Positions 1-64,000 of a DNA stretch of 64,000 nt are shown one piece after another. Origin of the DNA: Qipengyuania vesicularis. Lineage in GTDB: Bacteria; Pseudomonadota; Alphaproteobacteria; Sphingomonadales; Sphingomonadaceae. Each line of letters starts with the position of its first letter. Position 1 is the first letter of the stretch. The position numbers and the translations under genes were made by a program. The notes beneath the pieces are model-generated. The model did no database searches. It was given only the letters and a program-made list of their open reading frames with translations, and was not told where the DNA came from. The DNA lies in NCBI RefSeq assembly GCF_019711415.1, contig NZ_JAIGNJ010000002.1, positions 248,001 through 312,000 on the forward strand. Reading direction: 5' to 3'.

Positions 1-129
1 GTCAGCCGCGGTCATATCGCAGAGGGACTAGCCGCTGGCGTCCGCGATGTCGGCAAGGTGCTGGCAGAACATTTCCCGCGCGGCGACCATGACGAGAACG
101 AACTGCCCGACCGGTTGATCGAGGTCTGA
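1..129 (+). CDS. TPM-domain-like protein, C-terminal fragment
   Basis: The window opens inside a plus-strand gene. The visible 42 codons read through to TGA at 127-129. The tail contains a hydrophobic helix-like stretch, then AEHFPRGDHDENELPD. This hFPR...NELPD ending resembles that of TPM-domain (YgcG-like) membrane-associated proteins, in which the last residues follow the TPM fold. The catalytic or binding part lies outside the window, so the assignment rests on the tail alone. The next gene starts 2 bases after this stop, so the two are probably cotranscribed. Confidence 0.5.
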   Translation, partial: VSRGHIAEGLAAGVRDVGKVLAEHFPRGDHDENELPDRLIEV

Positions 130-131
130 AT

Positions 132-677
132 TTGGCCGTACCCGACCACGACGCGCCGGAGGAAATCACCTGGCAGGGCCGTTTCGTCACGGCGAAGAAG
201 CGCGGGCGCTGGGAGTACGTCTCGCGCAGCAGGGGCATTCGCGCGGCCGTTATCCTGGCAGTCGACGAAGAGGACCACGTCCTTCTGGTCGAACAATTCC
301 GCGTCCCCCTCGACCGGCCCTGTATCGAGCTCCCCGCTGGCCTGATCGGCGACGACGACAGCTCTCCCGACGAAGATCCACTGGCCGCGGCGGGTCGCGA
401 ACTGATCGAGGAAACCGGCTACGCAGCCGCCAGGCTCGAAGACATGGGTACCTTCTACTCCTCGCCAGGTATGGTGAGCGAGAGCTTCACGCTCGTACGT
501 GCGCGCGGACTGACAAAGGTCGGTGAAGGCGGCGGCGTGGCGGGAGAGAACATCATTCCGCACCGTGTTCCGCTTGCAGGACTACCTGACTTTCTCGCCA
601 ACAAGCGCAAGCAGGGTTGCGGGGTCGACGTGCGTATGCTCCTGCTGCTGGGACAAGGCCTTATCGAGGGAGAGTGA
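132..677 (+). CDS. NUDIX hydrolase, ADP-ribose pyrophosphatase type
   Basis: A 181-residue NUDIX hydrolase. It probably cleaves ADP-ribose or a related nucleoside diphosphate-X to AMP plus the X-phosphate in the cytoplasm. The NUDIX helix is clear: RELIEETGY at about residues 89-97 carries the metal-binding glutamates, and ELPAG just before it is typical of ADP-ribose pyrophosphatases. The length fits that subfamily (about 170-210). The start is TTG at 132, directly after the preceding stop; no in-frame ATG keeps the N-terminal strand. The next gene starts 2 bases after this stop, so they are probably one operon. Substrate specificity is inferred from the family only. Confidence 0.85.
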   Translation: MAVPDHDAPEEITWQGRFVTAKKRGRWEYVSRSRGIRAAVILAVDEEDHVLLVEQFRVPLDRPCIELPAGLIGDDDSSPDEDPLAAAGRELIEETGYAAARLEDMGTFYSSPGMVSESFTLVRARGLTKVGEGGGVAGENIIPHRVPLAGLPDFLANKRKQGCGVDVRMLLLLGQGLIEGE

Positions 678-679
678 CG

Positions 680-1474
680 ATGGCGGGCAAGAAACGCGGA
701 CGCTGCGAAGGCAAGCTGGCGCTGGTTACGGGAGCGGCACAAGGCCTTGGCGCGGCCCATGCGCGCAGGCTCGCCGAAGAAGGTGCACGCGTGTTGTGCA
801 CCGACGTCAACGGAGAAGGGGCAGAGGCAACCGCTGCCCGGATCGTCGAGGAGATGGGATCGGGCCATGCCTATGGTGCCCAGCATGACGTAACCGATCC
901 CGAAGCCTGGGAACGGGTCGTCGACATCGCCGATCGCGAGCTTGGCGGGCTCAACGTTCTGGTCAACAATGCCGGGATCGGCGTAGGCGGCAACATCGAG
1001 ACCTGCGATTTCGACGATTGGAAGCGCTGCTTTTCCGTCAATGTCGATTCGATCTTCCATGGGTGCCAGAAGGCCCTGCCGCTCATGCGCGAGCATGCGC
1101 CCGGATCGATCGTCAATATCTCGAGCATTGCCGGCCTCATCGCCAGCGACACGATGCCGGCCTATAATGCCAGCAAGGCGGCGGTGTGGATGCTGTCGAA
1201 GTCAATCGCGCTGCACTGCGCCAAGAACCGGATGGATATCCGCTGCAATTCGATCCACCCGACCTTCGTCGATACGCCGATCCTCGATGGAACGGCGCGC
1301 AACCATAATCTCGACAAGGACGTACTGATGGAGAAGCTGGCCCGGCAGATCCCCTTGAAGAAGGTCGGGGAACCGGACGATATCGCGAATGCGGTGGTCT
1401 ATCTCGCCAGCGACGAGAGCAAGTTCATGACCGGTGCGGAGCTGAAGCTCGACGGCGGTATCTCGGCCATGTGA
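680..1474 (+). CDS. SDR-family NAD(P)-dependent dehydrogenase
   Basis: A classical short-chain dehydrogenase of 264 residues, acting on an alcohol/ketone pair with NAD(P). The Rossmann motif TGAAQGLG lies at residues 17-24, NNAG at 96-99, and the catalytic Ser149, Tyr162 and Lys166 are all present (YNASK). The C-terminal VYLASDESKFMTG...LDGG is typical of the family. The frame is open upstream to 617, but ATG 680 is preferred: it follows the NUDIX stop by 2 bases and puts the Rossmann motif at its usual distance from the N-terminus. The substrate cannot be told from sequence; hydroxysteroid- and glucose-dehydrogenase-like members look similar. Confidence 0.85.
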   Translation: MAGKKRGRCEGKLALVTGAAQGLGAAHARRLAEEGARVLCTDVNGEGAEATAARIVEEMGSGHAYGAQHDVTDPEAWERVVDIADRELGGLNVLVNNAGIGVGGNIETCDFDDWKRCFSVNVDSIFHGCQKALPLMREHAPGSIVNISSIAGLIASDTMPAYNASKAAVWMLSKSIALHCAKNRMDIRCNSIHPTFVDTPILDGTARNHNLDKDVLMEKLARQIPLKKVGEPDDIANAVVYLASDESKFMTGAELKLDGGISAM

Positions 1475-1524
1475 TGTCTGCGGGCTTTGTGCCTGCAACA
1501 GGAAAGTCCGACCCTTCTCACGCG

Positions 1525-1547
1525 ATCCCGGAGCAAATCTCCGGGAT
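1525..1547. terminator. stem-loop between convergent genes
   Basis: A perfect 9-bp stem ATCCCGGAG / CTCCGGGAT with a 5-base loop (CAAAT) sits between the SDR gene (ends 1474) and the convergent pspC gene (ends 1568). There is no T-tract on either side, so it is a weak or factor-dependent terminator candidate for both directions. Confidence 0.4.
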
Positions 1548-1567
1548 GGCCGCGGGAAGGATCGAAC

Positions 1568-1789
1568 TCAATCCGCGATCAGGCCGATCGCGAGGTAGAT
1601 GAGCGCAGCGGTGCCCAGGCTGAAGAAGGCGCCGAGGACGAAACCGATGCGGACCCACGTGGTATCGATGCCGGTGTAGCGCCCGATGCCCGAGCAAACA
1701 CCCATCAGCTTGCCGCGCGAATGGTCGAGGCGGAAGCCCTTGCTGGGCGATACGGCGTGGTCGTTTTCACGGAACTTCAGCTGGCTCAT
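1568..1789 (-). CDS. PspC-domain membrane protein
   Basis: A 73-residue protein that is essentially a single PspC domain. The KLMGVCSGIGRYTGID segment (about residues 27-42) is the PspC signature, followed by one C-terminal transmembrane helix (GFVLGAFFSLGTAALIYLAIGL). PspC proteins sense envelope stress or act as toxin-like membrane proteins, depending on partners. No PspA or PspB is visible here. Upstream on the same strand lie two 39-residue membrane peptides. The start ATG overlaps the stop of the first (ATGA), which indicates translational coupling and a three-gene unit. Confidence 0.85.
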   Translation of the reverse strand: MSQLKFRENDHAVSPSKGFRLDHSRGKLMGVCSGIGRYTGIDTTWVRIGFVLGAFFSLGTAALIYLAIGLIAD

Positions 1790-1905
1790 GCGAGGACTCC
1801 ACCCGGCGATGCGGGGATGATGGCCGTCGCGAAGAAGGCCGACGAAACGAGAAGCGAGAAGGCAGCGGCGAAAATCTTGCTGCCGTGATTGGAGAGATTG
1901 AACAT
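1786..1905 (-). CDS. 39-residue membrane peptide (paralogue A)
   Basis: A small gene reading MFNLSNHGSK..., 39 residues, with one hydrophobic helix and the ending AIIPASPGGVLA. It is preceded by a good ribosome site (AGGAAAGGA) 5-6 bases before ATG and overlaps the start of pspC by 4 bases. It is closely similar in length, layout and C-terminus to the upstream peptide at 1945-2064 (both MF..., A-helix, A-I-[IV]-P-A-S-P-[AG]-G-[VL]-L-A). That supports a real, duplicated gene. Function unknown; a single-pass inner-membrane or exported peptide linked to PspC is the inference. Confidence 0.65.
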   Translation of the reverse strand: MFNLSNHGSKIFAAAFSLLVSSAFFATAIIPASPGGVLA

Positions 1906-1944
1906 GGTTCCTTTCCTTTCGGGGTTGAGTGTCTGAAGGCTGGC

Positions 1945-2064
1945 TCAGGCGAGCAGGCCGGCAGGCGAAGCGGGGACGATGGCCATGGCCATGAAGAGGG
2001 CCGAGGCGCCGATGGCGAAGACAGAAGCCAGAGCCTTGTTGCTGGCGAAATCGATGGCGAACAT
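1945..2064 (-). CDS. 39-residue membrane peptide (paralogue B)
   Basis: The second small gene, MFAIDFASNK..., exactly 39 residues like its neighbour. It has one hydrophobic segment and the shared ending AIVPASPAGLLA. An AAGGGA ribosome site lies 9 bases before ATG. It is the first gene of the presumed peptide B - peptide A - pspC unit, with 39 bases between the two peptides. The conserved PASP-G-LA tail could be a signal-peptide-like cleavage region, but this is inference. No known family recognised. Confidence 0.65.
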   Translation of the reverse strand: MFAIDFASNKALASVFAIGASALFMAMAIVPASPAGLLA

Positions 2065-2151
2065 TGTGAATAATCCCTTTTAGTCAGTTTTCCGTCGGAC
2101 CATCCGGCGGACACCCAGTGCATTGCAACGGCCGTGCCAAAACCAAAAAAC

Positions 2152-2165
2152 GGCGGAATTCCGCC
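2152..2165. promoter_or_regulatory. 14-bp palindrome GGCGGAATTCCGCC
   Basis: A perfect 14-bp palindrome lies in the 229-base divergent gap between the small-peptide/pspC unit and recF. Position and symmetry fit a dimeric regulator site. No regulator is assigned. Confidence 0.35.
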
Positions 2166-2213
2166 ATTCCTGACTGAACACAAAGTCCAACCCTCATTCA
2201 TCAATCCGAAAGG

Positions 2214-2230
2214 TTGGGAAATTTTCCCAA
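2214..2230. promoter_or_regulatory. 17-bp inverted repeat TTGGGAAA-T-TTTCCCAA
   Basis: A perfect 8-1-8 inverted repeat lies 63 bases before the recF ATG. It is AT-rich at its centre, in a GC-rich genome, and looks like an operator for either recF or the divergent pspC unit. No T-run follows, so a terminator is less likely. Confidence 0.4.
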
Positions 2231-2293
2231 TATTTGGAAATAGGCTTTCGGCTGGTGGCGCAATGGCCTTCGCGCTAGGGCCTCAGGCACACG

Positions 2294-3373
2294 ATGCTCG
2301 ACCGGATTTCCCTCACCCATTTCCGTAATCATGCCGCTAGCGAGCTGCGCGAGACCGCGCGCTTCAACCTGCTCGTGGGCGAAAACGGTGCAGGCAAGAC
2401 GAATGTGCTGGAGGCTCTCTCGCTGCTGGCACCGGGCCGCGGATTGCGTCGGGCCGCGCTGGCCGAGATGGCGATGCAGGGGTCGGATCATGGATTCGCC
2501 GTAGGGGCCGACCTGGCCCAGCAAGGGGCGGACGCCGTGAGGCTCGGAACCTATTGCGAAACCGCCAGTCCCACACGGCGGAAAGTCCGCATCAATGGTG
2601 CGGATTCCCCCGCCACCGCGCTCGGCGAATGGATCGCCCTCACCTGGTTGACCCCTGCGATGGACGGGCTCTTCACCGGGCCCTCAAATGATCGCAGGCG
2701 CTTTCTCGACCGCATGGCCCTGGCGCTCGATCCTGCTCACGCCGCCCATGTCTCGCGCTATGAAGCCGCGCTGCGCGAGCGCAACCGTCTGCTGTCGGAC
2801 GACCGCGCTCCCGAAAGCGCGTGGCTCGACGCGATCGAGGCGCAGATGGTCGAGCACGGCGGACGGCTGATCGCCGGGCGCGCGGCCCTGGTCGATACGC
2901 TGATGGCACGGATCGCCCATATGCCGAGCGAGCCATTCGCCCGCCCCGCCCTGACCTATTCCCCCGGTGGCGCCGACAATGCGGAAGCGCTGTCACAAGC
3001 CTTGTTCGAAGGGCGCCACAGGGATCGGGCAGCGCAGCGAACGCTGGCCGGCCCTCATCGGGACGAATTGGAGGTCGTCCATGCCGCCAAGCGCGTCCCC
3101 GCCGCGCAGAGCTCGACCGGGGAGCAAAAGGCGATGCTGGTCGCCATCACTCTCGCCCATGCCGCGCTTGCCGCACAGGGACGCGCAGGAGTGTTATTGC
3201 TGGACGAAGTAGCCGCCCACCTCGATCCCGTCCGCCGAGCCGCGCTGTTCGAACAACTCGACGCCAGCGGCGCGCAGGTCTGGATGACCGGGACCGAGGT
3301 CGGCCCCTTCGAGACCATTACCGACAAGTCCGCCATCTGGCGGGTGTCTGGCGGGAACGTGGAGCGGCGCTAG
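2294..3373 (+). CDS. recF: DNA replication and repair protein RecF
   Basis: A 359-residue SMC-like ATPase that loads RecA at gaps together with RecO and RecR. Walker A GENGAGKT is at residues 29-36, an ABC-type signature STGEQKAML near 274, and Walker B/D-loop LLLDEVAAHLDP near 303. The N-terminus (LTHFRNHAASEL) and the length are normal for RecF. It is not next to dnaA/dnaN here. The 3' end overlaps the convergent esterase gene by 4 bases. Two palindromes precede it. Confidence 0.95.
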   Translation: MLDRISLTHFRNHAASELRETARFNLLVGENGAGKTNVLEALSLLAPGRGLRRAALAEMAMQGSDHGFAVGADLAQQGADAVRLGTYCETASPTRRKVRINGADSPATALGEWIALTWLTPAMDGLFTGPSNDRRRFLDRMALALDPAHAAHVSRYEAALRERNRLLSDDRAPESAWLDAIEAQMVEHGGRLIAGRAALVDTLMARIAHMPSEPFARPALTYSPGGADNAEALSQALFEGRHRDRAAQRTLAGPHRDELEVVHAAKRVPAAQSSTGEQKAMLVAITLAHAALAAQGRAGVLLLDEVAAHLDPVRRAALFEQLDASGAQVWMTGTEVGPFETITDKSAIWRVSGGNVERR

Positions 3374-4071
3374 CCTTCGACGGCCAAGGCTGCCTGCACG
3401 TCATCGACCGTATCCTCTACGACCAGGTCGATACCCTCGGCCGTGGGATGGATCCGGTCACTGAGGAAAAGCGTGGAATCCTGATAAATACTCTCTAGCC
3501 AGAACGGCACCAAGCCGACCCCATGTTCGCTCGCTAGCTCGCCATAGAGCCCGTCGAACTGGCGCTGGTAGTCGGGCCCGTAGTTAGGCGGCGCGCGCAT
3601 GCCCATCAGCAGGACGGGAATCTCGCGGCGCTTGAGCTCATCGAGCATCGCTTCGAAATTGGCGCGGGTATCGGCCGGCTGGATACCGCGCAGCATGTCG
3701 TTGCCGCCGAGCTCGAGCAGCACGAGATCGGGCTTTTCCCGCTGCTGGTCGAGCACGAAGCCGAGCCGCTGCCTACCTGCAGCGCTGGTATCGCCGGAAA
3801 CACCCGCATCAATCACAGTCGCATTGATGCCCGATTGCCTGAGCGCGCGCTGCAACCGCTCGGGGTAGCCTTCGTGTTCGGCAAGCCCGTACCCTGCGAA
3901 CAGGCTGTCGCCGAAGGCCAGGATGCGGCGTTCTTCGCCTTTGACCGTGATCTCCTCGGGGGCCTCCGAACTCGCCCCTGCCTGCGCTCTGCCCTCGCTT
4001 TCTGCGACCTCACTTCCGCATGCAGCGAGGCTGAGGGCAAGAAAAGGTATCGATAAACTACCAAAGCGCAT
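3370..4071 (-). CDS. tesA: SGNH/GDSL arylesterase, TesA-like lipoprotein
   Basis: A 233-residue esterase/lysophospholipase of the SGNH family. It has a lipoprotein signal (lipobox LAAC, Cys near residue 18), so it is probably anchored in the periplasm. The blocks are visible: FGDSLFAGYGL (nucleophile Ser), GGND (oxyanion Asn) and SDRIHPTAEG (catalytic Asp and His). The residues between lipobox and the first block are low-complexity and acidic. It is transcribed divergently from the YbbA/YbbP-type ABC genes with only 47 bases between, the same arrangement as tesA-ybbAP in E. coli. The lipid anchor is unusual compared with soluble periplasmic TesA. Confidence 0.85.
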   Translation of the reverse strand: MRFGSLSIPFLALSLAACGSEVAESEGRAQAGASSEAPEEITVKGEERRILAFGDSLFAGYGLAEHEGYPERLQRALRQSGINATVIDAGVSGDTSAAGRQRLGFVLDQQREKPDLVLLELGGNDMLRGIQPADTRANFEAMLDELKRREIPVLLMGMRAPPNYGPDYQRQFDGLYGELASEHGVGLVPFWLESIYQDSTLFLSDRIHPTAEGIDLVVEDTVDDVQAALAVEG

Positions 4072-4118
4072 CGGCGGACTTCCTTGTGCGGGTCGGGGCC
4101 TTCTGCCATCGCAGCCAT

Positions 4119-4808
4119 GTGACGACTTCTCAAGATGCGATTTGCGCGCGCGATCTGCGCCTCACCCTTGGATCGACCGAAGCACCGGTCGAAATCCTCA
4201 AAGGCCTCGACCTCACCATCGGCAAGGGCGAGACCGTTGCCCTGCTCGGCCCATCGGGCTCGGGCAAGAGCTCGCTCATGGCGGTTCTTTCAGGGCTCGA
4301 AAGAGCCACGAGCGGCAGCTTGCAGGTAGCGGGACAGGACTTCGCCGCTCTCGACGAGGACGAGCTGGCCCGCGCACGCCGCGGAAGGATCGGCATCGTG
4401 CTGCAGGCCTTCCACCTGCTCCCCACTATGACCGCGCTCGAAAATGTGGCGACTCCCATGGAACTCGCCGGGGAAACCGATGCGCAAGCCCGCGCCAAGG
4501 CCGAACTGGAAGCGGTCGGCCTCGGTCACCGGCTCGACCACTATCCGCAGCAGCTTTCGGGCGGCGAACAGCAACGTGTAGCCATCGCCCGCGCCACTGC
4601 ACCGCGCCCGGACCTCATCTTCGCCGACGAGCCGACCGGCAATCTCGACGCGGCAACCGGCCATGAGATCGTCGAATTGCTCTTCAGGCGACGCGAGGAA
4701 ACAGGGGCGACCCTCCTTGTCATCACCCACGATCCCGAACTCGCCGATCACTGCGAACGCGTACTGACTATCGGCGACGGAAAGATCGCCACCGATACGC
4801 GCGCATGA
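4119..4808 (+). CDS. ybbA: ABC transporter ATP-binding protein, YbbA/LolD type
   Basis: A 229-residue ATPase subunit of a MacB/LolD-like ABC system. Walker A (GPSGSGKSS), the signature (LSGGEQQRVAIARA) and Walker B followed by DEPTGNLD are intact. The chosen start is GTG 4119 (MTTSQDA...). The frame is open to GTG 4086, but that would run into the short divergent promoter gap. It overlaps the permease gene by 4 bases (ATGA). The order next to a TesA-like esterase suggests the YbbA/YbbP system of unknown cargo, with a role in extracting lipid or lipoprotein inferred by family. Confidence 0.88.
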   Translation: MTTSQDAICARDLRLTLGSTEAPVEILKGLDLTIGKGETVALLGPSGSGKSSLMAVLSGLERATSGSLQVAGQDFAALDEDELARARRGRIGIVLQAFHLLPTMTALENVATPMELAGETDAQARAKAELEAVGLGHRLDHYPQQLSGGEQQRVAIARATAPRPDLIFADEPTGNLDAATGHEIVELLFRRREETGATLLVITHDPELADHCERVLTIGDGKIATDTRA

Positions 4809-7312
4809 GCTGGGCCACCGCCTGGAGGATCGCGCGCCGCGATCTCAACGCCCGTTTCAAGGGCTTGCGGCTGCTCCTGGTCTGCATCTTTCTCGGCACG
4901 GCAGCACTGGCCGCAATCGGATCGCTGACGGCTGCGATCGAACGCGAACTGGCAGCAAACGGACAGGCGTTCCTTGGCGGCGATGTGCAGATCGAGCTGT
5001 GGCAGCGCTCTCTCAATGAGGAGGAGCGCGCTGCGCTCGAGGAGCTGGGTACCGTCTCCGCAGGCACCCGCCTCCAGGCTATGGCGCGCAAGGACGACAT
5101 TGCCGCGCCGATCGAATTGAAAGCGGTGGACGCAGCCTATCCCCTATACGGCGCGCTCACGCTGGAAGGCAAAGGCGAGGTCGCGGCGCCATCGGGCGAC
5201 GAGGCTTATATTGCTCCCGGCGCTGCCGACCGCCTGGGCGTTGCGGCGGGCGATACCATCGCCATCGGCACCGAGACACTTACCGTCGCCGGGATTATCG
5301 CCGACGAACCTGATCGCCTCGGCGAAGGCTTCCAGCTCGGCCCGACGATCATCGTGGCCGAAGACGTGCCCGAGCGCGCAGGGCTGCTTGCACCGGGCGC
5401 GATGTATCAGAGCAAGACGCGCGTTGCCCTCGACACTCCTCGAAACCTTGAGAGTATCGAGGAAGACCTCGAGGCGCGCTTCCCCGATTCCGGTTTCGAC
5501 ATCGACACCGCGGAACGGGCAGCGCCGGGAACGGATCGGTTCGTCGAGCGGATGAGCGAATTCCTGACACTGGTCGGGCTCGCAGCGCTGGTCATTGCCG
5601 GGATCGGGATTGGCGGCGGAGTGTCCTCCTATCTCGACGCGAGGAGGCAATCGGTCGCAACGCTCAAGGTTCTCGGCGCGGACAGCCGCGACATCGCCCG
5701 CATCTATGCGTTGCAGATCTTCGCCGCATCTGCGGTCGGCAGCATCGCCGGTCTCGCGGTTGGAGTGGCGGTCGTGCCCATCCTTGCGCAGGCGCTTGAT
5801 GGACTGCTTCCGGTCAATGCGGGCTTCGTGCTGGATCCGGGCGCGCTCCTGCTCGCGGCGACCTACGGACTGCTGGTAGCGCTGATCTTCGCCGCGCCCC
5901 CGCTTATGCGCGCAAGGCATTTTCCCGCCATGGCACTGATGCGCGCGCGCGTAGCCCCGCTCGCCCGCGACAAGTCCGCGATCCTTGTGGTCATTGCAGG
6001 TCTTGTCGCAATCGTCGCGCTTGCTCTGTCTACGTCGAGCAGACCCTTCCTTGCCGGCGGATTCCTCGCCGGGGCCGCCCTCGTCCTGGCGCTTCTCGCC
6101 TTGCTCGGCTGGCTGATTCGCAAGGGAGCAGCCTCCATTCCCCGCGCCAAGAGCCCGATCGCCCGTGCGGCGCTGGCGAATATCCATCGGCCGGGTTCGA
6201 GTACCGGAGCGCTGGTTACCGCACTCGGCTTCGGCCTCGCTGCCTTCGTCCTGCTCGCCGCCATCCAGAGTTCGATCGACGGCAATATCCAGAGCCGCGT
6301 GCCCGAGCGCGCACCGGACTACTTCGTGCTCGATGTCCCGCGTGATCGAGAGGGCGATTTCCGCACCCTCGTCGCCCAGACCGACGAAAATGCGCAGGTC
6401 TCGGCAGTCGCAGCCCTGCGCGGCTCCGTACTGGCCTTCGGGCCTGGAGGCGCCATGACGCGCACAGCGAGCCTGGAAGAGATCCCCGACGGCGCATGGC
6501 CCCTGCGCGGCGAGCGAGGGCTGACCTACGCCGCCACTGTCCCACCCGGCAGCGAGGTAACCGCTGGAGAATGGTGGGGACCGATGCACGAGGGCGAATA
6601 TCTCGTTTCCATCGACGAGGAATTCGCGGAGGCTGCAGGCTTGGAAATCGGCGACAAGCTTACTTTCGGCGTGCTCGGCGCCGAGATCGAGACGCGGATT
6701 GCCAGCACGCGGCGCATCGACTGGGAGAACATGGGGTTCAACTACGTCTTCGTGCTCAGCCCCAACGCGCTGCGTGAGACGCCGCACAACCTCGCAGCGA
6801 CGATCGAACTGACGGAAGATGTGCCCACCGGGCCGCTGCTCCAGGCGCTAGTGCGCGAATTCCCGTCCACTTCGGTTATCGAGGTGGGCGGTGTGCTTCA
6901 GCAGGCGCGGACCATCCTCGAGCAGGTCGGACTGGCCACGCTGGCCGCGGCGAGCGTAGCGGTCCTGGCCGGGCTGGCCGTTCTGCTGGGAGCTATCGCA
7001 GCCGCGCGCGCTTCGCGGACATATGACACGGTCGTGCTGCGCGTGCTGGGCGCGGATCGCGGCCAAATCCTGAAGATGCAGCTCGCCGAGTACGCGGTGC
7101 TTGCCGGCGCCCTCGCAGTCGTCGCGCTTGGCCTCGGTTCGCTCACCGCCTGGCTGGTGGTGACGCAGCTGTTCGAATTCGACTGGCTGCCCGATTGGGG
7201 CGAAGTCTTCGCCGTGCTCGGTCTTGGCCTAGCAGTCGTGCTTGCCTTTGCGATCGGGGGATCGCTCCCCCTCTTGCGCGCCAAGCCGGCGCAGGCCTTG
7301 CGAGCGCTCTAG
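4805..7312 (+). CDS. ybbP: FtsX-like ABC permease, YbbP type
   Basis: An 835-residue inner-membrane permease with a duplicated FtsX/MacB plan. It has one N-terminal helix, a periplasmic region (about 50-250), three helices (about 255-370), more helices and a second periplasmic domain (about 490-690), then three C-terminal helices. This 10-helix arrangement is typical of YbbP and differs from 4-helix LolC/MacB. It is the partner of the ATPase immediately upstream (4-base overlap). The 3' end overlaps the convergent DUF805 gene by 4 bases. The transported substrate is unknown. Confidence 0.88.
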   Translation: MSWATAWRIARRDLNARFKGLRLLLVCIFLGTAALAAIGSLTAAIERELAANGQAFLGGDVQIELWQRSLNEEERAALEELGTVSAGTRLQAMARKDDIAAPIELKAVDAAYPLYGALTLEGKGEVAAPSGDEAYIAPGAADRLGVAAGDTIAIGTETLTVAGIIADEPDRLGEGFQLGPTIIVAEDVPERAGLLAPGAMYQSKTRVALDTPRNLESIEEDLEARFPDSGFDIDTAERAAPGTDRFVERMSEFLTLVGLAALVIAGIGIGGGVSSYLDARRQSVATLKVLGADSRDIARIYALQIFAASAVGSIAGLAVGVAVVPILAQALDGLLPVNAGFVLDPGALLLAATYGLLVALIFAAPPLMRARHFPAMALMRARVAPLARDKSAILVVIAGLVAIVALALSTSSRPFLAGGFLAGAALVLALLALLGWLIRKGAASIPRAKSPIARAALANIHRPGSSTGALVTALGFGLAAFVLLAAIQSSIDGNIQSRVPERAPDYFVLDVPRDREGDFRTLVAQTDENAQVSAVAALRGSVLAFGPGGAMTRTASLEEIPDGAWPLRGERGLTYAATVPPGSEVTAGEWWGPMHEGEYLVSIDEEFAEAAGLEIGDKLTFGVLGAEIETRIASTRRIDWENMGFNYVFVLSPNALRETPHNLAATIELTEDVPTGPLLQALVREFPSTSVIEVGGVLQQARTILEQVGLATLAAASVAVLAGLAVLLGAIAAARASRTYDTVVLRVLGADRGQILKMQLAEYAVLAGALAVVALGLGSLTAWLVVTQLFEFDWLPDWGEVFAVLGLGLAVVLAFAIGGSLPLLRAKPAQALRAL

Positions 7313-7797
7313 CGGAAGCGCACGCCGTTTGGACGGGCTGCAGGTTCAGGCCGATCATAGCCGTAATTGTCGTCGCGCTGCCAATCGTCATGCGGATCCT
7401 CGCCCCATTGGTTGCCTGCAACGCTTGGCAGCAGGGTGATGACGAAAATGCCGATATTGGCGAGCCAGCCGACATAGGGGATCAGCGAGAGGAGGATCAG
7501 TCCGACATAGACCCATCCCGAGAACCCTGCATCATGGAATCTGCGCACGGTTACGGCCAGCGCGGGAATGAAGCTGAAGAACCCGAAGATCATGATCAGC
7601 AGGATCGGGAAGCTGGTAAGCGCCTGCAGCATCGCCTCTTCCGATTCCAGACCGGCCAGCAACGCCATGCCTCCGCCGAGCATGATGCATGCGAAGACCA
7701 CGCAGAATGTGAAGAGCGTGAACAGCCAGTATTCCGCGCGCGTCGAACGGCCGCTGAACTCGAAATACCGGGCGTAAGGCCAGAACATCTTTTCCAT
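7309..7797 (-). CDS. DUF805 membrane protein
   Basis: A 162-residue inner-membrane protein. The N-terminal RYFEFSGRSTRAEYWLF block (about residues 10-26) is the DUF805 hallmark, followed by about four hydrophobic helices with RRFHDAGFSGW between helices two and three. The C-terminal 30 residues are hydrophilic and acidic/aromatic. Function of the family is unknown. It is a single gene, 161 bases from the next gene on the same strand. Confidence 0.85.
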   Translation of the reverse strand: MEKMFWPYARYFEFSGRSTRAEYWLFTLFTFCVVFACIMLGGGMALLAGLESEEAMLQALTSFPILLIMIFGFFSFIPALAVTVRRFHDAGFSGWVYVGLILLSLIPYVGWLANIGIFVITLLPSVAGNQWGEDPHDDWQRDDNYGYDRPEPAARPNGVRFR

Positions 7798-7901
7798 TAC
7801 TGAGACCCCTTTAATCGTCCGAGATCTTATCGCAGGAAAGAATTACCCAATACTTATCGCCAGTTCTTAGAGACTAACTTCTGCAACAAAGGTCGCTGGC
7901 T

Positions 7902-7929
7902 CAAAAGAAAAGGGGGCCCGAAAGCCCCC
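7902..7929 (-). terminator. Rho-independent terminator of the TonB receptor gene
   Basis: On the minus strand, GGGGGC-tttcgg-GCCCCC is followed by TTTTCTTTT. The hairpin arms are at 7912-7917 and 7924-7929. It lies 30 bases after the stop of the receptor gene and is the clearest intrinsic terminator in the window. Confidence 0.85.
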
Positions 7930-7958
7930 TTCCCCGTTCTTCTTGTTGATCTTGCAGA

Positions 7959-10616
7959 TCAGAACTTGAAGCGGACCACACCGCCATAGGTGCGCGGTGC
8001 GCTCGGGTAACCAGAGACCGTGCCAGCCTGCGCCACGCCGTCGAACACCGTCAGGATGTATTCGTCGTTGAGCAGGTTGCGCGCCCATGCGCCCACTTCG
8101 AGACCGTTTTCCATCTTCAGCGTGATCGAACCGTTCACGAGGTTTACTTCACGCTTGAAGCTGTTGGGACCAAAGGTCGGCAGGCCGTTATTGATGCGGG
8201 TGCTGCTTTCGTGGCTGTAGTCGAGACGGGTCACGAGCACATTGCCGCTGTCGCCGAACTCGTGGGCATAGGTGGCCGAAGTGGCAATGTTCCAGGCAGG
8301 AATGCCGCCTGGGCGTTCACCCGAAAGGTCACCCACAGGGCTTTCCTCGAAGCTTTCGTAGAGCGGATCGAGGTAGGTCGCGGCGAAGGTGAAATCGAGT
8401 CCGCGCGTCGGGGTGATCGTGCTGCTGAGCTCGAAGCCCTTCACCGTCTGCTCACCAGCGTTCGCAAGCTGGAAGCCCGTTCCGGTGAACAGGAAGCTCT
8501 GGAAGCCCTTCAGAGTCTGGTCGAACAGCGCGAGATTGACGCTCAGCCCGTCCCACTGACCCTTGAGCCCGAGTTCGTAAACTTCGGCTTCTTCCGGCCC
8601 GGCGAAACGCGAACCCGTGGTGAGGTTCGTGATCGGAAGACCAGCATCCCGGACTGGCGAGGACGGCGAGAGGAAGACGCTGCCACCAACAACCGAGGCG
8701 ACTCCAGCGGGCAGCGAGGCCGGAATGTAGTCACCAAACGAAGGACGGCTGTCACGCGAGAGGTTGACCGAGCTGGCCTTGAAGCCCGTCGCATAGCTGA
8801 AATAGGCATTCAGGTTGGGCGAGACGTCATAGGCAACACGCAGCGTGTAGCTGAAATCATCGTCGCGAGTACGACCGTCCTCGACCGCATTCGGCGTGTT
8901 GAGGAAAGGCGGCTGGAACTGGAACGCGGCGAGGCCGAGAAGTTCGTTACAGTTGGGCGGCGGAGCCGACGCGCTGCAGGGAGTGACCGCCAGGGTCGAA
9001 ACCTGCGAGAATACCGTCGGACCGGCAGGCGTAGCGAGGAATGCGCCGAGCTGTGCCGGGTCTGTCGCGTCCACGCCGAAGCCTGCAAGAGCGCCAACTA
9101 TGAACGCATCCGCAAGGTTGATGTTGGCCAGCTCGTCGAAAGCTTGCCCGCTAAGTGCGAAGTCTTTCTTGTCGTCGGTGTAGTTGAAGCCACCGGTGAA
9201 GACGAGGCCGTCGATCGGTTCGAAATCGACCGTGCCGAAGATCGACCAGGACGTGTTGTCCATGCTGTAATCTTCGCTCGTAAGCAGGCCGGCCGAGAAG
9301 ATGCTGCCGTCAGGAAGACCGAACCCTGCCTCCAGGGTGCTGAAGATCGTCGGATCGCCGGTCAACAGCGCAAAGAACGGGCGTGCTGCCGTTCCAGTCG
9401 TTAGCAGGCTGTCCTGTTCCACTGTTTCATCGAAGTAGAAGCCACCCAGCAGGAAGTTGAACGGGCCATCGAAGTCCGACGCGATGCGAAGTTCCTGGGT
9501 GAAGGTATCGACCCGTTGGTCACGCGTTTCGCTGACGATGTCGGCGCTGGTGAAATCGACGTCCTGGTCGACGAAGTTGCGCAGTTCACGATAGGCGGTG
9601 ATCGAGGTCACGCCGATGGGTCCGGCATTCCAGTCGGCCTGGATCGAACCACCGTAATTCTTCACTTCGTTGATCGGAACCTGGTTGAGGAAGATGTCGT
9701 AGCTGAAGAAGTCGGTGTTGAGCGCACCGCCGACAGCGAAGACTGCCGGAGCGGTCGGACCGGCAACCAGCGTGCTGACGACGCAGCAGCTTTCGTCGAT
9801 GTTTGAATAATCGGCCATCGCGCGGATGCTGAGATCGGGGGTCGGTTCGAACAGCAGCTGGCCGCGCGCGGTCCAGCGGTTACGCTCGTTCACATCTTCA
9901 TCGAGGTTCACGATCGTGCCGTAACCATCGCGCTTGTTGTAGCTGCCGTCGAGCGAGAAGGCGACATTGTCGCTGATCGGACCGGTGATGTCGCCCTTGA
10001 CCTGGATGTTGTTGTAATTGCCGTAGCTGGCCTCGATCGAGCCACCGAATTCGAACTGCGGGGGGCGCGTGATGACCGAGATGACGCCGGCCGACGCGTT
10101 CTTCCCAAAGAGGGTCGACTGCGGGCCGTTCAGGACCTCGATGCGCTGTACGTTCGCAAGGTCGTTCAGCGACGATGCCGAACGCGAACGGAAGACGCCG
10201 TCGATGAACACACCGACCGAAGGTTCGATGCCGAAGTTGTTGTCGCCGTTACCGAAACCGCGGATGATGAAGGTCGAGGAGGACGAGTTCTGCAGCTGGC
10301 TGACGCGCAGCGAGGGAGCCACCGTCTGGAGGTCGAGAACGTCGCGAATATTGGCCTGTTCGAGCGTTTCGGCAGTGGTCACAGAGACCGAGATCGGGGT
10401 TTCCTGAAGCGTTTGCTCGCGCTTCGTGGCGGTCACGATGATGACGTTTCCGGTATCGGCGTCGGCGGCATCTACATAGCCGTCGTCGTCGCTATCGACC
10501 TCTTCCTGGACATCCTGTGCCTCGTCCATCTCCTGGGCGGCGAGGCCGGTCGGCAGCGCGAAGGCGGCTGCACCGGTCAACAGGGTTGCGCGAATGCTCT
10601 TGGTGGCAAATTTCAT
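7959..10616 (-). CDS. TonB-dependent outer-membrane receptor
   Basis: An 885-residue outer-membrane receptor for energy-coupled uptake through TonB/ExbBD. It has a signal peptide ending near LAAQ (about residue 28), a TonB-box-like IIVTATKREQ (59-68), a plug domain to about 200 with IRGFG and the NGPQSTLFGKNASAG motif, and a 22-strand-type barrel ending in VRFKF. Between signal peptide and TonB box, residues 41-52 form a canonical D-x-D-x-D-G-x-x-D-x-x-D loop, like an EF-hand or dockerin calcium site, which is unusual here. No transport or enzyme neighbours reveal the substrate. A strong terminator follows it. Confidence 0.92.
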   Translation of the reverse strand: MKFATKSIRATLLTGAAAFALPTGLAAQEMDEAQDVQEEVDSDDDGYVDAADADTGNVIIVTATKREQTLQETPISVSVTTAETLEQANIRDVLDLQTVAPSLRVSQLQNSSSSTFIIRGFGNGDNNFGIEPSVGVFIDGVFRSRSASSLNDLANVQRIEVLNGPQSTLFGKNASAGVISVITRPPQFEFGGSIEASYGNYNNIQVKGDITGPISDNVAFSLDGSYNKRDGYGTIVNLDEDVNERNRWTARGQLLFEPTPDLSIRAMADYSNIDESCCVVSTLVAGPTAPAVFAVGGALNTDFFSYDIFLNQVPINEVKNYGGSIQADWNAGPIGVTSITAYRELRNFVDQDVDFTSADIVSETRDQRVDTFTQELRIASDFDGPFNFLLGGFYFDETVEQDSLLTTGTAARPFFALLTGDPTIFSTLEAGFGLPDGSIFSAGLLTSEDYSMDNTSWSIFGTVDFEPIDGLVFTGGFNYTDDKKDFALSGQAFDELANINLADAFIVGALAGFGVDATDPAQLGAFLATPAGPTVFSQVSTLAVTPCSASAPPPNCNELLGLAAFQFQPPFLNTPNAVEDGRTRDDDFSYTLRVAYDVSPNLNAYFSYATGFKASSVNLSRDSRPSFGDYIPASLPAGVASVVGGSVFLSPSSPVRDAGLPITNLTTGSRFAGPEEAEVYELGLKGQWDGLSVNLALFDQTLKGFQSFLFTGTGFQLANAGEQTVKGFELSSTITPTRGLDFTFAATYLDPLYESFEESPVGDLSGERPGGIPAWNIATSATYAHEFGDSGNVLVTRLDYSHESSTRINNGLPTFGPNSFKREVNLVNGSITLKMENGLEVGAWARNLLNDEYILTVFDGVAQAGTVSGYPSAPRTYGGVVRFKF

Positions 10617-10750
10617 GTGTCAGTATCCTCTCAATACTTACGTGTCTGGCCTGCTGTGCAGTCCCCAAACTACGCAGACGTATGCGGAATTATTGAGTGC
10701 GCGCCCTGCGCTCAAGTGTTTAGCGCGGGCAAGACACAGCGGGATTCACA

Positions 10751-10772
10751 AGTGTGCTTTTCGAGTCACACT
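10751..10772. promoter_or_regulatory. inverted repeat AGTGTG-N10-CACACT
   Basis: A perfect 6-bp inverted repeat with a 10-base spacer lies in the 269-base divergent region between the TonB receptor and typA. It is 134 bases upstream of the receptor ATG and 113 bases upstream of typA. It may be a regulator site; nothing identifies the protein. Confidence 0.3.
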
Positions 10773-10885
10773 ACCCAAACGGGACCACGGCGCTTGCCGC
10801 ACTGCACCATTTAAGCTAGGGGCGCGCACGAAATTGCTCGGGCGGAATCGCCCGCCGCTACGGCATCCAAAAGAAAGCACAGAAT

Positions 10886-12706
10886 ATGTCCCGCGACCTT
10901 CGCAACGTGGCGATCATCGCCCACGTCGATCATGGCAAGACCACCCTCGTCGACCAGCTTTTCCGCCAGTCGGGTACTTTCCGCGAAAATCAGCGCGTTG
11001 AAGAGCGCGCGATGGATTCGAACGACTTGGAAAAAGAGCGTGGGATCACGATTCTCGCCAAGTGCACCAGCGTCGAATGGAACGGCACGCGCATCAACAT
11101 TGTCGACACGCCCGGTCACGCCGACTTCGGCGCCGAGGTGGAGCGTATCCTGAGCATGGTCGATGGCGTTATTCTGCTGGTCGACAGCGCCGAAGGTCCA
11201 ATGCCGCAAACCAAGTTCGTCACCGGCAAGGCGCTCGGCCTGGGTCTGCGCCCGATCGTGGTCGTCAACAAGATCGACCGCGGCGACGCGCGTCCGCAGG
11301 AAGTGCTCGACGAAGTGTTCGACCTTTTCGCTTCGCTCGATGCGAATGACGACCAGCTCGACTTCCCGAGCCTGTGGGCTTCGGGTCGCGACGGTTATGC
11401 CAGCGACGACGAAACCGCACGTGACGGCAATCTCGAGCCGCTGTTCAAGCTGATCGTCGACCACGTGCCCGCTCCGGGCCTCGACACCGAAGCGCCGTTC
11501 AGCTTCCTTGCTACCCTGCTCGACCGCGACAACTTCATGGGCCGCGTCCTCACCGGCCGCGTGCAGTCGGGCAAGATCAACCTCAACGATCCGATCCACG
11601 CGCTGGACGGCGATGGCAAGGTCATCGAAGTCGGCCGCGCTACCAAGCTCATGTCGTTCGACGGCCTCGACCGCGTGCCGGTGGAAAGCGCCGTTGCAGG
11701 CGACATAATCGCGCTTGCAGGCCTCGAAAAGGCCACCGTGTCGAACACCATCGCCGATCCGAGCGTCAAGACGCCGATCGAAGCGCAGCCCATCGACCCG
11801 CCGACGCTCGCCATGCAGTTCTCGGTCAACGACAGCCCGCTGGCTGGCCGCGAAGGCAGCAAGGTGACGAGCCGCATGATCCGCGACCGCCTCTACCGCG
11901 AAGCCGAAACCAACGTCGCCATCCGCATCACCGAAAGCGCCGACAAGGACAGCTTCGAAGTGGCTGGCCGCGGCGAACTGCAGCTGGGCGTTCTCATCGA
12001 AACGATGCGCCGCGAAGGCTTCGAACTCGGCATCAGCCGCCCGCGCGTGCTGTTCCGCGAAGAGAACGGCCAGCGCATGGAGCCGTTCGAAACCGTCGTC
12101 ATCGACGTCGACGACGAGCATTCGGGCACGGTTGTCGAGAAGATGCAGCGCCGCAAGGCAGAGCTGACCGAAATGCGCCCCTCGGGCCAGGGCAAGACCC
12201 GCATCACCTTCTCCGCCCCCTCGCGCGGCCTCATCGGCTACCACGGCGAATTCCTGTCCGACACGCGCGGCACGGGCATCATGAACCGCCTGTTCGAGAA
12301 GTATGACACCTATCGCGGCCCCATCGAAGGCCGCCAGAACGGCGTGCTTATCTCGATGGTCCCGGGTGAAGCCGTACCCTATGCGCTCAACGCGCTCGAG
12401 GAACGCGGCGAACTCTTCATCGGCGGCGGCGCGAAAATCTACGAAGGCATGATCATCGGCGAGAATGCCAAGCCGGACGATCTAGAAGTGAACCCGATGA
12501 AGTCGAAGCAGCTGACGAACTTCCGTTCGACCGGCAAGGACGACGCCATCCGCCTGACCCCTCCGCGCGTGATGACGCTGGAACAGGCCATCGCCTATAT
12601 CGACGACGATGAAATGGTCGAAGTGACGCCGGAGAACATCCGCCTGCGCAAGGCCATCCTCGACCCGCACGAGCGCAAGCGCGCGAAGCGCGCCGCGCAG
12701 GCCTAA
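10886..12706 (+). CDS. typA: Ribosome-associated GTPase TypA/BipA
   Basis: A 606-residue translational GTPase of the EF-G/LepA superfamily, active on ribosomes in stress and cold adaptation and in 50S assembly. The G1 motif is HVDHGKTT (residues 12-19), G2 region is ERGITI, G3 is DTPGHADFG, and NKID is present. Domains III, V and the BipA-specific C-terminal domain are complete. Length is normal. It is monocistronic: the next gene is convergent, with a hairpin between. Confidence 0.96.
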
Positions 12707-12723
12707 ACTGGAAGAGCTTCCCG

Positions 12724-12741
12724 CCTGACCGCGAGGTCAGG
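12724..12741. terminator. hairpin CCTGACC-GCGA-GGTCAGG
   Basis: A perfect 7-bp stem with a GCGA tetraloop lies between typA and the convergent tadE-like gene and covers that gene's stop codon (12737-12739). There is no T-tract, so it may act as a bidirectional attenuating structure rather than a classical terminator. Confidence 0.4.
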
Positions 12742-13372
12742 TGCAGGCGTTGACGGCCAGTCCCTGGGCGTTGCCGATGTCCTGGTTCTGGCGTCCACGC
12801 ACGTTGAACGCACTTTCGTGGCGGATGCGACGGGCCGCCATCCAATTGGGCCCGACCAGCGGCTGGTAGTCATAAGTCACTTCGACGAACATCACGGCCG
12901 TATTCTGCGCGGCAGTGATCTTGTTGCTTCCCTGACCCATGCCGGTGTTCAGGCTGTTGTCGCTTCGACCCTTGCCTTCGCGGCCATAGGCAGGCGCGAT
13001 CGTGAGGTCTCCCCAGCAGCGCTGCCAGTGGATCATCTGACCCTTGTTTACGCCATTTCCCTTGTTGTCCTGAAGCGAGGACAGGACAACGCGGCCATTG
13101 GCCTCGAAATCAAGGTCTTCTCCCAGAACGTCCGCGCCTGCGAAGACCTCGTAGATATTGGCCTCGTCCACCGAAGTCGGGATACGCCCGGCATTGTCGG
13201 CCACGGTCATCGCGATCTGGTTCACGCGCATGTAGGACAGGGCAAAATTCGTCAGCTCGAGTCCTCCGAGGATCATCACCAGCAGGACGGGCGCAATGAA
13301 CGCGAATTCGATCATTGCCACGCCGTCCGTATCTTCGATGAGATCGCGTGTGTCCCTGTAGTTCATCGTCAT
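12737..13372 (-). CDS. TadE-like pseudopilin-type protein
   Basis: A 211-residue protein with a TadE-like N-terminus: a short cytoplasmic leader with DGVAMIEFAFIAPVLL, where the Glu in the hydrophobic stretch is characteristic of TadE and TadF. A large periplasmic part follows. The start is ATG 13372 (MTMNYRD), which overlaps the upstream stop by 4 bases; the open frame continues to 13471 but that would run inside the upstream gene. It is third in a TadG/VWA-TadE-TadE unit. Probably an exported minor pilin or surface-structure protein. No prepilin peptidase or TadA ATPase is present in the window. Confidence 0.75.
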   Translation of the reverse strand: MTMNYRDTRDLIEDTDGVAMIEFAFIAPVLLVMILGGLELTNFALSYMRVNQIAMTVADNAGRIPTSVDEANIYEVFAGADVLGEDLDFEANGRVVLSSLQDNKGNGVNKGQMIHWQRCWGDLTIAPAYGREGKGRSDNSLNTGMGQGSNKITAAQNTAVMFVEVTYDYQPLVGPNWMAARRIRHESAFNVRGRQNQDIGNAQGLAVNACT

Positions 13373-13992
13373 ACTCCGCACAGAACCGGAGGAAGCGCCT
13401 GATCGGCATAGGGCTGGTTGCGCACGGCGCTGCTGGCCTCGAGGCTTGTCGTGTTCGACAAGCCCAGCCATCCGGCGACCGGGAACAGACGCGGCATCGT
13501 CAAGGTAGCCCGGTAGAACACCACGTCGTTTGCGCCGCCAACACCGGCACGCCCGGTGTCAGTGTCGTAAGACCCGTTTTCGTTCAGATCCTCGAAGCAA
13601 TCGTTATCGGCTGCGTCGTAGCTTCCGTTGGCGTTGACGTCGGTCATCAACTTTTCCGGATTACCGATCCCGCTGAAGTCGTAGAAATTGCTGATTTCGA
13701 TGTTGTAGGTCGCGCGCGGTGCGACGGGATTGACCTGTGCCTTCACGGTGTTCTCGATCCGCTCTTCCAGCGTTGTTCCGGCAGCCGTAAAGCCGGGATC
13801 CTGTACGCTTGCCAAGCGTGCGCTGTCGGACAGCGCCCCTTGCAGTTGGGACTTCACATACGCGCTGTGAGCCAGGTCGGAACCACCCATAAGAATGGTA
13901 AAGAAGGGCACCGCAAGAAGTGCGAATTCCACCGCGCTCACGCCGCGCTGGTCACGCAGCAGGCTGCAACGCTGCAAGATGGCCGGCCTCAT
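13369..13992 (-). CDS. TadE-like protein with EF-hand-like repeats
   Basis: A 207-residue TadE-type protein: RGVSAVEFALLAVPFF near residues 16-31 is the pilin-like membrane segment with its Glu. In the periplasmic part, residues 118-129 (D-V-N-A-N-G-S-Y-D-A-A-D) and 135-146 (D-L-N-E-N-G-S-Y-D-T-D-T) are tandem calcium-loop-like repeats. It overlaps the genes on both sides by 4 bases, so the three genes are translationally coupled. It may need calcium for folding of a surface structure; this is inference. Confidence 0.75.
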   Translation of the reverse strand: MRPAILQRCSLLRDQRGVSAVEFALLAVPFFTILMGGSDLAHSAYVKSQLQGALSDSARLASVQDPGFTAAGTTLEERIENTVKAQVNPVAPRATYNIEISNFYDFSGIGNPEKLMTDVNANGSYDAADNDCFEDLNENGSYDTDTGRAGVGGANDVVFYRATLTMPRLFPVAGWLGLSNTTSLEASSAVRNQPYADQALPPVLCGV

Positions 13993-15509
13993 CGCGTCAG
14001 CCTCAGATTGCCGATGCCCTGGCCGATGGTGGCGAAGACCGTTTCGAGGTCGCTGCCATCGCTCACGAAGAAGTGATCGCTGCTGGTGGCGCAGGGTTCG
14101 ATATCGTCCGTGCTGCCAACGTCCAGCGCGATCACCCAGACCGTAACGCCCATCGACTTGGCGACCGAGCAGGCAGACGCGAAGCGGTCGAGGTGCTTTT
14201 GGTCGAGCGTACCGGTGCCCTGGGTACGCTGCTGGAACGGCTCCACGCCATGCGCTGAGTAAAGCCGATCATCCGTGTCGAGCTCACCATCGGTCATGAA
14301 GACGATGTGCTGGTTGACCGGCACCGTCCCGATCTCGGTAGGATTGTCGCTTGAGAAGAAGCCGGTGCGCGAGATGAAGCGCGCGCCCCAGAGCATACCG
14401 ATATCGTGGTAGGTACCACCCCGGACGCGAGCCGTGGCACTGGAGATCGCGGCATTATAGCCCGCTTCGTCGGCATATTCGGTCAGCCTGCTCGCCTCAG
14501 CCGGGCAGCCTGCAAACATCGTGGTTCCGATGAGGCCGTACCTGACGAGCCCACTGCCGGATTTCCAGCGTGTCGTGTGGCTATCCGGGGCGTAACGCCC
14601 GAACTGCAGTGCGGTGTCGCCTGCATTCGCCGCCCGATTATCGACGTCTGCGCGGGTTATGGTTTCGTGGATTTCAATGGGGGAAGAAGACTCCCCGACA
14701 CTGGCGCGTTCCTCGATGCAGCCCTCACCGCTCCGGCGGAACAGGTTGATATTGCTGCCGCTGTTACCAGTGTAACTACCCCAGTTCTCAGCATTCACGT
14801 TGACCGTCTTGGTCCTCGCGCTGCACCCGGATCCCGTGCACCTTTCGTCGATGAAAGTCTGCAGCCGCAGAATGTCGTTCTCAGCAAGGCTGCGCGCGAC
14901 ATTGACCGTGTGCGAATAGGGCACGATGCCATAGCGCGTCTGCGAATTCGGAGCGCCGGCTAGCGCGCGGTACAGGCCCGATGCGCCCGTGCGGAGGGCA
15001 TCGATTTTCGCCGAACCGCCGCCCGACGGCGCATTGGCCATCGACCCGGTCACGTCGAGCACGAGCACGATGTCGTTATGCGCCTGGTCGCGCTTCGCGT
15101 CGCAATTCACGGCAACCGGCACGCTGTTGTAACCGAACACATGCATGATGACCGTCGGGATCTCGGCCGAAGCCGTGCCGACGATTTCCTGCTGGTCCAC
15201 CGGATTCTGTCCGAGGTTGAACCGCACATTGCGGGCATTGAGGCTGGCGGCAGGGAAGTTGAAGTCGAAGAACTTCTGCGCCTCTGCGCGATTGCCGACA
15301 TCGAGATTGGTCCCGAGCATCGACTGCCGACCTGCAAGCACGGCGGAGTCACATGCGTTCTGCAGCTTGGCCTGGGCGGAGTAGGCAAGGCTCATGTCGA
15401 CGGCCCCGCCGACAAGGATCATCAGCGGCACCAATGCTCCTGCTGCGAGCATCAGTACGTTGCCTTCGACGTCGTCTTTCAGCCTACGAAAGAATGCCTT
15501 GAACCCCAT
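13989..15509 (-). CDS. TadG-like protein with von Willebrand A domain
   Basis: A 506-residue TadG-type protein. An N-terminal membrane helix with the Flp/TadG signature (GNVLMLAAGALVPLMILVGGAVDMSLAY, about 16-43) is followed by LQNACDSAVLAG. A VWA domain begins near residue 148 with the metal site DVTGSM (canonical DxSxS altered to DVTGS). It continues with a long insert containing four cysteines, and ends with SDGSDLETVFATIGQGI. Such proteins are exported and linked to tad pili or surface adhesion. First gene of the three-gene unit; its promoter lies in the 443-base gap upstream. Confidence 0.82.
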   Translation of the reverse strand: MGFKAFFRRLKDDVEGNVLMLAAGALVPLMILVGGAVDMSLAYSAQAKLQNACDSAVLAGRQSMLGTNLDVGNRAEAQKFFDFNFPAASLNARNVRFNLGQNPVDQQEIVGTASAEIPTVIMHVFGYNSVPVAVNCDAKRDQAHNDIVLVLDVTGSMANAPSGGGSAKIDALRTGASGLYRALAGAPNSQTRYGIVPYSHTVNVARSLAENDILRLQTFIDERCTGSGCSARTKTVNVNAENWGSYTGNSGSNINLFRRSGEGCIEERASVGESSSPIEIHETITRADVDNRAANAGDTALQFGRYAPDSHTTRWKSGSGLVRYGLIGTTMFAGCPAEASRLTEYADEAGYNAAISSATARVRGGTYHDIGMLWGARFISRTGFFSSDNPTEIGTVPVNQHIVFMTDGELDTDDRLYSAHGVEPFQQRTQGTGTLDQKHLDRFASACSVAKSMGVTVWVIALDVGSTDDIEPCATSSDHFFVSDGSDLETVFATIGQGIGNLRLTR

Positions 15510-15952
15510 GATTTCGCCTCCCCGACGAGCCCCGGAATGTCCGAACGCACAATAGCCTCCGGAAAATCACACATCAGGATGAGGAGAATTTATTTCCAAC
15601 AAGTAAACCACGACGATGATTCGCGGCAGAAAACGTGGGTATTCAGGGGCCTCCAAGAATGGTTACGTTCACAACTACAGAAAAGCGCCGAAATCAGTGT
15701 TAAGTTCGGGTTACCGGATTCTGGTCTTTTCCGGGCATGGTCATTTTCTCTGGCGACGCGACGCGCATTGCAAGGGAGCAAACCTTCGGAATTCGGCGTG
15801 GATCAGACGAATCAGATGTCAGGCCCCGATCTCCTCCGGGCCACAATCTCGGCCACGGCTCCCTAGGCAATCTTAACACACCTGCAGGGAACAATCTTCC
15901 AGAACGGGAACCGCATTCGCGAACGGGTGTTAGTGGCCGCAGGAGGATTTGC
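15510..15952. other. 443-base intergenic region, AT-richer than average
   Basis: The only gap above 300 bases. It must hold the promoter of the tadG/tadE unit (leftward) and of the response regulator (rightward). A GGAAC-N17-GTT element lies at its right end. A 95-codon reading frame at 15579-15866 (start ATG 15579) is open, but it has weak codon bias for this genome and no clear ribosome site, so I do not call it a gene. I see no RNA gene or mobile element. Confidence 0.6.
15907..15931 (+). promoter_or_regulatory. possible sigma-EcfG promoter (GGAAC-N17-GTT)
   Basis: GGAAC at 15907-15911 and GTT at 15929-15931, 17 bases apart, match the general-stress sigma-EcfG consensus of Alphaproteobacteria. 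It would start transcription about 15 bases before the response-regulator ATG at 15953, just upstream of its AGGAGGA ribosome site, so the leader would be very short. The spacing and match are seen; use by EcfG is inference. Confidence 0.45.
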
Positions 15953-16339
15953 ATGCGCCGTGTGATGATCGTTGATGACGAGGCCCTCGTCCTGTTCGAT
16001 CTCGCGATGACGGTAGAGGATCTCGGGTACGAGGTGTTCTGCGACAGCATCAGCGTGAGCGATGCGCTGGAATGCCTGGGCGAGGATTGCCCGGATGCTG
16101 CCCTCCTCGATATCGACGTCGGCGGCACGCTGGTCTGGCCGCTCGCCCGAGTTCTAAAAACCCGCGACTGCCCGATCGTGTTCGTGAGTGCGAACCGCGC
16201 GCACGAAGAACTGCGCGGGGAGTTCTCGCATTGCGGTTTTATCGACAAGCCCGCCTCTGCCGACCAGATCGACAAGACGCTGAGCGGAATATTCGGATCG
16301 GCCCGGTACGAACCTAGAGCTGAGGCAGGTCGGGCGTAA
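15953..16339 (+). CDS. single-domain response regulator
   Basis: A 128-residue receiver domain with no output domain. The acidic pair is Asp8/Asp9, the phosphoacceptor is about Asp53 (ALLDID), and the conserved Lys99 sits in DKP. The start is ATG 15953 behind a strong AGGAGGA site; the longer open frame upstream is non-coding in character. It is convergent with, and overlaps by 26 bases, the CheB-CheR-HWE kinase gene. Such stand-alone receivers commonly accept phosphate from HWE kinases, so it is the obvious partner. It resembles the second single-domain regulator at 52788. Confidence 0.88.
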   Translation: MRRVMIVDDEALVLFDLAMTVEDLGYEVFCDSISVSDALECLGEDCPDAALLDIDVGGTLVWPLARVLKTRDCPIVFVSANRAHEELRGEFSHCGFIDKPASADQIDKTLSGIFGSARYEPRAEAGRA

Positions 16340-19300
16340 ACCGCAGACGTCGCGTATAGCCTTCGTCGGTCGGTTCGCCTTCAATATCGCCCTTGAGCTG
16401 CCGCGTTGCGGTTTCAATCAGCCTGGTTCCGAACCCGGCCTTGCCGCCCCCCGCTTTCTTGCCCAGCCCCTTCTCGCGCCAGTCGAGCGTCAGTCGGTTC
16501 TCCTCGACTGCCCAGTCCACCTCGAGGCAGCCGTCCTCCACCGAAAGGGCGCCATATTTGGCTGCATTGGTCGCCCATTCATGCAGGATCAGGGCGAGCG
16601 ATGTGATCTGGCTGTTCGGCACATCGACATCCTCGCCCATCAGGTGAATGTCCTGCGTAGACTTGCTGGGATTGACGACCGTTTCGATCAGGCTGCGCAG
16701 CGGGACTGCCCCTGCACCCCCGACCGCGGAATCGTTTGTTAGCGAGTGCGACCGACCCAGCGCATGGATGCGATCGCGAATGTCCTCGGCGAATTCTTCC
16801 ACTTCCTCTGCTTCGCGCGCGGCGATGGAAACCATGGCGCTGATGACCGAGAACAGGTTCTTCACCCGGTGGTTCATCTCGCGGATCATCAGTTCGCGCT
16901 GTTCGAGCAGCGAGCGTTCCGCCGTAATGTCGATGGTGACGCCTATGAACTTGTTGGTCTGGCCATTGTCGATGCGGCGTCCGAGGCCGTGGAGCCAGCG
17001 ATAGTCACCATTGTCGAGCGGAACGCGGAAACGCTCGTCGAACGGGCGTGTACCGTCCATGGCCTGACGCAACGACTGATTTACCCGTGCCCGATCCTCT
17101 TCAGGCAGATTGTCCAGGATCGGCTGCATCTGGTCACCAGCCTCGCCTTCCTTCATGTTGAGTAACTGCCGTTCCGTTTCATCGAGTACCGTGATGTCGG
17201 TCGACGGCTCGTATTCCCACACCCCTATGCGCGCGACTTCCAGCGCGAGACGTAGACGCTCGCGTTCCTCGCGTAGTTCGCTTTCGAGCGACAATGCCCT
17301 GGTGACGTCGGTGAAGACCAGTGTAGCTCCGTCCAGTTCACCATCCAGCCTGCGATAGGGAAAGGCGCGGATGATAAATTCGGCTTCGAGCGAATTCGAA
17401 TGAACGCGCGCTTCCCTGGTTTCGCCACCGGAACTGGCCAAGCGTGCCAGCTCGACGAATTCGTCGTCCGCGAAGGCATTCGGCAAGGAGCCGAGATTCG
17501 AACCGATCTGCTGCTTGTCGATCGGAAAAAGGTCGCGCGCGGCATCGGTGAAACTGCGCAGCCTCAGTTCGCCGTCGACAACCAGCACCGCCAGCTGGGT
17601 GCTGTCGAAGAAGTTCTTCAGGTCGGAATTGGCCATCGTAAGCTGGTCGACCTTGTTCTTCAGCTCGTCATTGACCGTGGTCAGCTCCTCGTTGGTGGAC
17701 TGGAGCTCCTCGTTCATCGACATCATTTCTTCGTTGGAGCTCTTCAGCTCCTCATTCGTGGTCTCCAGTTCCTCGACCGTCGAACGGAGCCGGTGCCGCG
17801 TTGCCTGCAGCTCCTCTTCGAGGAAATGCTGCTGTCCGTGCTCCATGTCGAAGTCGATAAGGTCGGCCTGGTCGACCGGCTGCAGTTCGCCCGTCTCCTC
17901 AATAATGAAGAGGAACGAGCCGTGATCGATCTTCTCGCAAACGATGCGCGTTTCCACCTCGCCGAATTCGGTTCGAACGAGAATGTTCTTCGCACCGACA
18001 CGGCGCCCCCGTGCCTCATCGGCAACTTGTCGGATCATCGGCCCGATCAATTCGCGTAGGCCCGGACGGGCAAGCGAGGATACGACAACGTTGCGCTCAA
18101 GCCTGTCGGGGAAATCGAGATAGCGTCCCGCCGCCCCCCAACGTTCCATCAGCATGCCCTCGTTATCGACCAGCAGGCTGACCGGGGCATAGCGCCGCGC
18201 GATCGTCTTCAGGGCGGCTATCTCGTTGCCTTCGGTCGGCGACGGGTCTTTCGAGAACTCGGGCTTGCGCCGAGGCCGCGGTCCGACGGGGCCATCCTTC
18301 CCGATCTGCAAAGTATACTTGCCCTTTACTTCCTTTCTGCGGAAGATGCGCGAATTCTGGTCGATGGTCTCGAACAGATCATCGAAACGACCGATTGCCT
18401 CCGAAGAGCCGAGAAACAGCATGCCCCTTTCGGCCAGCGAGAAGTGGAACAGCGGGATCACCGAACGCTGAAGCGATTCGTCGAAATAAATCAGCAGGTT
18501 GCGGCAAGATACGAGATCGATCTTCGAAAACGGGGGGTCGCGAACGACGTTGTGCACGCTGAAGCGAACCATGTCGCGTATGTTCGAAGCGATGTGGAAT
18601 TTGTCGCTTCCACCAATGGTGTAGCGCTCCTGCAGAGGCTGGGGAATATCGCTGAGCGCAGAGAGCGGATAGGCTCCGCCACGCGCGATATCGAGCATCC
18701 CGTCATCGATGTCTGTCGCGAAAATCTGGATGTATGGCCGCTTGGATTGACGCTGCGCCGCTTCGGCGAACAGCATGGCGATCGAATAGGCTTCCTCACC
18801 GCTCGAGCAGCCTGGGACCCAGATGCGTAGCTCTTCCTCGTCGCGGGTTTGTTTGACCAGCCGATCGACAACCAGCGTCGACAGCGCTTCGTACTGCGCC
18901 GTATCACGAAAGAACCGTGTGACATTGATCAAAAGGTCACGGAAAAGCGCGGTGCATTCATCCTCATCGCTTCGCAGGCGTTCCAGATATTCAGCCGCAC
19001 TATCCAGGCCGAGCAATTGCATCCGGCGGGCGATGCGCCGCGTCAGGGTCGAGCGCTTGTAGCGCGAAAAATCGTGACCGACGGCCTTGCGTAAGACGTC
19101 GCATAGGTCATCGATATGATCGGTGACCTCTCTCGCTTCATCGACCTTCCCTGCAACTCCGCTGGAGCGGTCGAAAAAATTGTGCAGCGCCTCGATGATC
19201 TGGCGTGGAGCGGCAACGATATCGACCAGGCCCGTGGCAATCGCCGAGGACGGCATACCATCATAGCCCGCGCTTTCGGGATCCTGCGCCACGCACAGGC

Positions 19301-19736
19301 CGCCGTGCTCCTTGATCGCCCGAAGACCACGGCTCCCATCGCCACCGGTTCCCGACAGAATGACGCAGGCCGCATTGGACTCGCGGTCCTGCGCGAGGCT
19401 TTCGAAGAAATCATCGATCGGACGGCGCATCCCGCGCGGATCCTTGAATTCGGTAAGCTCGAGGACGCCATCCTTGAGCGCGAGGCCGTGTGCTGGCGGG
19501 ATGACGTAGATATGATCGGGTTCGACGATTTCTCCGCCGGTCGCCTGCGAGACCTCCATATCGGTATAGCGCTCGATCAGCTGCGCCATCAGCGATTCAT
19601 GGGTAGGATCGAGATGCTGGACGACCACGAAGGCCATCCCGGTCAGTTCGCTGGCACCACCAAACAGGGCGCGCAGGGCCTCGAGCCCGCCTGCCGACGC
19701 CCCGATACCAATGACCGGGAAATCCCGTTCCGCCAT
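16314..19736 (-). CDS. CheB-CheR-PAS-HWE hybrid histidine kinase
   Basis: A 1140-residue fusion. Residues 1-190 are a CheB methylesterase domain without receiver; its triad Ser14 (GASAGG), His41 and Asp133 (GTGGDG) is intact. Residues about 205-470 are a CheR methyltransferase with GCSSGEEAYSIAM and CRNLLIYF. A long coiled coil follows (about 640-720, repeated E-E-L-x-S-x-N-E-E), then one or two PAS domains to about 940. The HWE kinase has phosphoacceptor His956 (MNHRVKNL) and an ATP domain with HEWATNAAKYGALS (Asn about 1057). It lies 12 bases after a LOV gene and probably shares its transcript. It may control adaptation and phosphorylation in a non-flagellar pathway. Confidence 0.92.
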   Translation of the reverse strand: MAERDFPVIGIGASAGGLEALRALFGGASELTGMAFVVVQHLDPTHESLMAQLIERYTDMEVSQATGGEIVEPDHIYVIPPAHGLALKDGVLELTEFKDPRGMRRPIDDFFESLAQDRESNAACVILSGTGGDGSRGLRAIKEHGGLCVAQDPESAGYDGMPSSAIATGLVDIVAAPRQIIEALHNFFDRSSGVAGKVDEAREVTDHIDDLCDVLRKAVGHDFSRYKRSTLTRRIARRMQLLGLDSAAEYLERLRSDEDECTALFRDLLINVTRFFRDTAQYEALSTLVVDRLVKQTRDEEELRIWVPGCSSGEEAYSIAMLFAEAAQRQSKRPYIQIFATDIDDGMLDIARGGAYPLSALSDIPQPLQERYTIGGSDKFHIASNIRDMVRFSVHNVVRDPPFSKIDLVSCRNLLIYFDESLQRSVIPLFHFSLAERGMLFLGSSEAIGRFDDLFETIDQNSRIFRRKEVKGKYTLQIGKDGPVGPRPRRKPEFSKDPSPTEGNEIAALKTIARRYAPVSLLVDNEGMLMERWGAAGRYLDFPDRLERNVVVSSLARPGLRELIGPMIRQVADEARGRRVGAKNILVRTEFGEVETRIVCEKIDHGSFLFIIEETGELQPVDQADLIDFDMEHGQQHFLEEELQATRHRLRSTVEELETTNEELKSSNEEMMSMNEELQSTNEELTTVNDELKNKVDQLTMANSDLKNFFDSTQLAVLVVDGELRLRSFTDAARDLFPIDKQQIGSNLGSLPNAFADDEFVELARLASSGGETREARVHSNSLEAEFIIRAFPYRRLDGELDGATLVFTDVTRALSLESELREERERLRLALEVARIGVWEYEPSTDITVLDETERQLLNMKEGEAGDQMQPILDNLPEEDRARVNQSLRQAMDGTRPFDERFRVPLDNGDYRWLHGLGRRIDNGQTNKFIGVTIDITAERSLLEQRELMIREMNHRVKNLFSVISAMVSIAAREAEEVEEFAEDIRDRIHALGRSHSLTNDSAVGGAGAVPLRSLIETVVNPSKSTQDIHLMGEDVDVPNSQITSLALILHEWATNAAKYGALSVEDGCLEVDWAVEENRLTLDWREKGLGKKAGGGKAGFGTRLIETATRQLKGDIEGEPTDEGYTRRLRFTPDLPQL

Positions 19737-19748
19737 TCAGTCGTACCC

Positions 19749-20321
19749 CTATTCATATCGCATTCGCGCAATGATCGAATGGCTTGATGCCAGAGTTTCG
19801 AGACTCGCGAGCAATTCCCAATTGCTACCGCTACTCAACTCATTGAGTTTGCGCAAATCTTGCTTGAGTGCACGGTCATAAACATCCGGCGCCAGCCCTT
19901 GCGGCCGACCGACCCGGAATTGCGAACCGAGGATCAGGCGGCGATCGGCGTCGCGTCCAAGCTTTGCCATGTAGACGAGATTGAGGAAGTCTTCGCCGTC
20001 CGCGGTCCGGTTTGGGATGAGGAAACGCTCGTTGGCTACGTCATCCATCTTCAGGAAACGACGCATGCGTGCGCGGACAGGGCCTGCACCGCCTTCGGGT
20101 TGAAGGAAGCGGCAGTTTCGACCGATGACGTCCTCGGCTCGATAGCCAGAAAGGTCGAGAAATGCGGCATTGGCAGCGATCAGCGGACAATCCGGACGCG
20201 TCGCATCGGCAAGGGTGAGCGACACCTTGCTTCTTTCGAACAACTTCACCAACCCGCTGGGAAGCGTGGCTGGATCTTCGAAAAAGGCCGTCATGAGAGC
20301 CTGTTCCAGCTCTTCCTCCAT
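19749..20321 (-). CDS. short LOV blue-light photoreceptor protein
   Basis: A 190-residue protein with a complete LOV domain. GRNCRFLQ is at residues 67-74 with the photoactive Cys70; flavin contacts Arg71, Gln74, Asn104, Asn114 and Gln134 are in place. This predicts FMN binding and a light-driven cysteinyl adduct. N-terminal (1-30) and C-terminal (145-190) helices flank it with no kinase or DNA-binding domain, so it is a short LOV protein acting through protein contacts. It is first in a unit with the CheB-CheR-HWE kinase (12-base gap), its likely target. A GGAAC-N18-GTT sequence upstream (20349-20374, minus) is one base too long for a good EcfG site. Confidence 0.9.
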   Translation of the reverse strand: MEEELEQALMTAFFEDPATLPSGLVKLFERSKVSLTLADATRPDCPLIAANAAFLDLSGYRAEDVIGRNCRFLQPEGGAGPVRARMRRFLKMDDVANERFLIPNRTADGEDFLNLVYMAKLGRDADRRLILGSQFRVGRPQGLAPDVYDRALKQDLRKLNELSSGSNWELLASLETLASSHSIIARMRYE

Positions 20322-20420
20322 AATCTCGGAAATGCGACCCGGACATAAAACTCGCGAGGGTTACTGCGGGTTCCGGGACTGCGGTGGCCAAGACTGGTTG
20401 CATTTGTTACCTGCCCGCCC

Positions 20421-21899
20421 ATGCAGACGGGAACACTCATTTCGCTCGCCCTCTATTTCATCGCGATGATCGGTATTGGCCTGTGGGCCTGGCGCCGATC
20501 GACCGATACCAGCGAGGGCTACCTCCTCGCCGGACGCAACCTGCCTCCTGCGGTCGCCGCGCTATCGGCTGGCGCATCGGACATGAGCGGTTGGCTGCTA
20601 CTGGGCCTACCCGGCGCTCTATACGCAGCGGGACTAGTCGAGGCATGGATCGGGATCGGCCTGTTCATCGGTGCCTGGGTGAACTGGTGGGTGGTCGCCC
20701 CGCGCCTGCGCAAGCAGACCGAGGAGCGCGGCAATGCCCTCACCATCCCCGAATTCCTCGCCAATCGCTTCCCCGACAAGGCGGTGGCGTTGCGAGTGGT
20801 TTCGGCCCTGATCATCGTCGTGTTCTTCGCGGTCTATACTGCCGCCGGCCTCGTTGGCGGCGGCAAGCTGTTCGAGACCAGCTTTGCGGGTCTTCTCCCC
20901 GGGGTCAGCATGAGCGACTACATGCTCGGCATCTGGATCACGGCTCTGGTGGTGCTGGCATACACCATGGTTGGTGGATTCCTCGCAGTGAGCCTCACCG
21001 ACTTCGTGCAGGGCCTGATCATGGTCGTCGCACTCGTTGTAATGCCGCTGGTGGTCATGTTTGGCGCTGGCGGAGAAGGAGGTGGGTCGCTGGCCGATGT
21101 CGACGTACCGGGCTTCCTCAGCCTGACCGAAGGTCTGACATTGCTCGCTTTCATCAGCACAATCGCCTGGGGCCTCGGCTATTTCGGCCAGCCGCACATC
21201 ATCGTGCGCTTCATGGCGATCGACACGGTCGAAAAGGTGCGCCCTGCCCGCAACATCGGCATGACGTGGATGGGTGTGGCACTGCTCGGTTCGATCGGGA
21301 TCGGCATCGCGGGCCGAGCCTATGTCGAGCGCAACGGACTGGTGGTCGACGATCCCGAGACGATCTTCATCGTGCTGGCAAACCTGCTGTTCCACCCCAT
21401 CGTAACCGGATTCCTGCTCGCGGCACTGCTCGCGGCGATCATGTCGACCATCAGTTCGCAGCTGCTGGTGGCATCATCCTCGCTGACGGAAGATTTCTAC
21501 AAGCTGTTCTTCCGCAAGCAGGCGAGCGAGCGAGAAAGCGTCAATGTCGGTCGCGTCTGCGTGGCGCTGGTGGCACTTGCGGCGATCTGGATCGCAAGCG
21601 ATCCCGAAAGCCAGGTGCTCGGCCTCGTGTCGAACGCCTGGGCGGGATTCGGTGCCGCTTTCGGCCCGCTGATCATCCTCTCGCTAACGTGGGACAGGAT
21701 GACCGGCGCAGGCGCGGTTGCCGGTCTCGTTGTCGGTGCTGGCACGGTTGCAGCGTGGATCGCGCTGGGCTGGAACAGCGAGCTTCCGGGAATGGGTGCA
21801 GGCCTTTACGAGATTGTCCCGGGATTCATCGCCGCGTGGCTGGCAATCTGGCTGGTCAGCAAGGCAACCGCGCGCGGCGCAGAGCCCTTGCCAGCCTGA
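20421..21899 (+). CDS. putP: sodium/solute symporter, PutP (proline) type
   Basis: A 492-residue sodium:solute symporter with about 13 transmembrane helices. YLLAGRNLPPAVAALSAGASDMSGWLLLGLPG (about 34-65) and LLAAIMSTISSQLLVASSSLTEDFYK (about 335-360) are the PutP-like signatures. Proline is the likely substrate by family, but other amino acids are possible. It lies divergent to the LOV/kinase unit with 99 bases between, and 40 bases ahead of the gamma-glutamyltransferase gene on the same strand, so the two may be cotranscribed. Confidence 0.88.
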   Translation: MQTGTLISLALYFIAMIGIGLWAWRRSTDTSEGYLLAGRNLPPAVAALSAGASDMSGWLLLGLPGALYAAGLVEAWIGIGLFIGAWVNWWVVAPRLRKQTEERGNALTIPEFLANRFPDKAVALRVVSALIIVVFFAVYTAAGLVGGGKLFETSFAGLLPGVSMSDYMLGIWITALVVLAYTMVGGFLAVSLTDFVQGLIMVVALVVMPLVVMFGAGGEGGGSLADVDVPGFLSLTEGLTLLAFISTIAWGLGYFGQPHIIVRFMAIDTVEKVRPARNIGMTWMGVALLGSIGIGIAGRAYVERNGLVVDDPETIFIVLANLLFHPIVTGFLLAALLAAIMSTISSQLLVASSSLTEDFYKLFFRKQASERESVNVGRVCVALVALAAIWIASDPESQVLGLVSNAWAGFGAAFGPLIILSLTWDRMTGAGAVAGLVVGAGTVAAWIALGWNSELPGMGAGLYEIVPGFIAAWLAIWLVSKATARGAEPLPA

Positions 21900-21939
21900 C
21901 CGGGAAGCTCCACACCTCTCCTTGCAAGAGGAGAGATAT

Positions 21940-23730
21940 ATGCGAGCGATACTGGCAGGCGTAGCAGCACTGGCGCTGGCGGCGACACCGACCTCAGCGC
22001 AGGACGAAACCGAGCACCCCCCGGTCGAAGAACAGATCGGCGGCGGCGGCAGGCCGGTCGGCGCAAACTGGTCTCGCAGCCCGGTGATCGCGCAGCACGG
22101 GATGGCCGCAACCGCGCACCCGCTCGCCACGCAGGTCGCTCTCGATATCCTGAAGGAAGGCGGCACCGCAGTCGATGCGGCAATAGCCGCAAATGCCGCG
22201 CTTGGCCTGATGGAGCCGACCGGCAACGGCATCGGCGGCGACCTTTTCGCGATTATTTACGACCCGACGACCGACAGACTTTACGGGATCAACGGTTCGG
22301 GTCGTTCGCCCAAAGGACAGACGCTCGACCAGTTGATGGCGAAGCTCGATGGTGCCGAGGCCTTGCCACCCGTCGGCGCCTTGCCGGTGACGATCCCCGG
22401 CACGGTCGATGCCTGGTTCGCCATGCATAAGAAGTTCGGCAAGCTTTCCATGGCCGAAAATCTCGCGCCCACCGTCCGCTACGCCCGCGAAGGCCACCCG
22501 ATCGCGCCGGTCATCGGCATGTATCTCGAGCGCGCGCTACGTGCCTATACGCGGCGTCAGGAAGCCTATCCCTTCGAGTTCGACAATGCCCGCAAGGTCT
22601 GGTTTGCCGACGGTACCGCGCCGGAAGCTGGCGAAATCTTCCGCAATCCCGACCTAGCCAACACGCTCGAAGCGATCGGCACAAATGGCCGCGATGCCTA
22701 TTATGACGGTCCGCTGACCGATGTGATGGTCGAGTATCTGCAGGAGCAGGGCAGCGCCTTCACACGCGAGGACTTTGCCGAACATTCGAGCGACTGGGTC
22801 GAACCGGCCTGCGCCGAGTACAAGGACGGCTACGAGCTGTGCGAGCTACCGCCCAACGGACAGGGCTTCGCCGCCCTGCAGATGGTCAATATCCTCAGGA
22901 ACGTGGACCTGTCGCAGTGGGAACGCGGAAGCGCAGAGGCGCTCCATTACATGGTCGAGGCCAAGCGGCTCGCCTATGCCGATGTCGCGCGCTTCTATGC
23001 CGACCCCGATTTTGCCCCCTTTCCCAGAGAGCTCCTCACCCAGGACTATGGCCGCGAACGCTTCGCCCTGATCGATCCCGTTCGCGCCGCACCGGACTTC
23101 GGTCCGGGCGAGCCCAAGCTCGAGGGTGAAGGCGACACGACATACATGACGGTGGTCGATGGCAGCGGCATGATGGTCAGCCTCATCCAGTCGAATTATC
23201 GCGGCATGGGCGGCGGGCTGGTTGCGCCGGGGACCGGGTTCATGTTCCAGGACCGCGGCGAGCTCTTCAGCCTCGATCCGGCGCATCCCAACGCCTACGA
23301 GCCGGGCAAGCGGCCCTTCCACACGATCATCCCCGCCTTCGTGAAGAAGGACGGCAAACCCTTCATGACCCTAGGCCTGATGGGCGGCGGCATGCAGCCG
23401 CAGGGCCATGTGCAGGTGCTGGTCAATATCGTCGACTACGGCATGAATGTGCAGGAGGCGGGCGATGCCGCGCGTTTCAACCACGATGGCGGCCGCCAGC
23501 CGACAGAGGCATTGGATGGCCCGGCGGCCGATCCGCTCGGCACGCTTTATGTCGAACCAGGCATTCCTGCTGAAACCATCGAGAAACTGCGCGCCATGGG
23601 CCACAAGGTCGAAGTGGTCGATAACGGCGTCATGTTCGGAGGCTACCAGGCCATTGCCCGTGATCCAGACACGGGTGTGCTCACCGGCGCGACCGAGATG
23701 CGCAAGGACGGACAGGCCAGCGGATACTGA
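21940..23730 (+). CDS. ggt: gamma-glutamyltransferase
   Basis: A 596-residue secreted Ntn-hydrolase that moves or hydrolyses the gamma-glutamyl group of glutathione and related peptides in the periplasm. It has a signal peptide ending near TSAQ (about residue 21). Autoprocessing is predicted before Thr400 in GDTTYMTVVDGSG, giving large and small subunits. GMGGG and a C-terminal GATEMRKDG are also typical. The start is ATG 21940 behind AAGAGGAG; the open frame upstream belongs to shadow sequence in putP. With the upstream symporter it could form a peptide/amino-acid scavenging pair. Confidence 0.92.
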   Translation: MRAILAGVAALALAATPTSAQDETEHPPVEEQIGGGGRPVGANWSRSPVIAQHGMAATAHPLATQVALDILKEGGTAVDAAIAANAALGLMEPTGNGIGGDLFAIIYDPTTDRLYGINGSGRSPKGQTLDQLMAKLDGAEALPPVGALPVTIPGTVDAWFAMHKKFGKLSMAENLAPTVRYAREGHPIAPVIGMYLERALRAYTRRQEAYPFEFDNARKVWFADGTAPEAGEIFRNPDLANTLEAIGTNGRDAYYDGPLTDVMVEYLQEQGSAFTREDFAEHSSDWVEPACAEYKDGYELCELPPNGQGFAALQMVNILRNVDLSQWERGSAEALHYMVEAKRLAYADVARFYADPDFAPFPRELLTQDYGRERFALIDPVRAAPDFGPGEPKLEGEGDTTYMTVVDGSGMMVSLIQSNYRGMGGGLVAPGTGFMFQDRGELFSLDPAHPNAYEPGKRPFHTIIPAFVKKDGKPFMTLGLMGGGMQPQGHVQVLVNIVDYGMNVQEAGDAARFNHDGGRQPTEALDGPAADPLGTLYVEPGIPAETIEKLRAMGHKVEVVDNGVMFGGYQAIARDPDTGVLTGATEMRKDGQASGY

Positions 23731-23741
23731 GGAGAGGCAAG

Positions 23742-24113
23742 ATGGCGAAGATTACCGGATTGGGCGGCGTATTCTACGTGGTGAAGGACCCAGAGGCGAC
23801 GCGGGCATGGTACCGCGATACGCTGGGCATCGACGGGGAATATGGGCCCCAGCTGAACTGGAGCGAGGAGTCTTGCGAGAAGCCCTATTCGCTCATCAGC
23901 CATTTCAAGGACGATCAGTATCTGAAACCCGGCACGGGTGGTTTCATGATCAACCTGCGGGTCGACGATCTCGACGATTTCGTCGAACAGCTCAAGGCCA
24001 AGGGCGTCGATGTGCTCGACAGCGTCGACGAGGGCTATGGCAAGTTTGCCTGGCTGCTCGATCCCGACGGGGTCAAGATCGAGCTTTGGGAGCAGGTCGA
24101 AGCCCCCGAGTAA
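23742..24113 (+). CDS. VOC/glyoxalase-family protein
   Basis: A 123-residue vicinal-oxygen-chelate protein with two beta-alpha-beta-beta-beta modules (GGVFYVVKDPEATRAWYRDTLGI and MINLRVDDLDDFVEQLKAKGV, ending DPDGVKIELWEQ). Possible metal ligands are the terminal Glu (IELWE) and acidic residues in the strands; histidine is missing at the usual first position, so activity is uncertain. It follows ggt by 11 bases with a good AGGAGAGG site, suggesting one operon. Substrate unknown. Confidence 0.8.
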   Translation: MAKITGLGGVFYVVKDPEATRAWYRDTLGIDGEYGPQLNWSEESCEKPYSLISHFKDDQYLKPGTGGFMINLRVDDLDDFVEQLKAKGVDVLDSVDEGYGKFAWLLDPDGVKIELWEQVEAPE

Positions 24114-24119
24114 TGCGGC

Positions 24120-25094
24120 CTAGCGGGCCGACCCGATAAACTCCGCAATCGCCTCCGCAACGCCGGGAGCAAGGGGCAAGTCGGGATTACCATAGGTAGC
24201 GAGGTTGTCCGCGCGGTCGTCGCCTTCGACCAGCTTCAGAACGTGGTTGACGTCCTCCAGCACTATCAGTTTCGCATCGGCGCGAGCAGTCGCCAGCAAT
24301 TCTGCATCGCTCGCCGGCGTCTGGATATCCTTGCCGCCATTGAGGATCAGAACCGGCAGATCGTGCGCCGCAAGCAGTTCTGCAGGCTCTTGCCGGAAGA
24401 GGCTGGCGACAAAGCCCTGCACCTGTGGGCCGAATAGCGGCAGCAGCCCCGGATGGATTTCTTCCGCCGGTACCGTCTCGCCCGCCTTCAGCCGCTCGGA
24501 TATTTCGTCGACCTGCGCCAGCAGCGGTGTCGCCAACGGATTGGCGGCGATCTGCGCGCGCACCACATCCGACAAGTTGCGTCCGGGAGCGGCGACCAGC
24601 AGCAGGCCGCAATACCGCGACGCATCGCGCGCAGCAGCAGCCATGGCGATCAAGCCGCCTTCGCTGTGGCCGAGCAGCCAAATGCATCCTCCGCCACTGC
24701 GATCGAGCATGACCTCGGTCCAGGCCTCGACATCGTCGACATAGGCATCGACCGTGACATCGTTCGCATTCGCAGTCGCTTCGCTGCTGCCGAACATGCC
24801 CCGCTTGTCGATCCGCACGGTGGCAATGCCATGCTGGTCGAAAGCCTCCGCCAGCAATCGGTAGCTCGCCGCCTTGACGCCGAGTGCGTTGTTCCCGTCG
24901 CGATCGGTCGGGCCAGATCCGGGGATGATCAGGACGGAGGGACCATCGCCGGTCAATTCGCCCAATAATGTGCCCGCGAGTTCACCCGAGAGGGCGCGAT
25001 GCGTCGCGGTTATCTCCTCCTCCGCGGCAAGCGGCATGGCCGTTCCTGCAGCAAGCGCGATGGCCAGCAGTCGCGCTGTCTCCCACCTCGCCAT
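24120..25094 (-). CDS. secreted alpha/beta hydrolase
   Basis: A 324-residue alpha/beta hydrolase with a signal peptide (about 1-25, ending PLAAEE). The nucleophile elbow is GHSEGG, the acid is in NGGKDIQ, and the catalytic His is in DVNHVLK. An oxyanion segment IPGSGPTDRDGN precedes them. The start ATG 25094 overlaps the sdpI stop by one base (TGATG). It is the last gene of an sdpR-sdpI-hydrolase unit, so it is probably regulated by the ArsR-type repressor. Convergent with the VOC gene, 6 bases apart. Confidence 0.82.
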   Translation of the reverse strand: MARWETARLLAIALAAGTAMPLAAEEEITATHRALSGELAGTLLGELTGDGPSVLIIPGSGPTDRDGNNALGVKAASYRLLAEAFDQHGIATVRIDKRGMFGSSEATANANDVTVDAYVDDVEAWTEVMLDRSGGGCIWLLGHSEGGLIAMAAAARDASRYCGLLLVAAPGRNLSDVVRAQIAANPLATPLLAQVDEISERLKAGETVPAEEIHPGLLPLFGPQVQGFVASLFRQEPAELLAAHDLPVLILNGGKDIQTPASDAELLATARADAKLIVLEDVNHVLKLVEGDDRADNLATYGNPDLPLAPGVAEAIAEFIGSAR

Positions 25095-25756
25095 CAATCC
25101 GATGCCTTGTTGCGTTGCTGCCATAGCCACCAGCTGTAGAAAGTAGGAACCAGTCCCACGCCAAGCGCGCCAATCAGGACAACTACAGCCAGACCTTCCG
25201 GGTTCATCGGTATCGCGCTGGCTAGGACAATCGCCGCACCTGCCAGCATCATCAATTTGCCTCCCAATCGGTGGGTCGCGATCCAGTTGTCCTCGTCCAG
25301 TATCGCCCAGGGGGTGCGTATTCCGACGAAGAAGCCGGGTCGGCTCTTGGGCAATGCATTGCCAAGCAGCACGAACAACAGGCCGACACCGAGGATAATG
25401 GCGTTCACCGGCAGTTCGACACCATAAGCCGGGAGCCCGATCGTCAGCTGGACAATCACGAGGAGCAGGGCGACACCGATCCAGCTGGCTCGCAACAGGG
25501 GGGCGGACCCGGCGAGACGGTCCTGCAGCGGCTCGATCCGCGGGATGATGGCGAGAACCATGGCAACCAACGCCATCAGCCCTGCCGGCATCAATAGCGC
25601 CGTCAGCGGATCGCGAAATTGGTCCGGCTGGCCGCTGGCATTCCAATGCGTCGGCAAGAGCGCGTCGGCGGGCAACCTGGCGGCGGTCACGAAAGCAAAT
25701 ACCGCCATCAGGGCAGCAAGCGCCAGGCTTGCCAGAAGCGGACGCTTCACATTCAT
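25094..25756 (-). CDS. SdpI/DUF1648-family membrane protein
   Basis: A 220-residue membrane protein with about six helices. It has the DUF1648 N-terminal part (LPTHWNASGQPDQF) and the SdpI domain (FFVGIRTPWAILDEDNWIATHR). In Bacillus, SdpI is immunity to the SdpC toxin and also sequesters SdpR. Here it is directly downstream of an SdpR-like repressor with a 4-base overlap, the conserved sdpRI pair. No toxin gene is visible, so its role is likely envelope sensing. It overlaps the hydrolase by one base. Confidence 0.85.
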   Translation of the reverse strand: MNVKRPLLASLALAALMAVFAFVTAARLPADALLPTHWNASGQPDQFRDPLTALLMPAGLMALVAMVLAIIPRIEPLQDRLAGSAPLLRASWIGVALLLVIVQLTIGLPAYGVELPVNAIILGVGLLFVLLGNALPKSRPGFFVGIRTPWAILDEDNWIATHRLGGKLMMLAGAAIVLASAIPMNPEGLAVVVLIGALGVGLVPTFYSWWLWQQRNKASD

Positions 25757-26055
25757 GCTTGGTCTCCATGTTCTACGGGGTCGTCGGCGGGGGTTCGGCC
25801 CATGTCCATCCGTGCCATGAACCCGTGCAGGGCTTCCTCGAGGGTGGACATATTGAGCGTGTAGACGATGCTTCCCGCGCGGTTCTCGCCGAGGATCAGG
25901 CCAGCAGCCTTGAGCTTGGCGAAATGGCCCGACATCGTAGGCTTCGAGACCGGGAAATGGTCTGCCAAATCGCCAGCCGTCCTCCCGCCGCCTTTCAGCA
26001 ACTCGAGCACCTCTCGGCGGATCGGGTGGGACAGGGCATCGAATACACTCGTCAT
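25753..26055 (-). CDS. ArsR-family repressor, SdpR-like
   Basis: A 100-residue winged-helix repressor: VFDALSHPIRREVLELLKGGGRTAGDLADHF, then FPVSKPTMSGHFAKLKAAGLI and the wing ENRAGSIVYTLN. No cysteine or histidine metal site is present, so it is not a metal sensor. It is the first gene of the sdpR-sdpI-hydrolase unit. An ATTTAG-N8-CTAAAT repeat begins 5 bases upstream of its ATG, which fits autorepression. Confidence 0.88.
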   Translation of the reverse strand: MTSVFDALSHPIRREVLELLKGGGRTAGDLADHFPVSKPTMSGHFAKLKAAGLILGENRAGSIVYTLNMSTLEEALHGFMARMDMGRTPADDPVEHGDQA

Positions 26056-26059
26056 AGCT

Positions 26060-26079
26060 ATTTAGCTAATAGACTAAAT
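26060..26079. promoter_or_regulatory. SdpR-like operator ATTTAG-N8-CTAAAT
   Basis: A perfect 6-bp inverted repeat lies 5-24 bases upstream of the sdpR-like start codon, in AT-rich sequence unlike its surroundings. Position over the promoter/leader suggests binding by the SdpR-like repressor itself. It also lies upstream of the divergent extensin-like gene. Confidence 0.55.
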
Positions 26080-26151
26080 CGATCGCGCTCGCAAGACCTT
26101 CGCGAAATCATGGTTATCGATTTGTTAACCATGAGGGAGTATCAAGTGGTC

Positions 26152-26826
26152 ATGCGCCGCATCGCTGTCACCGCTCTCCTCTCCGCAATCATGGTGACAG
26201 GATGCGGCGTTAATCCCGGAAATCGCGAACCCGCCACTCGCCCTGCCGTGACCACGGCAGCAGCTGCCCCGTCCAATTGGGAGCGGCCCGAAGCGCGCCA
26301 GTGCATCGCCGAACTCAGCGCCAGCGGTGCCGATTTCGCCCCGCTATCCGACCGGTATTACGGTGCAGGTTGCAAGGCCCTCGACAGCGTTCAGCTGGAC
26401 CGGATCGGAGGCGATCGCGGCCAGCTCCTCGTTACCAATCTCGGTCCCCTCGCTTGCCCGCTGGCCAATACATTCGCCGCCTGGGCGCGGTATGGGGTGG
26501 ATCGGGCAGCGCGGCAGATCCTCGGCAGCCCGTTGGCGAAGATCGAGACCATGGGGAGTTATTCCTGCCGCAATGTGGCAGGCACGGGCCGCCTGTCGGC
26601 GCACTCACGCGCCGAAGCTATCGACATCGCGGCCTTCGTGCTTGCCGACGGACGGCGCATCAGCGTGAAAGAGGGGTGGAATGCCAGCCGCGAGGAACGC
26701 GAGTTCCTCCGCATCATCCACCGCAGCGCCTGCAAGCGCTTCGGCACCGTCCTTGGGCCCGACTACAACCGCGACCACCACGATCATTTCCATCTCGAAC
26801 ATGGCGGCGGGAGTTTCTGCCGCTGA
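26152..26826 (+). CDS. extensin-like lipoprotein
   Basis: A 224-residue lipoprotein (lipobox VTGC, Cys about 18) with the extensin-like C-terminal domain. This domain resembles VanY-type D,D-peptidases: SAHSRAEAIDIAAF (about 146-159) and HHDHFHLE near the C-terminus carry the His, Asp and His metal ligands. Five cysteines in the mature part (CIAEL, GC, ACPL, SC, CK) could form disulfides. Role in cell-wall remodelling is inferred. ATG 26152 is preferred to in-frame ATG 26131 because it has GGGAG at suitable distance and a proper signal peptide. Confidence 0.82.
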   Translation: MRRIAVTALLSAIMVTGCGVNPGNREPATRPAVTTAAAAPSNWERPEARQCIAELSASGADFAPLSDRYYGAGCKALDSVQLDRIGGDRGQLLVTNLGPLACPLANTFAAWARYGVDRAARQILGSPLAKIETMGSYSCRNVAGTGRLSAHSRAEAIDIAAFVLADGRRISVKEGWNASREEREFLRIIHRSACKRFGTVLGPDYNRDHHDHFHLEHGGGSFCR

Positions 26827-26867
26827 AATGATCCCCTGCGGATGCGACCCGAAGGGGGCGGCGGATC

Positions 26868-27497
26868 TCAGCCCACCCGGATTTTCTGACCACCGTCGAG
26901 ATGCGCTTCGATCCGCAGCCGCACGGCTTCGGCAGCGTGATGCGCGCCCAGCTTGTTCATCATGTTGGCCCGGTGGATCTCCACCGTGCGCGGGCTGATG
27001 TGGAGTTCGCGCGCGATCATCTTGTTGCTGCGCCCTTCCGCCAGCCAGTCGAGCACTTCGCGTTCTCGAGGGGATAGCGCAGCGATACGATTGCGCGCTT
27101 CCACCATCTTGCGACGGGCATGGCCATAGGCTTCCGCCTCGCGTTCGATCCGCGCGACGGTTTCGCCAAGTCGCTCTTCGCGCAGGGGAAGACGCAGGTA
27201 GTCGAGCGCGCCTGCCTTGATTGCGGCCACAACCTGGCCCGGCCGTGGTTGGAGGGACGTCCCCACCACCGGGATCCAGATACCGGCATCGGCAAGTACC
27301 CGCAGTACATCCGATGCGCAGCCCGCCCCCTCGTCATCGCGGGCAAGTACGATGCCGCGGGAAGGCGGGATGGCCATGAGTTCGGCGAGATCGGAATAAA
27401 TCTCGCAATGGTGACCCAGCTCGAAGCCCATTCGGTCCTGCTCTGCACGAGAACTGCAGGAGCCGTCGACGATGTGGAGAGTAAGTCGCTGATCCAT
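26868..27497 (-). CDS. FixJ/LuxR-type regulator with degenerate receiver
   Basis: A 209-residue regulator. The C-terminal LuxR helix-turn-helix is standard (LSPREREVLDWLAEGRSNKMIARELHISPRTVEIHRANMM, about 139-178). The N-terminal domain has the FixJ fold (IVDGS... GALDYLRLPL) but lacks the normal acidic pair (Asp-Gly) and the lysine before proline. The phosphoacceptor position appears to be Arg53 in VLARDD. It may therefore work without phosphorylation. It stands alone, with 148 bases before the Anbu operon's last gene. Target genes unknown. Confidence 0.85.
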   Translation of the reverse strand: MDQRLTLHIVDGSCSSRAEQDRMGFELGHHCEIYSDLAELMAIPPSRGIVLARDDEGAGCASDVLRVLADAGIWIPVVGTSLQPRPGQVVAAIKAGALDYLRLPLREERLGETVARIEREAEAYGHARRKMVEARNRIAALSPREREVLDWLAEGRSNKMIARELHISPRTVEIHRANMMNKLGAHHAAEAVRLRIEAHLDGGQKIRVG

Positions 27498-27645
27498 GCC
27501 CCGATGCTATGCACAATCAGGACAAACGCGCATTCCGTAATAATACGCATATGGTTGTAAGATTGGCGGAAAATTACATTTTCGGTCCAATCAAGGCGAA
27601 AGACATTGCCGCCATTGTGGACCGATTTCCTCTTCGAAGGCGGAC

Positions 27646-28395
27646 CTACTCGTCGCCGCGGAAGAAGCTGTAATCGGGGAGCGAATGGAAAGCGTTCTTC
27701 AGCGCATTGCCCCAGCCCGCCGAGATTGCCTGGAAATAGCCATCCTCGTGGCTGACGCGGTGCTGGTGACTCGCCTCGTAGCTATCCCGCTCGATCACCT
27801 GGAGGTCTAGCGGCAAGCCAACCGACAGGTTGGCCTTGAGCGTGGAATCGAAGCTGACCATCAGCAGCTTGACCCCATCTTCGAGGCTCATCTGGCGATC
27901 GTAGCCGCGAATGATGATGGGGCGCCCGTACTTGGTTTCGCCGATCTGGAAGAAAGGCGTATCGAGACTTGCCTCGATGAAGTTGCCTTCGGGGTAGACC
28001 ATGAACAGGCGCGGCTCCATGCCCTTGATCTGTCCTGCGACGATGATCGACGCGGTAAAGCGCCCTCGGCCCTTGACGCCGTTGGCATCCTGCCGGTCTG
28101 AAATGATCCCTCGCAGCAACTTGCCGATCTCGGTCGCCACCTGGAACATGGTGGGCGACTGGAGGAGGATATTGTCGCGCTCGTCGGGCTCCTTGGTGCG
28201 TTCCTCGAGCTGGCTGATCACCGCCTGCGTAGTGGCAAGGTTGCCCGCCGTCATCAGCGTGATGATCCGATCTCCCGGCACCTGCCAGGTGAACATCTTG
28301 CGAAATACCGAGATATTGTCGACGCCCGAGTTGGTCCTCGTATCGCTCATCAGCACGAGGCCCTTTTCGAGCACCATTCCCACGCAATAGGTCAT
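27646..28395 (-). CDS. Anbu, bacterial proteasome-like peptidase
   Basis: A 249-residue Ntn-hydrolase of the Anbu group (ancestral beta subunit), related to HslV and proteasome beta subunits. After removal of Met1, Thr is N-terminal; counting it as 1, Asp17 (SDTRTN) and Lys32 match the catalytic Asp17/Lys33 of proteasomes. MTYCVG...GLVLMSDTRTNSGVD is typical of Anbu. The start is ATG 28395; the upstream frame is shadow. The three genes upstream (transglutaminase-like, alpha-E, ATP-grasp) are the usual Anbu partners. Natural substrate is unknown. Confidence 0.9.
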   Translation of the reverse strand: MTYCVGMVLEKGLVLMSDTRTNSGVDNISVFRKMFTWQVPGDRIITLMTAGNLATTQAVISQLEERTKEPDERDNILLQSPTMFQVATEIGKLLRGIISDRQDANGVKGRGRFTASIIVAGQIKGMEPRLFMVYPEGNFIEASLDTPFFQIGETKYGRPIIIRGYDRQMSLEDGVKLLMVSFDSTLKANLSVGLPLDLQVIERDSYEASHQHRVSHEDGYFQAISAGWGNALKNAFHSLPDYSFFRGDE

Positions 28396-28408
28396 CTTTT
28401 TCTTTCGC

Positions 28409-29224
28409 TTACTGCTGTACCTGCTGCTGCTCGACTTCGACATCGACCTGCAGCACCTGGCTGTTGTTGCCGAAACTGATCCCCGTGACCGGAGATGCAT
28501 CGCGATAATCGCGACCGGTCGCCACGCGCACATAGCGTTCGTCGGGGCTGATGCCATTCGAAATATCGAAGCCCACCCAGCCGAGCCCGTCGACATAGGC
28601 TTCGGCCCAAGCATGGGTAGCCTCCTGCTCGATGCGGTCGTTCATCATGAGGTAGCCGGAGACATAGCGCGCCGGCACGTCGAGCGCGCGCGCCGCACCG
28701 ATGAAGATATGCGCATGGTCTTGGCAGACACCCGACTTGGCAGCATAGCTTTCCTCAGCAGTGGTCTGCGCATCGGTTTTGCCGACACGATATTCGACCC
28801 GATCGAGCGTCGATCGCGACAGTTCGTGCAACATGTCGAGCCGCTCGCCGTCGAACTTGCGCAAGTCCGAAACCAGCTTCTTCATGCCGGGGCCCGGCCG
28901 GGTGAGCTTCGTCTGCGCGAGAAAACTCCAGAGCGGCAGATGCCCCGCATGACGTCCGATCACCCCCGCATGGTCGTGCGTATCGACCTTGCCGCTGCAA
29001 GTAATCGTGACCTCCTTCGTGCCCGGCGCAACGCCCACCAGAACCGTAGTGTTGTGGTGCTGGTCTTCGTAGGTCAGCTCCTCGAAGGCGTTGTCATATT
29101 CCATCGACCATTCGAGGATTTCCTGCCCCTGCGTCTCCTTTGGCGTCAGTCGCAGGCGCTGGAGCGCGTGCACGACCGGATTGTCGAAGCGATAGTGGGT
29201 GGTGTGGCGGATCGAGAGACGCAT
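28409..29224 (-). CDS. transglutaminase-like cysteine protease family protein
   Basis: A 271-residue cytoplasmic protein with an N-terminal bacterial transglutaminase-like beta domain (MRLSIRHTTHYRFDNPV) and a transglutaminase core. The catalytic Cys is in SGVCQDHAH (about 170), the His in THAWAEAYVDGLGW and the Asp in FDISNG. It may cleave or form amide bonds. It is third in the ATP-grasp/alpha-E/transglutaminase/Anbu unit, overlapping alpha-E by 1 base and 13 bases before anbu. Last residues are Gln-rich (VEQQQVQQ). Confidence 0.88.
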   Translation of the reverse strand: MRLSIRHTTHYRFDNPVVHALQRLRLTPKETQGQEILEWSMEYDNAFEELTYEDQHHNTTVLVGVAPGTKEVTITCSGKVDTHDHAGVIGRHAGHLPLWSFLAQTKLTRPGPGMKKLVSDLRKFDGERLDMLHELSRSTLDRVEYRVGKTDAQTTAEESYAAKSGVCQDHAHIFIGAARALDVPARYVSGYLMMNDRIEQEATHAWAEAYVDGLGWVGFDISNGISPDERYVRVATGRDYRDASPVTGISFGNNSQVLQVDVEVEQQQVQQ

Positions 29225-30168
29225 CAGCTGAGGAACCTGTAATCCTGGGCAATGGCATTGGCGATCGCGGCATTGGAGGCGGAAAAGTCGATCAGGAACT
29301 CGTGCAGCCCTTGCTCGAAGATCTCGTCGATCGAAAGATCGGTCAGCCTGGTGTCCGCTTCGCGCATCAGCTCGTTGCTGGTTCCTTCGCTTCCGTGAAG
29401 CCGCGCCAATGCCGCCAGGTTCTCACGCAATTGTGAGTGGCAGAAGGCAAGGCTGCGCGGGAAGCGGTCGTCGAGGATCAGGAATTCGCAGATATTGCGC
29501 GCATCGATGTGTCCGGCGTTGAGCCAGCGATAGGCACGGTCGCCCGAAACCGACCTCAGCACCGTATCCCATTGCCCGGTATCGAGGCTCGATCCGACAT
29601 AAGAGAGCGAAGGCAGCAACAGATAGTATTTGATGTCGAGAATCCGCGCGATCGCATCGGCGCGCTCGATGAACATGCCCGCAAGCGAGAAGTGATAGCC
29701 CTCTTCGCGCAGCATCGAACCGGTCAGCGCGCCGCGCGCCATCGTGCCGGCACGACGAATTGTCTTGACCGAGTCCATCACCTTGTTCTCGCCCACCGGC
29801 TTGGCGAGCTGCTCCTCGATGATCAGCCAGTTTTCGTTGATCGCCTCCCACAATTCGCCGCTGATCGCATTGCGGGCGAGCCGCGCATTCTGGCGCACGA
29901 GCTTGAACATGCAGATGATGCTGGCGGGATTGTCTTTCTCGCGGAGCATGAAGTTCCACGCCTGCATCCCGGTATAGCTGGCGTGCTTGGCCTCATAGGC
30001 TTCGCGCTGCCCGGCGGTTTCGATAACCGAGCGCCATTCCTCTTCCGCGGTCACGAGGTCGCGGGTGAGCGCCATACGCAGGCCTGCATCGAGCAGGCGT
30101 GCAGTGTTCTCTGCCCGCTCGAGATAGCGGAACATCCAGAACAATCCGTTGGCGGTCCGTCCCAGCAT
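29224..30168 (-). CDS. alpha-E domain protein
   Basis: A 314-residue all-helical alpha-E protein beginning MLGRTANGLFWMFRYLERAENTARLLDAG, the characteristic N-terminus. It has no known catalytic motif; the family is always linked with circularly permuted ATP-grasp and transglutaminase-like genes and probably scaffolds or presents their substrate. It overlaps the ATP-grasp gene by 1 base and the transglutaminase gene by 1 base, so expression is coupled. Confidence 0.9.
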   Translation of the reverse strand: MLGRTANGLFWMFRYLERAENTARLLDAGLRMALTRDLVTAEEEWRSVIETAGQREAYEAKHASYTGMQAWNFMLREKDNPASIICMFKLVRQNARLARNAISGELWEAINENWLIIEEQLAKPVGENKVMDSVKTIRRAGTMARGALTGSMLREEGYHFSLAGMFIERADAIARILDIKYYLLLPSLSYVGSSLDTGQWDTVLRSVSGDRAYRWLNAGHIDARNICEFLILDDRFPRSLAFCHSQLRENLAALARLHGSEGTSNELMREADTRLTDLSIDEIFEQGLHEFLIDFSASNAAIANAIAQDYRFLS

Positions 30169-31595
30169 CAGTCTTTGAGCACCCAGGTATCTTTCGTCCC
30201 GCCACCCTGGCTCGAGTTCACGACCAGCGACCCCTCCTTCAGCGCCACGCGGGTGAGGCCACCAGGGGTGATGTCGATCTTGTCGGGTGAGACGAGGACA
30301 AAGGGTCGCAGATCGACATGGCGGGGCGCGAGCCCCTTCTTGGTGAAGATCGGGCAGGTCGACAGCGCCAGCGTCGGCTGAGCGATATAGTTGTCCGGAT
30401 TTTCGACGATCTTGTGGCGGAACTCCTCGATTTCCTTCTTCGTCGAGGCCGGGCCGACCAGCATGCCGTAGCCGCCCGATCCGTGTACTTCCTTCACCAC
30501 CAGTTCGGCGAGGTTGTCGAGGACATATTTGAGGCTGTCCTCATCGGCGCAGCGCCACGTTTCGACATTGGGCAGCAGCGGCTTTTCGCCGGTATAGAAT
30601 TCGACGATCTCCGGCATGAAGGAGTAGATCGCCTTGTCGTCGCACACGCCTGTGCCGGGGGCATTGGCGATGGTGATCCCGCCCGCACGATAGACATCCA
30701 TGATGCCCGGCACGCCCAGCATGCTGTCGGGATTGAACGTCAACGGGTCGAGGAATTCGTCGTCCACACGGCGATAGATCACGTCGACAGCTTTGTAGCC
30801 GCTAGTGGTTCGCATCGCGACACGGCCATCGACCACGCGCAGATCGCTGCCTTCGACCAGCTCCGCCCCCATCTGGTCGGCAAGAAAGGCGTGTTCGAAA
30901 TAAGCGGAATTGTAGATGCCCGGCGTCAGTACGGCGACTACCGGGCGATCGCCTGCGCATTTCGGCGCGCATGCGGCGAGGCTCTTGGCAAGGCGGCGCG
31001 GATAGTCCGAGACGCTTTCTACCTGGCAGCGCAGGAACAGCTCGGGGAACATCGCCATCATGGTCTCGCGGTTTTCGAGCATGTAGCTGACACCCGAAGG
31101 CGTCCGGGCATTGTCCTCGAGGACGTAGAATTCGTCCGGTCCGGTGCGCACCAAGTCGATACCGACGATATGCGTGTAGACCCCGCCCGGCGGGGTGAAG
31201 CCGACCATGTTCGGCAACCACGCCTCGTTATGGCGCAGCAGACGCTCGGGCAATCGGCCAGCGCGAACGATTTCCTGACGATGATAGAGGTCGTGCATGA
31301 AGGCGTTGAGCGCCGACACACGCTGTTCGATACCGCGGCTCAATCGCCGCCATTCGCCCGCGTCGATGATGCGTGGCACCATGTCGAAGGGGATCAGGCG
31401 CTCCTCGGCCTCGTCCTCTCCATAGACATTGAAGGTGATGCCGGTCTTGCGGAAGTTGGTCTCCGCTTCGCCATGCTTGCGGCGCAGCAGCTTCTGGTCC
31501 TGCTCGTCGAACCAGTCACAGTAGTTGGCGTAGGCGTGACGGACACCGCCATCGCTCTCGCGCATTTCGTTGAAGAATTCGGCAGCGCCGGTCAT
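30168..31595 (-). CDS. circularly permuted ATP-grasp type 2 protein
   Basis: A 475-residue ATP-grasp ligase of the circularly permuted group. VVAVLTPGIYNSAYFEHAFLADQMG, FYVLEDNARTPSGVSYMLENR, and VVKEVHGSGGYGMLVGP are visible, the last being an ATP-binding loop. It is expected to make an amide or peptide bond with ATP. It is the first gene of the Anbu operon and has 64 bases to the next gene upstream. Together the four genes suggest ATP-dependent formation of a peptide modification and its turnover by Anbu; this is a prediction from comparative genomics. Confidence 0.9.
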   Translation of the reverse strand: MTGAAEFFNEMRESDGGVRHAYANYCDWFDEQDQKLLRRKHGEAETNFRKTGITFNVYGEDEAEERLIPFDMVPRIIDAGEWRRLSRGIEQRVSALNAFMHDLYHRQEIVRAGRLPERLLRHNEAWLPNMVGFTPPGGVYTHIVGIDLVRTGPDEFYVLEDNARTPSGVSYMLENRETMMAMFPELFLRCQVESVSDYPRRLAKSLAACAPKCAGDRPVVAVLTPGIYNSAYFEHAFLADQMGAELVEGSDLRVVDGRVAMRTTSGYKAVDVIYRRVDDEFLDPLTFNPDSMLGVPGIMDVYRAGGITIANAPGTGVCDDKAIYSFMPEIVEFYTGEKPLLPNVETWRCADEDSLKYVLDNLAELVVKEVHGSGGYGMLVGPASTKKEIEEFRHKIVENPDNYIAQPTLALSTCPIFTKKGLAPRHVDLRPFVLVSPDKIDITPGGLTRVALKEGSLVVNSSQGGGTKDTWVLKD

Positions 31596-31659
31596 CGATC
31601 CCCTGGAAGTCCGGTAACACGCGGCAGGACAGCCGCGCGGTCATACTAGACTAAAGGGT

Positions 31660-32412
31660 TCAGGGCCGGTCCAGTTCCGAAAGAAGCGCAATCATAGCCT
31701 CGTGCGACATGACGAAGCCCATATGCGTGCAGCGAAGCGCGACTGCGCGGTCACGTTCACCTGCCTTGCCGCATGCCGATTTCGGGGCAACGATCCCGTC
31801 GCGCGGGCTCCAGAAAGCAACTGTCTCGACCGGAGGCTTTTCACCGATGACCGTATCGATTTCCGGCTCGTCGACGCGGTGACCGGCGATCGCCTGGTAG
31901 GCCCGCCAGCCATTGTTCGCTCGCGGACTACCCGAGAAGGGCGAACCCATGGTCACGACCTTGGCGATCTTGTCCGGATGCTTTTTCGCCAGCTCGCGTG
32001 CCATCACCCCGCCAAGGCTCCAGCCGACGAGCGTGATCGGCTCGCCCTTGGCCTCGTGAAGCGCCATCAGCCGCTTTTCGACCTTGGCGAAGCGATCGGC
32101 TGTCGCGCCGAGATTATAGCCGAGGCCCCATTTCTTCGCCGTGTGCCCAGCCTCTTCCAGCCGGCGCGCCATCCAGCGCATGCGAATGGGATGGGCACCG
32201 AAGCCGGGCAGGAGCATGATGTTCTGCGGACGGCGGGCCTTGGGATATGCGACTCGCTCCAACCGGCGCTTTATCGGCTCCAGCGGCCAGAGGAATTCAC
32301 CCAGCAACAGCAGCGCCCGGGGTCCGCGCGCATCGTCGGGGCTCGGCTCGGCAGCGAGGGCCAGCCTGCGGCTCCATTCCGCGCGCGTTTCATGAAAGGG
32401 TAGCGTTGCCAT
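31660..32412 (-). CDS. alpha/beta hydrolase
   Basis: A 250-residue alpha/beta hydrolase without signal peptide. LLPGFGAHPIRMRWMARRLEEAGH is the oxyanion region, GWSLGG the nucleophile elbow, PRDGIVAP the acid and RCTHMGF the His region. The pattern resembles lipase/PGAP1-like esterases. It may be independently transcribed; it lies 64 bases before the Anbu operon start on the same strand. Substrate unknown. Confidence 0.78.
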   Translation of the reverse strand: MATLPFHETRAEWSRRLALAAEPSPDDARGPRALLLLGEFLWPLEPIKRRLERVAYPKARRPQNIMLLPGFGAHPIRMRWMARRLEEAGHTAKKWGLGYNLGATADRFAKVEKRLMALHEAKGEPITLVGWSLGGVMARELAKKHPDKIAKVVTMGSPFSGSPRANNGWRAYQAIAGHRVDEPEIDTVIGEKPPVETVAFWSPRDGIVAPKSACGKAGERDRAVALRCTHMGFVMSHEAMIALLSELDRP

Positions 32413-32461
32413 AGCGGCGTAATAATGCGCCGCTGCGATTTCAGGTTCCTGAATGCGCCGT

Positions 32462-33007
32462 TCAGGCGTCGCAATCGCCGATGCGTTCCTGCGAGTTCTT
32501 CATCGTCATTTTCATCGTCTGGCCACCCGGCCCGGTCGCATCCATCGTCATGGTCATCTGCGAGGAGGTTTCGCTACCCGTGCCTTTCATCGTCATCCGC
32601 GCGCTTCCATCACCGGGGGCGGAGCAATTCATGATCGCATCGATTTCCCCGCCGTCCGCATCGAATTTCTCGAAGCTGCAATTGTTGCCGTTCTGCTGGC
32701 TCTGCTTGGCCATTTCCTCGAAGCCTTTCTCGGCATCCTCGGCGCTAAGGCAATACTCATGAATCTGCGGACCCTGATCCATCATCTGACGCATGACGTT
32801 CTTCACCTGCTCCGATGCGCCGGGCATGTCGATCGAGACCATCTCCACCGTCGCGCGATACTTGCCCGGCTGTGGTTTCACTAGATCCTTCGACTTTGCA
32901 GCGGCTTCTTCCATCGAGATTTCGCCGTCACCGTCCGCATCGGCACTGGAACTGCCACATGCGGCAAGGGCAAGGCTGGCAGAGGCGGCAAGCAGGATAC
33001 GGCGCAT
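32462..33007 (-). CDS. DUF3617 lipoprotein with EF-hand loop
   Basis: A 181-residue lipoprotein (lipobox LAAC, Cys17) with a DUF3617 domain (KPQPGKYRATVEMVSIDMPG, then CLSAEDAEKGFEEM, and the M-T-M-K-rich C-terminus). Directly after the lipid anchor, residues 23-34 (D-A-D-G-D-G-E-I-S-M-E-E) form a textbook EF-hand loop. ATG 33007 with GAGGAGAG upstream is preferred to the open frame reaching 33067. Divergent to uvrB with about 100 bases between. Function unknown. Confidence 0.82.
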   Translation of the reverse strand: MRRILLAASASLALAACGSSSADADGDGEISMEEAAAKSKDLVKPQPGKYRATVEMVSIDMPGASEQVKNVMRQMMDQGPQIHEYCLSAEDAEKGFEEMAKQSQQNGNNCSFEKFDADGGEIDAIMNCSAPGDGSARMTMKGTGSETSSQMTMTMDATGPGGQTMKMTMKNSQERIGDCDA

Positions 33008-33105
33008 GGAATCTCTCCTCATTCGATAGGCTTGGAAGCTAGCACCGGGCGCGCGCGTGGCAAGCACCGTTGCGCCGCGAAGTTTTGTTCCCCATATGTG
33101 CGCGC

Positions 33106-35301
33106 ATGGCAGAACTCGTAATCCGGCGCGGCCTCGAAGAACCCGACACCACTGGCGAGTTCGTCCCCCACAAGCCCGAGCGCCCCGAAAAATCGATGGG
33201 CGGGCGGCCGTTCAAGCTCGTGTCCGATTATACCCCTAGCGGCGACCAGCCGACGGCTATTGCCGAGCTCGTCGGCTCCGCAAAGGAAGACGAACAGACG
33301 CAGGTCCTGCTCGGCGTGACCGGATCGGGCAAGACCTTCACCATGGCCAAGGTGATCGAGGAGTTGCAGCGCCCCGCCCTGATCCTCGCGCCGAACAAGA
33401 TCCTCGCCGCGCAGCTCTATGGCGAATTCAAAAGCTTCTTCCCGGAAAACGCGGTCGAGTATTTCGTCAGCTATTACGACTACTACCAGCCCGAGGCCTA
33501 CGTGCCGCGGTCCGACACCTACATCGAGAAGGAAAGCTCGGTAAACGAGGCGATCGACCGGATGCGCCATTCGGCGACGCGCGCGCTGCTGGAACGCGAC
33601 GACGTGATCATCGTCGCCTCGGTGTCGTGCCTCTACGGTATCGGTTCGGTCGAAACTTACTCCGCGATGATTTTCGACATCGTGAAAGAGAGCACGGTCG
33701 ACCAGCGCGAACTGATCCGCAAGCTCGTCGCCCTGCAATACAAGCGCAATGATGCCGCCTTCGCGCGCGGTAACTTCCGCGTGCGCGGCGACAGTCTCGA
33801 GATTTTCCCCTCGCATTACGAGGACATGGCCTGGCGGATCAGTTTCTTCGGCGACGAGATCGAGGAGATCAGCGAATTCGATCCGCTGACCGGCAAGAAG
33901 GGCGCGAGCCTCGACAAGGTGCGCGTCTATGCCAATTCGCACTACGTCACCCCCGGCCCGACGATGAAACAGGCCTCCGAAGCGATCAAGTTCGAGTTGC
34001 AGGAACGGCTCAAGGAATTGCACGAGGAAGGCCGGCTGCTCGAAGCACAGCGCCTCGAACAGCGAACCAATTTCGACCTAGAGATGATTGCCGCCACCGG
34101 CTCCTGCGCTGGCATCGAAAACTACAGTCGCTTCCTCACCGGCCGCCTTCCGGGCGAACCGCCGCCGACGCTGTTCGAATACCTGCCCGAAAATGCGCTC
34201 CTGTTCGTCGATGAAAGCCACCAGACCGTGCCGCAGATCGGCGCGATGGCGCGCGGGGACCACCGCCGCAAGCTGACGCTGGCCGAATACGGGTTCCGCC
34301 TGCCCTCCTGCATCGACAACCGACCGCTTCGCTTCAATGAATGGGACGCAATGCGCCCGCAGACCTTCTGCGTTTCGGCGACACCTGGCCCGTGGGAAAT
34401 GGAGCAAACGGGCGGCGTTTTTGCCGAACAGGTCATCCGCCCGACGGGCCTCATCGACCCGCCGGTTGAGATCAAGCCGGTCGAGGACCAGGTCCAGGAC
34501 TGCATCGAGGAATGCAAGAAGACCGCCAAGATGGGCTACCGCACCCTCGTCACCACGCTGACAAAGCGCATGGCCGAAGACTTGACCGAATTCATGCACG
34601 AAGCGGGGGTGAAGGTCCGCTATATGCACTCCGACGTGGAGACGCTCGAACGTATCGAACTGATCCGCGACTTGCGCCTTGGCGTTTACGACGTGCTGGT
34701 GGGGATCAACTTGCTGCGCGAAGGCCTCGACATCCCGGAATGCGGTCTGGTCTGCATCCTCGATGCGGACAAAGAAGGCTTTCTGCGCAGCGAGACGAGC
34801 CTCGTCCAGACCATCGGCCGCGCGGCGCGCAACGTCGAAGGCCGCGTGATCCTCTATGCCGACCGCGTGACGGGATCGATGGAACGCGCGATGGCGGAAA
34901 CTGACCGTCGCCGCGAAAAACAGAAGGCCTATAACGAAGAGCACGGCATCACGCCGAAGACAATCAAGCGCAACATCGCCGACATCGTCGCGCATACCGC
35001 ATCGCAGGACGGGGTCACCGTCGATACAGGCGACGACGAGCGCAACAATCTCTTCGGCCACAACCTGCGCGCCTATATCGAGGACCTCGAGAAACGCATG
35101 CGCGCTGCTGCTGCCGACCTCGAATTCGAGGAAGCTGGACGCCTGCGCGACGAGATCCGCCGTCTAGAGAACGACGAGCTCGGGCTCGGTGACGAGGAAA
35201 AGAAGGCACCGCGCGTCGGCCGCAGCGATGCAGGCCGCCCGGGCACGCGCAAGACCCGCTATGGTAAGACGCGCTACAAGCGGATGGGCGGCAAGCCCTA
35301 G
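33106..35301 (+). CDS. uvrB: Excinuclease ABC subunit B
   Basis: A 731-residue UvrB, the damage-verifying helicase-like subunit of nucleotide-excision repair. Walker A is GVTGSGKTF, the beta-hairpin is [20 protein letters not shown], and the helicase motif TIGRAARN and the C-terminal UVR domain ([28 protein letters not shown]) are complete. A 30-residue basic tail follows. An N-terminal extension of about 35 residues precedes the core ([17 protein letters not shown]); ATG 33106 is chosen, though an internal start cannot be excluded. Single gene. Confidence 0.96.
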
Positions 35302-35381
35302 CCAGCGCCCATGTAGCCAGCCGACGAAACTCAGCCAGCACTCGACGAACGACACTGGCCAATCGCTCTCTGCTACTTTAC

Positions 35382-35393
35382 ATGTATATACAT
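35382..35393. promoter_or_regulatory. palindrome ATGTATATACAT
   Basis: A perfect 12-bp AT-rich palindrome lies 22 bases before the ATG of the secreted protein at 35415. It may be an operator or part of the promoter. Nothing identifies the binding protein. Confidence 0.35.
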
Positions 35394-35414
35394 CGAATAA
35401 CGGGGAGTTTAACG

Positions 35415-36122
35415 ATGAAGAAGTCCAGAATTCTTGGTACCGCCCTTTCGGCCATCCTGGCCAGCGGCACCTGCGGTGCAGCATTTGCCCAGACGACATT
35501 GGGTGTGAGCGATCCTTCCGCCTTCCTGATGGAGGAAGCCGACGAGATCGCATTGAGCCGCTCGGCTGCCCCGTCGGCGATATCCGACCAGGCCAGCGTT
35601 CTCGTCCTGGAAGGGGATGGCGGCTACCGGACGGCAGTCGAGGGTACGAATGGCTGGACGTGCTTTACCGGCCGGGCCTGGACTGCGCCCGCCCGTTTCA
35701 GCGAAGGCAAACGCGTCTGGAGCGAGAACAACTTCGATCCGAAAATCCGTGCGCCGCAATGCTTCAACGCGGCCGCCGCGCCTTCGATGCTCAAGGTTCA
35801 CCGCATTGCCACCTGGCATTTCATGCAAGGGGCCACCACTACAGAAGTCGACCTCGCGATTGGAGAAGCGCTGACCACAGGGGCGATTGCCATGCCTGAT
35901 GACGGGGCAATGTCCTACATGTTCTCGCCGCGCCAGGTCCTCACGCCCGATGGCGGCAGGTTTCATCCGCATGTCATGCTCTACATGCCGCACGTCACGC
36001 AGGACAGCTATGGCCGGGGCAGCCCGATGCAGGGCGTACCGATGGTGACCGAAAGCGGATCGATGTTCGCAACCGTGGTGATTCTCTCCCCCATGTGGTC
36101 CGACGGCACCTCGGCACACTGA
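35415..36122 (+). CDS. secreted protein of unknown function
   Basis: A 235-residue protein with a clear signal peptide (MKKSRILGTALSAILASG..., cleavage near AFAQ, about residue 26). The mature part has GTNGWTCFTGRAW and two more cysteines (QCF), and a His-rich stretch (FHPHVMLYMPHVTQ). No family recognised. It stands alone, with its own promoter region of 113 bases after uvrB and a palindrome 22 bases upstream. A MarR gene follows 66 bases later, so the pair may be linked, but this is not shown. Export to the periplasm is the only supported conclusion. Confidence 0.7.
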   Translation: MKKSRILGTALSAILASGTCGAAFAQTTLGVSDPSAFLMEEADEIALSRSAAPSAISDQASVLVLEGDGGYRTAVEGTNGWTCFTGRAWTAPARFSEGKRVWSENNFDPKIRAPQCFNAAAAPSMLKVHRIATWHFMQGATTTEVDLAIGEALTTGAIAMPDDGAMSYMFSPRQVLTPDGGRFHPHVMLYMPHVTQDSYGRGSPMQGVPMVTESGSMFATVVILSPMWSDGTSAH

Positions 36123-36129
36123 GGCTGGC

Positions 36130-36171
36130 GAATTGTAATTCCCGCCCGATCATGCAACTTCGCTCTGAAGT
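36130..36171. promoter_or_regulatory. two inverted repeats before the marR-like gene
   Basis: GAATT-GT-AATTC (36130-36141) and ACTTC-N5-GAAGT (36157-36171) lie between the secreted-protein gene and the MarR gene (start 36189). MarR proteins often bind such repeats in their own promoters. Assignment is speculative. Confidence 0.3.
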
Positions 36172-36188
36172 CCCTGGGGTGAAGTTGA

Positions 36189-36647
36189 ATGGACGATATG
36201 CGCGATCAGGCTGTGCAAATGCTGCGCGGCTGCGTTGCCGGACGCACGCACCAGATCGCGCGTATCGTTTCGGCGCGTTACGATCAGGCCCTGCGACAGC
36301 ACGGTGTCACGTCGAACCAGCTGACGCTGCTCTGTCTCGTCTCCATGCTCCAGCCCGTCCGTCCAGCCGACATGCTGGGCTATTTGCAGATGGAACAATC
36401 GACGCTCAGCCGGAATCTCGAACGGCTCGAGAAACACGAGTGGGTCAGGAGGTTGTCCGATCCGGAAGACAATCGGGCGGTCAAGTTCGAACTGACGGCG
36501 GTCGGCACGGCCAAGCTGCGCGAGGCCTATGCCGGGTGGCAAGAGGCCCAGGAATGGGCGGAATCGGCGTTGGGGCAGGACAATATCGGCGGGCTCGAGA
36601 GGACGGCACATCGGCTCAATCCGCTCGTGCCGGTTCGAAAAGGCTGA
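36189..36647 (+). CDS. MarR-family transcriptional regulator
   Basis: A 152-residue winged-helix regulator: LTLLCLVSMLQPVRPADMLGYLQMEQSTLSRNLERLEKHEWVRR, with the wing DPEDNRAVKFELTAVG. Length and order are normal for MarR dimers that release DNA on binding a small ligand. Neighbours are the secreted protein (upstream) and a lipoprotein methyltransferase (129 bases downstream), which are candidate targets. A short stem-loop AGGCTA-N9-TAGCCT follows its stop (36647-36667). Confidence 0.88.
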   Translation: MDDMRDQAVQMLRGCVAGRTHQIARIVSARYDQALRQHGVTSNQLTLLCLVSMLQPVRPADMLGYLQMEQSTLSRNLERLEKHEWVRRLSDPEDNRAVKFELTAVGTAKLREAYAGWQEAQEWAESALGQDNIGGLERTAHRLNPLVPVRKG

Positions 36648-36776
36648 GGCTAGAAGCCCGATAGCCTGCCAGACTTCGACCGGGGGCCGCATCGACTCGA
36701 CGAGCGCCTCTCCGACCCCTTCTCGTATCTGGCCACCCCGTTCACACTCGCCCTCAGATCACCAAGGGGAGATTCG

Positions 36777-37565
36777 ATGAAACTGCATGTTACCGTGGCC
36801 ACCGCACTGGCCCTGTCGCTCGCCGCCTGCTCGCAGCCGGCTACCGAAGAGGCGGAAACCGAAACCGCCGCACAGGCCCTCTCGCTGGAAGCGCTCGATG
36901 CAGCTGTTGCGAACGAAGCCCGGCCCGAACAGGCGCGCGAGCTGGATGCGAGCCGCAAGCCGGCTGCGGTGCTGGCATTCCTCGGCCTTGAGGAAGGAGA
37001 TACTGCCGCCGACCTCGTTTCCGGCGGTGGCTATTGGGCGGAAATCCTGGCCAAGGCTGTCGGCCCGGACGGCAGCGTGACGGCCTTCGAGCCGGAGCAG
37101 TTCTACAACGAAGAGGTTTGGACCGCTCTGGACGAACGCGAACCCGGCATCGCGCTCGAACGCTATCGGATGGAAGATTTCCAGTCCGGCGAGGCACGGT
37201 TCGATTTCGCGGTCATGAACCTCGTCTACCACGACCTGTACTGGGAATCGGAACAGTATGACGTTCCGCGTTCCGAACCGCAGGATTACCTCGCCAGCCT
37301 CTATTCGATCATGAAGCCCGGCGGCATTGTCGGCGTCATCGACCACGTCGGCAATGAAGGTGACACGCGCAAGACCGTGGAGGATTTCCACCGGATCGAC
37401 CCGGCAGTCGTGCGCGCTGACTTCGAGAAGGCCGGTTTCGTGCTCGAGTCCGAGAGTGCCATGCTCGCTAATCCCGAAGACGGGCACGACACGAGCGTGT
37501 TCGATCCCGCCATCCGCGGCAAGACCGATCGCTTCATCATGAAGTTCGTGAAGCCCGAGGCCTAG
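36777..37565 (+). CDS. lipoprotein class I methyltransferase-like protein
   Basis: A 262-residue protein with a lipobox (LAAC, Cys about 17) followed by a class I SAM-methyltransferase fold. Motif I is DLVSGGGYWAEILAKAVGPDG, then FEPEQFY and DFAVMNLVYHDLYW. It resembles a group of predicted methyltransferases with signal peptides. SAM is not known to be available in the periplasm, so either the enzyme is not exported as predicted or the fold binds another ligand. ATG 36777 has GGGGAG upstream. Convergent 4-base overlap with the next gene. Confidence 0.78.
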   Translation: MKLHVTVATALALSLAACSQPATEEAETETAAQALSLEALDAAVANEARPEQARELDASRKPAAVLAFLGLEEGDTAADLVSGGGYWAEILAKAVGPDGSVTAFEPEQFYNEEVWTALDEREPGIALERYRMEDFQSGEARFDFAVMNLVYHDLYWESEQYDVPRSEPQDYLASLYSIMKPGGIVGVIDHVGNEGDTRKTVEDFHRIDPAVVRADFEKAGFVLESESAMLANPEDGHDTSVFDPAIRGKTDRFIMKFVKPEA

Positions 37566-38563
37566 CCGCAGCCGCGCTCGACCTCAGCCCACGAGGCGCA
37601 GTCGAGCTTGCCGAATACGATCTCGCGCGGCTCCAACCACTGGCCGTCGTGCCATTGGCTGGTGGTCGCGCGATATCGACCGTCTGGCAAGAATGATCCG
37701 GTACCCTTGAAGCGCATTTCGCTGCCATCGCGCGCAGTGTGCACGATGTCCTTGAAGCGGACTTCGCTATCTCCCGAAGCAATCGCGCCATGCTGGATGG
37801 CGCCGAGCGAAGTGTAGTAGGTATAGCGCGGCTGGCCCGTGGCGGGATCGGCGAAGTAGATCGTCTCGCCCGAATAGCTGCCATCGATACCGCGCACCGT
37901 GTGGCGCGACTTCAGGAAGCCTCCCGCCATCTGCTCGACGCACATCACATCATAGGCGGGACCATCACCGAACATCCCCTTCCAGCAGGACCCGGCGAGA
38001 GGTTTCAGGAAATCGAGCGCGGCGCTGTCCTGTCGGCTGCGCCTGATGAAGAGCTGGTGGTTGCCCTGCACCCAGGTCTCGCCGCCATCGCTCGATCGCT
38101 CCATGCGCGATTCGAAGCGATCGTCGCTCACGTTGAACCGTGTGAAACGCAGCTTGATCGTGCTGCCATCGGGGTTGGTGACGACAGGCGTCTCGCGCGT
38201 TTCTGTGGTGTCGGGGCCGGTCATTACCCAGAGCCTGCCGTCGGGCCCGACCGAGACCATCTCGACCTCGGAAGTGCCGGGGCGGTGATAGAACAGGATC
38301 GCGGACCGCATGTAGAACTGCGGGATCTCCGATTGGCCGCGCAGGATCTTGTCCTCGGTCACCCAATCGAACGTGTAGGTACCATCCGCCTCGCCCGCGA
38401 CACTGCCATCGTCCCGGTAGAATGTGGTTACGACATCCCATGTGCCGACCGCCTGTCTTAGTTGGGTGATCGCCGGCACGACCTCATCGGCCGTTTCCTC
38501 GGCCAAAGCCTGAGGTGGTGCCAGCATCAGCGCCAGGCTCGCGAGAACGATTTTGCGGATCAT
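37562..38563 (-). CDS. secreted protein with two DUF1579-like barrels
   Basis: A 333-residue exported protein (signal MIRKIVLASLALMLAPPQALAEE). The mature part looks like two lipocalin-like barrels: one beginning AVGTWDVVTTFYRDDGSVAGEADGTY (about 35-190) and one with GSCWKGMFGDG...SGETIYFADPATGQPRYTYYT (about 195-330). The first is DUF1579-like. Two cysteines at the start of the second half could pair. ATG 38563 starts the signal peptide; the frame open further upstream lacks one. Function unknown. Confidence 0.68.
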   Translation of the reverse strand: MIRKIVLASLALMLAPPQALAEETADEVVPAITQLRQAVGTWDVVTTFYRDDGSVAGEADGTYTFDWVTEDKILRGQSEIPQFYMRSAILFYHRPGTSEVEMVSVGPDGRLWVMTGPDTTETRETPVVTNPDGSTIKLRFTRFNVSDDRFESRMERSSDGGETWVQGNHQLFIRRSRQDSAALDFLKPLAGSCWKGMFGDGPAYDVMCVEQMAGGFLKSRHTVRGIDGSYSGETIYFADPATGQPRYTYYTSLGAIQHGAIASGDSEVRFKDIVHTARDGSEMRFKGTGSFLPDGRYRATTSQWHDGQWLEPREIVFGKLDCASWAEVERGCG

Positions 38564-38634
38564 CGGCAGTCTCCCTATTGCACCGGGAATTGTCCTGCCG
38601 ACACTCCCCGGCGCAACCGCTATTCGATCAGGCG

Positions 38635-39027
38635 TCAACCCATCAGGCCCAACACCAATCCGTAAAGCGTGAATTGGAGCGTGTGGTAGCCGCCGTTGAT
38701 CAGCCACAGCTTCATCGATTTGTGCTCGAAGAGGTAGTTGATCCCGAAGCTCGCGGCGACCCAGGCAAAGCCCGCGGCAAAGCCCACACCGACAGCGAAT
38801 TCAAGCGGCTGGTCGGGGCCGAGGAACATGGCGAATACGAAGGCTGCGAGCAGCGAGAGCACGAGCGAAATCCCGTAGATCTTCGCCGGATTGCCCGATT
38901 TGAGCTGCTCGTCGCTCAGGCCGGTCTCGGCCTGCCATGCCTTGCCGAACAGCGGCCCGTACCACAGCCCGCCAAGCACGAAGGCGGAGACACCCGCCAC
39001 CACGATCGCAATCCAGTTGATCTCCAT
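38635..39027 (-). CDS. DUF1761 membrane protein
   Basis: A 130-residue inner-membrane protein with four helices (INWIAIVVAGVSAFVLGGLWYGPLFGKAW is the DUF1761 start; then a conserved GY..LQF region at the end). The start ATG 39027 overlaps the TetR stop (TGATG) and has GGGAGAAG upstream; a GTG one codon earlier is possible. Coupled to the TetR gene and so probably under its control. Function of the family unknown. Confidence 0.85.
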   Translation of the reverse strand: MEINWIAIVVAGVSAFVLGGLWYGPLFGKAWQAETGLSDEQLKSGNPAKIYGISLVLSLLAAFVFAMFLGPDQPLEFAVGVGFAAGFAWVAASFGINYLFEHKSMKLWLINGGYHTLQFTLYGLVLGLMG

Positions 39028-39647
39028 CACAACTTCTCCCCTTGTTGATCCTGATTGAGCCGCGCCTTCGCTTCGAGCGCGTCGAGATAGGTCCTCAGCA
39101 CTTCGACATTGCGATCGAAGTGGCCGATGTCGCGGTGCGTGCGCGCCTGCATGATCGCGCCTTCCATGATGGTGAGGATGAACTCGGCCACGGCCTTGTG
39201 ATCGGTGTCGGCTGGCAGGCGGTCGCCCGCCTCGTGCAGGCAGCGCTCGACGCCCTCAACCCAATTGGCGAAGTTCACCGCCAGCAGGTCGCGCACCTTG
39301 GGATCGGGCTCGTGCAGTTCGAGCGCGAGGCTGCCGATCGGGCAGCCATACATGAAGTCGCTCGAGGCGAGATGCATGCGGTATCCGTTGAGCAGCGCAA
39401 AAATCCGCTCGATCGGGTCGTCCACCCCGGCCCAGGCATGGGCGAACAGGTTCTCGTCGATCCCGTCGCGATACCATTCGAGCACGGCGACGAGCACATC
39501 CTGCTTGCCGGGAAAGAAGTGATAGAGGCTGCCCGAATGGACCTGGCTGCGACTGAGAATGTCGGAGATAGAGGTCGACTGGTATCCCTTTACCCAGAAC
39601 AGTTCGAGCGCCGTCTGGACGATCTTTTCACGGGTCGCGGTGTTCAT
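39027..39647 (-). CDS. TetR-family transcriptional regulator
   Basis: A 206-residue TetR regulator. The N-terminal helix-turn-helix is TREKIVQTALELFWVKGYQSTSISDILSRSQVHSGSLYHFFPGKQDVL, with a variable ligand-binding domain containing one cysteine in FMYGCPIGSLALE. It is the first gene of a two-gene unit with DUF1761. A triple half-site operator begins 22 bases upstream of its start and is likely its own binding site. It may also repress the divergent amidohydrolase. Confidence 0.9.
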   Translation of the reverse strand: MNTATREKIVQTALELFWVKGYQSTSISDILSRSQVHSGSLYHFFPGKQDVLVAVLEWYRDGIDENLFAHAWAGVDDPIERIFALLNGYRMHLASSDFMYGCPIGSLALELHEPDPKVRDLLAVNFANWVEGVERCLHEAGDRLPADTDHKAVAEFILTIMEGAIMQARTHRDIGHFDRNVEVLRTYLDALEAKARLNQDQQGEKL

Positions 39648-39668
39648 CGAGTCGCTCCACTTGAATGG

Positions 39669-39699
39669 TCAATCAAGTGTTGATTGAACGATCAATCAA
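39669..39699. promoter_or_regulatory. TetR operator: TCAATCAA-GTG-TTGATTGA-ACGA-TCAATCAA
   Basis: Three alternating copies of an 8-bp half-site in 31 bases. The first pair is separated by 3 bases and the second by 4. Such a motif occurs near TetR family starts of the same subgroup. It lies between the TetR gene (39647) and the divergent amidohydrolase (39797) and can control both. Confidence 0.65.
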
Positions 39700-39796
39700 G
39701 TCACGTCAAGCCCTTCGAAGATGCGCTTATGCCGCCTGTCGACTGGGATGCGCTATCCTCACCCCACGTGCTATCGGGGGCAGAGGGAGGACGAAA

Positions 39797-41257
39797 ATGG
39801 CTAGACACGATTGCGATCCGGACGGGGTAAGGCTGCCGATCCGCATCGACAGTACGAGCAATGGCGAATTCCTGCCGCCGGCGCTGACGCGCAGCCAGCA
39901 ACTCACCAACGAGCTCGCCCATCGGGCCGCGGACGAGAACTCCAAGCGGCTCGGTCTCGGACGGCGCGCTTTCCTGGTTTCATCGGCCGGGGCCGCGGCA
40001 AGCCTGGCAGCCTGCAACACTGCAAACCCCGATGCGGGCGGACGCTATGCTGTCCCCGCCGAAGCAGGCCTCGACAATGCGCTCGCATCTTCCATCCTGA
40101 CTGGCGACGAGTTCATCTTCGACGTCCAGACCCACTGCGTCGATCCGTCAGGCGCGTGGCGCGTGGGGCAGGAAGGCGAAATCTGGAACGCGGTGCTCAC
40201 GCAGGCCTTCGGACAATATGCGAAGTGCGGCGAGAGCGGCTACGATTGCTATTCGGCCCAGACGCTCGCGAAAGAGGTCTTCCTCGACAGCGATACCGAC
40301 GCTGCGGTCGTTTCCGCGCTCTGGGGTAGCCAGGCGAGCAATCCCACACCTACCGACTACGCCGCCGAAGCGCGCGAGATCATCGAGAGCATCGGCGGCA
40401 GCGACGCACGCTGCCTGATCCACGGCGGCCTCCTGCCCAACGACCCGGGCGATCTCGACGCGATGCAGGAGAAGGTCGAAACCTACGGCGTCGATGCCTG
40501 GAAGATGTACCCGCAATGGGGACCGGACGGGACCGGCTACTTCCTCGATTCCAGCGATCACGCCGCGCGCGCATTCGAGAAGGCGCGCGAACTCGGCGTG
40601 ACCACTATTGCGGTGCACAAGGGCGTGCCGCTCTACGGGCTGGAGTACGAATATTCATCCCCGCGCGACATGGGACCTGCCGCAGCGCAGAACCCCGATC
40701 TCACCTTCCTCGTCTATCATTCCGGTTGGGAGCCGGGCAAAGCCGAGGGCGCCTACAATCCCGAGCAACCCGAAGGAGCCGACCGGCTGATAAAGTCGCG
40801 ACTGGATGCGGGCCTCAAACCGAACGAGGGCAATCTCTATGCCGAACTCGGCTCGGTGTGGCGCTATCACATGGGCCGACCCGACGAGGCCGCGCACCTG
40901 ATGGGCAAGCTGCTGAAATATTTCGGCGAAGACCGCATCATGTGGGGCACGGACAGCATCTGGTTCGGCAGCCCGCAGGACCAGATCCAGGCCTTTCGCG
41001 CCTTCGAGATCAGCGAGGAATACCAGGAACGCTACGGATATCCCGCGCTAACGGCAGAGGCCAAGCGCAAGATTTTCGGCCTCAACGGCGCGCGGGTCTA
41101 CGGGCTCGACCCGGCGGAGTTTGCGCGGACGGACAGCCTCGAGGAACTGCGTGCCGATAACCGCTTAGAGGCCAATCCGAGCTTCGCGACCTACGGACCC
41201 CAGAACCGCCGCGACTTCCTGTCGTTGTGGTCCGAACATCGCGGACGGCCCGGTTGA
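39797..41257 (+). CDS. amidohydrolase-family protein, Tat-type signal
   Basis: A 486-residue amidohydrolase (metal-dependent TIM-barrel, amidohydrolase-2 type). Metal and catalytic residues can be seen in FDVQTHCVDP, HGGLLP, VYHSGW and WGTDSIWFGSP. Residues about 54-75 (GRRAFLVSSAGAAASLAAC) form a twin-arginine signal followed by a lipobox-like Cys, placed after an unusually long 53-residue n-region. ATG 39797 has GGGAGG upstream. Regulated perhaps by the divergent TetR through the operator at 39669-39699. Substrate unknown. Confidence 0.82.
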   Translation: MARHDCDPDGVRLPIRIDSTSNGEFLPPALTRSQQLTNELAHRAADENSKRLGLGRRAFLVSSAGAAASLAACNTANPDAGGRYAVPAEAGLDNALASSILTGDEFIFDVQTHCVDPSGAWRVGQEGEIWNAVLTQAFGQYAKCGESGYDCYSAQTLAKEVFLDSDTDAAVVSALWGSQASNPTPTDYAAEAREIIESIGGSDARCLIHGGLLPNDPGDLDAMQEKVETYGVDAWKMYPQWGPDGTGYFLDSSDHAARAFEKARELGVTTIAVHKGVPLYGLEYEYSSPRDMGPAAAQNPDLTFLVYHSGWEPGKAEGAYNPEQPEGADRLIKSRLDAGLKPNEGNLYAELGSVWRYHMGRPDEAAHLMGKLLKYFGEDRIMWGTDSIWFGSPQDQIQAFRAFEISEEYQERYGYPALTAEAKRKIFGLNGARVYGLDPAEFARTDSLEELRADNRLEANPSFATYGPQNRRDFLSLWSEHRGRPG

Positions 41258-41326
41258 TCGCCAGTCTGTGGATGGCGCGGGGTGAATGGCGTTGACCGGT
41301 TTCGAACGCATGGCATAGCTGCGCCG

Positions 41327-41881
41327 ATGGTTCGCACCTCCGCCCTTTTTCTGCTGTACCTTCTGGCCGCCTGCAAGCCGCCCGCATCGCAAGATTACGC
41401 CGCGCGCGCGCAGATGAGCCCTGAACGCACCGCGCCTGGCGCGCCAGTCGATTCGCCCGATGTCGAGGGCGCGACCTGGGCACCCAGCCCGTCGAGCGGC
41501 CGCCTACTCTATGGCAAGCCGGGAGAGGCCCCGTTCTTCTCGCTCGCATGCGAGAACGGAAATTTTGTCTACACACGATATGTCGCCGCCGATCGCGGAG
41601 CGAAGGCTGTGCTGGCGCTGATCGGCAACGGGCATGTCGAGCGGCTTTGGATCGATGCCGAGCAGGATGGTACGGACGAAAACAGCGCCTATCTGTGGCG
41701 CGGACAGATTGTCGCGAGTGACCCTCGGCTAGACGTGCTGACCGGCCCGCGCCGGGTGGAGGCCACCGTTCCGGGCGCCGGCTCGCTGATCCTCAATGCC
41801 AGCAGCGCGCCTGGCGAATTCATCACTCGCTGCGCCGGTCTGCTTCCCCAGCCGCAAGATCCACCAGGAGATCCGGCGTAA
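41327..41881 (+). CDS. small lipoprotein of unknown function
   Basis: A 184-residue protein with lipobox LAAC (MVRTSALFLLYLLAACKPP) and a compact beta-rich mature part (PGEAPFFSLACENGNFVYTRY..., ending GEFITRCAGLLPQPQ). Two mature cysteines may form a disulfide. Chosen start is ATG 41327; the frame is open to 41282, but the signal peptide begins here. The last 59 bases overlap the 3' end of the convergent DsbD gene, both frames being used. No family recognised. Confidence 0.68.
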   Translation: MVRTSALFLLYLLAACKPPASQDYAARAQMSPERTAPGAPVDSPDVEGATWAPSPSSGRLLYGKPGEAPFFSLACENGNFVYTRYVAADRGAKAVLALIGNGHVERLWIDAEQDGTDENSAYLWRGQIVASDPRLDVLTGPRRVEATVPGAGSLILNASSAPGEFITRCAGLLPQPQDPPGDPA

Positions 41882-43895
41882 GCACCTGCGGCAATTGCCG
41901 CGCGTCGCCGCCTGGTGGATACCAGAGATAGAGCGGGACGCCCGCCGCACCCTGTTGCGCTAGGAAACCGGCAATCTCCTCGTCGCGCAGAGTCCAGTCG
42001 CCGCGCAGCGTCATGACGCCTGCTTCCTCGAAGGCCTTACGCGTCTCTTCCCGCTCGATGGCGACCTGCTCGTTGACCTTGCAGGTTAGGCACCAGTCGG
42101 CAGTGAACCACACGAAGACGGGCTTCCCTGAAGTGCGCGCCTCGGCCAGTGCTGCTTCGGAGAAAACCCCCGGATCGAGCACGCTTTCGGCTGCTTCCAA
42201 CGCGCGTGGCTGTGGCGCTGGCACGATCGAGAGCGCGAAAATCACGAGGGCGACAACACTTGCGAAGAACAGCCTGTCACCTCCCTGCTCTCTGGCCTGC
42301 CGCCGGCCGAGCGATGCGAGCAAGGCCAGCAGGACCAGCGTCACGACGCCCAGCATGACAAGCCAAAAATCGTCAGCGATCCGCCAGAGCAGCCATGCCA
42401 ATGCGAGCACGGTGAGCCCCATCGGCACCGCCATCCACCGGCGGAACCGCTCCATCCAGGCGCCGGGCTTCGGAAGCTTCCGCCGCCACGCGGGAATGAA
42501 ACCGAGCAGGAGGAAAGGCAGCGCAAGTCCCACGCCCAGCGCGGTGAAGATCGCGAAGCCTTCAATCGGCCGAAGCACGAGCGCAGCGCCGAGCGCCAGC
42601 GCCATGAAAGGTCCGGTGCATGGCGTCGCGACGAAGGCAGCCAGCAAACCGGTGCCGAATGAGCCGCGCATCGATGCCCTGCCGCCTGCAATGGCCATAC
42701 CGGGCACTTGGAAAAGCCCCAGGAAGTTGGCCGTAATCGCTACCGCAAGAAGGAAGAGGCCGCCCACCACACGCGGCTCCTGAAGCTGGAACGCCCAGCC
42801 GACCTGCTCACCCGCCGAACGCAGCAGCAGGATCAGCGCGCCGAGCGCGGCGCAGGCAAGCACCACGCCCGCCGTATAGGCCAGCGCATCACGGCGCGCG
42901 CTTGCCTCGTCGCCCCCGGCCTTGGCCAGCGCGAGCGCCTTGAGGCTCAGGATCGGGAAAACGCAGGGCATGATGTTGAGCAGAAGGCCGCCTGCAAGTG
43001 AGGCGATCAGCAAGATCCATAGGGACGGCATGTCCACCGGCCCGCGGATCGGCTTCACGCCTTCGAGCGGCACATCTCGCGGCTCGGCGCGGAAGCGGAC
43101 ACCCTGCCCGCTACCGAATGAAAGGATGCCCTCCAGCACCTCGGGCGTGGGGGCATCTTCGGCAATTTCCGTGCGCTCGAGCGGCATCTCGACCACCAGG
43201 AGATTGCCTTCGCCCACCAGCGTCTGGACGCCGGCGTAATCGGGTCTCAGGCCGCCACCTAGCTCGGTATTGGCGAGAAACATATGCACATCGCCGACCT
43301 GCATGCCTTCGGGAATCGGAAAGCCAACGCGCAGCCGGTCGCGCACGATTTCGAAGCCCGCAGTGCTGTCGAGCAAGGGCGCAATTTGCGCGCGCCAGGC
43401 GTCGAAATCGCCCCCTGTCTGCACACGCAATGCTGCATCCTGAGGGACGCAGATACGGTCGGTGCATGCCAGATAGGATACGAAGCCGGTGATCGGCGCA
43501 ATATTCTGGACCGCGGCCTGTTCTGGCACCTCTATGGGTACCAACACTGCATACTCGCCCTCGTAGATGTGGTTCATCAAACCAGCGGTCACCAGCGTTT
43601 GCGGCACGGGATAGAGCGGCTCACCCGCCTCCCAGCCTTCGGGCAAGTTCAATTGCAGGTCCATTCCCTGCCCCGCATCGCCGGGATTGGACCAGTATCC
43701 GTGCCATTCCTCGCTGCTCGGCGCGAAGTGGAGCGCAAGCATCCATGTTTCGCCCGGGACCGGCGCACCGTCGCTGCGCAACTCGACGGAAATATTCTCG
43801 TCGCCGAAACGCGCCTCTTGCGCACGCAGCGTGGCAGGCAGCAGGAGTGCCAGTGCCGCAAGCAGCAGCGCCCAGTGCCAGCGCCATCCGTCCAT
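41823..43895 (-). CDS. dsbD: thiol:disulfide interchange protein, DsbD/ScsB type
   Basis: A 690-residue membrane reductase moving electrons from cytoplasmic thioredoxin to the periplasm. It has a signal peptide (to about 26), a periplasmic N-terminal domain with C-T-D-R-I-C, a CcdA-like eight-helix core with MPCVFPILSLKAL and ATPCTGPFM (the paired core cysteines), and a C-terminal thioredoxin-like domain with DWCLTCK. ATG 43895 is the start that yields the signal peptide. It overlaps the convergent lipoprotein gene by 59 bases and is divergent to the UbiH gene, 43 bases apart. Confidence 0.92.
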   Translation of the reverse strand: MDGWRWHWALLLAALALLLPATLRAQEARFGDENISVELRSDGAPVPGETWMLALHFAPSSEEWHGYWSNPGDAGQGMDLQLNLPEGWEAGEPLYPVPQTLVTAGLMNHIYEGEYAVLVPIEVPEQAAVQNIAPITGFVSYLACTDRICVPQDAALRVQTGGDFDAWRAQIAPLLDSTAGFEIVRDRLRVGFPIPEGMQVGDVHMFLANTELGGGLRPDYAGVQTLVGEGNLLVVEMPLERTEIAEDAPTPEVLEGILSFGSGQGVRFRAEPRDVPLEGVKPIRGPVDMPSLWILLIASLAGGLLLNIMPCVFPILSLKALALAKAGGDEASARRDALAYTAGVVLACAALGALILLLRSAGEQVGWAFQLQEPRVVGGLFLLAVAITANFLGLFQVPGMAIAGGRASMRGSFGTGLLAAFVATPCTGPFMALALGAALVLRPIEGFAIFTALGVGLALPFLLLGFIPAWRRKLPKPGAWMERFRRWMAVPMGLTVLALAWLLWRIADDFWLVMLGVVTLVLLALLASLGRRQAREQGGDRLFFASVVALVIFALSIVPAPQPRALEAAESVLDPGVFSEAALAEARTSGKPVFVWFTADWCLTCKVNEQVAIEREETRKAFEEAGVMTLRGDWTLRDEEIAGFLAQQGAAGVPLYLWYPPGGDARQLPQVLTPDLLVDLAAGEADRRSE

Positions 43896-43938
43896 TCTGC
43901 TTGCTTCGGTCACGCTCGCCGCATTAGGGACTGCCCCC

Positions 43939-45153
43939 ATGACAGACAAGCGCGACTTGCTCATCCTTGGCGGCGGACTCGTCGGCACCACTTTGGCGCT
44001 GGCGGCGGCGAAAAAGGGCCTTTCCAGCCACTTGGTCGATCGAGCCGATCCGGCAGACCTCACCGCCGAAAGTTTCGATGGCCGCGCCTCGGCGATCTCG
44101 ACCGCCAGCTGGCGCCTCTTTCGCAATATCGGCTTGGCCGAGAGCCTGGAAGAACATGGCTGCGAGATCGAGGCCATTGCCGTGCTCGACCAGATGAAGC
44201 CGGGCCGGATCGATTTCCGCCCCGAGCCGCATGAAGGCACTTTGGGACGCATGTTCGCCAACCGCCAGTTGCGGATCGCGCTCTATGACGCGGCCAAGGC
44301 CGAGCCGCTCATCACGCACCACGCGCCTGTCGACGTCGTCGAGCGGCACCGCGATGCCTTCTGCGTCAGCGCAACGCTGGCCGATGGCACCGTGCTGGAG
44401 GCCGATCTGCTTGTCGGTGCGGAGGGGCGCGGATCGCCTACTCGCGAGGAAGCCGAGCTCAAGATGGCGAGCTGGGATTATTCGCACCGCGCGATCATCA
44501 CCGGGCTCAACCATTCGAAGCCGCATGAAGGCGTCGCATGGGAGATCTTCTACGAGGACGGGCCCTTCGCCCTCCTCCCGCTGCTCGACGGTCCGGACGG
44601 AACGCATCGCAGCGCGCTGGTATGGACGGTGGACGAGAAGGATGCCGCGGGCGTGCTCAAGATGGGCGACCGCGCCTTCCTTGCCGAAGTCGAGAAGCGC
44701 ATGGGCGATATCCTGGGCAAGCTCGAACTCAACAGCGGAAGGTCCTCCTACCCTCTGAGCTTCCAGCATACGGCGCGGATCGTCGGCGAACGCATGGCGC
44801 TGATTGGGGACAGCGCACATGGGATGCACCCGATTGCGGGACAGGGCCTCAACCTCGGCCTGCGCGATGTAGGGGCGCTGGTGGAAGTGCTGGAAGAGGC
44901 GCGCCGTTTGGGCCTCGACCTCGGCGATGCGCAGGTGCTCGAGCGTTACGAGAAGTGGCGCGCACTCGATTCCATCATGGTCATGGGCGCGACCGACACG
45001 CTCACCCGCCTGTTCGGTGTCCCCGGCAGGACCGCCAGCGCGGTGCGCCGCCTCGGCATGGCCGGCGTCCAGCGCAGCGGCTGGCTGAAGAAGTTCTTCA
45101 TGGACGAGGCGCGAGGCGTCTCTGGCGACGTTCCCGAACTGATGAAGGCCTGA
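43939..45153 (+). CDS. UbiH/COQ6-family FAD-dependent hydroxylase
   Basis: A 404-residue flavin monooxygenase of ubiquinone biosynthesis. GGGLVGTTLALAAAKKG (10-26) is the FAD-binding Rossmann motif, and ALIGDSAHGMHPIAGQGLNLGLRDVG is the second FAD motif and UbiH signature. It would hydroxylate the ubiquinone ring. Which position is modified (UbiH, UbiF or UbiL type) cannot be told. Start ATG 43939. It converges with the mitofilin-like gene with 3 bases between. Confidence 0.88.
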   Translation: MTDKRDLLILGGGLVGTTLALAAAKKGLSSHLVDRADPADLTAESFDGRASAISTASWRLFRNIGLAESLEEHGCEIEAIAVLDQMKPGRIDFRPEPHEGTLGRMFANRQLRIALYDAAKAEPLITHHAPVDVVERHRDAFCVSATLADGTVLEADLLVGAEGRGSPTREEAELKMASWDYSHRAIITGLNHSKPHEGVAWEIFYEDGPFALLPLLDGPDGTHRSALVWTVDEKDAAGVLKMGDRAFLAEVEKRMGDILGKLELNSGRSSYPLSFQHTARIVGERMALIGDSAHGMHPIAGQGLNLGLRDVGALVEVLEEARRLGLDLGDAQVLERYEKWRALDSIMVMGATDTLTRLFGVPGRTASAVRRLGMAGVQRSGWLKKFFMDEARGVSGDVPELMKA

Positions 45154-45156
45154 AGC

Positions 45157-46056
45157 CTACTCTTCGGCAGGACTGGGCTGCGAAATCCGGTTACCCATCC
45201 CGTCGCGCAGGCGGCGCGGTTCGAGCACGGCGGCGGTTTCGATCAGGTCCAGCGCCTGCTGCGTCGCGGCATAGCGTTCGGCGTCGCGCAGCCACCCTTG
45301 GGCATTGCTCGCCCCGGGCATGTTCCGCACTTCTGCAATCGCGCTGTTCGTCCTTCCGCTGAGCAGGAACAGCCGCGCGCGTTCGATCCGCATTTCGGGC
45401 TGCGGCGAGGGTGCGCTTTCGCGGCGGACGGTGAACAGGGCAGCCAACTCTTCGGTAAAGCGCTCGAACCCTCCGCGATCCTCCCCGCTCTGCAGTTGCG
45501 GTGCGAGTCCGTCGAGCCGGGCGGTCAGCTGGTCGAGCGTGACCGGATCGCGCGAAAAAGTGAGGATGGTATTCACCGCATTGGGCAGCGCATCGCCGAA
45601 GCGCAGCCGCAGCTGGTCGGCGAGATAGCCAAGCTCTGCTCCCTTGTTGATAGCGCGACGGATGGCAAAGGCGATCAGCAGGCCTTCGGCGCGCGCGGCA
45701 TTGCCGGCGGCTGCCTGTGCCTGGAGATCAAGACGCGCGAGACGCTGTTCGGCGGCGGCAAGACGTTGATCGATGCCGCCCTGCTGCTCGGCCATCTGCT
45801 CGACCGCTTCCGCGGTTTCCGCAGCGGCGCGGCTGGCAGTCGCGGAGGGCGACGGGATCGGCGTATCGCTGGTTACCGGCGAGGCAAGCGCCGCCTGTGG
45901 TTCGTTTGTAGCGGGATCAACGTCAGTTTCGCCATCGTCCATCTGCCAGACGATGTAACCCACCAGGCCGGCTCCGAGCGCGAAAGACCCGGCAACCGCA
46001 AGCAGCATGGGCCGGATCTTGCCGGTCCCGCGCCGATTGTTCGAAAATGTGTCCAT
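45157..46056 (-). CDS. mitofilin/HemX-like membrane protein
   Basis: A 299-residue protein with one N-terminal membrane helix (RPMLLAVAGSFALGAGLVGYIVW), a Ser/Ala/Thr-rich linker, a coiled coil (VEQMAEQQGGIDQRLAAAEQRLARLDLQ, about 95-125) and a helical C-terminal region. It follows hemD by 55 bases on the same strand, the position where alphaproteobacteria often have a mitofilin-like protein (COG4223). Possible role in inner-membrane shaping or tetrapyrrole enzyme positioning, unproven. Start ATG 46056 preferred to in-frame 46101. Confidence 0.72.
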   Translation of the reverse strand: MDTFSNNRRGTGKIRPMLLAVAGSFALGAGLVGYIVWQMDDGETDVDPATNEPQAALASPVTSDTPIPSPSATASRAAAETAEAVEQMAEQQGGIDQRLAAAEQRLARLDLQAQAAAGNAARAEGLLIAFAIRRAINKGAELGYLADQLRLRFGDALPNAVNTILTFSRDPVTLDQLTARLDGLAPQLQSGEDRGGFERFTEELAALFTVRRESAPSPQPEMRIERARLFLLSGRTNSAIAEVRNMPGASNAQGWLRDAERYAATQQALDLIETAAVLEPRRLRDGMGNRISQPSPAEE

Positions 46057-46110
46057 TCTATTCCAATCACGCTGGCCGGGCCGGTCGAACCGGCCTGCCA
46101 ATCCCCCGCT

Positions 46111-46794
46111 TCAGCCTTGGCACAAAGCCTGCGCCAAGGCCAGTAGCTCGGCATCAAGAGGCTGCGCTGCGGTGTGGACAGATTGCCAGCCCCCGCCAGC
46201 CATGTCGGCGATGCGCGGGCCGAGCGCGGCGATGGTGAGCTTGCCGCGGTCGATCCCGAGCCGCTCGCATTCGGCACGCAGCCGCCGCGCCGCCTCGCCC
46301 GAATGGAGGAGTGCAACACCGCCGTCCTCGTGCATCGCCGCGGCGCATTCGTCAGAAACTTCAAGCGGCGTGGTGCGATAGACCACCCGCGTGTCGATCG
46401 TAATCCCGGCGGGAGGATCGAGCTCGACGCGCGCCTCTCCGCACAAGCGCAGCATCCTCAGCTCACGGCCAGCCAGCTCGTCGAGCAGGACCTGCAGCCC
46501 ACCCTTGCCGGTCTTCGTGACCAGGAAACCCTTCTCGCGCGCGCCTTCGGCAGTGGCTTCGCCCACCGCATAGACGGGCAGTGTCTCCAGCTTGGGCAAG
46601 GATGTCCCCCCGTGGCGGAAGACATTGCTGCTGCCCACCAGCAGCGCGTCGTAATCCTCGACAGGCGGGGCTGACCACGAGACCGGCTCGACTTCGAAGA
46701 GGGGGCAGCCCGAAATTTCCAGACCTAGCGAACGCGCGGTCTCCAGCGTGACGCTAAGCCCGGGTTCGGGCCGGAAGACGAACAGTCGCTTCAC
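46111..46794 (-). CDS. hemD: Uroporphyrinogen-III synthase
   Basis: A 227-residue enzyme that cyclises hydroxymethylbilane with inversion of ring D to uroporphyrinogen III in the heme pathway. HemD is poorly conserved, but the placement with hemC (overlap of 4 bases), YAVGEATAEGAREKGF, LRLCGEARV and ALGPRIADMA fit well. Cytoplasmic. Second gene of the hemC-hemD-mitofilin-like unit. Confidence 0.9.
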   Translation of the reverse strand: MKRLFVFRPEPGLSVTLETARSLGLEISGCPLFEVEPVSWSAPPVEDYDALLVGSSNVFRHGGTSLPKLETLPVYAVGEATAEGAREKGFLVTKTGKGGLQVLLDELAGRELRMLRLCGEARVELDPPAGITIDTRVVYRTTPLEVSDECAAAMHEDGGVALLHSGEAARRLRAECERLGIDRGKLTIAALGPRIADMAGGGWQSVHTAAQPLDAELLALAQALCQG

Positions 46795-47723
46795 GCTTGC
46801 GCACCGTTGAAATGGGCACGGACATGCTCAGGCGCCGCGTCCAGCATGTCGTGAGCAAGCTGCCGCGCAGCGTCGTGATTCCCCGGAGCGAATACGGCCT
46901 CGCGCCGGATGCAGATCGCGCCGTCGGGGCTGTATATCGCGGCAGTCATATGAAGCTCGCTCCCTTCGCGCCGGGTGAGCGCGGCGATGGGGCTGTGGCA
47001 AGTTCCTCCGAAGCCTTCGAGCAGGGCCCGTTCGGCTAGCACCTCTTCGCGGCTCGGCGTGTGGTCGATTGAGGCGAGCCAGTCGCGCGTCCTGCCATCG
47101 TCGGCGCAGCATTCGATCCCGATTGCGGCTTGCGCTGGAGCGGGAAGCCACTCCCCGGGATCGAGCCGTACCCCGACCGCCTCCTCGCCCAGCCGCGCGA
47201 GTCCGGCAGCGGCGAGGAAGGTCGCATCGGCCTCGCCAGCCTGCAGCTTCGCCATCCGCGTCGCCACATTGCCGCGAATGCCGACCACTTCTAGATCGGG
47301 CCGCGCGTGGAGCAGTTGGGCCGCACGGCGCGGCGCGCTGGTGCCAACTTTCGACCCGGGCGGGATGGCAGAGATCGACCGCGCACCGAGCAAGACGTCG
47401 GCCTTGTCCGCGCGCGGCAGGATTGCGCCGATAGCGAAATCGTCCGGCCGAAGCGTCTCGACGTCTTTCATCGAGTGGACGGCTGCGTCGATCCGCCCCT
47501 CGTCAAGCCAGTTGTCGAGTTCGCGCGTCCACAGCGCCTTCCCGCCGATATCGGCGAGCGGCCGATCCTGGATCTTGTCCCCGCTGGCAATCACGGGGAC
47601 GAGCTCAATCTGCGCCTCGTCCCAGCCATGCGCCGCGCACAAACGCGAGCGCGCCTCATGCGCCTGCGCCATGGCAAGCGGAGAGCGGCGGGTTCCGAGG
47701 CGAATGAGCGGCTTGTCAGGCAT
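46791..47723 (-). CDS. hemC: Porphobilinogen deaminase (hydroxymethylbilane synthase)
   Basis: A 310-residue enzyme polymerising four porphobilinogens on a dipyrromethane cofactor. The start IRLGTRRSPLAMAQA, DKIQDRPL, SMKDVETL and EGFGGTCHSPIAA, where the Cys binds the cofactor, are typical. It is the first gene of the unit and is divergent to tsaD with 45 bases between. Length is normal. Confidence 0.95.
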   Translation of the reverse strand: MPDKPLIRLGTRRSPLAMAQAHEARSRLCAAHGWDEAQIELVPVIASGDKIQDRPLADIGGKALWTRELDNWLDEGRIDAAVHSMKDVETLRPDDFAIGAILPRADKADVLLGARSISAIPPGSKVGTSAPRRAAQLLHARPDLEVVGIRGNVATRMAKLQAGEADATFLAAAGLARLGEEAVGVRLDPGEWLPAPAQAAIGIECCADDGRTRDWLASIDHTPSREEVLAERALLEGFGGTCHSPIAALTRREGSELHMTAAIYSPDGAICIRREAVFAPGNHDAARQLAHDMLDAAPEHVRAHFNGAQA

Positions 47724-47768
47724 GGCGGGCGCTTGCCCTAGCGAGCGATCCCGCTAAGGGGAAGCGCA

Positions 47769-48809
47769 ATGACACTGGTTCTGGGCATCGAAAGCAGCTG
47801 CGACGAAACCGCGGCAGCGCTGGTCGACGGCGAGAGACGTATCGTGGCACAGCGCATCGCTTCGCAGGATGCCGAGCACGCGCCTTTCGGCGGCGTCGTG
47901 CCGGAGATCGCTGCGCGCGCCCATGCCGAGCGATTGGCGCCGATGATCGAGGCGGTCCTGGCAGATGCCGACGTGTCGCTAAGCGATCTCGACGCGATTG
48001 CAGCGACCGCCGGGCCAGGCCTCATTGGCGGGGTGATGGTCGGGCTGGTCAGCGCCAAGGCCCTTGCCATGGCAGGTGACGTGCCGCTGATCGCAGTGAA
48101 CCACCTCGAAGGCCACGCGCTGAGCCCGCGGCTTGCCGACGAGACGCTCGAATTTCCCTACGCGCTCCTGCTAGTTTCGGGAGGCCATTGCCAGATACTG
48201 CGGGTCGATGGCGTGGGCCAATACCGCCGCCTTGCGACGACAATCGACGATGCGCTGGGCGAGGCCTTCGACAAGACCGCCAAAATCCTCGGCCTCGGAT
48301 TTCCTGGCGGCCCGGCGGTGGAGAGGGTGGCAAAGGAAGGCGATCCAAAGGCAGTCCCCCTGCCGCGCCCGATGGTCGGCAGCGGCGAACCCCATTTCTC
48401 CTTCGCCGGCCTCAAGAGCGCCGTTTTGCGCGCGCATGAAAGCGGCAAGTACCAGCCAGCCGACATTGCCGCTAGCTTCCAGCAGGCCGCGATCGATTGC
48501 GTGGTCGACCGTCTGCGCATTGCGCTCGCCCAAATGTCCGATTGCCGCACGCTCGTGGTGGCAGGCGGTGTCGCTGCCAACGCCTCGGTTCGCAGCGCGC
48601 TGGGACAGCTCGCTGCCGCACACGACATGCGTTTCACCGCCCCGCCACCCAGATTGTGCACGGATAATGCAGCCATGATCGCCTGGGCTGGTATAGAGCG
48701 GCTAGGCATGGACAATTTCGCCCCCGACCCGCTCGAGATATCGGCAAGGCCGCGCTGGCCGCTCGATCCGGAAGCGGAGCCGGTGCGCGGCGCAGGAGTG
48801 AAAGCATGA
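47769..48809 (+). CDS. tsaD: tRNA N6-threonylcarbamoyladenosine transferase subunit TsaD
   Basis: A 346-residue Kae1/TsaD ATPase that with TsaB and TsaE makes t6A at position 37 of ANN-decoding tRNAs. The metal-binding HLEGH motif (about 114), SSCDETAAAL at the N-terminus and VAGGVAANASVR and TDNAAMIAW are present. It overlaps gpsA by 4 bases, and the tsaD-gpsA order is a common alphaproteobacterial arrangement. Confidence 0.96.
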   Translation: MTLVLGIESSCDETAAALVDGERRIVAQRIASQDAEHAPFGGVVPEIAARAHAERLAPMIEAVLADADVSLSDLDAIAATAGPGLIGGVMVGLVSAKALAMAGDVPLIAVNHLEGHALSPRLADETLEFPYALLLVSGGHCQILRVDGVGQYRRLATTIDDALGEAFDKTAKILGLGFPGGPAVERVAKEGDPKAVPLPRPMVGSGEPHFSFAGLKSAVLRAHESGKYQPADIAASFQQAAIDCVVDRLRIALAQMSDCRTLVVAGGVAANASVRSALGQLAAAHDMRFTAPPPRLCTDNAAMIAWAGIERLGMDNFAPDPLEISARPRWPLDPEAEPVRGAGVKA

Positions 48810-49795
48810 CAATCGGGGTCCTGGGGGCAGGCGCATGGGGAACCGCGCTTGCGCAGATGGTGGCAAGCGACGGGACCGAGATCCTGCTCTGGGCGCGCGA
48901 GACGGAGCTCGTGGAAGAGATCAACTCTGCGCGCACCAACACGATCTACCTGCCGAGCGCCACGCTACACGACACTATCCGCGCGACCGATGACCTCAGC
49001 CGGATGGCCGATCTCGACGTGCTGCTGGTTGTCACGCCTGCACAGCATATGGGCAAGGTTCTCGAAGCGATGCCCGGCCATCCGCGCGATCTCGTCCTGT
49101 GTTCTAAGGGGATCGAGGCTGGCACGGGGCGGCTTATGAACCACGTCGCGCGCGACGTGGCACCGGGTAGCAAGATCGCGGTACTGTCCGGCCCTACCTT
49201 TGCGCATGAAGTAGCCGCGGGTCTCCCCGCAGCCGTCACGCTCGCCTGCGGAGGCGGAGAAGCGCAGTGGGAACGGATTTCTCCCTACATCGCGAGACCC
49301 GCTTTCCGGCCATATTTTTCCGATGACGTGACGGGGGCGGAGATCGGCGGGGCGGTCAAGAATGTGCTCGCCATCGCCTGCGGGGTGGTCGACGGCCTTC
49401 AGCTCGGCCAGAATGCGCGCGCGGCGCTGATCGCGCGCGGCTATGCCGAGATGCTGCGCTTCGGAGAGGCAAAGGGCGCCAAGCCCGAAACGCTGACCGG
49501 CCTGTGCGGTCTCGGCGATCTCGTGCTGACCTGCTCTTCCACATCGAGCCGCAATTTCTCGCTCGGCAAGGCCTTGGGAGAAGGGCAGAAGGCAAGCGAC
49601 CTTATGGCCGACCGCCGGACGGTGGCCGAGGGCGCGCACACTGCGCCCGTGCTGGTCGAGCTGGCCGCACGCTACGGCATCGCCATGCCGATCGTCACTG
49701 CCGTTTATGACTTACTCAAGGGCGACAATCCGGCGAAAGTGGTCAAGGGACTGCTGTCCCGCCCGCTCAAGGCCGAACAGGAAGCCGGCGCTTGA
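48806..49795 (+). CDS. gpsA: Glycerol-3-phosphate dehydrogenase [NAD(P)+]
   Basis: A 329-residue enzyme making sn-glycerol 3-phosphate from dihydroxyacetone phosphate for phospholipids. GAGAWGTALA (6-15) binds NAD(P), CSKGIE and VKNVLAIACGV with the catalytic Lys are conserved, as is GLCGLGDLVLTCSS. Overlaps with tsaD upstream and the flippase downstream, each by 4 bases. Confidence 0.96.
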   Translation: MTIGVLGAGAWGTALAQMVASDGTEILLWARETELVEEINSARTNTIYLPSATLHDTIRATDDLSRMADLDVLLVVTPAQHMGKVLEAMPGHPRDLVLCSKGIEAGTGRLMNHVARDVAPGSKIAVLSGPTFAHEVAAGLPAAVTLACGGGEAQWERISPYIARPAFRPYFSDDVTGAEIGGAVKNVLAIACGVVDGLQLGQNARAALIARGYAEMLRFGEAKGAKPETLTGLCGLGDLVLTCSSTSSRNFSLGKALGEGQKASDLMADRRTVAEGAHTAPVLVELAARYGIAMPIVTAVYDLLKGDNPAKVVKGLLSRPLKAEQEAGA

Positions 49796-51336
49796 GCGAT
49801 CCGACATCCCCTGCACCAGTTGATCCTGCCAAGGGCGGCGACGACATGGCGACGCTCGCCAAGGGCGGGCGCACCAATACGCTCGGTTTCTTCATCCGCC
49901 TGCTGGGCAACATCCCCTTCCTGTTCATCGGCTATAGGCTCTACGGGGTCGAGGCCATGGGGCGCTTCGCCGCAGCCTTCGTTGTCATCGAAATCTTCGC
50001 ACTGGTCTGCGCGCTCGGCGAAAAGCGCGGCCTCGCGCAGCGGTTGACCGACGGCATAGAAGACGACAGGATCAGGCCCGCCAATCTCGTCTTCGACGGG
50101 ATGCTGGCATCATTCGCCTTCGCGATCCTTGCCTGCGCCTTGCTGCTGGCCTTCCCGGTCATCATCTTCCCGAACGGGACCGGCAGCCAGTTCGACATGT
50201 GGATGATCGCAGCGATCCCCGCTTTCGCGCTCACCGAAATTCTGCTGGCAGCGCAGGCTTACCGCTATGATATCGCCACCACCGTGCGCGCCCGCGCCAT
50301 TGTCGAGCCGTGGACGCGATCGATCTGCGTCGGCGCCTTCTTCTTCATTCCCGCGATCAAGGATGGCGGGCTCGCGCTCGCCTTTCTCGCTTCGATCTAC
50401 GGCGGCCTCCTGACCGCTCTTTGGGCCTTCCTGCGAACCTATGGCCTGCCGAGCGGCTGGCGCCCCCGGCCGCGTTACCTGGGCAAGATGTCGGCCCGCG
50501 CACTCCCGCTCGTCGGCGCCGACGTGATCGAGCGCGGGACACGTTTGCTCGACGTCTTCCTGCTCGGCCAGTCGACCTCGGCCGCGGCGGTCGGCATCTA
50601 CTTCTTTGCAAAGGAAGTGGTGAGCGTCCCGCAAAAGCTGAAGTCCAGCTTCGAACCGATCCTATCGCCAGTGATCACGAAAAACCTGAAGAGCGGGAAC
50701 ATGGGGGCCATCGCCGCGCAGGTGCGCCAGGTCGGATTCTGGATCATCGCGCTGCAGGCGGGAATCGCGCTGGCTCTTGCCATCCCGGGCGAGGCGGTCA
50801 TGGGCCTTGGCGGACCTGCCATCGTTGGCGGTACGGGCGCGCTTGCGCTGTTGCTCGCGGCCGAGGTCGTGGCCTCGATGGCAGTCGTCTCCGAAAGCGT
50901 GTTGGTCTATATCGCGCGCAAGCGGAATTTGATGATCTCTATCGGTATCATCACGCTGCAAGCGGTTCTCACGCTAGGCCTCATCATGCTGGCCGACACC
51001 TATGGCATGAGCGAGGGCTTCAAGGCTGCGGGGGCGGCGCTTGCGCTGTTCATCGCGCTCGGCATTTCCAGCCTGATCAAGGCGCTGCTGCTCAAGTCGC
51101 TGCTCAAGGCGCCGGTCAGCAATTGGCGCTGGACGCTGGTCTGGGCGACCGCCCCGGCGGTCGTCGTGGGCTTCCTCGCCACGCAATTGCCCGAATGGGC
51201 AGAGCTGATCGTCGGCATCCCGGCGATCCTCGCTACCTACTTCTTCGTGATCTGGAAGCGCGGTTTCGGACCGGAAGACCGGATCCTGTTCAAGAAGAGC
51301 CAGAATCAGGGCGACTCAACTGCGCCGACCCCTTGA
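49792..51336 (+). CDS. MOP-superfamily polysaccharide flippase
   Basis: A 514-residue membrane protein with about 14 helices, of the Wzx/MATE-like polysaccharide-transport type (GRTNTLGFFIRLLGNIPFLFIGYRLYG at the N-terminus; KSSFEPILSPVITKNLKSG). It may flip a lipid-linked glycan across the inner membrane. It starts at TTG 49792 overlapping the gpsA stop; an in-frame ATG at 49846 would also leave the first helix intact. It lies 6-14 kb from the exopolysaccharide genes at the right of the window. Confidence 0.8.
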   Translation: MSDPTSPAPVDPAKGGDDMATLAKGGRTNTLGFFIRLLGNIPFLFIGYRLYGVEAMGRFAAAFVVIEIFALVCALGEKRGLAQRLTDGIEDDRIRPANLVFDGMLASFAFAILACALLLAFPVIIFPNGTGSQFDMWMIAAIPAFALTEILLAAQAYRYDIATTVRARAIVEPWTRSICVGAFFFIPAIKDGGLALAFLASIYGGLLTALWAFLRTYGLPSGWRPRPRYLGKMSARALPLVGADVIERGTRLLDVFLLGQSTSAAAVGIYFFAKEVVSVPQKLKSSFEPILSPVITKNLKSGNMGAIAAQVRQVGFWIIALQAGIALALAIPGEAVMGLGGPAIVGGTGALALLLAAEVVASMAVVSESVLVYIARKRNLMISIGIITLQAVLTLGLIMLADTYGMSEGFKAAGAALALFIALGISSLIKALLLKSLLKAPVSNWRWTLVWATAPAVVVGFLATQLPEWAELIVGIPAILATYFFVIWKRGFGPEDRILFKKSQNQGDSTAPTP

Positions 51337-51369
51337 ACAAGCCCTCGCGCGCTCTAGAGATAGTGGGCC

Positions 51370-52110
51370 ATGAAACTGCCATCCAACTTCGCGATAATCC
51401 TCGGCGCCGCGCTGGTATCGGCGCTTGGTTTCGTTGCGAGCCAGCAAGGGGCGCAGGCGATGGCCGACCGGCTGCATGATGAGGCGGAGGCGGCGCTTGC
51501 CGAAGCCGGGACACCGCAGATCGATGCCCGCTTCGCCAATCGCTATGGCGCGCCCTCTCGCCACCCCGTCCTGTCGGGCGGCGAGACTCTCGACGACCCC
51601 ATGCGTGCGCGCGCTGCGCAGGCGGTGGCTTCGATATCCGGGGTCGGCGGGGTCAGCTGGGTCGATGGTACGGTCAATGCCGAGAGCGGGGACCGGGCCT
51701 TCGAACCGCTTCACTGCCAGGAAGATGTCGACGGCCTGCTACGGACGCGGACGATCCGTTTCGAGGAGGCCAGCACTGCGCTGGTTCCAGCCAGTCGCAT
51801 GCTGCTCGACGAGGTCGCCAATGCGCTCAAGCCCTGCGTTGGCGCGATCATCGCCATCAACGGACATACCGACAAGATCGGCGACGAAACGGCCAATGTC
51901 GCGCTGAGCATGGACCGCGCGCGCGTCGTTCGCGAAGCGCTGGTGCGCCGCGGCATTCCGCGCGACACCCTGCGCGCTCGCGGACTTGGCTCTTCCGAGC
52001 CCGTGCAGGGGCTGACGGCAGAGGACCCGGCCAATCGCCGGATCGAATTCTCGGTCATCCGGCTCGAACCGCTGACTCCCACCCCCGTCGATACGCCGGG
52101 ACCGCGATAG
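51370..52110 (+). CDS. OmpA-family peptidoglycan-binding protein
   Basis: A 246-residue membrane-anchored protein: one N-terminal helix, a BON-like region (about 80-120) and an OmpA domain (about 125-235). INGHTDKIGDETANVALSMDRARVV holds the peptidoglycan-binding Asp, and PANRRIEFSV the Arg. It anchors to the cell wall from the periplasmic side. It starts 34 bases after the flippase and runs straight into two small membrane genes. Confidence 0.88.
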   Translation: MKLPSNFAIILGAALVSALGFVASQQGAQAMADRLHDEAEAALAEAGTPQIDARFANRYGAPSRHPVLSGGETLDDPMRARAAQAVASISGVGGVSWVDGTVNAESGDRAFEPLHCQEDVDGLLRTRTIRFEEASTALVPASRMLLDEVANALKPCVGAIIAINGHTDKIGDETANVALSMDRARVVREALVRRGIPRDTLRARGLGSSEPVQGLTAEDPANRRIEFSVIRLEPLTPTPVDTPGPR

Positions 52111-52251
52111 ATGCCGATCTGGTTCGAAGTCATCGCGCTGATGCTGGTCGCCTACGGGATCGGCCTGACGATTGGCTGGGCACTCTGGGGCCGCGCGGTG
52201 ACCACCCCGGCTGACGAGAGTGACGACAAAGACGACAAGAAGGACGAATGA
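52111..52251 (+). CDS. 46-residue membrane protein
   Basis: A small gene, ATG 52111 directly after the OmpA stop, encoding 46 residues: one helix (WFEVIALMLVAYGIGLTIGWALWG) and a very acidic/basic tail (DESDDKDDKKDE). Its stop overlaps the next start (ATGATGA). The position and clean hydrophobic helix make a real single-pass protein likely. No family recognised. Presumed accessory of the OmpA-like protein. Confidence 0.65.
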   Translation: MPIWFEVIALMLVAYGIGLTIGWALWGRAVTTPADESDDKDDKKDE

Positions 52252-52721
52252 TGAGCGAACTCCTCGCCGAAAACTGGATCCTGCTGGCGATTGCGCTGGT
52301 GATCGGGCTGATCGTCGCCTGGTTCCTCTTCCGCACCAACCGCCGCACCCGCGTCACCGGCGCAAGCAGGGACGTGCTTGACGAAGGCGCCGAGCGGGCG
52401 CAGCGCAATTCCGCCTTGGTCGATGCCGCACCGGCGGCCACTCGCGATCCTGCGCCGGTAACGAAGGTGAGTGACGGCAATGGCGACGACCTCACGCGCA
52501 TCAAGGGCGTTGGCCCCAAGCTGGCCGCTACGCTCGAAAGCCTCGGCATCACCAGTTTCCGCCAGATCGCCGCATGGGACGATGCCGAAATCGACCGGAT
52601 CGACAGCCAGCTCGGCCGCTTCGAGGGGCGCATCCGGCGTGACGACTGGAAGGGCCAGGCCGCACTGCTCGCAGACGGGAAAGGGGCCGAGTTCCAAAGC
52701 AAGTACGGGGCCGGCGCCTAG
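52251..52721 (+). CDS. membrane-anchored helix-hairpin-helix protein
   Basis: A 156-residue protein with one N-terminal helix (LLAENWILLAIALVIGLIVAWFLF), a linker and a C-terminal helix-hairpin-helix fold, DDLTRIKGVGPKLAATLESLGITSFRQIAAWDDAEI (about 80-115). Such domains usually bind DNA or proteins; a membrane anchor is odd for DNA binding, although this group is common in alphaproteobacteria. Start at ATG 52251, with another ATG at 52248 also possible. Last gene of the OmpA unit. Confidence 0.75.
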   Translation: MSELLAENWILLAIALVIGLIVAWFLFRTNRRTRVTGASRDVLDEGAERAQRNSALVDAAPAATRDPAPVTKVSDGNGDDLTRIKGVGPKLAATLESLGITSFRQIAAWDDAEIDRIDSQLGRFEGRIRRDDWKGQAALLADGKGAEFQSKYGAGA

Positions 52722-52787
52722 CGCTGGAACCAAATTCCCATCCGCCCATTAATCTTCATTGGGTCGGCGCAAACGAGGAGAGGCTGG

Positions 52788-53153
52788 ATGGGACAGCAGC
52801 AGCTACGCGTACTTGTGGCAGAAGACGAGATGATCGTCGGCTACGACCTTTGCGATACCGTTTCGGAAGCAGGCTATCTGGTCGAAGGTCCGTTTGACGA
52901 CCTCTCCAGCGCCATGCTCGCATACCAGAAAACCAAACCCGACGTGGCCATCCTCGATGTCCAGCTTGGCGATGGCATTGTCTACCCGCTCGCCGAGCAG
53001 ATGATGGCCGAGAATGTGCCGGTTATCTTCCACTCTGGCCAGCTGACGCCCGAAGAGGTCGCGAGCCGCTTCCCCAACGCCCAGGCGCTGCAGAAGCCCT
53101 GCCCGCCGGCAGAGGTGATCCACTCGGTCCAGCGCGCCGCGCAGCACCATTGA
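52788..53153 (+). CDS. single-domain response regulator
   Basis: A 121-residue receiver domain without output domain: acidic pair Glu12/Asp13, phosphoacceptor Asp57 (AILDVQLGDG), and Lys103 (QKP). It resembles the receiver at 15953, including the LD-x-x-x-G-x-x-x-x-P-L-A layout, so it could also accept phosphate from an HWE kinase. No kinase is adjacent. ATG 52788 has GAGGAGAGG upstream. Monocistronic in appearance. Confidence 0.86.
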   Translation: MGQQQLRVLVAEDEMIVGYDLCDTVSEAGYLVEGPFDDLSSAMLAYQKTKPDVAILDVQLGDGIVYPLAEQMMAENVPVIFHSGQLTPEEVASRFPNAQALQKPCPPAEVIHSVQRAAQHH

Positions 53154-53199
53154 TCGCTTGACCTCGTCGGGGCGCGGAACATACCGCGCCCGCAATCCA

Positions 53200-53225
53200 T
53201 TCCTTGGGTAACGCACTCCAAGGAA
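53200..53225 (+). promoter_or_regulatory. inverted repeat TTCCTTGG-N10-CCAAGGAA
   Basis: A perfect 8-bp inverted repeat with a 10-base spacer lies 11 bases before the copper-binding protein start. Its right arm is part of the AAGGAAAGGAA ribosome-site region. It may be a regulator site (MerR-type dyads are similar in size) or an RNA hairpin controlling translation. Confidence 0.45.
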
Positions 53226-53235
53226 AGGAAAATCC

Positions 53236-53622
53236 ATGTCCCTGCAAAGAATGGTCGACGCCCATCCCCAGGTCGATGACCGGACCGAAGAACTCGTCCT
53301 CGCCGCACGCCATGCCATGCTGTGTTCGCTCTTCTGCACCAGCTGTGCTGACGCCTGCGTGGCCGAGGACATGGATATGGCCCAGTGTATCCGCAACTGC
53401 CTCGATTGCGCGGATGTCTGCGCCGCCACCGCCCGCCTTGCCACGCGCCGCACTGCGCAGAACATCGATGTGCTGCGAAGCCAGCTCGAGACCTGCATCA
53501 AGGCTTGCGAGACCTGTGCCGAGGAATGTTCGGGCCATGACAACCCGCATTGCCAGCTGTGCGCCGAGATGTGCCGTGAATGTGCAGAAGACTGCCGCAA
53601 GGCTCTCCCTTTGGTGAACTAG
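53236..53622 (+). CDS. four-helix-bundle copper-binding protein (DUF326, Csp-like)
   Basis: A 128-residue cytoplasmic protein with 17 cysteines in a regular C-x3-C-x2-C-x3-C pattern, repeated at residues 30-41, 51-62 and 87-98, and a variant at 106-120. This layout is that of four-helix-bundle copper-storage proteins (Csp) and DUF326, which line their core with Cu(I)-binding thiolates. No signal peptide is present, so it would be a cytosolic (Csp3-like) form. The hairpin upstream may give metal-dependent control. No copper pump lies nearby. Confidence 0.86.
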   Translation: MSLQRMVDAHPQVDDRTEELVLAARHAMLCSLFCTSCADACVAEDMDMAQCIRNCLDCADVCAATARLATRRTAQNIDVLRSQLETCIKACETCAEECSGHDNPHCQLCAEMCRECAEDCRKALPLVN

Positions 53623-53675
53623 AGATGGCCTAAAATTGCGTGCAAATTGCTGGGTCGTGATATGCTCGGGCCGCA

Positions 53676-54116
53676 ATGTCCAAGCTCGCCACCTTCCTGG
53701 ACCTCGATTCCGCGGACAAGATCGCCTCACTCGAGGCGATCATGCTGGTCCTCTACGCCAAGGCGCTGATCGCAAGCGTACCCCCGCGCCGCTGGCGCTC
53801 GCGGTTCGGCGCGGTCGCGCACCGGAATGGTGATGACACAGCCGACATAGCCACCGTCCGCCGGGTCCGGCTCGCGATCATGCGCGCGCTCAATAACGTG
53901 CCCGGCTCACCCCATTGCCTGCCCCAGGCGCTGGCGGCGCGATGGATGCTGGAGCGCCGCAGCATTCAGTCCAGCCTGTTCCTTGGGACACAACGCGACG
54001 AGGCCGGCCATCCGCGCTTTCACGCATGGCTGAAGGTGGGAGAGGAATGGGTGACCGGACTATGCGACGAGAGCAGCTACACCCTGCTCGTCCCCGGCAC
54101 GGCGGAGACCGCGTGA
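53676..54116 (+). CDS. orphan lasso-peptide B2-like protease
   Basis: A 146-residue transglutaminase-fold protease of the lasso-peptide B2 family, which cuts leader peptides from lasso precursors. The conserved Cys81 (PHCLPQALAARWML) and His116 (RFHAWLKVGEEWV) are present; an acidic residue after His (Glu123/Glu124 or Asp131) would complete the triad. No lasso cyclase, PqqD-like partner or precursor is found near it. It follows the copper-binding gene by 53 bases on the same strand. Its real substrate is unknown. Confidence 0.8.
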   Translation: MSKLATFLDLDSADKIASLEAIMLVLYAKALIASVPPRRWRSRFGAVAHRNGDDTADIATVRRVRLAIMRALNNVPGSPHCLPQALAARWMLERRSIQSSLFLGTQRDEAGHPRFHAWLKVGEEWVTGLCDESSYTLLVPGTAETA

Positions 54117-54187
54117 TTCCGCGCCCCAGCCCCTTGCACGCGCACGCGCTCTCTGCCATCGGCGCATAAAGTTACAAAGGAGACCAC

Positions 54188-55372
54188 ATGGCCGGTATGG
54201 TGCCATTCGACTGGACCGATCCCTTCAACCTCGACGAACAGCTGACCGAGGAAGAACGGATGATCCGTGACGCCGCGCATGGATTTGCGCAGAGCGAACT
54301 CCAGCCACGCGTGATCGAGGGCTTTTCCAAGGAACTCGATGCCCCCGAACTCTTCCCGCTGATGGGCGAAGCCGGCCTGCTCGGTGCGACCGTGCCCGAG
54401 GAATACGGCGGTGCGGGCGCAAGCTATGTCGCCTATGGCCTGATCGCGCGCGAGATCGAGCGCGTCGACAGCGGCTACCGCTCGATGGCATCGGTCCAGT
54501 CCAGCCTCGTGATGTATCCGATCCATGCTTATGGTTCGGAAGAGCAGAAGCAGAAGTACCTGCCCGGTCTTGCCAGCGGCCAGCTTATCGGCTGCTTCGG
54601 CCTGACCGAACCCGATGCCGGCTCCGACCCGGCAGGCATGAAGACCACCGCCAAGAAGGTCGACGGCGGCTATGTCCTCAATGGCTCGAAGACGTGGATT
54701 TCCAACTCGCCCTTCGCCGATGTCTTCGTGGTCTGGGCGAAGAGCGAAGCGCATGGCGGCGGCATTCGCGGCTTCGTGCTTGAAAAGGGCATGAAAGGTC
54801 TCTCGGCTCCGAAAATCGAGGGCAAGATCTCGCTGCGCGCCAGCACCACCGGCATGATCGTCATGGACGAGGTCGAAGTGGGCGAAGACGCGCTGCTGCC
54901 CGAAGTGCAGGGCCTGAAGGGGCCCTTCGGCTGCCTCAACCGCGCACGATATGGCATCAGCTGGGGCGCGCTCGGTGCGGCCGAGTTCTGCATGCACGCC
55001 GCGCGCCAGTATGGTCTCGACCGCCAGCAGTTCGGGGTGCCGCTTGCTTCCAAGCAGCTCTACCAACTGAAGCTCGCCGATATGATGACCGAAATCTCGC
55101 TCGGCCTGCAGGGTTCGCTCCGGGTCGGCCGCCTGATGGACGAAGGCAAGTTCTCGCCCGACATGATTTCCATCGTGAAGCGCAACAATGTCGGCAAGGC
55201 TCTGGATATCGCCCGCAAGTCGCGCGACATGCACGGCGGCAACGGCATCTCGGAAGAATACCAGGTCATCCGCCACATGGTGAACCTCGAGACGGTCAAC
55301 ACCTATGAAGGCACGCATGACGTCCATGCGCTGATCCTCGGCCGCGCCATCACGGGGATCGCTGCGTTTTGA
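54188..55372 (+). CDS. gcdH: Glutaryl-CoA dehydrogenase
   Basis: A 394-residue FAD acyl-CoA dehydrogenase that oxidises and decarboxylates glutaryl-CoA to crotonyl-CoA in lysine/tryptophan breakdown. The C-terminal [16 protein letters not shown] segment with the catalytic Glu and the N-terminal [20 protein letters not shown] are very close to known GcdH. It has AAAGGAG upstream, and overlaps the next gene by 4 bases. Confidence 0.9.
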
Positions 55373-56013
55373 TCAGGCTTCACGGATATTATCGCAGCTC
55401 GACCTCCTACCGCCTGCGCATCGCGCTGGAGTTGAAGGGGCTCGAATACGAGTATGTCCCGGTAAACCTGCTCACCAGCGAACAGAAGGGCGAAGCTTTC
55501 ACCAGCCGCAACCCCTTCGGTTCGGTGCCACTGCTCGAAGTAGACGGCAAGGACCGCGTGCAGTCGATGGCGCAGATCGAGTGGCTCGACGAAGCCTATC
55601 CGGACAAGCCGTTGCTGCCTTCGGACATCGAAGACCGTTATATTGCGCGCGAACTGGCCTATGCCATCGCAACCGAACTTCACGCTCCGCTCAACCTGCC
55701 GGTCCTGAAGTATCTCGCGAACGAATACGGCAAGTCGCAGGACGAGATTGCGGTCTGGTATCGCCACTGGCTCGCCCGCACGCTTGATCCGCTGGAGCGG
55801 CGCCTTGCGCAGCTTGGCACGGGCGACTTCCTGTTCGATCGCCCCGGTTTTTTCGAAGTCTGCCTGTTGCCGCAAGTTTACAACGCGCGGCGCTTCGAGT
55901 TCGACTTCTCGGACAAACCGCATATCGAGCGAATAGAGGCTGCCTGCCTTGCCCTGCCCACCTTCCAGCGCGCCCATCCGGACGCGCAGCCCGACAATCC
56001 CGAAAACCAATAA
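55369..56013 (+). CDS. maiA: Maleylacetoacetate isomerase
   Basis: A 214-residue zeta-class glutathione S-transferase. The motif [11 protein letters not shown] (residues 10-20) is the MAAI signature for glutathione binding. It isomerises maleylacetoacetate to fumarylacetoacetate with glutathione in tyrosine breakdown. It starts at TTG 55369 overlapping the gcdH stop. The next gene, a fumarylacetoacetase-like hydrolase 15 bases on, supports the role. Confidence 0.88.
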
Positions 56014-56028
56014 GAGAGAGGACCTCCC

Positions 56029-57039
56029 ATGAAACTCGCCACGCTGAAAGACGGAACCCGCGACGGCAAGCTGGTGGTCGTCTCCAAGGACCTCACCCGC
56101 TACTGCGCCGCCGACAACATCGCGCCCACCATGCAGGCCGCGCTCGACAATTGGGACGAAGTCGCGCCGAAGCTCAACGCGCTCTACACCGATGTCGAAC
56201 ACCAGACCGTGCCTTGCGAGCGCTTTCACGAGCGCGAGGCGCATTCGCCGCTGCCCCGCGCCTATCAGTGGGCTGACGGCTCGGCCTATATCAATCACGT
56301 CGAACTGGTCCGTAAGGCGCGCGGCGCCGAAGTGCCCGAGAGCTTTTACCACGACCCGCTGATGTACCAGGGCGGCAGCGACAAGTTCCTCGCCCCGCGC
56401 GACGACATCCCCTTGAAGGACACCAAGTGGGGCTGCGATATGGAAGGCGAGATCGCGGTCATCACCGACGATGTACCGATGGGCGTGACGAGCGAAGAGG
56501 CCGCGGATCACATCAAGCTGGTCATGCTGGTCAACGACGTGAGCCTTCGTGGGCTGATCCCCGGCGAACTCGCCAAGGGCTTCGGCTTCTTCCAATCCAA
56601 GCCTGCCAGCGCTTTCAGCCCCGTCGCGGTCACGCCCGATGAACTCGGCGATGCATGGAAAGGCAGCGTCATCCACCTGCCGCTGATGGTCGACTACAAC
56701 GGCGAACCCTTCGGCCGCGCCAATGCCGGTATCGATGCGACTTTCAGCCTTGCCGACCTCGTTGCGCACGCCGCCAAGACGCGAGACCTGGGTGCGGGCA
56801 CAATCATCGGTTCGGGCACGGTCTCGAACCAGGGCCCCGACGGCGATCCGGGCAAGCCGGTGGCCGAAGGCGGTCTCGGCTATAGCTGCATCGCCGAAAT
56901 ACGCATGATCGAGACGATTGCAGACGGCGAGGCCAAGACGCGCTTCATGGCACCGGGCGATACCGTCCGCGTCGAAATGAAGGATGCAGAAGGCCACTCG
57001 ATCTTCGGAGCCATCGAACAGAAGGTCGTCGAGGCCTGA
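56029..57039 (+). CDS. fumarylacetoacetate hydrolase-family protein
   Basis: A 336-residue FAH-family hydrolase that would cleave fumarylacetoacetate to fumarate and acetoacetate. Metal ligands are in KWGCDMEGEIAVITDD, and PGELAKGFGFFQSKPASAFSPVAVTPDEL and GAGTIIGSGTVSNQGPDG are typical. It is third in gcdH-maiA-fah. A tyrosine-degradation role is likely, though homogentisate dioxygenase is not in the window. Confidence 0.88.
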   Translation: MKLATLKDGTRDGKLVVVSKDLTRYCAADNIAPTMQAALDNWDEVAPKLNALYTDVEHQTVPCERFHEREAHSPLPRAYQWADGSAYINHVELVRKARGAEVPESFYHDPLMYQGGSDKFLAPRDDIPLKDTKWGCDMEGEIAVITDDVPMGVTSEEAADHIKLVMLVNDVSLRGLIPGELAKGFGFFQSKPASAFSPVAVTPDELGDAWKGSVIHLPLMVDYNGEPFGRANAGIDATFSLADLVAHAAKTRDLGAGTIIGSGTVSNQGPDGDPGKPVAEGGLGYSCIAEIRMIETIADGEAKTRFMAPGDTVRVEMKDAEGHSIFGAIEQKVVEA

Positions 57040-57074
57040 GCAGTGTAAGGCCCCTAGAAGGCAAGCAGATCGGC

Positions 57075-58169
57075 TTGCTCTCCTCGTGGGTTTCGCGCCG
57101 CAATGGCGGCGTATTCGAGGCTGTTGTCGCGCAGGCCGACATGCTTCGCGCCCTCGGTGCGGTCCCGCTAGTCCTTGGAATCCGTGACGAAGACAGCGAA
57201 GCCGACGCCTGGCGGCTGGAAGGGATCGAGAGCAGGCTGGTCGACAGATCGGGGCCTGCGGCTCTGGCCTTCGCGCCCGACCTCAACGAAGCGCTGGGCG
57301 GCGCCGAACTCGACCTGCTCCACCTGCACGGGATCTGGCAATATCCGAGTCATGTTGCCGGAGACTGGGCCGATGGCACCGGCAAGCCGCTGGTCATCAG
57401 CCCTCATGGCATGCTCGACCCCTGGATCACCGGCCGCAATGCATGGAAGAAACATCTCGCCCGGTGGGTGTGGGAGCGGCAGGCGTGGCGCTCGGCAACA
57501 GCCTTCCATGCTCTGACCGAGGCCGAGGCGCAGGATATCGGAGAGGAAACCGGCGGCGCGCGTGTGGCGGTCATTCCCAATCCGGCGCCGCCGTTCGGTT
57601 CCCCCGACGACCTGCCGCGCATGGCGAGCGTGCTCTACATCGGCCGAATCCACGAGAAGAAGAACATCGCCGCCCTTGTCGAAGGCTGGGTCGCCGCAAA
57701 GCCCCAGCTGCCGGAGGACGCAACGCTGACAATTGCCGGCTGGGGCGACGATACCGGAGTTGCCGCACTCGAGCAGGCCATGCGCAAGCATCGCGAGGCC
57801 GGGATCGAATTCGTCGGCACGGCCTTCGGTTCGCAAAAGGCGGCGCTGCTCGATCTTGCGCGGTTCGTCGTCCTCCCCTCGCTGAGCGAAGGGCTGCCGA
57901 TGGCGATTCTCGAAGCATGGAGCGCGGGCGTACCCTCAATCATGACCAGGCATTGCCACCTTCCGGAAGGCTTCGAAGCAGGTGCAGCCATCGAATGCGG
58001 GACCGATGCTGGCTCAATCCGCGATGCGCTGGTGAACGCCTTGTCGGTGAGCGAGGGGGATTGGCAGCGACGCTCTGCCGCTGCCCGCCAGCTCGCAGCA
58101 GGGCCCTTTTCGCCCGGGGAAGTCGCCGGGAAATGGGAGCGGCTTTATTCGGCGCTGCTCGAAGGCTGA
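57075..58169 (+). CDS. glycosyltransferase, GT4 type (start uncertain)
   Basis: A GT-B fold glycosyltransferase of about 364 residues. ISPHGMLDPW is the conserved acceptor-side region; VLYIGRIHEKKNIAALVEGW, AGWGDD, and PSLSEGLPMAILEAWSAGVPSI with E-G-L-P-x-x-x-L-E-A are typical of GT4. The reading frame seems to begin before the first possible codon: EGKQIGLLSSW is a plausible first strand, but the only standard start is TTG 57075 inside it; CTG 57036 is the next possibility. It overlaps the convergent gene by 25 bases. Probably part of exopolysaccharide synthesis. Confidence 0.82.
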   Translation: MLSSWVSRRNGGVFEAVVAQADMLRALGAVPLVLGIRDEDSEADAWRLEGIESRLVDRSGPAALAFAPDLNEALGGAELDLLHLHGIWQYPSHVAGDWADGTGKPLVISPHGMLDPWITGRNAWKKHLARWVWERQAWRSATAFHALTEAEAQDIGEETGGARVAVIPNPAPPFGSPDDLPRMASVLYIGRIHEKKNIAALVEGWVAAKPQLPEDATLTIAGWGDDTGVAALEQAMRKHREAGIEFVGTAFGSQKAALLDLARFVVLPSLSEGLPMAILEAWSAGVPSIMTRHCHLPEGFEAGAAIECGTDAGSIRDALVNALSVSEGDWQRRSAAARQLAAGPFSPGEVAGKWERLYSALLEG

Positions 58170-59311
58170 CCGACTCCCGGATCGCCGACCCGCTCGATCC
58201 GCATGGCGTCCAGCCGGACGACGCCGCTGCCGGGCCGAAGCCAGATGCCCAGGACCGCGTTGTCACAACCTCGAGCGCGCAACAATTGGCCGCGGCCAAG
58301 CGAGCCACCGCTGCGCGCCGGACGCCGCGCCTCGCCGCAGTCGAGCGAGGCCACCACGCCCTCGCTGCCACGGCCCGAGACGCTGGCGAACACGCGGTAC
58401 TCGCCTTCCTCGAGCGCGACCGACTGCGAGAGAACCAGCCGCGTCACGCCAGACCGGTTCTGCAATTCGACTTGCCGGTCTCCGTCGCCGATGGAAGTAA
58501 CGCGAACATCTCCGCTGCCATGCCGCTGCCAGCCGAAAGCGTTCTCCCCATTCACGGCATCGAAACCGGGATCGGCAATCGCCTGCGCCGTCGTCCGGTC
58601 GGGGCATTGCACCTGCGCCAGTCGCTGCGCCTCGGCGCGGAAGTTGCGGCGTGCCAGCTCGCGCATCATCGGTTCGATCCGCCCGCATCCCAGCTCGACA
58701 CCTCCCTCGCCGCGCGAGAGGAAAGCGGCGCGTGCTCGCAAGACATCGTCCCCCGCCTCCCAGGCGGACAAATAGGCTGCGGACCAGGAGGGTGCTTCCA
58801 GCAGCCGGCGGGCGAGTTCGGTGCGCCCCGTATCGCTGGCTTCGAGCGCAGCGAAGAAATATCCCTGCCGCACCAGCGAAGGGTGAACACGCAGCAGGAT
58901 ATCGAGCCGTTCGCCTGCCTCTGCCACCTCTCCGGCTGCAAGAGCCCTGTCGAAGAAATAGGCCTGCACCAGCGGGGAACGCAGGCCAGATCCGTCGGCC
59001 ACCCCGAAACCCGCGATTGCCGCTTCCCGATCCCCCGCGGCCAGCCTTGCTGCCGCCCACAGGCTTGACCCACGCGGATCAAGCGGGCTCGACGCGATTG
59101 CCTCTGCCGCTAAAAGTGTGGCCAGTTCACCATCGCCGCGCGCGATAGCTGCGCTGGTTTCGGCGAGTGCCGCCTCTGCACGAAACGGGGGCGGTACAAG
59201 CCTTGCCACGCCGGGTTGCGACTGGCTCATGCGGTCGAGCCCCGAAAACAGCGCAAGAATTACAAAGGCCAGGGCGAGCAGCGACCCGACGAGCCGCCCT
59301 CGGCCGGTCAT
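58145..59311 (-). CDS. membrane-anchored protein with TPR-like repeats, EPS locus
   Basis: A 388-residue protein: one N-terminal helix (GSLLALAFVILALFSGL), then a TPR-like helical region (about 45-260, with repeated A-A-x-x-A-x-G-D-x-x-x-A), and a beta-rich C-terminal domain with two to three cysteines (ELQNRSGVTRLVLSQSVALEEGEYRV...) that could be carbohydrate-binding. It overlaps the Wzc-like gene by 4 bases and is the last gene of the exopolysaccharide unit. Likely periplasmic role in polymer assembly; family not recognised. Confidence 0.65.
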   Translation of the reverse strand: MTGRGRLVGSLLALAFVILALFSGLDRMSQSQPGVARLVPPPFRAEAALAETSAAIARGDGELATLLAAEAIASSPLDPRGSSLWAAARLAAGDREAAIAGFGVADGSGLRSPLVQAYFFDRALAAGEVAEAGERLDILLRVHPSLVRQGYFFAALEASDTGRTELARRLLEAPSWSAAYLSAWEAGDDVLRARAAFLSRGEGGVELGCGRIEPMMRELARRNFRAEAQRLAQVQCPDRTTAQAIADPGFDAVNGENAFGWQRHGSGDVRVTSIGDGDRQVELQNRSGVTRLVLSQSVALEEGEYRVFASVSGRGSEGVVASLDCGEARRPARSGGSLGRGQLLRARGCDNAVLGIWLRPGSGVVRLDAMRIERVGDPGVGQPSSSAE

Positions 59312-61509
59312 GTCTGGAGACCGGGTTCGATGGCGGAGTAGGAGTAGTAATTGCCGCCCGCATATTGCGAATAACTGTTGCCCGATTTCGCCGGGTCGAA
59401 CTTGGCGAGAACGGCGCCAAGGATGTGGGGGTCCATCGTGCGCAGTCGCCGCAGCGCGGCCTTGAGCGAGCCGCTGCGCCCACGTTCTGCCTCAATCACG
59501 AAAACCGTACCATCGGCAATCGCCGCCATCATGGGCGCGTCGGCAAGCCCCAGGACCGGCGGGCTGTCGATGATGACGACATCGTACTTGCCGGCGTAGA
59601 CTTCCAGCAGCTGCGCCATGCGCGGCGAGGCGATGAGCTCGGTCGGGCTTGGCGGGAGCGGACCCGCAGCAAGAAGGTCGAAACGCGCCTCTTCCGACCC
59701 GACCTCGACCGGCACGGCCAGCGGATCGTCTTGCGAGGTAAGTAGATCCGTAAGCCCCCTCGCTCCCTCAACGCCAAGCGTGCGATGCAGCGAAGAACGG
59801 CGCAGATCGGCATCGATCAGAAGCGGCGACAGGCCGATCCGGGCAAAGCCGGCAGCCATGGCGATACTCGTCGTGCTCTTGCCTTCCGATGCCTGTGCGC
59901 TGGTCACGGCAATTAGCCCGGGCAGACCTTGCGGTGTCGAATACAGCATCGCGCCGCGCATCGAATTGTAAGCCTCGGTGACGGTCGACTTGGGGTTCTC
60001 GAGCTCCGCGACCGGATCGCCTTCCTCAGCTTCAGGAATCACACCAAGGAGCGGCAGCGCGAGCTTGTCCTCGATGTCCTCGGGAATGTGAATTACATCG
60101 TCGAGTTGATCACGCAGGAATATGGCGAGGCCTGCAAGAGCAAAGCCGATCAGCAACCCGATCGCGAGATTGCGAGTCAGGCTGGGCGAGGATTGCGTGC
60201 TCGGCACGTCGGCCCGGTCCACGATGAGGATATTGCTCGAGGTGATACCCGCCGAAGCATTCAACTCGCGATAGCGTTGCAGCAGCCCGTCATAGATCGA
60301 GCGCGCGGTATCGGCTTCGCGCGCGAGCACATTGTAACGCACCGATTGCGCCTGTTCGGCCAGCGTAGCGTTACGTGCCCTGCGAAGCTGGCTGTCGAGC
60401 CGCTGTTCGGCCGCTGCAGCTGCCTGGTACTCGGCGCGGATGGATTCGCGCACATCGCTGGCGGTGCGGGTGAGCTGGCTGTTCACGCCGGAAACGTCTG
60501 CTTCCAGGCGGGTAATTGCAGGGTGCCCCGGAAGATAGCGATCGCGTGCCGCCTCCAGCTGGCTCTCGAGGTCGGCGCGGCGCGTCATCAGGCTCTGGAT
60601 CGTGGGGTTCGAGAGAACCTGCTGCGAGGACAGCAGCGCGCTATTACGCACCGCGTCCCATCGTGATTGCGCGGCAATCCTCGCCTCGCGCGCCCGGATT
60701 GAAGCTTCGTTATACTGCAACAGGCTCGAAGAAGTGATGGTGCCGGCCGCAAGCTGTTCCCCGGTCGGGGAGATCGCATCGCGCGTGCGCAGCAGCCCTA
60801 CCTGCCGCGCGTATTCATTCAGCGTTTCCTCTGTTTCCTGCAGGTCGCGCCGCGCCTCGTCGAGCTGTTCGGCGACGAAATTGCGGGCATAGGCGGAACT
60901 GTCGAAACGACGTTGCAGCGACTGCTGGATGAACTCTTCAGCAAACGCATTGGCAACCCGCGAGGACATCTCGGGATCGATGCTGGTGTAGCCGATCAGG
61001 GCGATCCGGGTCGTGCGGCGAAGGTCGACTTCGAGATTGTCCTGCAACAGGCTGATTGCCCATTTGCGCCGGTCGACCTCTGGATCGGCGAGCGCCTCTG
61101 CCGGAATCTCCATGGCCGCGAAGAAGCGGTCATCTGCGGCCAGATCCAGCGCATCGAGCACGCGCTCCGCCAACGCGCGACTGCGCAGCACGTCGAGCTG
61201 GGTATTGAGGAAACGTTCGGTATCCCAGTCGGACGGAGGGGCGATCTGGGTCTCGAAATCCGCTCCCAGGACTTCGTCGCTCTGGTTGTTGATCTGCACC
61301 GTCGAGACTGCCGTGAAGCGCGGCGTATCCAGCATGGTCGCGACCAACGCGAGCGCAACCGCCGCTCCGATGATCGCGACAGCCAGCCAGAAGTTGCGGC
61401 GGATCGCCGAGAGGACCTTGCGGATCGCAGCGCCGATGGCGCTTTCCGTGGCAAAGGCGTGTGAAGTCGCCGAATGCGGGATGGAGGTCATGCTCGCGCT
61501 CGTATCCAT
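59308..61509 (-). CDS. Wzc/ExoP-like polysaccharide co-polymerase and tyrosine kinase
   Basis: A 733-residue protein with Wzz domain between two membrane helices (about 40-60 and 455-475) and a large coiled-coil periplasmic region including GNVR-like sequence. The C-terminal BY-kinase has Walker A SEGKSTTS, Walker A' LIDADLRRSS, Walker B VVIIDSPP, and a Tyr-rich tail (SYSQYAGGNYYSYS). It controls chain length and export. It overlaps the Wza-like gene by one base. Confidence 0.92.
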   Translation of the reverse strand: MDTSASMTSIPHSATSHAFATESAIGAAIRKVLSAIRRNFWLAVAIIGAAVALALVATMLDTPRFTAVSTVQINNQSDEVLGADFETQIAPPSDWDTERFLNTQLDVLRSRALAERVLDALDLAADDRFFAAMEIPAEALADPEVDRRKWAISLLQDNLEVDLRRTTRIALIGYTSIDPEMSSRVANAFAEEFIQQSLQRRFDSSAYARNFVAEQLDEARRDLQETEETLNEYARQVGLLRTRDAISPTGEQLAAGTITSSSLLQYNEASIRAREARIAAQSRWDAVRNSALLSSQQVLSNPTIQSLMTRRADLESQLEAARDRYLPGHPAITRLEADVSGVNSQLTRTASDVRESIRAEYQAAAAAEQRLDSQLRRARNATLAEQAQSVRYNVLAREADTARSIYDGLLQRYRELNASAGITSSNILIVDRADVPSTQSSPSLTRNLAIGLLIGFALAGLAIFLRDQLDDVIHIPEDIEDKLALPLLGVIPEAEEGDPVAELENPKSTVTEAYNSMRGAMLYSTPQGLPGLIAVTSAQASEGKSTTSIAMAAGFARIGLSPLLIDADLRRSSLHRTLGVEGARGLTDLLTSQDDPLAVPVEVGSEEARFDLLAAGPLPPSPTELIASPRMAQLLEVYAGKYDVVIIDSPPVLGLADAPMMAAIADGTVFVIEAERGRSGSLKAALRRLRTMDPHILGAVLAKFDPAKSGNSYSQYAGGNYYSYSAIEPGLQT

Positions 61510-62222
61510 CAGTTGATCGGCCTGAAGAAGCCGACGATCGGAAGGACCCGAACCACGTCGAGGAATGCCGCCCGGCTTGAAGAGAAACCGACCACCACGA
61601 TGTCACCCGGAACTAGAGCCACATCGGGCGACCGGCCGCCCCTGATGTCTCGCAAATCGAACCGGCCGGCCAGCTTCTGTTCGCCGACGGTCCTGAAGAT
61701 GATTATTTCATCGAGCTTGGCTGACTCGGTGGGGCTGCGCGCCACGGCAAGGGCAGAGAGCAGGGTCTGTCCATCCTTGAAGGGATAAACTCCGGGCTGC
61801 TCGACTTCACCCTCGACTGCAATGGTCAGTTGGCGGCTTTCCAGGACGATTACGGTCACCTGCGGATCGCGCAGGAACTCGGCGGCATATGCAGCTTCGA
61901 TCTGGCGGGCGAACTCGGTCGCCGTGCTCCCGATCGCGCGGACATCGCCGATCAAGGGGAGGCTGACCACCCCGGCATTGTCGAGCACGATCTCGGGTAC
62001 GGAAAGCTCGGTTTCGCCATAAACGCGCACGGCAATCCGGTCCCCCGGCGCAAGAGTATAACGAAGCGGAATGGTTTCGTCGGGGTCGATGGAAACGGCA
62101 TCGTAACCTGCCTGCCCCGCGGGCATCACCGGTTCGATGCCCCGCTGGCAACCTGCCAGCAAGGCGAAGCTTGCGAGAAGCGTCAGACGCGCGATGGCCG
62201 TCCCTTTCGACACCTCGATCAT
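61509..62222 (-). CDS. Wza-like polysaccharide export lipoprotein
   Basis: A 237-residue outer-membrane polysaccharide export protein. It has a lipoprotein signal (lipobox LLAGC, Cys about 25), the Poly_export domain (YTLAPGDRIAVRVYGETELS) and a SLBB domain (VAVEGEVEQPGVYPFKDGQTLLSALA). It overlaps the Wzy-like gene by 4 bases. Subunits are expected to form the export channel together with the Wzc-like protein. Confidence 0.92.
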   Translation of the reverse strand: MIEVSKGTAIARLTLLASFALLAGCQRGIEPVMPAGQAGYDAVSIDPDETIPLRYTLAPGDRIAVRVYGETELSVPEIVLDNAGVVSLPLIGDVRAIGSTATEFARQIEAAYAAEFLRDPQVTVIVLESRQLTIAVEGEVEQPGVYPFKDGQTLLSALAVARSPTESAKLDEIIIFRTVGEQKLAGRFDLRDIRGGRSPDVALVPGDIVVVGFSSSRAAFLDVVRVLPIVGFFRPIN

Positions 62223-63643
62223 GTTTCGCCTTCCCGTCCCTTGCCGGCGCTTGTTGTGCGCTCGGGCGACCCTATCGGAAGCAATCCTGCCGCAACCCCA
62301 GCGAGACAGGCTATTGCCATGTTCCTCAGCGGATAATCGACGATAGAGTGAAGCGCAATGATCGCGAGGATTCCAACCCCGACCAATTCCACTGGCTGTT
62401 GGCTGGCGCCAGCTGCCACGATCCTGCGGAGCACTTGAAACAGCATGACGACGGCTATGGCGAGAAGAACCGGCGCCATAACCCCGCCTTCCAGAAGGAA
62501 TTCCAGATAGTCGTTATGTGCCCGATTGGGGAAGAACTGGTCGAGATGCTCGATGCTTTCATATGGGGCAAAGGCCTGCATGAACGTGCCGATCCCGCTG
62601 CCCGCGGGCCAGAACGCCGTCACGGCATCCCAGCTATCCTGCCACAGGGGGAAGCGTGCATCGCTACTCGCATCGAAACGGCTGGCGACCTGCGATAGGC
62701 GGGTGTTGCCCGAGAGCGCGATGGGTAGGATCACCATGGCCAAGGCTACGGCGATCGCCCCAGCGGCAAGGAATTTGCCCTTGAGATCGAGGCCTTTGGG
62801 TCTCAGCAACAACCAATGGAGCGGGAGGGTTAGCAATAACAGGGCGATACCTGCGCGCGATCCGGTCATCACCACCGCTGCAAGCAGGATGAACTGTCCG
62901 GCTGCAAACAGGATCACCCGTTGCCTCGCCGATTGCGGACCTGCGCCGATCCCGGCGAACCATCCGCTCAGCGCAAGCATGCCGATCAGCAACACGTCGG
63001 CTGCGGCATTGCGATTGGCGTGGAAGGCGGTGAGCCAGCCCAGGTGGGTCTTCTCATAGAGGCGGAAAGCATCCGGGCCGCCTGCCATCTGGACCACACC
63101 GAGGGCGGCCCCGGCCAACGCAACTATCCAGATCACGACAAGCAAGAAGCGTCGGTCCGGCTGCGTCAGGGTCGATGCAGCCCAGAAGGCACCGACCGCA
63201 GGTATCATCGCCAGAAGGGCCGCCAGGGTAAGGTGCGGACTGACAGACAGCGCCCGCCAGCTGTCCTGTTCTCCCACGAGACGGAGCGCCTGGAGCTCCG
63301 GCTCTCTTCCCGGAAGCGCCTGCCAGATGGCAGGCGGTAGCGGCACGAGCTGCAGGAGCGGGATGGCAAGGATCACCGCACCCGCGATGACCAAGGGTCG
63401 CGGGATGCCGGAACCATCGAACCCGTCGCCAGACGCCCACCATATCCAGAACAAGACAGCGCCGGCAAAACATATCTGGAGCAGTATCTCGGTTTCGGGA
63501 CTCGGAGAGCCGCCTCCGCCCAGCACCATTGCCACGGCGAGGAACCCGGCAAGGACCTTGCCGCGGCGAGTTACGCCCTGAAACCTGCGGGATTGCAGCC
63601 TTCCCACTCCCCTTCTGCTTCTCGCGGCGACCCTAACGGCCAA
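62219..63643 (-). CDS. O-antigen ligase / Wzy-type polymerase
   Basis: A 474-residue protein with about 12 helices and a Wzy_C domain: TGSRAGIALLLLTL and the periplasmic loop RAHNDYLEFLLEGG are characteristic. It would polymerise or ligate glycan repeat units in the inner membrane. The start is uncertain: TTG 63643, with GTG 63607 also possible. First gene of the Wzy-Wza-Wzc-TPR unit; 15 bases after the acyl-CoA dehydrogenase on the same strand. Confidence 0.85.
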   Translation of the reverse strand: MAVRVAARSRRGVGRLQSRRFQGVTRRGKVLAGFLAVAMVLGGGGSPSPETEILLQICFAGAVLFWIWWASGDGFDGSGIPRPLVIAGAVILAIPLLQLVPLPPAIWQALPGREPELQALRLVGEQDSWRALSVSPHLTLAALLAMIPAVGAFWAASTLTQPDRRFLLVVIWIVALAGAALGVVQMAGGPDAFRLYEKTHLGWLTAFHANRNAAADVLLIGMLALSGWFAGIGAGPQSARQRVILFAAGQFILLAAVVMTGSRAGIALLLLTLPLHWLLLRPKGLDLKGKFLAAGAIAVALAMVILPIALSGNTRLSQVASRFDASSDARFPLWQDSWDAVTAFWPAGSGIGTFMQAFAPYESIEHLDQFFPNRAHNDYLEFLLEGGVMAPVLLAIAVVMLFQVLRRIVAAGASQQPVELVGVGILAIIALHSIVDYPLRNMAIACLAGVAAGLLPIGSPERTTSAGKGREGET

Positions 63644-63658
63644 GGGGAGCGCGGAAAA

Positions 63659-64000
63659 CTACATCGAGCGCGCAATCACCATCTTCATGACTTCGTTCGA
63701 CCCGCCGAAAATGCGCGTTACGCGGCTGTCGCGATACATGCGCGCGATCGGGTAGTCGTTGATGAAACCCGCGCCGCCGTGGAACTGGAGGCATTTGTCG
63801 ACCACCTCGCCCTGCAATTCGGTGACCCAGTATTTGGCCATGCAAGCCGTATCGACACTGAGTTCACGCTTGAGGTGCCTGGCGATGCAATCGTTGACGA
63901 AAATGCGTGCCGCGGTCGCCCGTGCCTTCAGATCGGCCATCACGAATTGGGTGTTCTGGAAGTCCCAGATGGTCTTGCCGAAGGCCTTGCGGCTCTTGAC
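63659..64000 (-). CDS. acyl-CoA dehydrogenase, C-terminal part
   Basis: The 3' end of a minus-strand gene running off the right edge (its 5' part is beyond 64000). The visible 113 residues show KAFGKTIWDFQNTQFVMADL, CLQFHGGAGFINDYPIARMYRDSRVTRIFGGSNEVMK, the typical C-terminal end of acyl-CoA dehydrogenases with the catalytic-site loop (FGGSNEV). It is 15 bases before the exopolysaccharide genes on the same strand and may drive some of their transcription. Confidence 0.85.
   Translation of the reverse strand, partial: VKSRKAFGKTIWDFQNTQFVMADLKARATAARIFVNDCIARHLKRELSVDTACMAKYWVTELQGEVVDKCLQFHGGAGFINDYPIARMYRDSRVTRIFGGSNEVMKMVIARSM

Follow-up and report, generated by a model that had tools for sequence, protein, structure and literature searches.

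Genes at the locus

The window, that is, the whole 64,000-nucleotide stretch of the Qipengyuania vesicularis contig that was analysed, carries neighbouring genes for a short LOV protein, a CheB-CheR-PAS-PAS-HWE histidine kinase and a single-domain response regulator. ORF analysis places the LOV gene on the minus strand (19749..20321), and its 190-residue product is a short LOV protein composed of a LOV core (approximately residues 27–137) and C-terminal helices at residues 145–153 and 167–189. The presumed photoactive Cys70 in the motif GRNCRFLQ, whose codon lies at 20112..20114 on the minus strand, is invariant in all 32 aligned LOVs together with R71, Q74, N104, N114 and Q134, which confirms every residue position on which the first-pass annotation had based its complete LOV domain. 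Judged by this sequence, the protein would bind flavin and, under blue light, form an adduct at Cys70. It carries no fused effector domain, since Pfam recognizes PAS only and just helices follow the core, and the earlier description of a LOV without its own output domain therefore stands. The AF2 model of the protein has a mean pLDDT of 82.1, its nearest solved relative by both sequence and fold is RsLOV (~30% identity), and the conservation of helix 167–189 matches that of the LOV core (0.62 and 0.63).

The kinase gene (16314..19736, minus strand; ORF and Pfam) follows after 12 intergenic bases (19736/19749), as had been annotated, and encodes 1140 residues in which Pfam recognizes CheB, CheR_N, CheR, PAS_10, PAS_3 and HWE_HK, so that the domain content of the first-pass annotation is retained with two recognized PAS domains rather than one. 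The CheB methylesterase domain (residues 9–184; 19185..19712, minus strand; Pfam) contains Ser14, His41 and Asp133, which we take to be the catalytic triad and which are invariant in 36/36 kinases; it begins at residue 9 without the preceding receiver domain of chemotaxis CheB, and Response_reg has no match in the kinase. The CheR N-terminal and SAM-binding domains (PF03705 and PF01739, residues 208–462; 18351..19115, minus strand) carry T273, R277, G309, E314, D342, N413 and Y417, which are likewise invariant in 36/36 kinases; both CheB and CheR are probably active enzymes. From the secondary structure of the AF2 model, residues 504–614 (17895..18227, minus strand) may form a third PAS-like stretch that Pfam missed; it is followed by PAS_10 (Pfam, residues 706–812; 17301..17621, minus strand) and PAS_3 (approximately residues 835–937 from Pfam and the model, with the Pfam match at 856–933; 16926..17234, minus strand). 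The HWE_HK dimerisation and phosphoacceptor domain (16632..16880, minus strand) scored 57.3 bits against PF07536 with a cut-off of 22.8, and the ATP-binding region (16332..16631, minus strand) shows in the alignment an HWE-type N-box with Glu1053 and Asn1057, as well as Trp1086 and Glu1088. The phosphoacceptor His956, Glu1053 and Asn1057 are invariant in 36/36 kinases, an alignment that excludes two kinases cut by a contig end (L056 and L057) and two loci without a kinase (L067 and L068).

The response regulator gene (15953..16339, plus strand; ORF and Pfam Response_reg) encodes 128 residues and is convergent with the kinase gene, whose 3′ end it overlaps by 26 bp. The overlap had been noted in the first-pass annotation; the receiver, however, lies on the opposite strand and is therefore not in the same operon, which rules out its membership of the kinase operon. 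The earlier suggestion of a possibly separate sensor, methylation enzyme and kinase holds for the LOV protein (and the receiver), but CheB, CheR and the kinase are one polypeptide.

Conservation of the LOV–kinase linkage

Among 396 genomes of the order, 38 carry both LOV and kinase, none carries LOV alone, two carry the kinase alone and 356 carry neither, and this co-occurrence gives a Fisher p of ~5e-51 with kinship ignored. The LOV search returned 55 genomes, of which 17 were left out as LOV domains of other proteins or as two relics (G026 and G485), while four of the 44 rows of the kinase search (G483, G398, G493 and G381), with matches reaching residue 939 or less, were not counted as orthologs. 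In 38/38 carriers the kinase lies directly downstream of LOV on the same strand, with 14–199 bases between the matches; the adjacency of LOV and CheB-CheR-HWE genes, which had been put forward as a point to check in related genomes, is thus conserved, and therefore the arrangement is not due to chance. All 38 carriers belong to the window's own family and 15 of them to its genus. The relics are counted among the 356 genomes with neither gene: G026 retains LOV residues 8–106 followed by kinase residues 981–1138 with a stop, and in G485 LOV is broken into two pieces, with the kinase missing within 18 kb and also genome-wide at E 1e-200. LOV and kinase have decayed together in both.

A second set of loci, partly shared with the order genomes, links LOV and kinase in 37/39 cases and extends the linkage to Palleronia, Cereibacter and Rhodobacter; this set has near-identical pairs, and at least seven of its loci are in genomes that also belong to other genome sets. 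LOV and kinase are separate reading frames in the window and in the 37 loci having both, and a fused LOV-CheB-CheR protein was not supported by the four long LOV ORFs (L144–L147), which are without the SAGG or CheR SAM motif. A LOV-docking domain was also sought by comparing LOV-less kinases, and no domain stood out.

Receiver and promoter

A receiver is found at the kinase 3′ end in 29/35 complete loci, convergent in 23 and co-directional in six, and this recurrence points to the receiver as a probable part of the LOV–kinase unit. The loci counted as misses are L054, L071, L073, L077, L080 and L081; the receiver is absent at the kinase end in E. litoralis SNB-035 and in five of six Croceicoccus loci. 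An EcfG-type promoter-like site, GGAAC-N16-TGTT (15907..15931, plus strand), is located 46 bases before the receiver start and is the only GGAAC-N16/17-TGTT of the window, a count that is at chance level alone (33/100 shuffles), and GGAAC-N16/17-CGTT does not occur in the window. With a cluster scored positive if any one member carries the site, EcfG-type sites were present in 7/19 receiver-promoter clusters versus 4/175 control upstream regions (p 7e-6). Before the LOV gene there is a weak EcfG-like motif match, GGAAC-N17-AGTT (20349..20374, minus strand), and AGTT is not among the EcfG −10 variants in the excerpted text of PMC7083833. EcfG control of the LOV promoter is not claimed, the strict site being found in 2/40 and the loose site in 8/40 cases (background 0.5% and 0.9%).

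A conserved heptad coil in the kinase

Between the third PAS-like stretch and PAS_10, the alignment reveals a heptad coil core with EELxSTN-like repeats (residues 653–693; 17658..17780, minus strand), which is a candidate CheR/CheB substrate. In 27 representatives, obtained by omitting 9/36 kinases with at least 90% identity to a kept one, 38/41 coil residues are invariant, and the coil holds the most conserved 40-residue window of the kinase. Its DNA shows a 21-nt periodicity; a DNA element or overlapping gene behind the conservation was rejected, for codons vary at 33/35 invariant positions with synonymous choice. The kinase structure model, with a pTM of 0.37, was unusable as support for a coil–CheR contact. 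Chemoreceptor methylation sites follow the consensus Glu-Glu-x-x-small-small with a seven-residue spacing in a helix, and in the longer form a small pair precedes the two Glu as well. Exact short-form EExx[AST][ST] sites occur in the coil core at 655, 662 and 676, and one more lies at 641. The coil appears, by its sequence, to resemble chemoreceptor methylation helices.

CheB-CheR fusions of this type are present in 31/199 genomes of the family (E 1e-90). Like the kinase, other CheB-CheR-PAS fusions of the family have the common N-terminal half and a related coil, which was found in 20/21 aligned divergent fusions (four partial ORFs were left out), while the 21st, G081, has the coil in the next ORF. 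Their coil differs in being exactly 14 residues longer (20/20), 12/20 have only two short-form sites in it, and most of their matches to the 1140-residue kinase stop before the kinase domain. No LOV was found in the 4.3–7 kb pieces around the 21. The coil was rejected as a LOV dock, given that it is retained in the LOV-less kinases G198 and G005 and in 20/21 other fusions.

Comparison with known systems

As in EL346 of Erythrobacter litoralis, Brucella LOV-HK and RT-HK, a LOV sensor and an HWE-type kinase occur together, and the solved relatives include both EL346 and the Brucella protein; unlike in these single-chain kinases, LOV is separate here and the kinase begins with CheB and CheR. Elsewhere, the genome of the window encodes a single-chain LOV-HWE kinase as well (G000:C1:332893, a 379-residue frame). 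No link was drawn to LOV-1477 of E. flavus 21-3, which is described in the excerpted source as a LOV histidine kinase and is a different protein. The combination of LOV input, histidine kinase and single-domain receiver resembles LovK-LovR of Caulobacter crescentus, where lovKR has been reported to be SigT controlled and to act as a phosphate sink (PMC5964349, excerpt). However, LovK combines sensor and kinase in a single chain and shares an operon with LovR, whereas here LOV is split off, CheB-CheR is added and the receiver is convergent in 23/29 loci.

Short LOV proteins are described as presumably passing their signal to a separate protein in trans (PMC6798134, excerpt). The LOV protein shares the absence of a fused output and the helical caps with RsLOV and PmSB-LOV, the latter of which acts in trans on an effector encoded next to it (PMC9758184, excerpt); the known partner of PmSB-LOV, PmlR2, is a LitR-type repressor, while the partner proposed here is a kinase. 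The module is also similar to the Sphingomonas Pak-SdrG-PhyT-PhyR relay, in which sensor kinases and a single-domain receiver are upstream of PhyR and EcfG (PMC6599016, excerpt); the word CheR is absent from the main text of that paper. Among CC0, CC BY and CC BY-SA papers, we found no literature describing a short LOV paired with a CheB-CheR-HWE kinase, methylation of a kinase of this type, or the substrates that CheB-CheR fusions methylate.

Proposed mechanism and alternatives

Our main reading, to which we assign a probability of about 0.6, is that LOV acts in trans on the downstream kinase, which uses the linked receiver. The three genes would constitute a blue-light two-component module with the sensor split off from the kinase. 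Upon adduct formation, lit LOV would contact the kinase, probably via its C-terminal helices, and alter autophosphorylation at His956, and the kinase would exchange phosphate with the neighbouring single-domain receiver. The module would most likely feed the alphaproteobacterial general stress response, or dampen it as a LovK-LovR-like phosphate sink, because the receiver resembles the PhyR/SdrG group and an EcfG-type promoter is present in part of the relatives. In the best model, the module is hence a blue-light branch of the general stress response that resembles LovK-LovR but has its sensor split off and acting in trans, and it may be self-adapting; photochemistry, contact, phosphotransfer, stress output and coil methylation would be its inferred steps.

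The LOV gene could instead be co-transcribed with the kinase gene while its product acts on another target, such as a transcription factor (the case of PmSB-LOV and PmlR2), and the kinase senses another input via its own PAS domains. This would accommodate the two kinase orthologs without LOV (G198 and G005), a LOV identical in L067 and L068 that has no linked kinase, with more distant CheB-CheR proteins elsewhere in both genomes, and a Crp-like regulator gene located between LOV and kinase in the five receiver-less Croceicoccus loci. We nevertheless consider it unlikely in view of the 38/38 adjacent pairs and the co-occurrence across the order, the parallel decay in the two relics and the linkage retained outside the order set in Palleronia, Cereibacter and Rhodobacter. 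As for the receiver, its best NCBIfam matches, all below cut-off, are PhyR and PRK13435 receivers, SdrG is among its solved relatives and EcfG-type sites are enriched before its gene, all of which argue against a regulator of CheY-like or cell-cycle type with no tie to the general stress response; such a role is rather unlikely, though it would suit a plain receiver with no output domain, whose promoter is without the EcfG-type site in 12/19 clusters.

Within the trans-acting module, the function of CheB and CheR is less certain. With lower odds, the two domains would adjust kinase activity through methylation of the heptad coil in the same chain: CheR would methylate and CheB demethylate the coil glutamates, resetting kinase activity in constant light. 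CheB and CheR may act on the coil because divergent fusions keep it and because MCPsignal and CheW have no match in nine genomes carrying the module, six of them Croceicoccus. We propose self-methylation only tentatively, as no stretch of the kinase matches the longer chemoreceptor consensus. There is close to an even chance that the invariant coil is a mere signalling or dimerisation helix of exact register, with CheB and CheR serving as scaffolds or acting on another protein, which fits the continuous helix 631–712 of the kinase model running into PAS_10 and the exact short form in three coil repeats only, with just two exact sites in 14/36 kinases. A plain helix, however, would sit less easily with the exposed positions b, c and f of the heptad, which are no less invariant (1.00) than positions a and d of the core, with the far fewer invariant residues of other kinase helices (3/23, 2/15, 1/26 and 0/13, and 8/23 in DHp), and with a coil met only together with CheB-CheR (E ≤ 1e-8, 119 genomes). 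The absence of a nearby chemoreceptor, noted in the first-pass annotation, is true at the locus; elsewhere in the genome of the window, however, MCPsignal has four matches and CheW two, and therefore CheB and CheR could act on receptors there. That they modify chemoreceptors and the module links light to chemotaxis, in keeping with intact CheB and CheR residues and with MCPsignal in 43/46 and 9/15 genomes examined (counts in which at least one genome recurs, as G422 and G509), is nonetheless improbable: CheB/CheR residues and coil are intact in the nine genomes without MCPsignal or CheW (completeness stated for three only, 100%), where the module occurs with neither of these partners of the chemosensory pathway.

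Implications

The genomes analysed here nominate, with strong statistics, a trans partner for a short LOV protein. Moreover, the coil, as the most conserved part of the kinase, is a concrete candidate for the CheB/CheR substrate, and the nine MCP-less genomes, including the six of Croceicoccus, are natural test cases for its methylation. If the self-methylation model is true, chemotaxis-type adaptation would take place in one cytoplasmic kinase chain without chemoreceptor, CheA or CheW, soluble histidine kinases would join the systems with methylation-based sensory adaptation, and other CheB-CheR-PAS fusions would be recognizable by the coil as self-adapting receptors; the module would also offer a split optogenetic switch that has memory and is ready for use. 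Erythrobacter-related marine bacteria keep a blue-light sensor gene directly before a CheB-CheR kinase gene, and this light-sensing module may be capable of adapting to constant light.

Organization of the module

The first-pass annotation placed a short LOV gene 12 bases ahead of a 1140-residue CheB-CheR-PAS-HWE kinase gene, and open reading frames and Pfam matches confirmed this layout. Both genes are on the reverse strand, the 190-residue LOV protein at 19749-20321 and the kinase at 16314-19736; the latter contains CheB (residues 9-184), CheR_N (208-258), CheR (271-462), PAS_10 (706-812), PAS_3 (856-933) and HWE_HK (953-1035), the only HWE_HK match in the window. The receiver (128 residues, Pfam Response_reg) is encoded at 15953-16339 on the forward strand, convergent with the kinase, whose end it overlaps, as proposed, by 26 bp. 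TadE/TadF/TadG-like pilus genes, named by eye, occupy 12737-15509 (-) between the module and a BipA/TypA-like GTPase gene. Elsewhere, the same genome carries a single-chain LOV-HWE kinase (G000:C1:332893-333843, a 379-aa open frame).

The LOV protein has two C-terminal helices and no output domain. Its closest solved relatives by sequence are RsLOV, Phototropin-1, the LOV domain of EL346 and an RNA-binding LOV receptor (6hmj), and RsLOV ranks first in fold comparison. Conservation of the last helix (167-189) matches that of the LOV core (0.62 and 0.63). The positions scored in LOV, CheB, CheR and HWE are those we take to be the catalytic (functional) residues of their families: the photochemical and flavin residues are unchanged in 32/32 LOVs, and none of 36 kinases deviates at CheB Ser/His/Asp, at seven CheR positions or at the HWE residues. 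Short LOVs are described as presumably signaling in trans (PMC6798134), and PmSB-LOV is reported to work in trans on a regulator encoded next door (PMC9758184); similarly, the short LOV here adjoins a candidate partner gene.

Conservation of the LOV-kinase pair

Among 199 family genomes, LOV matches fall into two groups, module LOVs and other LOV proteins. The former comprises the window, ten genomes with E values no higher than 3.1e-28, and G105 at 5.6e-19, with matches extending to residue 187 or further except in G026 (8-106 only). The kinase, or its remnant in G026, adjoins LOV in all twelve, with a spacing of about 900 bases in G178 and G119. Among 396 order genomes, 38 carry a LOV ortholog and 40 a kinase ortholog complete to the kinase end; both occur in 38, always adjacent on the same strand with 14-199 bases between matches, and the expected adjacency thus held in 38/38 LOV carriers. 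The carriers all fall within the family of the window, and 15 of the 38 share its genus; G198 and G005 have the kinase without LOV.

In a named collection overlapping both sets, the kinase follows LOV in 37/39 loci, including two cut by contig ends and five with a Crp-like gene in between. The other two, from Leisingera and a Rhodobacteraceae MAG, share an identical LOV, and both genomes encode a more distant CheB-CheR protein elsewhere. Near this Leisingera LOV (L068; same LOV in L067), a member of the same family, no kinase was found; at L068 its neighbors, by eye, are GntR-like regulator and TRAP-like binding protein genes. Module hosts include Qipengyuania, Parerythrobacter, Erythrobacter litoralis SNB-035, Tsuneonella, Croceicoccus, Novosphingobium (MAG), Sphingomonas and Sphingobium, as well as Palleronia, Cereibacter and Rhodobacter, which belong to another order. 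Distances correlate between LOV and kinase (r 0.91, 36 loci) and between kinase and receiver (r 0.93, 30 loci), as expected from co-inheritance.

Several loci are altered. In the deletion relic of G026 (L046, 8034-9310), LOV 8-106 runs directly into kinase 981-1138 with one stop, and the receiver frame is still open; in the G485 relic, LOV is in two pieces and no kinase was found. A Crp/Fnr-like regulator gene (about 255 aa, by eye) lies between LOV and kinase in Croceicoccus L071, L073, L077, L080 and L081, and past the receiver in C. mobilis (L082). The LOV-less kinase of G005 (L049, 7290-10795) spans two overlapping frames across its CheB domain, which may be broken.

Linkage and competence of the parts are well supported, and we consider it likely (probability about 0.8) that the LOV protein couples to the kinase; the wider first-pass interpretation, of blue light driving a phosphorelay and a methylation module, was upheld in part, namely in the conserved LOV-kinase unit and its linked receiver.

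The heptad coil, a candidate CheB/CheR substrate

Between CheR and the PAS domains lies a heptad coil, of which 38/41 residues (653-693) are invariant among 27 kinases that share less than 90% identity with one another (pairwise median 0.56), against 246/1140 for the whole protein, 40% for CheB, 23% for CheR and 13% for HWE. It forms the top 40-residue window of the kinase (0.95 invariant; runner-up 0.53). Position a is Asn (Val once), b/c Glu (Asp once), d Leu (Met once) and f Ser/Thr; since b, c and f reach 1.00 like a and d (e 0.97, g 0.94), the exposed positions are no less fixed than those of the core. Synonymous codons vary at 33/35 invariant positions with such a choice, so selection acts on the protein. 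The motif EExx[AST][ST] at 7-residue spacing, which corresponds to the chemoreceptor methylation site in its short form, occurs exactly at 655, 662 and 676 in the coil, and also at 641; 22/36 kinases have all three coil sites and 14/36 have two. The longer form, with a small pair in front too, occurs nowhere in the kinase.

A coil search (E 1e-8) of 119 family genomes matched 16, each time in a CheB-CheR fusion or, in G081, in the ORF after one; that fusion gene (L128, 1058-4647) is interrupted between CheR and coil, leaving two ORFs separated by about 57 bp. Divergent CheB-CheR fusions carry a related coil in 20/21 cases; it is longer by 14 residues (two heptads) each time and contains 2-4 short-form sites. 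All 21 fusions retain CheB Asp and six of the seven CheR positions, 19/21 retain CheB Ser and His, and 18/21 the SAM glycine.

An ordinary chemoreceptor is one substrate to weigh: MCPsignal is found in 43/46 and 9/15 genomes of two sets carrying the module or the kinase alone (G198, G005), including that of the window, where four MCP and two CheW matches occur. Neither MCPsignal nor CheW was found in nine module genomes (G092, G178 and G119, rated 100% complete, and, with no completeness figure given, four further Croceicoccus, Cereibacter flavus and Rhodobacter xinxiangensis). As CheB/CheR residues and coil are intact there, an ordinary MCP is an unlikely substrate in those nine, where the kinase's own coil would be the most economical candidate. 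Self-methylation of the kinase itself is nonetheless doubtful.

The receiver and a possible stress output

The receiver's best NCBIfam matches, both below their cut-offs, are PhyR and PRK13435, and SdrG (5ieb) is among its solved relatives. It lies at the kinase 3' end in 29/35 complete named loci, convergent in 23 and co-directional in six (Sphingobium, Cereibacter, Rhodobacter and three Sphingomonas), and co-directionally beside both LOV-less kinases; in either orientation it thus goes with the kinase. The E. litoralis SNB-035 locus showed no receiver, and neither did 5/6 Croceicoccus loci, the five with the intervening Crp-like gene. A second single-domain receiver in the window (52788-53153, +) is the best window-ORF match of the kinase-linked receivers from G194, G105 and G005 (35-38% identity).

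The promoter recognized by EcfG, the general-stress sigma factor, is given as GGAAC-N16-CGTT, with -10 variants TGTT, CATT and GGTT (PMC7083833). Allowing N16 or N17, a strict site precedes 9/29 receivers against 2/175 control regions ahead of other ORFs at these loci, and any listed form precedes 11/29; per cluster, the window included, the figures are 7/19 against 4/175 (p 7e-6). The window has no GGAAC-N16/17-CGTT, and its sole GGAAC-N16/17-TGTT stands 46 bases before the receiver; since such a match also arose in 33/100 shuffles, the cross-locus comparison carries the weight. The closest working model is Caulobacter LovK-LovR, described as SigT controlled and as draining phosphate from the stress pathway (PMC5964349), and the chances that the module acts on the general stress response appear about even.
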